This document shows, one piece after another, positions 1 through 18,671 of a stretch of DNA of 18,671 bases. Below the pieces are notes generated by a model. The model searched no databases. It was not told the origin of the DNA and saw nothing but the letters and a program-made list of their open reading frames with translations. Origin of the DNA: Magnetococcales bacterium (GTDB taxonomy: Bacteria; Pseudomonadota; Magnetococcia; Magnetococcales; DC0425bin3); assembly GCA_015229045.1 (NCBI GenBank), contig JADGCJ010000059.1:1-18671 (forward strand). Reading direction: 5' to 3'. The translations under genes were made by a program, and so were the position numbers. Each line of letters begins with the position of its first letter. Within the stretch, counting starts at the first letter, position 1.

Positions 1-50
1 CCACCAGGACTCTGTCCTGGACCTGCCAGGGGGCCAGCCCCCTGGACCCC
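1..50 (+). repeat. Partial copy of dispersed palindromic repeat family (copy A)
   Basis: This is the GC-rich end of the repeat family found throughout the window, cut by the window edge. It holds two perfect hairpins: CCAGGAC/GTCCTGG (4-10 with 14-20, 3-nt loop) and CCAGGGGGC/GCCCCCTGG (26-34 with 37-45, 2-nt loop). Nearly the same sequence recurs at 6186-6235 in the same orientation and at 3194-3243 inverted. No coding potential is evident. Its function is unknown; it may be a non-autonomous mobile element or a REP/BIME-like element. Confidence 0.8.
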
Positions 51-72
51 GTTTTTGACAGCTTCCGCTCTT

Positions 73-81
73 TTATCCACA
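73..81 (+). promoter_or_regulatory. DnaA box, perfect consensus TTATCCACA
   Basis: An exact match to the classical high-affinity DnaA 9-mer, just inside the left edge of the AT-rich region upstream of hemE. One such match in 600 bp could be chance. Its weight comes from the other boxes in the same tract. Confidence 0.6.
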
Positions 82-244
82 TCATCCTGTGCAAGATATA
101 ACAGAGAGAAAATTGATGATGTGTGTGACCCCCTGTTTTCCCATCCAGCGAAAAAACAATCCCCAATTGTTACAAGAAAATTCCCCTGATCCATTCCCCC
201 CAGAATGATATAAAAATCCCTATTGTTTCAATCAACAATGTGTT

Positions 245-253
245 TTGTCCACA
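245..253 (+). promoter_or_regulatory. Near-consensus DnaA box TTGTCCACA
   Basis: Differs from TTATCCACA only by G for A at position 3, a variant seen in several bacterial origins. It lies between the two perfect boxes. Confidence 0.45.
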
Positions 254-401
254 CATTCACAGCCAACGATTTCTACATCTGTTTTTTTATAAAATACAAA
301 TATAAAAAATAGGTTTGTGGTGCATATCCCAAAGCGGACAAGCTTTCTGAACAAATATCCCCAGACCCCTGTTTATCAATCCCTCACAGGTGGTGACAGT
401 T

Positions 402-410
402 TGTGCATAA
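402..410 (-). promoter_or_regulatory. DnaA box, consensus TTATGCACA on the minus strand
   Basis: Plus-strand TGTGCATAA reads TTATGCACA on the minus strand, a perfect match to TTWTNCACA. It is the closest strong box to the AT-rich tract at 481-528. Confidence 0.55.
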
Positions 411-480
411 ACCACGTTTTCAGGTTTTCGTAAAAAACGATCCCCCATTCATACAGGATGAATACCCCAATTCAATCCCG

Positions 481-528
481 ATAAAAAAAATTAAATCTTT
501 TTAAATTTCAAATAATAAGAAAATTAAT
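481..528. other. Extreme AT-rich tract, candidate DNA unwinding element
   Basis: Only three of 48 bases are G or C (positions 497, 509 and 519). It contains a 15-mer of the form TTAAAnnTTTTTAAA at 491-505, repeated at 566-580. Such a tract beside DnaA boxes is the usual arrangement of an unwinding element, but melting behaviour cannot be judged here. Confidence 0.45.
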
Positions 529-607
529 CCCCCCATCCACAGGCAACGTATTCTGCAATCATCCTTTAAAGATTTTTAAAACAGATAAAAAGAGGACTTC
601 TCGTCAA

Positions 608-637
608 TTGACACCCGATCGCTCCCATCTTTATAGT
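608..637 (+). promoter_or_regulatory. Sigma70-type promoter of hemE-hemN
   Basis: A perfect -35 TTGACA (608-613) is followed after 18 bp by TATAGT (632-637), five of six matches to TATAAT. Transcription would start near 644, giving a leader of about 40 nt before the hemE ATG at 684. The leader contains GGAAAC (670-675) as a modest ribosome binding site. Confidence 0.65.
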
Positions 638-683
638 CAACCACACGTCCGTCACCCCATTTTCATCTTGGAAACAGATCGAC

Positions 684-1757
684 ATGACCCCAACACACCC
701 CTTCCTTCGGGCCTCCCTGCGCTTGCCAACGGACAGAACTCCTTTGTGGATTATGCGCCAGGCTGGTCGCTATCTGCCGGAATATAGAAAAACCAGAGCC
801 AAGGCAGGCAATTTTTTGGCACTGTGCAAAAATCCTGAATTGGCTATGGAAGTGACACTTCAACCTTTACAGCGCTTTGATCTGGATGCGGCAATTTTAT
901 TTTCAGACATTCTGGTCGTTCCGGAAGCCATGGGAATGAGCCTGCGCTTTTCTGAAGGCGAAGGACCGCTTTTGGATCCGGTCATACGCCAAACGAATGA
1001 TTTAAAAATTTTGCAACCTGTTGAACCTGAAGTGCATTTGAATTATGTCATGCAAACCATCCAGGGCTTGCGTCAGGAACTGGCTGACAGAGTTCCGCTT
1101 ATCGGTTTTTCTGGCAGCCCGTGGACTTTGGCAACCTATATGGTTGAAGGGGGAAGCAGCAAAAATTTCAGTGCTGTCAAAGGCATGATGTACGACGATC
1201 CGCAAACCATGAACCGCTTGCTTGATTTGTTGAGCGATGGTGTGACCGATTATTTGAATGCCCAAATCCGGCATGGTGTTCAGGCAATACAAATCTTTGA
1301 TACCTGGGGTGGGATTCTTTCACCGCGTGATTTTCGGGAATTTTCCTTGCGGTCCATGAAGCGAATCCTGGATCGCCTGGAAAGGATCGGGCCTGATGGT
1401 CAATCGGTTCCTGTCATCCTGTTTGCCAAGGGGTGTGGAGCGCATCTTGAGGAGATGGCTGCAACGGGATGTGACGTTTTGGGTTTGGACTGGACAACGG
1501 ACCTTGTCCAAGCCAGGGATCGGGTTGGGGATCGGGTCGCTTTGCAAGGCAACATGGATCCGGCTGTCCTTTACGCTGGTCCGGAACGCATTCGGAAAGA
1601 GGTGTGTGACCTGCTGCGAGGTTTTGGATCACATCCGGGGCATATTTTCAATTTAGGACACGGTATGGCTCCAGACATGAATCCTGAACATGTTGCCGTT
1701 CTGGTTGAAACGGTCCGCAACGAAAGCCAACGCATCCATCAAGGAAAATTATTGTGA
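684..1757 (+). CDS. hemE: Uroporphyrinogen decarboxylase
   Basis: A cytoplasmic haem-pathway enzyme that removes the four acetate carboxyl groups of uroporphyrinogen III to give coproporphyrinogen III. The 357-residue product is close to the usual family length. The N-terminal family signature [11 protein letters not shown] (residues 25-35) provides substrate-binding arginines, and [17 protein letters not shown] is the second family signature. [12 protein letters not shown] carries the Asp region of the active site. The start is ATG 684 behind a clear promoter. The stop overlaps the next gene start by 4 bp (GTGA at 1754-1757), so hemE and hemN are translationally coupled. Placement beside an AT-rich, DnaA-box-bearing region matches the hemE-linked origins of alphaproteobacteria. 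The assignment is firm. Confidence 0.97.
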
Positions 1758-3163
1758 GTTTTTCACCAGTTTCTCAAAAAGTTTTGTTTGACCGCGCCCT
1801 TATCGGCCAATATGACCGGGCGGGGCCGCGTTATACCTCGTATCCGACCGCACCCCATTTCACCGACTCTTTTGGTCCGGAAGCATTTTACGACAACATC
1901 GTTTCTGCAGCGACCAAGGATTCCCGGCGCCCGATCTCCCTTTATGTCCACATCCCTTTTTGTGACACGGTCTGTTACTACTGCGCCTGCAACAAGGTGA
2001 TTACGCCGGACCGTTCGCGGGCCATGCATTACGTGACTTTTTTGGAAAAAGAGGTGGCTTTGGTTGGTGCCTTGTTGGATCGTCGGCGTCCAGTGGTTCA
2101 ACTTCACTTTGGTGGGGGCAATCCCACCTATTTGAATCTCGATCAAATGTCCCATCTGATGGAGACAATCCGCCACCATTTTACCCTGGTTGAAGGGGAT
2201 CTCGGCGAGTACGGGATCGAGGTGGATCCACGAGAGGTTCCACGTGGAACGGTGCAAGCCTTGCGCATGATGGGCTTTAACCGGATCTCCATTGGTCTTC
2301 AGGATCTCGATCCCAAGGTGCAAAAGGCGGTCAATCGTGTCCAGCCGCAATCCCTGAATCAGCAGGTGGTGGCAGAGGCCAGAGAGGCAGGGTTTCAGTC
2401 GATCAATCTGGACTTGATTTATGGATTGCCCTTTCAGAGCGTCGACTCGTTTCGCACGACTTTGGAGACGGTCGTGTGCGACCTGGATCCGGATCGACTG
2501 GCCATATTCAATTATGCCCACCTGCCCCAGTATTTTTCTCCGCAACGCCGCATTCAGGCGGGTGATCTTCCCAGTGCTGAAGAGAAGTTGCAAATTTTGG
2601 AAATGACCATTCGCTTTTTGACGGAAAATGGTTACGTGTACGTGGGCATGGACCATTTTGCCAAACCTGATAACGAGTTGGCTGTTGCCCAGCGTCAAGG
2701 GGTGCTGCATCGTAATTTTCAGGGTTACACCACCCATGCGGAGTGCGACCTTGTCGGCTTGGGCATTACGGCCATCAGTCAGGTGGGAGAGAGCTATGCC
2801 CAGAATCTCAAAGAACTGGACGCCTATTACCGGCGCTTGGATGAAGGAAAGTCGACTGTTTTTCGTGGGTTGCAATTGAGTCCGGATGATGTGATCCGTC
2901 GGGATGTCATCATGCGGCTCATTTGTGATTTTCAACTTGATCGAGCGGCTGTGGAGTCGCGGCACGGCTTGGTGTTTGAGGAGTATTTTCAGGCTGAAAT
3001 GGCTTCTTTGCGCACCATGACGGCCGAGGGTTTGCTGGAAGAGAGCGGATCTTTGCTGCGGGTCACTCCGGGTGGGCGTCTTTTGATTCGCAATATTTGC
3101 ATGGTTTTTGATTGGTATCTGTCGCATGCGGAACAAAAAAAATCCTTTTCCAAAACCATTTGA
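1754..3163 (+). CDS. hemN: Oxygen-independent coproporphyrinogen III dehydrogenase (radical SAM)
   Basis: A radical-SAM enzyme that converts two propionates of coproporphyrinogen III to vinyl groups without oxygen, giving protoporphyrinogen IX. It fits a microaerobic or anaerobic life. The 469 residues include the HemN-type N-terminus [12 protein letters not shown] (25-36) and the cluster motif [17 protein letters not shown] with C70, C74, C77 and the HemN-specific fourth cysteine C79. The SAM-binding glycine stretch reads [10 protein letters not shown], with Asn where many relatives have Thr. The full length and the extra cysteine favour true HemN over the HemW paralogue. The start is GTG 1754, overlapping the hemE stop. 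The stop codon lies in CATTTGA, resembling the flank of the repeat family downstream. Confidence 0.95.
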
Positions 3164-3193
3164 ATCGGCCATGGGCAGGGGAGTGTCGAAAAC

Positions 3194-3357
3194 GGGGTCC
3201 AGGGGGCTGGCGACCGGACAGGTCCAGGACAGAGTCCTGGTGGGGTTCGGGGCGAAGCCCCAATGGGGTTTGGGGCGGAGCCCCAATAAAGTCTTTCATG
3301 TCACCCCTTTTCCCCGATCACAAAAAAACGACGTATTTCAAAATAGACGCGGTTTAA
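3194..3357 (-). repeat. Dispersed palindromic repeat, copy B (minus orientation)
   Basis: On the minus strand it starts TTAAACCGCGTCTATTTTG, continues through a CGTCGTTTTTTTGTGATCGG segment, then TGACATGAAAGACTTTAT. Two GGGGCTYCGCCCC hairpin units follow, then CCACCAGGACTCTGTCCTGG and the GGGGTCC end. It fills most of the gap between hemN (ends 3163) and the convergent mepM gene. The same order of modules is seen at 6051-6235 on the plus strand. The rest of the gap (3358-3466) contains a 25-bp stretch shared with the trmFO 3' end. Confidence 0.85.
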
Positions 3358-3377
3358 GGTCCGATTTTTCAAGCATG

Positions 3378-3402
3378 CCAATTTCAAATGCGATTGCCCT
3401 GT
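3378..3402 (+). repeat. 25-bp repeat shared with the trmFO 3' end
   Basis: Positions 3378-3402 match 6268-6292 in 23 of 25 bases (core GCGATTGCCCTGT). A shorter inverted copy, GGGCAATCGCATTT, lies at 6038-6051. These copies sit just outside the palindromic repeats B and C and may be outer ends of the same element. Confidence 0.65.
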
Positions 3403-3466
3403 GAGGGGGTATTGAATAGTTGCAAAGCAGAACGACATGCTCCAAAGCGGACGCAACCGGGGAAAA

Positions 3467-5839
3467 CTATCGTCTGGAACCGGAGGGAAGGGAGGCCACC
3501 ATGGTTTCCGAGCGATCCAACATGGCCACCAACTGCCTGCTTTGATTGCGGAAGTCAGGCATGTATCTGGCGACGACCGGCATGGCTGCAGGCGATTGGA
3601 TGGAAAGGGGATTGATCGCTTCGCCATTGAGGCGGACTTCGTAGTGAAGATGTGGCCCGGTGGTGACCCCCGTCATGCCCACATGGCCAACGATCTGCCC
3701 CTGCCGAACGCGCGATCCCACATGCAGTCCGGAGACGAAACCGGACAGGTGGGCATAGCCGGTGGAATATTTGGTATTGTGGCGAATCGCGACCAGGTTG
3801 CCGTAGCTGCTTTTCCGGCCGCGGAACGTTACCACCCCGTCGCCCGCCGCCCGGACTGGCGTTCCGATGGGCGCCGCATAATCGACACCCTTGTGGGCAC
3901 GGGTGAAGCCGAACACAGGGTGCTTGCGCTTCATCGAAAACTGTGACGAGATACGCAGGAAGTCCACCGGGGCACGAATAAACATCTTTTGCACATTCTG
4001 CCCGTCGGGATCGAAGTAGCCGGTGCGTCCCGAGGGGTCGGTGTAGCGGATGACCCGGTAGGAGTTGCCTTGATTGACAAACTCGGCAGCCAGGATCTCG
4101 CCGTCGCGCACGGGGCGGCCATTTTCAAGGTGCTCTTCATAGATGACCGTAAAACGGTCACCCGTGCGAATGTCGCGGGCAAAGTCGACGTCCCACTCGA
4201 ACAGATTGGCCAGTTTGATGCCCATTTGCTGGGACAAACCAGCCCTGCGACTGGCCACGAACAGGGAGCCATTGACGATACTGCTGACTGAACGAACACG
4301 CCGCTCCAGTTTGCGCTCGACCATCTTGGGAACGAACTGGTTGTGATCGTCACGGGTCAACAGGAAGGTCTCCTCATCGTTGACCGGGTAGGAGAGGGCG
4401 GTCAATTCGCCCTCGGAGCCAAAGGCCAGGCGGAAACCCTTGCCAGGTTGCAGGTGATGGGCCAGATCGTAGACGGGTCGGGCGGCATCGGCCACTTCCT
4501 GGGTGGTAGCCTGATCGACTTCATTGCGTCCCAGGATGGCCGCCAGATGGTCTCCATCACGCACAAAGTCCTTGACGGTCCGGTGCGCGGACTTGAAGGT
4601 ATGTTGCATCTGAGCCACCAGTGCGTGGTTGGCCTTGCTGCGTGGGGTGCCGGTATCGGCCTGCACGGGAGGATGTCCGGAGATGGTGGCCGGTTCGGGG
4701 GCCGCTTGCGGCTCGGGGCCTTTAACTGGCGTCTGAGGGATGGCCACGGCCACGACCTCCGGCTCACTCTTGGGAACCGGGGCCACGGATTCGGAGGATT
4801 TGGTTGCCGCTGCCGTCTCTTGGGGGGGTGGGACCGCCCCGGGTCGTAATTTTTTGACCAGTTCGAGGACCCGGCGACCCGCCTGGGAAACGGTCATGGA
4901 TCTCTTCTCGAGTGCCTGATCCCGATTGGGGTGATCCGCAGATGCGTTATCGGTCCGGGCCAGGTTGGTGCTCTCTTGCGGATTGGCTGCCGGATTGGCA
5001 TGGGCGATACGCAGGGGCACGGGCTCAGCCATGGCGACCAGCGCGGGGGAGGTCGTCACGACCCGCGCAGTGGTCTCGGAGGGGGCTGACGTTGCCACGG
5101 CAGTGCTTGCCACAGGCAGCGGTGCTGGCAGCGGTGGTGCCACTTTGGCGAAGAATCCGGTCGCTCCCTGCGTGGGGGGCAACGCCACGGCGCTTTTTTC
5201 TTCCTCGACGATCCTTCGGGGAGCCGGGATGGGAAGCTGGACTGCAGTGACAGCGGAGGTCTTTGCCTCCGTTGTCAGAGGGAGGGGATTTGGTGTTGGT
5301 GGTGCGAGAGGAGTTTTGCCAACGCTGTCGCCAGGTTGGGCAGTGCTGCCATTTTTAGTGGCATCTTCCTGTTGCAGGGCATCCAGTATCTTGCGCGACG
5401 TCTCCAGGGCGCTCCGGGCTATCTGCACAGCGCCCCTGGTCATGTCGTCCGGTTCGGTTCTGGCTGCACTGTTTGTCAAACCAGTGGTTTCAGGCGCGGA
5501 TGCGAGAGGTTTTGGCGCCAGACGTGCGTAGGGCGGGACATAGCCTTCAGGGGGTCCCGGGGGTGGTTCCGGTTTGAGTCGGGCTTGCTCGGTTGAGCTT
5601 CCTCGTGGGACAGGAGCCGGAAACGAGACCAGAGGAACGGCTTGACTGGAGGCCTGAATCCTCTGACCCTTCTCGGCGCCCGTGTTGGCATCGAGTGCCC
5701 GATGCGCGGCCATGAGGCTGAGCGTCAGGACTCCGGCCAGTACCAGATAGGAACGACCGCTGCGACGATTGAGGAGACTTCGCTTTCTTCCCGGGCTGGG
5801 GAAGGGTCTCCTTGCTTGTTGTTCGCGCTTGAAAAACAT
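3467..5839 (-). CDS. mepM: MepM-like murein DD-endopeptidase (M23 family) with a long linker
   Basis: A predicted periplasmic zinc peptidase that cuts peptidoglycan cross-links during growth. The 790-residue product has a basic cytoplasmic N-terminus and one membrane segment at about 31-46. A Pro/Ala/Thr-rich low-complexity stretch runs to roughly residue 400. A MepM-type middle domain follows (...SIVNGSLFVASRRAGLS...). The C-terminal lytic domain shows HKGVD (H649, D653), YAHL (H697) and HLHYE (H730, H732), the full M23 metal and catalytic set. E. coli MepM is about 440 residues, so the extra length is nearly all linker, perhaps to span the envelope. The start is ATG 5839 with GAGAGGGA upstream. 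It stands alone, convergent with hemN. The domain call is firm; mepM as symbol is by best resemblance. Confidence 0.85.
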   Translation of the reverse strand: MFFKREQQARRPFPSPGRKRSLLNRRSGRSYLVLAGVLTLSLMAAHRALDANTGAEKGQRIQASSQAVPLVSFPAPVPRGSSTEQARLKPEPPPGPPEGYVPPYARLAPKPLASAPETTGLTNSAARTEPDDMTRGAVQIARSALETSRKILDALQQEDATKNGSTAQPGDSVGKTPLAPPTPNPLPLTTEAKTSAVTAVQLPIPAPRRIVEEEKSAVALPPTQGATGFFAKVAPPLPAPLPVASTAVATSAPSETTARVVTTSPALVAMAEPVPLRIAHANPAANPQESTNLARTDNASADHPNRDQALEKRSMTVSQAGRRVLELVKKLRPGAVPPPQETAAATKSSESVAPVPKSEPEVVAVAIPQTPVKGPEPQAAPEPATISGHPPVQADTGTPRSKANHALVAQMQHTFKSAHRTVKDFVRDGDHLAAILGRNEVDQATTQEVADAARPVYDLAHHLQPGKGFRLAFGSEGELTALSYPVNDEETFLLTRDDHNQFVPKMVERKLERRVRSVSSIVNGSLFVASRRAGLSQQMGIKLANLFEWDVDFARDIRTGDRFTVIYEEHLENGRPVRDGEILAAEFVNQGNSYRVIRYTDPSGRTGYFDPDGQNVQKMFIRAPVDFLRISSQFSMKRKHPVFGFTRAHKGVDYAAPIGTPVRAAGDGVVTFRGRKSSYGNLVAIRHNTKYSTGYAHLSGFVSGLHVGSRVRQGQIVGHVGMTGVTTGPHLHYEVRLNGEAINPLSIQSPAAMPVVARYMPDFRNQSRQLVAMLDRSETMVASLPSGSRR

Positions 5840-5988
5840 ATGTCCCTCTCATCCGATCCAGTCAGGGCACTGACGCTCCGGGGGCAAAGCTTGCTGGGAA
5901 GTAATCCAGAACGCAAAAATCGTACCAATCATTACTTTCTTGATGAACGAGCCCGTTCCCGGGTGAAGACGAACTCTGGGAAAGGATC

Positions 5989-6018
5989 TGTTTACTGGCT
6001 TTAGGGGGGGCATGTCAA
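5989..6018 (-). promoter_or_regulatory. Possible promoter of mepM
   Basis: On the minus strand, TTGACA (6018-6013) is followed after 18 bp by TAAACA (5994-5989). The -35 is perfect but the -10 is weak, and the leader of about 150 nt is long. A small inverted repeat, GAACG/CGTTC (5945-5958), lies within the leader. Confidence 0.3.
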
Positions 6019-6050
6019 GGAAGCTCATCCCTGCTGCGGGCAATCGCATT

Positions 6051-6235
6051 TAAACCGCGTCTACTTTGGGACACGTCGTTTCTTTTGTTTGGAAAAAAAT
6101 GTTGACATGAAAGATTTTATCGGGGCTTTGCCCCAAACCCCATTGGGGCTTCGCCCCAAACCCCATTGGGGCTTTGCCCCAAACCCCACCAGGACTCTGT
6201 CCTGGACCTGCCAGGGAGCCAGCCCCCTGGACCCC
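6051..6235 (+). repeat. Dispersed palindromic repeat, copy C, with triplicated hairpin unit
   Basis: The longest copy in the window. It begins TAAACCGCGTCTACTTTGG, then the CGTCGTTT segment and TTGACATGAAAGATTTTAT. Three tandem 23-bp units of GGGGCTTYGCCCCAAACCCC type follow (6122-6187), then the paired hairpins and GGACCCC. It is bounded by an outer inverted pair: GGGCAATCGCATTT at 6038-6051 and its complement at 6272-6290. The right outer end overlaps the last codons of trmFO. Unit number differs between copies (three here, two in B, one at 16679), suggesting slippage or unequal exchange. Confidence 0.85.
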
Positions 6236-6273
6236 AATGCCAAGAAGCGATCATGGTCTCGGGTGTACCAGTT

Positions 6274-7608
6274 TCAAAGGCGATTGCCCTGTTCCTCCTG
6301 GGTTGCCATCCAGGTGATGATGTCAGCCAGAGCGCGGCGGTTCAGGGCCTGTTTGCGGTCGCGTTGCGTTGTTCGTTCCAGCAGGGGGGGAAACAGGCCA
6401 AAGTTGATGTTCATGGGTTGAAAACTCCCCGAAGTCGCCCCGGTGGTGATATGGGTCAGCAAGGCACCGTGCGCTGTGGTGGGTGGGGGGGGGAGGGGTG
6501 TTTTCCCTGCTGCCATCCGGGCCAGAAAAATTCCTGCCAGCAAGCCCATGGCTGCCGATTCCACGTATCCTTCCACGCCGGTGATCTGACCGGCAAAGAG
6601 CCAGTTGGGTCGTTGGCGCCATTGCAGATATTCGCCGAGGAGGCGGGGGCTGTCGATGAAGGTATTGCGGTGCAGGGCACCCAGACGCAAAAATTCCGCT
6701 CCCGCCAGGCCAGGGATGGTTCTGAACAGGCGTGTCTGTTCCGGCCAGGTCATGCGGGTTTGAAAGCCAACCATGTTCCAGAGGGTGCCGAGGGCATTGT
6801 CCTGGCGCAACTGCACGACGGCGTGGGGTTGACTGCCGCCCCGGTGCGGATCGTTGAGTCCGACAGGTTTCATGGGACCGAAGCGCAGCGTTTCATGTCC
6901 CCGGGCGGCCATGACTTCGATGGGCAGGCACCCTTCAAAACAGGGTGTCTGGTCAAAATCGCGCGGGGTTACCTTGTCCGCTGCCAGCAGGCCGACGATG
7001 AAGTCGTCATACTGTTGGCGATCCATCGGACAATTGACATAGTCGTTTCCTTCTCCTTTGCCATAGCGTGACTGCTTCCAGGCAATCGAGAAGTCAACGG
7101 ATTCCAACGATACTATCGGGGCGATGGCGTCAAAGAAGGCCAGGCGGGCATGGCCCAGCTGCCGTTCCAGATGGTGCGCCAGACCGTCGGATGTCAGGGG
7201 GCCGGTGGCGATGAGAACCCACCCCTTTTCGGGGAGTGTTGTCACCTCTTCCCGGACCAGGGTTACCAGGGGGTGTGTTGTCAGCCGGGAGGTGATCCAG
7301 CGCGAGAACCCTTCCCGATCGACGGCCAGGGCGCTGCCGGCCGGTACCCGATTGGCTGTGGCGGCGGCCAGGATCAGGCTTTCCAACTGGCGCATCTCCT
7401 GGTGCAGCAACCCTACGGCATTGCGGGTCGGGTCGTCGGAGCGCAACGAGTTGGAACAGACCAGCTCTGCCAGCAGGTCCGTTCGATGGGCCGGTGTCGA
7501 GCGGTGAGGGCGCATTTCGTACAGGCGCACGGGAAAGCCGCGTCGTACCAATTGCCAGGCTGCTTCGCTGCCGGCCAGACCCGCGCCAATGATGTGAATG
7601 GGTTCCAT
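6274..7608 (-). CDS. trmFO: Methylenetetrahydrofolate-tRNA-(uracil-5-)-methyltransferase TrmFO
   Basis: An FAD- and folate-dependent enzyme that makes 5-methyluridine at position 54 of tRNA, using methylenetetrahydrofolate rather than SAM. The 444 residues are the usual family length. The N-terminus has the FAD Rossmann fingerprint [13 protein letters not shown] (G8, G10, G13), then the TrmFO-typical YEMRP and [13 protein letters not shown]. Later blocks include [19 protein letters not shown] and a C-terminal INFGLFPP. The start is ATG 7608. It is the last gene of a three-gene minus-strand run after two glycosyltransferases, 45 bp downstream of the nearer. Its last codons (QGNRL-stop) lie in a sequence repeated at 3378-3402, so the extreme C-terminus may have been shaped by repeat insertion. 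Confidence 0.95.
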
Positions 7609-7653
7609 GTTTCCCCGGAGGATTGTTGTTGAAAAAACGGTAACTGCCCTGCT

Positions 7654-8763
7654 CTATGCCCTGTCTTTCAAACACCGCTGCAACAGTGTTTCCGTGCAAT
7701 CCAGCATGGTATCCACGGCAAAGCGAGGCTTGCTCCCTTGCCGCGCCGCCAGACCCAAAGCACGGCAACGTTCCGGATCACTCATCAAGGCGGCCAGAAG
7801 CTCTCCCAAAACGTGCGGGTCGCCAGGAGGAACCAGGAGACCCGTTTTTCCGTCGTCGATCACCTCGGCAATGCCACCAATCGACGTCCCCACCACAGGC
7901 AGACCACACGCCATCGCCTGCAAAATCACCTGTGGCACACCCTCGTTGGCCAGTGAAGGCAAAACAAATAAATCCAGCGCCTGCAACCAAGGCACCACAT
8001 CAGCCTGATTGCCTGCCATCAGGACGCGCTCTCCGAGATGGAGATCGGCTGTCTGGCGTTGCAAATCCACCCATCGGTCACCATCCCCGATAAAAACCAG
8101 TCGTGCATCGGACGTCGCCAACGCCTTGAACGCCTCCAAAAGAATGTGATGCCCTTTCCAGGTCCGCATGACGGCAACGATGCCAATCAAGAATGCCGAC
8201 TCGGGCAACCCCAGACGACGCCGTGCCGCAAACCGCTCACCAGGACAAAACCGCTCCAGATCGATGCCGGTCGGAATGGAGGTTACCTGTTCCGGCGGAT
8301 GCCCGTTGCGCTCGATCAACTGCCGACGAATGCACTCCCCCGTCGTGATGACATGTCCCGCAGCCTTTTGATACAACCAGCGCGTGGGAAGATTGTCATG
8401 GACCGGCGTGGAGATATGTCGTGCCCGCATCAAAAAGGGTCGCTGCCGCAAAAAAAGCGCGGCCAGTGCCGTCAACCAACTGTCCGTCGAGCTGTGGCTG
8501 ATGACCACATCGACCGGATGGTCGCGCAACCAGCCCCACATGGCCCGCAACCCCGCCAGGTTCTTGCGTCCGATAGGTAACGCCGTGACCGGCAAACCCC
8601 TGCGTTGTGCCTCTTCATACAGACGCGCCGACCCCGGGCAAACCAGCTCCACCTGGTGGCCGCGACCGATCAGACCAGCCACCTCCGTCAGGATGCGCAT
8701 CTCCTGCCCACCCAGTCCCTGGGATGCCTCGGTGTGCAAGATCCGGAATGGCGTAGGGTTCAC
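7654..8763 (-). CDS. Glycosyltransferase, GT4 family (GT-B fold)
   Basis: Predicted cytoplasmic-face sugar transferase using a nucleotide sugar, probably for lipopolysaccharide or other surface glycan; donor and acceptor cannot be told. The 369 residues show a GT4 N-terminus with the glycine loop SQGLGGQEMR (14-23). Donor-site Arg/Lys lie in VAVMRTWKGHH (R200, K203), and the C-terminal block is NEGVPQVILQAMACGLPVV. In the usual E-x7-E motif the second Glu is Gln here (E274, Q282), a variant I recall from other GT4 sequences. The start is GTG 8763, only 3 bp after the GT2 gene, implying coupled translation and a joint pathway. The family is firm; the role is inferred. Confidence 0.9.
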   Translation of the reverse strand: MNPTPFRILHTEASQGLGGQEMRILTEVAGLIGRGHQVELVCPGSARLYEEAQRRGLPVTALPIGRKNLAGLRAMWGWLRDHPVDVVISHSSTDSWLTALAALFLRQRPFLMRARHISTPVHDNLPTRWLYQKAAGHVITTGECIRRQLIERNGHPPEQVTSIPTGIDLERFCPGERFAARRRLGLPESAFLIGIVAVMRTWKGHHILLEAFKALATSDARLVFIGDGDRWVDLQRQTADLHLGERVLMAGNQADVVPWLQALDLFVLPSLANEGVPQVILQAMACGLPVVGTSIGGIAEVIDDGKTGLLVPPGDPHVLGELLAALMSDPERCRALGLAARQGSKPRFAVDTMLDCTETLLQRCLKDRA

Positions 8764-8766
8764 GTT

Positions 8767-9540
8767 TCAACCCTGCTTCTTGAAACTGGCCTTTCCCTCC
8801 ATCCATGGCAGGGCGATTTTGTAGTCACGGTTGGCCTGGTCGAGGGTTTTACGATCCAGCAAACGGCCAAAGTGGCGAATGTCGCGGTCAGTCTGCTCGG
8901 AAATGGTGCAGGTATGCTCAAATCCAGCGCCATCGGCAATGTGGACCTCCCAGCCCTTTTTATGCGCCCGGGCACAATACTCCACCTCGTCGGCCAGGGG
9001 AGAAAAAGCGGTGTCAAACTCACCGATCTGACGATGAGCCTCCCGCCGGACGCCAAAAAGAAAACCATGCACCCCCTGACAGGGACCAGGAGTGTCAACC
9101 TTACGACCATCGCGGATGCCACCTACGCCAACAATCCCCACCTTGGGTTGGTCAAAACTCTTCAACAGGGCAGCCACCGCCCCCTTTTTGAGGAGACAAT
9201 CGCCATTCATGATAAAAAAGATGGCCCCCTCGGCAAGCTGATACCCGACATTCCAGGCCCGCGCCACCCCCGAATTTTGTGAAACGCGACACCAGCGGGT
9301 AACCCCCGCCATATCCTCCAACACCGCCAGCAGCTTTTCGGTGTGTCGGGGATCCTCCTCCAGTTGATTCAGAACGACAATCAACTCCCCCTCTCCCCCG
9401 AGTTGCTCGACAACCGAATTCAAGGCCCTGCGAAACAGGGCGGGTTTTTCGCCCCACCCGGTCACGATGAAGGAGAACCGGGCCAGGGGACGGTCCGTCA
9501 CAGGGCACGGTGCCGACTTGTTGCTTTTGCGAAAAAACAC
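8767..9540 (-). CDS. Glycosyltransferase, GT2 family (GT-A fold)
   Basis: A predicted inverting glycosyltransferase. The core begins RFSFIVTGWGEKPALFRRALNSV, followed by LIVVLNQLEED, then the acceptor/donor blocks QNSGVARAWNVGYQLAEGA and FIMNGDCLL. In the last, NGD (residues 112-114) takes the place of the DXD metal site. A later DEVEYCARAHKKGW block fits the family. The reading frame is open up to an ATG at 9744, but the first ~65 residues of that longer version look unlike protein and would run up to the yebC start. I therefore prefer GTG 9540 (257 aa); a start at another GTG a few codons further in is possible. It lies 3 bp upstream of the GT4 gene in an operon ending with trmFO. Confidence 0.8.
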   Translation of the reverse strand: MFFRKSNKSAPCPVTDRPLARFSFIVTGWGEKPALFRRALNSVVEQLGGEGELIVVLNQLEEDPRHTEKLLAVLEDMAGVTRWCRVSQNSGVARAWNVGYQLAEGAIFFIMNGDCLLKKGAVAALLKSFDQPKVGIVGVGGIRDGRKVDTPGPCQGVHGFLFGVRREAHRQIGEFDTAFSPLADEVEYCARAHKKGWEVHIADGAGFEHTCTISEQTDRDIRHFGRLLDRKTLDQANRDYKIALPWMEGKASFKKQG

Positions 9541-9746
9541 GATGATTGACTCTGGCCGACGAACGGGATGGCTGCTCTCTACCGCCAGGGAGATTACACG
9601 AAGCCGGGCACGAAGGCATCCGAGAAAATCCAGCAAGGGTCGCCGCTGGACACTTTGGCCGGATTTGTCTAATCTCTCGCCAGACGCAAAACGGTTGCAG
9701 GCCGCTCCGACCAAACCGGATACAAGCCAATCGCAGGGAGCCAAGC

Positions 9747-10496
9747 ATGGCAGGACACAGCAAATGGGCCAATATCAAGCATCGCAAAGGGGCACAAGAC
9801 GCCAAACGCGGCAAGATCTTCACGAAGCTGATTCGTGAAATCACCATCTCCGCACGCACCGGCGGCGCAGACTTCTCTGCCAACCCGCGTCTGCGTGCCG
9901 CCATGGCCGCTGCCCGCGCCCAGAACATGCCCAAGGATACCATCGAGAAAGCCATCAAACGGGGTATCGGCGACATGGATGGGGTGGTTTACCAGGAGGT
10001 GCGCTACGAAGGATACGGTCCCGGAGGGGTTGCCATGATCGTCGACACCCTCACCGACAACATCAACCGTACCGTGGCCGATGTGCGCTCGCTTCTCGGC
10101 AAGCATGGCGGCAATCTTGGCACCACCGGCTGCGTTTCCTATCTTTTCGATCAGAAGGGGCAAATCCTTCTGGAAGAGGGGAACGAAGATGCCCTCATGG
10201 AGATCACCCTGGAGGCCGGTGCCGAAGACCTCATCGCCGACAGCAACGGTTTTGAGATCATCACGCAGCCTGACATGTTCGAGCCGGTTTTGCAGGCCCT
10301 GGCCAAGGCCGGATTCGACAAACCAGCCTCCGCCGAAATCACCATGCGCCCCCAAACCACCGTCACCCTGGATGACAAAGCCGCCGAAAGCATGCTCAAA
10401 CTCGTCGATGTCCTGGAAGATCATGACGATGTCCAGCGGGTACACGCCAACTTTGACATCCCCGATGCCGTGATGGAACGCCTGGGCGGTGGCTGA
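9747..10496 (+). CDS. yebC: YebC/PmpR-family protein (TACO1-like)
   Basis: A member of the widespread YebC/TACO1 family, described as transcriptional regulators and more recently as aids to translation of proline-rich stretches. The 249 residues start with the diagnostic MAGHSKWANIKHRKGAQDAKRGKIF. They continue with NPRLRAAMAAARAQNMPKDTIEKAIKRG, YEGYGPGGVAMIV and LGTTGCVSYLF. ATG 9747 is chosen because it begins this invariant block and has GGGAG six bases upstream, although the frame stays open further left. It is 5 bp ahead of ruvC, the usual proteobacterial order. In this genome the proline-rich MepM and Mms6-like proteins would be plausible clients; that is inference only. Confidence 0.96.
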   Translation: MAGHSKWANIKHRKGAQDAKRGKIFTKLIREITISARTGGADFSANPRLRAAMAAARAQNMPKDTIEKAIKRGIGDMDGVVYQEVRYEGYGPGGVAMIVDTLTDNINRTVADVRSLLGKHGGNLGTTGCVSYLFDQKGQILLEEGNEDALMEITLEAGAEDLIADSNGFEIITQPDMFEPVLQALAKAGFDKPASAEITMRPQTTVTLDDKAAESMLKLVDVLEDHDDVQRVHANFDIPDAVMERLGGG

Positions 10497-10501
10497 ACAC
10501 C

Positions 10502-11014
10502 ATGCGCACCCTGGGCATCGACCCGGGCACCACCGTGACGGGATGGGGAGTCGTCGAGCGTCAGGGCAACCATCTGCGCCATGTTGCCCATGGTTTCATT
10601 CGCACCAGTGCCGCCACACCTCTGCCGGAGCGCCTGACGGAAATTTTTCATGGTCTGTGTCGTGTCATCACCGAACACCAACCCGACGTGGCCGCTGTGG
10701 AGGCCATTTTCTTGTCGCGCAACGTCCAAAGTGCCATGAAACTCGGCCATGCGCGTGGAGCGGCCATCGTCGCTGCCAGTCATAGTGGCTTGCAGGTTCA
10801 TGAATATGCCGCCCTGGTGGTCAAAAAAGCCGTCGTTGGTTATGGACGGGCAGAGAAGCAGCAGGTTCAGGAGATGGTTCGCATCCTTCTCGGCATGGGT
10901 CAAACCGCCCCGCCGGATGCTGCCGATGCCCTGGCCGTGGCTCTGTGCCATCTGCAACAGGCTGCCTCCCCCCTGCTGACCATCGACACAACAAAAAATA
11001 AAACAAATTGGTAA
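10502..11014 (+). CDS. ruvC: Holliday junction resolvase RuvC
   Basis: Endonuclease that cuts Holliday junctions symmetrically, working with the RuvAB motor. The 170 residues are the family length. The RNase H-like fold starts RTLGIDPGTTVTGWG, and all four acidic catalytic residues are present: D7, E67 (AAVEAIF), D139 and D142 (PPDAADALAVALCH). The start is ATG 10502, 5 bp after the yebC stop. ruvA and ruvB do not follow; the strand changes after a palindrome. The TAA stop (11012-11014) is the first three bases of a TAAACCG repeat end, so the last codons (TKNKTNW) may be repeat-derived or replaced. Confidence 0.96.
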   Translation: MRTLGIDPGTTVTGWGVVERQGNHLRHVAHGFIRTSAATPLPERLTEIFHGLCRVITEHQPDVAAVEAIFLSRNVQSAMKLGHARGAAIVAASHSGLQVHEYAALVVKKAVVGYGRAEKQQVQEMVRILLGMGQTAPPDAADALAVALCHLQQAASPLLTIDTTKNKTNW

Positions 11015-11067
11015 ACCGAATCCATTTTGAACGAATTGGGGTCCAGGGAGCCAGCCCCCTGGACCCC
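11012..11067 (+). repeat. Short repeat-family copy D with terminator-like hairpin
   Basis: A TAAACCGAATCCATTTTGAA end module leads straight into the 30-bp palindrome at 11038-11067 (GGGGTCCAGGG / CCCTGGACCCC, 11-bp stem, 8-nt loop). It lies between the convergent ruvC and acyltransferase genes and could act as a two-way terminator, though there is no T-tract on either side. The internal modules of the full repeat are missing. Confidence 0.75.
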
Positions 11068-11101
11068 GATTCGTTGTCAGGTGCTGAACAGCTGCAAAAT
11101 T

Positions 11102-12262
11102 TTATTCCCCGTCGGGGTGCGCCTTCAGATGAAGCGCCAGATCATCATCGAGCGTCTGCCAACCCACCGTGCGCGCCACCGCCGCATAAATCCTGTGCAT
11201 CAACGGGTTGCGATGTTGAGCATAATTTGTCAACGCAACCAGACGATGACCAAGCCTGATCTTGGCTGCATAGCCGGTCTGTCCGCTCTGTATCGCCTTT
11301 GCACCACGCGCCACTGCCCAATCGACAACAGCTTCCCAGAGCCGGAAGTAAAGATACCACCCCTTCGGTCGCCGATAATCAATGCCGATAAACTTGTTGA
11401 TGACCAGAGCATCGAAGGCAAAACAGAGCATGAAGGCAACCATCTCACCACTGCCATGCTCACGCAGGATGATAAAATGCGCCTGGGGCTGTGTGGCAAT
11501 CTGTGCAAAAAAAGGGCGACCCAGACGCTCGAAGCGGGTCTTCGCCTTGTCATAGGTCTGGCTGAACAGAGCAAACACCGCGTCGAGCGTCCCGGTATCG
11601 GGAAACTGCTCGACCTGGATGTCGATGGCAACCTGCTCGGCGCTGCGCCGAAGTTTTTTTTGCAGATTGTGCCGCCGCATGCCGGTCAGGGAGGCCAGAT
11701 AAGCGGCCTTGCTCTCCCCAGGCAGATCGACCAGCGTGCCAGGAAAACTGACGACCGGAAACAACCCGGAGCCGGGCAGCAGACGGGCAAAATCGGCGTC
11801 GAACGAGGCAGGAAAATCCTTCCATACCAGCATCGATGCCCGGTGAATACGTACCTGCTGGCGCAACGCCTCCTGCAAGGCGCGCAGAACGGCCAGTCGA
11901 TCGACTCCCGGCAGCATGCCGACCTGTCCTTCGTCGGCACAGGGCGAACCGACGAACAACGTCCGCTGATAAAGCAGAGAAGGAAAAATCTTGCCAAGCA
12001 GATTGAAGAGAGGCAGCAGATTGGGCGGCACCACCAGCCCGATAGGCAGATCCATCAGGAAGGTCGGCGCGATGGCGACCATCCGGTTGTCCAACGTGAC
12101 CAGCCCGTAGAAAAAGGTGAACTGATCGTCGAGGTGACTACGCTCCAGGGTTGTGTACCACCACCTGCCCTCCAGAGGGGGCGGAAAACAGCTCTCCCAA
12201 AGCGAGGGCGCAATCTCGGTCGCCGAACGGAGCCAGGTCACAGAGAGGGTTGTGTCGCTCAT
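11102..12262 (-). CDS. FemAB/GNAT-type acyltransferase-like protein
   Basis: A 386-residue protein whose layout resembles the GNAT-superfamily Acetyltransf_6/FemAB-like group: a divergent N-terminal half (to about 180), then TGMRRHNLQKKLRRS (193-207). The C-terminal half includes FALFSQTYDKAK, HFIILREHGSGEMVAFMLCFAF, NKFIGIDYRRPKGWYLYFRLWE and a closing LGHRLVALTNYA block. Related proteins transfer amino-acyl or acyl groups onto envelope precursors or lipids; the substrate here is unknown. The start ATG 12262 overlaps the stop of the preceding SMR gene (ATGA, 12259-12262), so translation is coupled. The frame stays open upstream but has no credible start there. Last gene of the five-gene minus-strand operon. 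Fold call moderate, function open. Confidence 0.7.
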   Translation of the reverse strand: MSDTTLSVTWLRSATEIAPSLWESCFPPPLEGRWWYTTLERSHLDDQFTFFYGLVTLDNRMVAIAPTFLMDLPIGLVVPPNLLPLFNLLGKIFPSLLYQRTLFVGSPCADEGQVGMLPGVDRLAVLRALQEALRQQVRIHRASMLVWKDFPASFDADFARLLPGSGLFPVVSFPGTLVDLPGESKAAYLASLTGMRRHNLQKKLRRSAEQVAIDIQVEQFPDTGTLDAVFALFSQTYDKAKTRFERLGRPFFAQIATQPQAHFIILREHGSGEMVAFMLCFAFDALVINKFIGIDYRRPKGWYLYFRLWEAVVDWAVARGAKAIQSGQTGYAAKIRLGHRLVALTNYAQHRNPLMHRIYAAVARTVGWQTLDDDLALHLKAHPDGE

Positions 12263-12591
12263 CGTTGCGTCGCCACCAGGGCACAGCCGGTCAGGATCAA
12301 TCCGAGTCCGAGCCAGCGCCTGGGATCGATCTCCTCCCCGAGCAGCCAGCGTGAAAAGAGAGCGACCGAGATAAAACTCAGGGCACCCACCGAATAGGCG
12401 ATGCTGACATCGAGCCTGGACAGGGCGCCGGAGTAGAGGACGGCTTCGATGCCGAAGAGGAGCAGGGCCACCAGGATCCAGGGGCGTTTGCCGAGGGTCG
12501 TCAGCGCCGATTTTTTCAGGCAGACCTGGGCAAGGCCCTCGATTGCGGCGCAAAATACGACCAGGAGCAGTCCGATCCAGGATGTGTTCAT
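12259..12591 (-). CDS. SMR/EamA-type small membrane protein, short partner
   Basis: A 110-residue, four-helix integral membrane protein of small multidrug resistance (EmrE/ArnE) type. Helix 1 holds the membrane glutamate E18 in AAIEGLAQVCLKKS, equivalent to EmrE E14 and its surroundings. Helix 3 has LDVSIAYSVGALSFISVALFSRWLLGEEI, like the EmrE block after the GxAYA motif. The last helix ends ILTGCALVATQR. Proteins of this size act as drug exporters or, as the ArnE/ArnF pair, as flippases of lipid-linked amino sugars. The start ATG 12591 has no clear ribosome binding site and follows a repeat in the gap. The stop overlaps the acyltransferase start. The companion at 12740-13159 suggests a heterodimer. 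Confidence 0.8.
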   Translation of the reverse strand: MNTSWIGLLLVVFCAAIEGLAQVCLKKSALTTLGKRPWILVALLLFGIEAVLYSGALSRLDVSIAYSVGALSFISVALFSRWLLGEEIDPRRWLGLGLILTGCALVATQR

Positions 12592-12603
12592 CAAGGGAAA
12601 CAA

Positions 12604-12693
12604 AAAAAACCAATTGAAAGACTGGGATGGAGGCCCAGGAGGAGGCGCCGTGCCCTCTCTTCTGGTGGGGTCCGGGGCGAAACCCTGCACAGG
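12604..12693 (-). repeat. Dispersed repeat, partial copy E between the two SMR genes
   Basis: Read on the minus strand, it has a GGACCCCACCAGAAGAG part, GGGCACGGCG, and the CATCCCAGTCTTTCAAT end. The closest match is 16688-16744 (copy F). It sits in the only sizeable gap of the five-gene operon, just upstream of the short SMR gene, and may have been inserted after the operon formed. Confidence 0.65.
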
Positions 12694-12739
12694 AGAGCTG
12701 GCCGAAAGCAGGCATCTGTTTGCATGCAGCTTGCCGTCA

Positions 12740-13159
12740 TCATGGGCGGATCGCCACGTTATCAGGGGTTGGGGTGACGCGCTGGCCCTGACTGATGATC
12801 CAGACGCCAGTGAGGATGCACACAATGCCCGCCAGCTTGATGGCACTGACCGCCTCGTTGAACAGTACTGCCGACAGGAGCCATACCGTGACGAAGCTCA
12901 ACGAGGTCATGGGCTGCACAAAACTGATGTCGGCCTGTTCGAGAACCTTTAACCAGTTAAAGAGTTGCAGAAGGAACAAGACAATAACCACAAGAAACAG
13001 CGGCTCCGCCACGACTGCTCTGGCCAGAGTGACGAGATCCCGGACCTCAGGCAGCCGCACGACGGCCATTTTCCACAGCACCTGTGCCGCCGTATCGAGG
13101 GTGATGGCAATGCCAAGCCCCAGCACAAGTGTCGGTGTCAAGCCGCAGGGGTGACCCAT
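12740..13159 (-). CDS. SMR/EamA-type small membrane protein, long partner
   Basis: A 139-residue, four-helix membrane protein of the drug/metabolite transporter superfamily. Helix 1 is LVLGLGIAITLDTAAQVLWKMAVV: in the place of the usual SMR glutamate it has Asp22, with Lys30 in the expected spot. Helix 3 region QADISFVQPMTSLSFVTVWLLSAVLFNEAVS and helix 4 KLAGIVCILTGVWIISQ are typical EamA. A soluble tail of about 15 residues follows. The length difference from its 110-residue neighbour recalls ArnF (about 128) beside ArnE (about 111). The start ATG 13159 lies 7 bp after the aminotransferase stop with AAGG upstream; an in-frame longer version reaches into the aminotransferase gene and looks spurious. 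Confidence 0.75.
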   Translation of the reverse strand: MGHPCGLTPTLVLGLGIAITLDTAAQVLWKMAVVRLPEVRDLVTLARAVVAEPLFLVVIVLFLLQLFNWLKVLEQADISFVQPMTSLSFVTVWLLSAVLFNEAVSAIKLAGIVCILTGVWIISQGQRVTPTPDNVAIRP

Positions 13160-13166
13160 GCCATGA

Positions 13167-14543
13167 TCAGCCTTGGGTGACACGGGCCAGGAGCTGGTCG
13201 AGCAGCTTGAGGGAGAGATCCATTTCGCTGCGACTGATCTCCAGCGAGGGGGCGATGGTGACCACGTTCTTGTAGTACCCCCCGATGTCGAGGACCAGGC
13301 CGTACTGTTGGCCATCGCAAACGAGGTTGCCTTTCATGGCCTCATCGACCATGCGATCGGTCATGGCTTTGTCCGGGGTCAGGCCATCTTCGGTACATAT
13401 TTCCATGCGCAGGGCCAGGCCCAGGCCATCCACATCGCCGATGATGCGATATTTGCGCTGCAACTCTCGCAACCCTTCCAGCAGGTAGGCACCATGGGTC
13501 ATCACCGAGGTTTCATAGTCTTTGGACGCCATCCACTCCAGGGTTGCCAGGGCCGTGGCGGTACCCAGGGGATTGGCCGAGAAGGTGGAGTGGGTCGAGC
13601 CAGGCGGAAAGACGCCCGGATTGATCAACTCCTCGCGTGCCCACAAACCGGCAATCGGATTCATGCCGTTGGTCAGGGCCTTGCCAAAGACGATCACGTC
13701 CGGAGTGACGTTGAAGTGCTCCAACGCCCAAAATTTGCCGGTACGATAAAAACCCATCTGGATTTCGTCATCGACCAGGAGAATACCCCTGGTTTTGAGG
13801 ATTGCTTGCAGCTTTTCAAAGTAACCCGTCGGTGGAATGACATACCCGCCGGTGCCCTGAATCGCCTCGACGTAGAAGGCGGCATATTCGCACTTGTTCA
13901 CCTTGGCATCCCAGACGCCGCAATACTCGGTATCGAAGAGCCGGGCGAATTGATCGACGCAATACAGCTCGCATGACGCCTTTTTTTTGCCGTAGGGGCA
14001 GCGGAAGCAGTAGGGGTAGGGGACGAATTGCGCCCGGTCGCCAAAATGACCATAACGGCGCCGGTAGCGATAGGACGAGGTGATCGACGATGTGCCCAGG
14101 GTACGACCATGATACCCCCCCTCGAAGGCAAAATTGAGGCTTTTGCCGGACGAGGCGTTGCGCACCAGTTTCAGGGAATCCTCGACCGCCTGGGCGCCAC
14201 CGACGTTGAAGTGGATACGCCCCGGCAAACCGAAGGTTGCCGCAACCCTCTGTGCCAGAATGCGCGACAGGTCAATCTTTTCCCGATGCAAATATTGGCA
14301 GGCCAGCTGGGGGAGGGTATCGATCTGGCGTTTCAGGGCGGCGTTGATGTGCGGGTTGGCATAGCCGAAGCTGCAGGCCGAATACCACATTTGCAGATCG
14401 AGGTAGGGTTTTTCCTGCTCATCGTAGAGAAACGACCCCGCGCAGCGGGTAAAAATCTTGGGTGGGTCCAGATAGTGGACCGTGTCGCCGAAAGAGCAAT
14501 AAATGGCCTCATCCTGCAGCAATGTGTGAACATTTTTGCTCAT
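13167..14543 (-). CDS. Class III PLP-dependent aminotransferase
   Basis: A fold-type I, class III aminotransferase (the GABA/ornithine/omega-amino acid group), 458 residues. Motifs: VGGAQAVEDSLKL (114-126), FEGGYHGRTLGTSS (140-153), VDDEIQMGFYRTGK with PLP-binding D259, and the Schiff-base lysine K288 in VIVFGKALTNGMNP. Four cysteines in PYCFRCPYGKKKASCELYC (C179, C182, C191, C195) form an insertion of a type seen in some relatives, where GABA transaminase carries an iron-sulfur cluster. The donor and acceptor cannot be set from sequence. The start ATG 14543 comes 3 bp after the phosphatase stop, with its ribosome binding site GGGAG inside the phosphatase 3' end. It is the second gene of the operon and presumably aminates an aldehyde or ketone. 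Confidence 0.88.
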   Translation of the reverse strand: MSKNVHTLLQDEAIYCSFGDTVHYLDPPKIFTRCAGSFLYDEQEKPYLDLQMWYSACSFGYANPHINAALKRQIDTLPQLACQYLHREKIDLSRILAQRVAATFGLPGRIHFNVGGAQAVEDSLKLVRNASSGKSLNFAFEGGYHGRTLGTSSITSSYRYRRRYGHFGDRAQFVPYPYCFRCPYGKKKASCELYCVDQFARLFDTEYCGVWDAKVNKCEYAAFYVEAIQGTGGYVIPPTGYFEKLQAILKTRGILLVDDEIQMGFYRTGKFWALEHFNVTPDVIVFGKALTNGMNPIAGLWAREELINPGVFPPGSTHSTFSANPLGTATALATLEWMASKDYETSVMTHGAYLLEGLRELQRKYRIIGDVDGLGLALRMEICTEDGLTPDKAMTDRMVDEAMKGNLVCDGQQYGLVLDIGGYYKNVVTIAPSLEISRSEMDLSLKLLDQLLARVTQG

Positions 14544-14546
14544 GTT

Positions 14547-15284
14547 TCAGCTCCCGAAGTTGGTTGCCGCCTGACCGGCGTGGCCCGGAAGCATGTCGGA
14601 TGTGACCCCGTGGGTCAAGGATGAAGCCAGTCCTTTTTTTTGGGCCAGGGCGCCCAGCAGCCAAGTGGCCCTGGTGAACCGGACGAAGGGAACATGGGGC
14701 AAGCCCCGTTCGAGGCAATGGCGCAGGAGTTTATCCTTGGCGAAGACCAGATCCACCTGCGCGGCTGCGCAAAAATCCGAGGCCCCGTCCCCGACCAACA
14801 GGTGTCGTCTGCCGGAGGAGGCATGATTGCGGGCGACATGACATTTGCAGGTTCCCGCTGCGGCGCTGCACAGGGTATGGGCATGGGGAAAAGAGAGTCG
14901 GTAGCGATCCTGGCCGACTCTCTCCAGGTGATTGGCGATCACGGGCAGAAAGCCCAGACCATGGCGGTGCAGAATGCGCTGGATGGCGTAATCGATACCA
15001 TCGCTCACCACGAGCAGGTCGCAGCCGAGGCGTTGTGCGTGATCGACAAAACGGGCGAAGCCGGGGTCGATATCGATCCGATCCAGGTGATCATCCAGAT
15101 CCTCGAGCGAGGCGCGCAGCAGGCCGATCTGCCGCTCCATGCAGGCGCGGGATCCCAGGCGACCCGCCTGCCATTCGGTCTCCCAGAGCCGCCACTCCGG
15201 CAGGGCAAAGGCCTCCAACAGGCTGTCGGTCACGTCCTTGCGGGCGATGGTGCCATCAAAGTCACAGATAATGCGAAAGGGCAT
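14547..15284 (-). CDS. MtnX-like HAD-family phosphatase
   Basis: A 245-residue HAD-IB phosphatase resembling MtnX (hydroxy-ketomethylthiopentenyl-phosphate phosphatase) and phosphoserine phosphatase. Motif I is ICDFDGTIA with nucleophile D8 and acid/base D10; motif II is VVSDG (S94). The motif III lysine is likely K147 in TCKCHV, and motif IV is LLVGDGASDFCAA (D166, D170). The N-terminal pattern DVTDSLLEAFALPEWRLWETEWQAGRLGSRACMERQ is MtnX-like. No other methionine-salvage gene is nearby, so a different phosphorylated substrate in this operon is likelier. The start ATG 15284 has AAGGA seven bases upstream. It is the first gene of the five-gene operon. Confidence 0.85.
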   Translation of the reverse strand: MPFRIICDFDGTIARKDVTDSLLEAFALPEWRLWETEWQAGRLGSRACMERQIGLLRASLEDLDDHLDRIDIDPGFARFVDHAQRLGCDLLVVSDGIDYAIQRILHRHGLGFLPVIANHLERVGQDRYRLSFPHAHTLCSAAAGTCKCHVARNHASSGRRHLLVGDGASDFCAAAQVDLVFAKDKLLRHCLERGLPHVPFVRFTRATWLLGALAQKKGLASSLTHGVTSDMLPGHAGQAATNFGS

Positions 15285-15482
15285 GCGTTATCCTTGAGAA
15301 TCAAGCGTCACCGGCCATTCATGACCGATGTCAGCCAGCCCTCTCGTGCGCAAGACCAACGCCGCCCTTCAGCCGGAACATGAAAGCCCGGAGGACGGCG
15401 AAAAAAACCGCGATGGCCCCGGCAGGATCCTCTCCGGACTTCCGCCCGATCCTCCAGGCACTCCCGCCGACAAGGGCGCCGC

Positions 15483-15510
15483 AAGCGGTCTCTGTTTTTA
15501 CCGACCGCTT
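15483..15510 (-). terminator. Perfect 8-bp inverted repeat after the MamD-like gene
   Basis: AAGCGGTC (15483-15490) and GACCGCTT (15503-15510) form an 8-bp stem with a 12-nt loop, 10 bp downstream of the MamD-like stop on the minus strand. No T-tract follows, so this is a weak terminator candidate or an operator between the magnetosome cluster and the phosphatase operon. Confidence 0.35.
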
Positions 15511-15520
15511 CGACGGATTC

Positions 15521-15895
15521 TCAGAAAGGCCACAAGCTCTGGGCATTGCGGCGACGCTTGTAGAGATAGTAGCCGCCACCCAGGAGCAGGCTTCCCAGGG
15601 CGATGGTTCCCACAGGCCCCAGACCGAGTCCGAGGCCCAGGCTCCAGCCGGTGCCTTTCCAGATGACCCCTTGCGCCGTGGCAGCCGTGGCGGCTTTGGC
15701 AGGGACGGAGATGGCGGTCGTGGTCATGCCACCCTTGATGGCGGCGGGCGTGGCTGTGGCCGCACCCTTGGCTCCGGCAGCGGGAGTGGGGGCGGCAGCT
15801 TCGGGCTGGGTGCCGATAAACTCGACGCGCCCCGGGCCGACCAGGGTCAGTTTTTCGTTGGGGAGCAGGTTGGCATTCAGATCGGTTATGGCCAT
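15521..15895 (-). CDS. MamD/Mms6-like magnetosome membrane protein
   Basis: A predicted magnetosome membrane protein that would bind and shape magnetite surfaces. The 124 residues begin MAITDLNANLLPNEKLTLVGPG, a putative short beta module, then an Ala/Thr/Pro linker (31-75). The Mms signature follows: GVIWKGTGWSLGLGLGLG (76-93), a hydrophobic helix (95-112) and tail YKRRRNAQSLWPF. The block is nearly the same as in the Mms6-like protein at 17809-18441. Unlike Mms6, the tail is basic, with no acidic iron-binding patch, which suits a MamD/Mms7-type role better. Start ATG 15895 is preferred because AGGAC lies five bases upstream; an earlier in-frame ATG at 15943 lacks a binding site. A hairpin stands in the leader. 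Family confident, exact orthology not. Confidence 0.8.
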   Translation of the reverse strand: MAITDLNANLLPNEKLTLVGPGRVEFIGTQPEAAAPTPAAGAKGAATATPAAIKGGMTTTAISVPAKAATAATAQGVIWKGTGWSLGLGLGLGPVGTIALGSLLLGGGYYLYKRRRNAQSLWPF

Positions 15896-15922
15896 GGCTT
15901 GTCCTGACTGTGGAAGAGTGAC

Positions 15923-15937
15923 GGGGCCATAGGCCCC
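15923..15937. other. Small perfect hairpin in the MamD-like leader
   Basis: GGGGCC-ATA-GGCCCC gives a 6-bp stem with a 3-nt loop, about 28 bases upstream of the ATG and not covering the AGGAC binding site. It could affect transcript stability or mark an attenuation site; nothing more can be said. Confidence 0.4.
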
Positions 15938-16031
15938 AGGCATATTTGGACGGCTTTTTTACCGTGAAAGTTGCAGGGCGTTTTTCACGACCGGAGGCGA
16001 TTGGAGGGAGGCTTCCCCCCTCCGGGGAAGA

Positions 16032-16355
16032 TCAGAGTTTGCTTGCCAGACCGTGGACCACCGGGAGCCGCCAGGCCCGGGCGAAGAGGACCGAAAGGAC
16101 TCCCAAAATGGAAAAGAGAATCGCCAGCCAGACGGCGACAAACCAAACGAGGTGTCCGATACCGGGAAGAATGGTGGCAAACGAACCGATGATATAGATG
16201 AAAAAAACGACAAATCCCTGCCGGGCATGAAACTGGACGTACTCGCTGTCCCGGGCGAAATAGAGCGGGATCAGACACAGGACGTTGACATAACTGAGCA
16301 GGGCAAGAACCCGATGTTGCAGGGTGGGTTTGCCACGAACGACAAAATTCTCCAT
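16032..16355 (-). CDS. MamF/MmsF-like magnetosome protein (DUF4870 fold)
   Basis: A small integral membrane protein of 107 residues with three predicted helices (about 15-33, 47-65, 68-90). It carries the family hallmarks LSYVNVLCLIPLYFARDSEYVQFHARQG (20-47) and the ending LGVLSVLFARAWRLP. These match the remembered MamF/MmsF pattern (SYL-LC-PLL-RDDEYV-FHA-QG ... RAW-LP), proteins that help set magnetite crystal size and shape. The closest copy in the window is the 112-residue protein at 17415-17753. Start ATG 16355 is chosen over a longer in-frame start since GGGGAG precedes it. It is followed 136 bp later by the MamD-like gene, so the two probably form an operon like the mamF-mamD part of mamGFDC. 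A DUF4870 protein of unrelated role is the alternative. Confidence 0.82.
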   Translation of the reverse strand: MENFVVRGKPTLQHRVLALLSYVNVLCLIPLYFARDSEYVQFHARQGFVVFFIYIIGSFATILPGIGHLVWFVAVWLAILFSILGVLSVLFARAWRLPVVHGLASKL

Positions 16356-16463
16356 GTAACCGATCTCCCCTTTCTGGCAGCGACGCAAACGACCAGCGAC
16401 CAAACTCCTGCAGCAACTCCGCCCAACAAGGTATCACAAACCATGCCTGTTTGGAAACACTCT

Positions 16464-16493
16464 AAAAAAACGACCCGGGGAAAATCTCCGGGT
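16464..16493 (-). terminator. Rho-independent terminator on the minus strand
   Basis: On the minus strand ACCCGGAGA/TCCCCGGGT pairs over 9 bp (one G-U) with a 3-nt loop and is followed by CG and seven T. This is the best intrinsic terminator in the window. It lies 108 bp upstream of the MamF-like start, in a gap between divergent genes, where no coding transcript should end. It may be an attenuator in the MamF-like leader or the end of an unseen minus-strand RNA. Another hairpin, TTGCCC/GGGCAA (16579-16596), stands further upstream. Confidence 0.7.
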
Positions 16494-16607
16494 GATAAAT
16501 CCATTTGAAAGCATGCCTGAAAGGTGGCAGAATCCGGGCGGTGTGGGGGCTGGGTTTGATGCTGGACCAAGAGTGGAGTTGCCCGCTTCGGGGCAAGTGG
16601 GACGTTG

Positions 16608-16783
16608 TAAATTGCGTCTACCCTTGGAGTGCGTCGTTTTTTGTGATCGAAAAAATATTGACATGTAAAGATTTTACTGGGGCTTCGCCCCAAACCCCAC
16701 CAGGGAGGGCACAGCCCTTCCTGGACCATCCCAGTCTTTCAATAGTTTAAAAAAACTACACATCTCGAAATGGATTCGGTTTA
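16608..16783 (+). repeat. Dispersed repeat, copy F, complete with two inverted ends
   Basis: A 176-bp copy starting TAAATTGCGTCTACCCTTGG and, on the other strand, starting TAAACCGAATCCATTTCG; both ends run into a T-rich GTCGTTTTTT or GTAGTTTTTTT segment, giving imperfect terminal inverted repeats of about 40 bp. Inside are TTGACATGTAAAGATTTTACT, one GGGGCTTCGCCCC unit and a CCAGGGAGGGC...CCTTCCTGG hairpin. Its right end stops 8 bp before the ribosome binding site of the 86-residue gene. It looks like a miniature transposable element whose ends are best preserved here. Confidence 0.75.
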
Positions 16784-16802
16784 GCAAGGGTGGAGGCCGG
16801 TT

Positions 16803-17063
16803 TTGGAAAGCACAGTCAGGGCAACTCTCTCTCCGCACGAGACCGTGCAGGTTTTTGGCTCCGGAAACGTTAAAATAGTGGCTGGGGAGCAGATCTCGGT
16901 CATCAAAACGTCGCTTTTGCCGCTGCCCGGATTGACGGGGACGGTCAAGGCAGGCACTTTCGGACTTGCCTTGGCCGGGTCGGCGTTGGGGTTGCTGGGA
17001 GTGATCCTGGCGATTTCGTGGATGAGCCACCTCGTCGTCAAACACGCCACCAGAAAGAGCTGA
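16803..17063 (+). CDS. Small membrane protein, possible distant Mms/MamD-like member
   Basis: An 86-residue protein with no recognised family name. Start TTG 16803 is backed by GGAGG (16792-16796) six bases upstream. Residues 9-28 (LSPHETVQVFGSGNVKIVAG) line up with 10-29 of the MamD-like protein (LLPNEKLTLVGPGRVEFIGT): six identities plus several conservative changes. The second half, VKAGTFGLALAGSALGLLG (48-66), looks like a loose version of the LGLGLGLG signature. It runs into a membrane helix to about residue 78, ending in a basic tail, KHATRKS. It is the only plus-strand gene in the cluster, convergent to mmsF and divergent from the MamF-like gene, placed between a repeat and an inverted-repeat element. 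That it is a real gene is likely; a magnetosome role is inference. Confidence 0.65.
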   Translation: MESTVRATLSPHETVQVFGSGNVKIVAGEQISVIKTSLLPLPGLTGTVKAGTFGLALAGSALGLLGVILAISWMSHLVVKHATRKS

Positions 17064-17064
17064 T

Positions 17065-17185
17065 TCCAATTCCAGATCAAGATGGATGCGAGACGACAAC
17101 GAGTGAGCGGCGAGACAGTACGTGTTGGGTACGGCGAGGAGCGAGTGAGGCAGTCGACGAAGCGGACGTTTGATCTGGAATTGGA
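17065..17185. mobile_element. 121-bp element with perfect 16-bp inverted ends
   Basis: TCCAATTCCAGATCAA at 17065-17080 is the exact inverse of 17170-17185. The 89 bp between are purine-rich on the plus strand, with CGAGTGAG present twice and GTAC twice. The left end begins one base after the stop codon of the 86-residue gene. No target-site duplication is obvious. It may be a miniature transposable element or a large stem structure acting as terminator. The rest of the gap to 17414 contains a hairpin at 17200-17218 and otherwise nothing I can identify. Confidence 0.5.
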
Positions 17186-17199
17186 GTGACGCGACGTCG

Positions 17200-17218
17200 A
17201 CCCGGGGGTGCCCCGGGT
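17200..17218. terminator. Perfect 8-bp GC hairpin between convergent genes
   Basis: ACCCGGGG-GTG-CCCCGGGT, an 8-bp stem with a 3-nt loop, stands between the 86-residue gene and mmsF, which converge. It could slow transcription from either side, but lacks a T-run on both strands. Confidence 0.4.
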
Positions 17219-17414
17219 TCCCTTCGCGATTTGAGAACCTGACCCTCTGTTGCTGAAACGTGTGACCGTCGTGATTCCGTCGGGTCGGCGGCTTTGCGTC
17301 TCCGCGACAAAAAGAGCGGGGTCACCAGCTGGCGCCCCCGCTCAAGAAACACCCACAGACCGACACCTCCACGATACCTGACTCAATGTGGTCGGCTCGC
17401 AGTCCGTCCGGCCC

Positions 17415-17753
17415 TCATATCCTGCCGGCCAACACGCTGATGAAGGGGATTTTCCATGCCCGCGAAAAAAGCACCGACAGGATCCCCACCAGGGAGAGCA
17501 ACGCGATCAGCATGGCCGAAAAGCTGAAGAAAAACGGGCCGATCACCGGGATGTGCAAAGCCAGGATGGAGAGGGTCGCCCAGGTCCAGAGGACGGTTCC
17601 CTGCCGGGCATGAAAGTGAACGTACTCATCGTCTCTGTTCAAAATAAGGGGGATCAGGCACAAGATGCCCAGGTAGCTGAACATGGCATTGATACGGCTG
17701 CGCAGGGAGCGCTGCCTGTGGACAACCTTGTGGCCGTTTTCAGGATTCGGCAT
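17415..17753 (-). CDS. mmsF: MmsF/MamF-type magnetosome protein (DUF4870 fold)
   Basis: A 112-residue membrane protein predicted to sit in the magnetosome membrane and govern crystal maturation. After a polar N-terminus (1-20) it has three helices (about 24-39, 53-70, 74-95). Family marks are FSYLGILCLIPLILNRDDEYVHFHARQG (25-52), ALHIPVIGPFFFSFSAM (65-81) and LVGILSVLFSRAWKIPFIS (88-106). These agree closely with MmsF and MamF of Magnetospirillum as I remember them, more so than the second copy at 16032-16355. It lies 55 bp after the Mms6-like gene, the same pairing as the mms6-mmsF operon. Its leader (17748-17772) resembles the mms6 leader (18436-18459). MmsF and MamF cannot be told apart here; the neighbour decides the symbol. 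Confidence 0.85.
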   Translation of the reverse strand: MPNPENGHKVVHRQRSLRSRINAMFSYLGILCLIPLILNRDDEYVHFHARQGTVLWTWATLSILALHIPVIGPFFFSFSAMLIALLSLVGILSVLFSRAWKIPFISVLAGRI

Positions 17754-17808
17754 GGAGATGACCCTTGGTTGGAGAGAGAAGAGTCGGTAAACGGGCTGAC
17801 GGACACGA

Positions 17809-18441
17809 TCAGCTGGTGGCCTCGTTCAACTCTTCGGCGTTGGCCTGATGGCGTTTCTTCATATAGTAGTAGGTGCCAAAGCCGATGGCCGAGGCGACAC
17901 CGACCAGGAGAACCGGACCCCAAGCCCCCAACCCCAGTCCCAGCCCGAGGCTGGATCCGGTGCCGGCCCAAATGGTGCCGCCGGTTTTGGCAATGGCGCC
18001 GACACCTGCGGCGGATTTGGTGCCGGTCATGGCCACGGTCTGGGCGTTGGCAACGGGCGCAGGCGTCGCCGCTCCGGCCTTGACGGCCCCGGCCTTGGCA
18101 GCACCAGCTTTGGCGGCTTTGGCGGCCTTGGTCTTGGGTGGCTTGGGCTTTTTGGGTGCCTCGGGGGCCTCCCACTCGGTCGTGCCCGGCGGTATGGGAC
18201 AGGGAGCGGCTTGTTGACCAAGAGGAGCGGTTTTGGCCGCACCAGGGGCACCCTGAATGGCACCAGGAGCGGTGGTCATGGCCGACTGTGGTGCTGCATT
18301 GGGACCGAACGGACCACCTGCAGGGCCGCCCACCGGGCAGAACGGGTTGTTGCCAGGCACAGGACCAGCACCGCCCCCCCATTCAAACTCTTTGGGAAGA
18401 GCATTCTGGATCATCGTCTGACCTGCTTTGTTGACCGGCAT
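17809..18441 (-). CDS. mms6: Mms6-like magnetite-binding magnetosome protein
   Basis: Predicted magnetosome membrane protein controlling magnetite crystal shape. The 210 residues comprise a Gly/Pro-rich N-terminus, a cationic Lys/Ala stretch (97-121), a short linker, then the Mms6 signature TGGTIWAGTGSSLGLGLGLGAWGPVLL (153-179), one membrane helix to about 190 and tail YYYMKKRHQANAEELNEATS. Known Mms6 is shorter and its tail more acidic; here only three Glu remain, so iron binding may be weaker or lie elsewhere. Mms6 is known to be processed to a small C-terminal peptide, so the long front may be removed. Start ATG 18441 has AGGAGAG five bases upstream, better than an earlier ATG in frame. 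First gene of the mms6-mmsF pair. Family firm, function by homology. Confidence 0.87.
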   Translation of the reverse strand: MPVNKAGQTMIQNALPKEFEWGGGAGPVPGNNPFCPVGGPAGGPFGPNAAPQSAMTTAPGAIQGAPGAAKTAPLGQQAAPCPIPPGTTEWEAPEAPKKPKPPKTKAAKAAKAGAAKAGAVKAGAATPAPVANAQTVAMTGTKSAAGVGAIAKTGGTIWAGTGSSLGLGLGLGAWGPVLLVGVASAIGFGTYYYMKKRHQANAEELNEATS

Positions 18442-18561
18442 GGATCTCTCCTTGGTTGGTGAACTTTTCTGCACTATTCAACTTGCGTTGCATCTGTCTC
18501 CGACTCGTATCCCTGTACTCGACAGCCCGAAATCCGACACGCATACACCGAACAGCGTGGC

Positions 18562-18591
18562 ACCATAGACCATTTTTTGTCCGTGTTGCAA
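18562..18591 (-). promoter_or_regulatory. Weak candidate promoter of mms6-mmsF
   Basis: On the minus strand TTGCAA (18591-18586) and TATGGT (18567-18562), each four of six to consensus, are separated by 18 bp. The start point would lie about 115 bases upstream of the mms6 ATG. A very AT-rich stretch with TATATAAC-like sequence (18605-18640) lies further up and could hold another promoter. Confidence 0.3.
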
Positions 18592-18643
18592 GCGAAAAGC
18601 AGCGATTATGTGTTATATAATCAATATTAACTTTAGTTAGATC

Positions 18644-18671
18644 CCACCCGCCACCCACCACCCACACCCCC
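18644..18671 (-). promoter_or_regulatory. G-quadruplex-type motif upstream of mms6
   Basis: The minus strand holds five runs of three or more G separated by 1-4 bases (G5-TGT-G3-TGGT-G3-TGGC-G3-T-G3), fitting the four-run quadruplex rule. It lies about 200 bp upstream of mms6 at the window edge, so it may continue. No promoter is visible within it. Confidence 0.5.

Follow-up and report, generated by a model that had tools for sequence, protein, structure and literature searches.

A probable chromosomal replication origin beside hemE in a Magnetococcales bacterium, composed of two tandem copies of a DnaA-binding module

The stretch of DNA analysed here, which we call the window, comprises 18,671 bp of a Magnetococcales bacterium. 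Near its left end lies hemE, followed directly by hemN, and the closest outside match of the HemE protein is that of Magnetococcus sp. DMHC-1, with 82% identity. The gap upstream of hemE (60-683) has a GC content of 0.38 compared with 0.58 for the whole window, and all of its open frames of at least 60 amino acids run off the start of the contig, leaving no long gene. The initial annotation had described an AT-rich gap without a long gene at this place, which is borne out for 60-683; bases 1-60 had to be corrected, to a dispersed GC-rich repeat. The stretch of 48 bp with three G/C that had been pointed out there starts at 481, contains exactly that number, and is the minimum among all 48-mers of the window. 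In addition, the two 51-bp stretches of lowest stability in the whole window are found in this gap, at 480-530 (the least stable) and 268-318 (the second).

Two perfect DnaA boxes (TTATNCACA) occur in the gap, at 73-81 on the forward strand and at 402-410 on the reverse strand, and these are the sole two in the 18,671 bp. A further box on the forward strand, TTGTCCACA at 245-253, has one mismatch to TTATNCACA. At least two perfect boxes were obtained for 60-683 in 1 of 5000 dinucleotide shuffles, with a shuffle mean of 0.03. When RNA elements were sought, no Rfam family matched at its gathering score anywhere in the window. The possibility that the contig is a plasmid is thought unlikely because the families hemE, hemN, trmFO, yebC and ruvC found in the window are housekeeping families. 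The features of the locus are as follows.

1..60, no strand: end of a dispersed GC-rich repeat, inside which the contig starts; also at 3184-3243 (inverted) and 6186-6235
72..315, + strand: origin module, copy 1
73..81, + strand: left DnaA box of copy 1, TTATCCACA
88..96, - strand: weak inverted partner of the copy 1 left box, TGTGCAAGA on the + strand; several relatives show TGTGNATAA there
245..262, + strand: right-hand boxes of copy 1, TTGTCCACA (245-253) and CATTCACAG (254-262)
268..318, no strand: AT-rich tract right of the copy 1 right box, second least stable 51 bp, candidate unwinding site
356..592, + strand: origin module, copy 2, tandem to copy 1
355..378, no strand: degenerate left box pair of copy 2, ATATCCCCA (355-363) and TGTTTATCA (370-378)
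402..410, - strand: middle DnaA box of copy 2, TTATGCACA (TGTGCATAA on the + strand); a similar box lies at the same place in several relatives
480..530, no strand: least stable 51 bp, including the 48-bp AT tract, left of the copy 2 right box
533..542, + strand: right DnaA box of copy 2, CCATCCACAG; all 8 aligned gaps share TCCACAG
549..599, no strand: AT-rich tract right of the copy 2 right box, alternative candidate unwinding site
608..637, + strand: sigma-70-like promoter before hemE (TTGACA, 18, TATAGT); similar aligned letters in MC-1, G015 and G003
684..1757, + strand: hemE, uroporphyrinogen decarboxylase (TIGR01464, 446 bits; Pfam URO-D)
1754..3163, + strand: hemN, directly after hemE

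The putative origin module is approximately 245 bp long and consists of an inverted pair of DnaA boxes, approximately 180 bp of intervening sequence, a right box and an AT tract. The window carries two tandem and diverged copies of this module, at 72-315 and 356-592, with a period of about 281 bp. The three boxes listed in the initial annotation (73-81, 245-253 and 402-410) are correct in position, the second with its one mismatch, but they do not form the single cluster that was assumed; the duplication was not recognised at the time, and because the module is doubled in the window, the three boxes stem from two copies. Of the two, copy 1 has retained the better left box and the better right box, with an AT tract at the customary position (268-318), and copy 2 has retained the perfect middle box. 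Since each copy keeps different box elements, the two copies may work together.

To place the module among relatives, HemE was searched against 398 sampled genomes of the phylum, which led to 48 genomes belonging to the same class as G003, the nearest relative compared; dnaA was found in 43 of these and hemE in 39. The hemE locus was read in 36 of the 39 (G114, G174 and G122 were left out), and 20 of the 36 loci have perfect boxes within approximately 850 bp upstream of the hemE match, counting G011 with its partial hemE match. The aligned hemE gaps share one footprint: an inverted pair, TTATCCACA-N6-TGTGNATAA, in which the right letters are often changed, a further TGTGNATAA-like box approximately 25 bp past the pair, a right box mostly ending in TCCACAG, and AT-rich sequence after it. 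The distance from the left to the right box is 171-193 bp in the 16 aligned modules and 180-183 bp in 11 of them. A profile was built from these 16 copies (two each from the window, Magnetococcus marinus MC-1 and G015, and one each from ten genomes) and searched over 141 partially overlapping sequences of 2.38 Mb, covering the Magnetococcia loci and the window. Matches at E<1e-4 were obtained in 21 of the 36 genomes, nine of which had contributed no sequence to the profile, and they always lie upstream of hemE or represent an inverted second copy near by. The upstream sequence covered at least 4 kb in 15 of the 21 module loci and about 3.3 kb in G011. The dnaA loci and the other MC-1 stretches gave no module match at E<1e-4, and weak matches up to E 10 were scattered. 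Among the 15 genomes without a match at that threshold are G070, with a match in the right place at E 0.18, and G158, with a partial match at E 0.067.

Two inverted copies located 1.5-3 kb apart are present in MC-1 (23,530-23,782 and 26,703-26,953), G015 and G011. In G003, one copy was seen in the 10 kb upstream of hemE, which leaves room for a less favoured reading in which the second copy of the window would be decayed filler, or an artefact of assembly, beside one working module. The start of the window contig inside a dispersed repeat and the lack of some left-box letters in copy 2 would fit such a reading. However, the copies are only 73% alike even within their best 48 nt, and therefore they are not one stretch assembled twice. 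Moreover, a profile built without the window finds both copies and scores copy 2 (41.9 bits) above copy 1 (35.9 bits), and two copies, differently arranged, are present in three relatives. We therefore regard an artefact or filler as unlikely.

Cumulative GC skew was computed for the longer module-bearing contigs; G011, in which hemE lies 4 kb from the contig end, and the shorter contigs were left out. On all five contigs tested, the skew minimum lies 0.2-6.2 kb from hemE: 0.2 kb in G066, G086 and G015, 6.2 kb in G046 (the contigs of G086 and G015 were read in part), and 1.3 kb in MC-1. Under uniform placement, the five distances would jointly arise with a chance of 1.3e-6. In MC-1, for which 460 kb around the record start was covered, the minimum at 25,761 falls between the two module copies and before hemE (27,106), and 20 further 20-kb samples place the opposite skew switch between 2.2 and 2.4 Mb. 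The same genome has a second, shallower minimum of cumulative skew at dnaA (193-1515), with -8 at -1000 compared with -143 at 24,000. The skew check proposed in the initial annotation thus comes out in favour of hemE over dnaA in MC-1, with the qualification of this second minimum and with the window's own chromosome outside the test.

Five module-less contigs were treated in the same manner, and in four of them the minimum is not at hemE. It lies about 39 kb from hemE in G094 and about 10 kb from hemE, at about 3 kb from dnaA, in G158, and the skew rises through hemE in G110 and G019 (115 of 158 kb read in the latter). In G186, the minimum is 1.35 kb from hemE on a shallow curve. These contigs indicate that the skew switch tracks the module more closely than it tracks hemE itself. 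An origin at hemE throughout the class is rejected because G158, G110, G094 and G019 have neither a minimum at hemE nor, in the stretches read, a module at E<1e-4. In 8 of the 36 loci, L118-L125 (G134, G027, G150, G031, G019, G054, G062 and G166), neither hemN nor the ~377-aa gene described below nor the module was found near hemE. The origin of this branch, for which the skew comes from G019 only, probably lies elsewhere than at hemE.

The record of MC-1 begins at dnaA, and its numbering suggests an origin there, a position with which the second skew minimum of MC-1, the local dip of G035 described below and the minimum of the module-less G158, about 3 kb from dnaA, would agree. Four contigs with dnaA and without hemE, read whole or in part (G066, G082, G182 and G035), bear on this suggestion. 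In three of them, G066, G082 and G182, the skew continues to fall across dnaA with no turn there, and the minimum of G066 is located at hemE on another contig. In G035, the skew rises overall and has a local dip right at dnaA; this dip and the shallow minimum at the MC-1 dnaA are the main results against an origin beside hemE. No perfect box was found upstream of dnaA in any of the 25 loci examined (of 43), over 1 kb in 22 of them and over 736, 241 and 181 bp in the remaining loci, nor in the 1181 bp of MC-1 that span the record start at dnaA. Without perfect boxes and, apart from the dip of G035, mostly without a skew turn, an origin at dnaA is disfavoured for the module-bearing genomes, and for the window we consider it very improbable.

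A rival of another kind accepts the boxes as DnaA sites and assigns them to a DnaA-controlled hemE promoter or to a site that titrates DnaA, with the origin elsewhere near by. The hemE promoter of the window lies just beyond copy 2; a good sigma-70-like site is present between copy 2 and hemE, and two such sites were found compared with a shuffle mean of 1.3. Furthermore, hemE and dnaA lie on one contig in 6 of 37 genomes and are 13-45 kb apart there, so that any origin between them would give a similar coarse skew. Against this reading, the skew minima of G066, G086 and G015 are at most 240 bp from the start of the hemE match, the second copies in MC-1 and G015 lie away from hemE, between the A24 peptidase gene and aroE, and four of the five module-less contigs are without a minimum at hemE. 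Promoter control or titration as the whole function of the boxes therefore appears quite unlikely to us.

We consider it probable that window 72-600 is a Magnetococcales oriC built of two tandem, diverged copies of the ~245-bp DnaA-binding module. The two copies, their relatedness to the modules that precede hemE in relatives, the almost constant spacing of approximately 180 bp and the nearby skew switch in the tested module-bearing relatives are direct observations, and all support for the origin in the window is computational. The position beside hemE, which had been proposed from the window, is supported by the modules at 21 of 36 loci, the skew minima on 5 of 5 contigs, the 25 of 25 dnaA loci without perfect boxes and the gene order shared with presumed alphaproteobacterial genomes.

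The layout of the module suggests how such an origin might work. DnaA would bind at the inverted pair on the left as well as at the middle and right boxes, and the DNA between the boxes could bend so that the DnaA sites join. A DnaA filament might then extend from the right box into the adjoining AT-rich tract and open it, and the opened tract would let the helicase load. According to the accessible passages of the description of the basal unwinding system, this system comprises a DnaA box, a spacer and DnaA-trios (PMC8287927). At least four triplets with a middle T within 16 bp after the right box occur in 10 of the 16 modules, compared with a mean of 3.7 in shuffles, none of 400 of which reached 10. 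With a limit of at least three triplets, the count is 11 of 16 compared with a null of 8.0, which 36 of 400 shuffles reached. The tighter YTW form is found at least three times in 4 of 16 modules compared with 1.9 (39 of 400) and at least four times in 2 of 16 compared with 0.3 (14 of 400). Because the modules are related, these counts are not independent. With moderate confidence, the modules of Magnetococcia may be said to carry a DnaA-trio pattern; they resemble the basal system, as far as it is set out in those passages, in the right box followed by trio-like triplets in 10 of 16 modules, and they differ in that the window copies have runs of only two (TTT CTA, 270-275, in copy 1) and three (at offset 16, in copy 2).

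In a bipartite origin, two clusters of DnaA boxes are bridged by DnaA. Such origins are described, in the accessible part of PMC5043019, for Helicobacter, other Epsilonproteobacteria and Bacillus subtilis, where the clusters flank dnaA and unwinding was seen in oriC2 only. The double modules of Magnetococcia, arranged in tandem in the window and facing outward in MC-1, G015 and G011, are similar to these in having two DnaA-box clusters close together. They are dissimilar in that the clusters are homologous copies of one module, which follow one another in the window and which, in MC-1 and G015, lie in inverted orientation on either side of aroE, NIF3 and the ~377-aa gene. We tentatively raise the possibility, which we regard as doubtful, that some Magnetococcia have a double-headed origin, with two homologous modules that each possess DnaA boxes and an AT tract and are each opened by DnaA, either loading one helicase each or keeping one module as a spare. 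A doubled module beside hemE was not described in the accessible portions of the literature searched. No paper on a Magnetococcia origin was found in that search, outside of which lay most subscription papers and the MC-1 genome paper, and the accessible portions of PMC2731167 (a dif site), PMC8116508, PMC5088516, PMC3973325 and PMC7179689 contain no Magnetococcus origin.

The gene order around the module is conserved. All 21 module-bearing loci have hemN after hemE, and in 20 of the 21 a gene of approximately 377 codons precedes hemE; the MC-1 representative of the latter, beside the module (L111:5568-6701), has no Pfam, NCBIfam or PDB match. MC-1, G015, G003 and G023 share the order coaE, A24 peptidase, aroE, NIF3 (reading away), ~377-aa gene, module, hemE, hemN, and the other module-bearing loci show parts of it. 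In a test of 36 of the 398 sampled genomes, coaE lies opposite hemE, 1.9-3.9 kb away and reading away from it, in 12 of 18 proteobacterial genomes with a divergent hemE, that is, without a strong match to the window HemE, compared with 0 of 18 others. The 18 divergent genomes are taken to be mostly alphaproteobacteria. Magnetococcia carry aroE and coaE on the same side of hemE as coaE in the divergent set, and Caulobacter presumably has aroE and coaE on that side as well.

In the accessible text of PMC1914354, the Caulobacter origin (Cori) lies between hemE and COG1806, and hemE-linked origins are predicted in Rickettsia, Wolbachia, Ehrlichia and Anaplasma. Like these origins, as they appear in that text, the window origin adjoins hemE and consists of a few hundred AT-rich bp with DnaA boxes; among the Magnetococcia relatives, as among the presumed alphaproteobacterial genomes, coaE is on the other side and reads away from hemE. 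The ~377-aa gene neighbours the module in relatives where Caulobacter has COG1806 according to the same text, and because the window contig ends before its left neighbour gene, the COG1806/COG1253 criterion is seen only through the MC-1 gene without a family match. Unlike the alphaproteobacterial origins, the module is doubled in the window. No exact match to the CtrA site TTAA-N7-TTAA occurs in 60-683 or in the 16 modules, and therefore we do not file the window origin as a CtrA-controlled Cori. The consensus for IHF is WATCAANNNNTTR; it is absent from 60-683 and matched in 1 of the 16 modules, that of G023. According to accessible passages, Magnetococcales have no CcrM homologue (PMC3973325) and the branching place of Magnetococcus is disputed (PMC7179689).

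At its other end, the window carries a cluster of MamD/Mms6/MmsF-like genes (15521-18474), which includes a gene for 86 amino acids that reads in the opposite direction (16803-17063). The proteins encoded at 15,521-15,943 and 17,809-18,474 are MamD/Mms6/MamG-like and score below the NCBIfam cut-offs. The genes at 16,032-16,403 and 17,415-17,753 we take to be MmsF, and the product of the former has only a weak DUF4870 match. The same mms gene set is present in G003 (L234) on a 5.2-kb contig. Dispersed repeats lie between hemN and the mms genes (3184-3357, 6050-6235 and 16,608-16,704), and a REP-like GC-rich repeat is found several times in the window as well as in the contigs read of G003, G058 and G178 (L092, L232-L237). 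The inverted repeats at 3194-3357 and 6050-6235 flank the M23 peptidase gene, and this segment could therefore flip.

The initial annotation also proposed that closeness to the origin affects the dosage of the magnetosome genes, a proposal that found no support. Among 37 genomes that have both hemE and an MmsF-like match, only MC-1 links the two on one contig, many other hemE contigs being too short to show such linkage either way. In MC-1, hemE lies at 0.027 Mb and the MmsF-like gene at 2.906 Mb, a separation of about 1.84 Mb on the circular map. The hemN-to-M23 junction of the window lies at dispersed inverted repeats and was not seen in the relatives read; where M23 and hemE share a contig, they are 18 kb (G078), 35 kb (G046), about 370 kb (MC-1) and 497 kb (G011) apart. 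On one contig of G142 (C434), an M23 peptidase gene (2061-3386) and an MmsF-like gene (8923-9225) lie 5.5 kb apart, a loose parallel to the window. The hemE-mms linkage may be real for the organism, a rearrangement or an assembly join, and it cannot carry a claim about dosage.

By its place, the probable window origin is of the known hemE-linked kind; it has no CtrA sites, and its module is doubled. The results place the chromosomal origin of module-bearing Magnetococcia beside hemE, and they shift the likely origin of MC-1 by about 26 kb, away from the dnaA gene at which its record begins. They also suggest that the hemE-side position is common to Magnetococcia and Alphaproteobacteria by descent. 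One origin module has been doubled in two arrangements within one class. MC-1 is a cultured strain, in which the question of why some bacterial origins are two-part is now testable.
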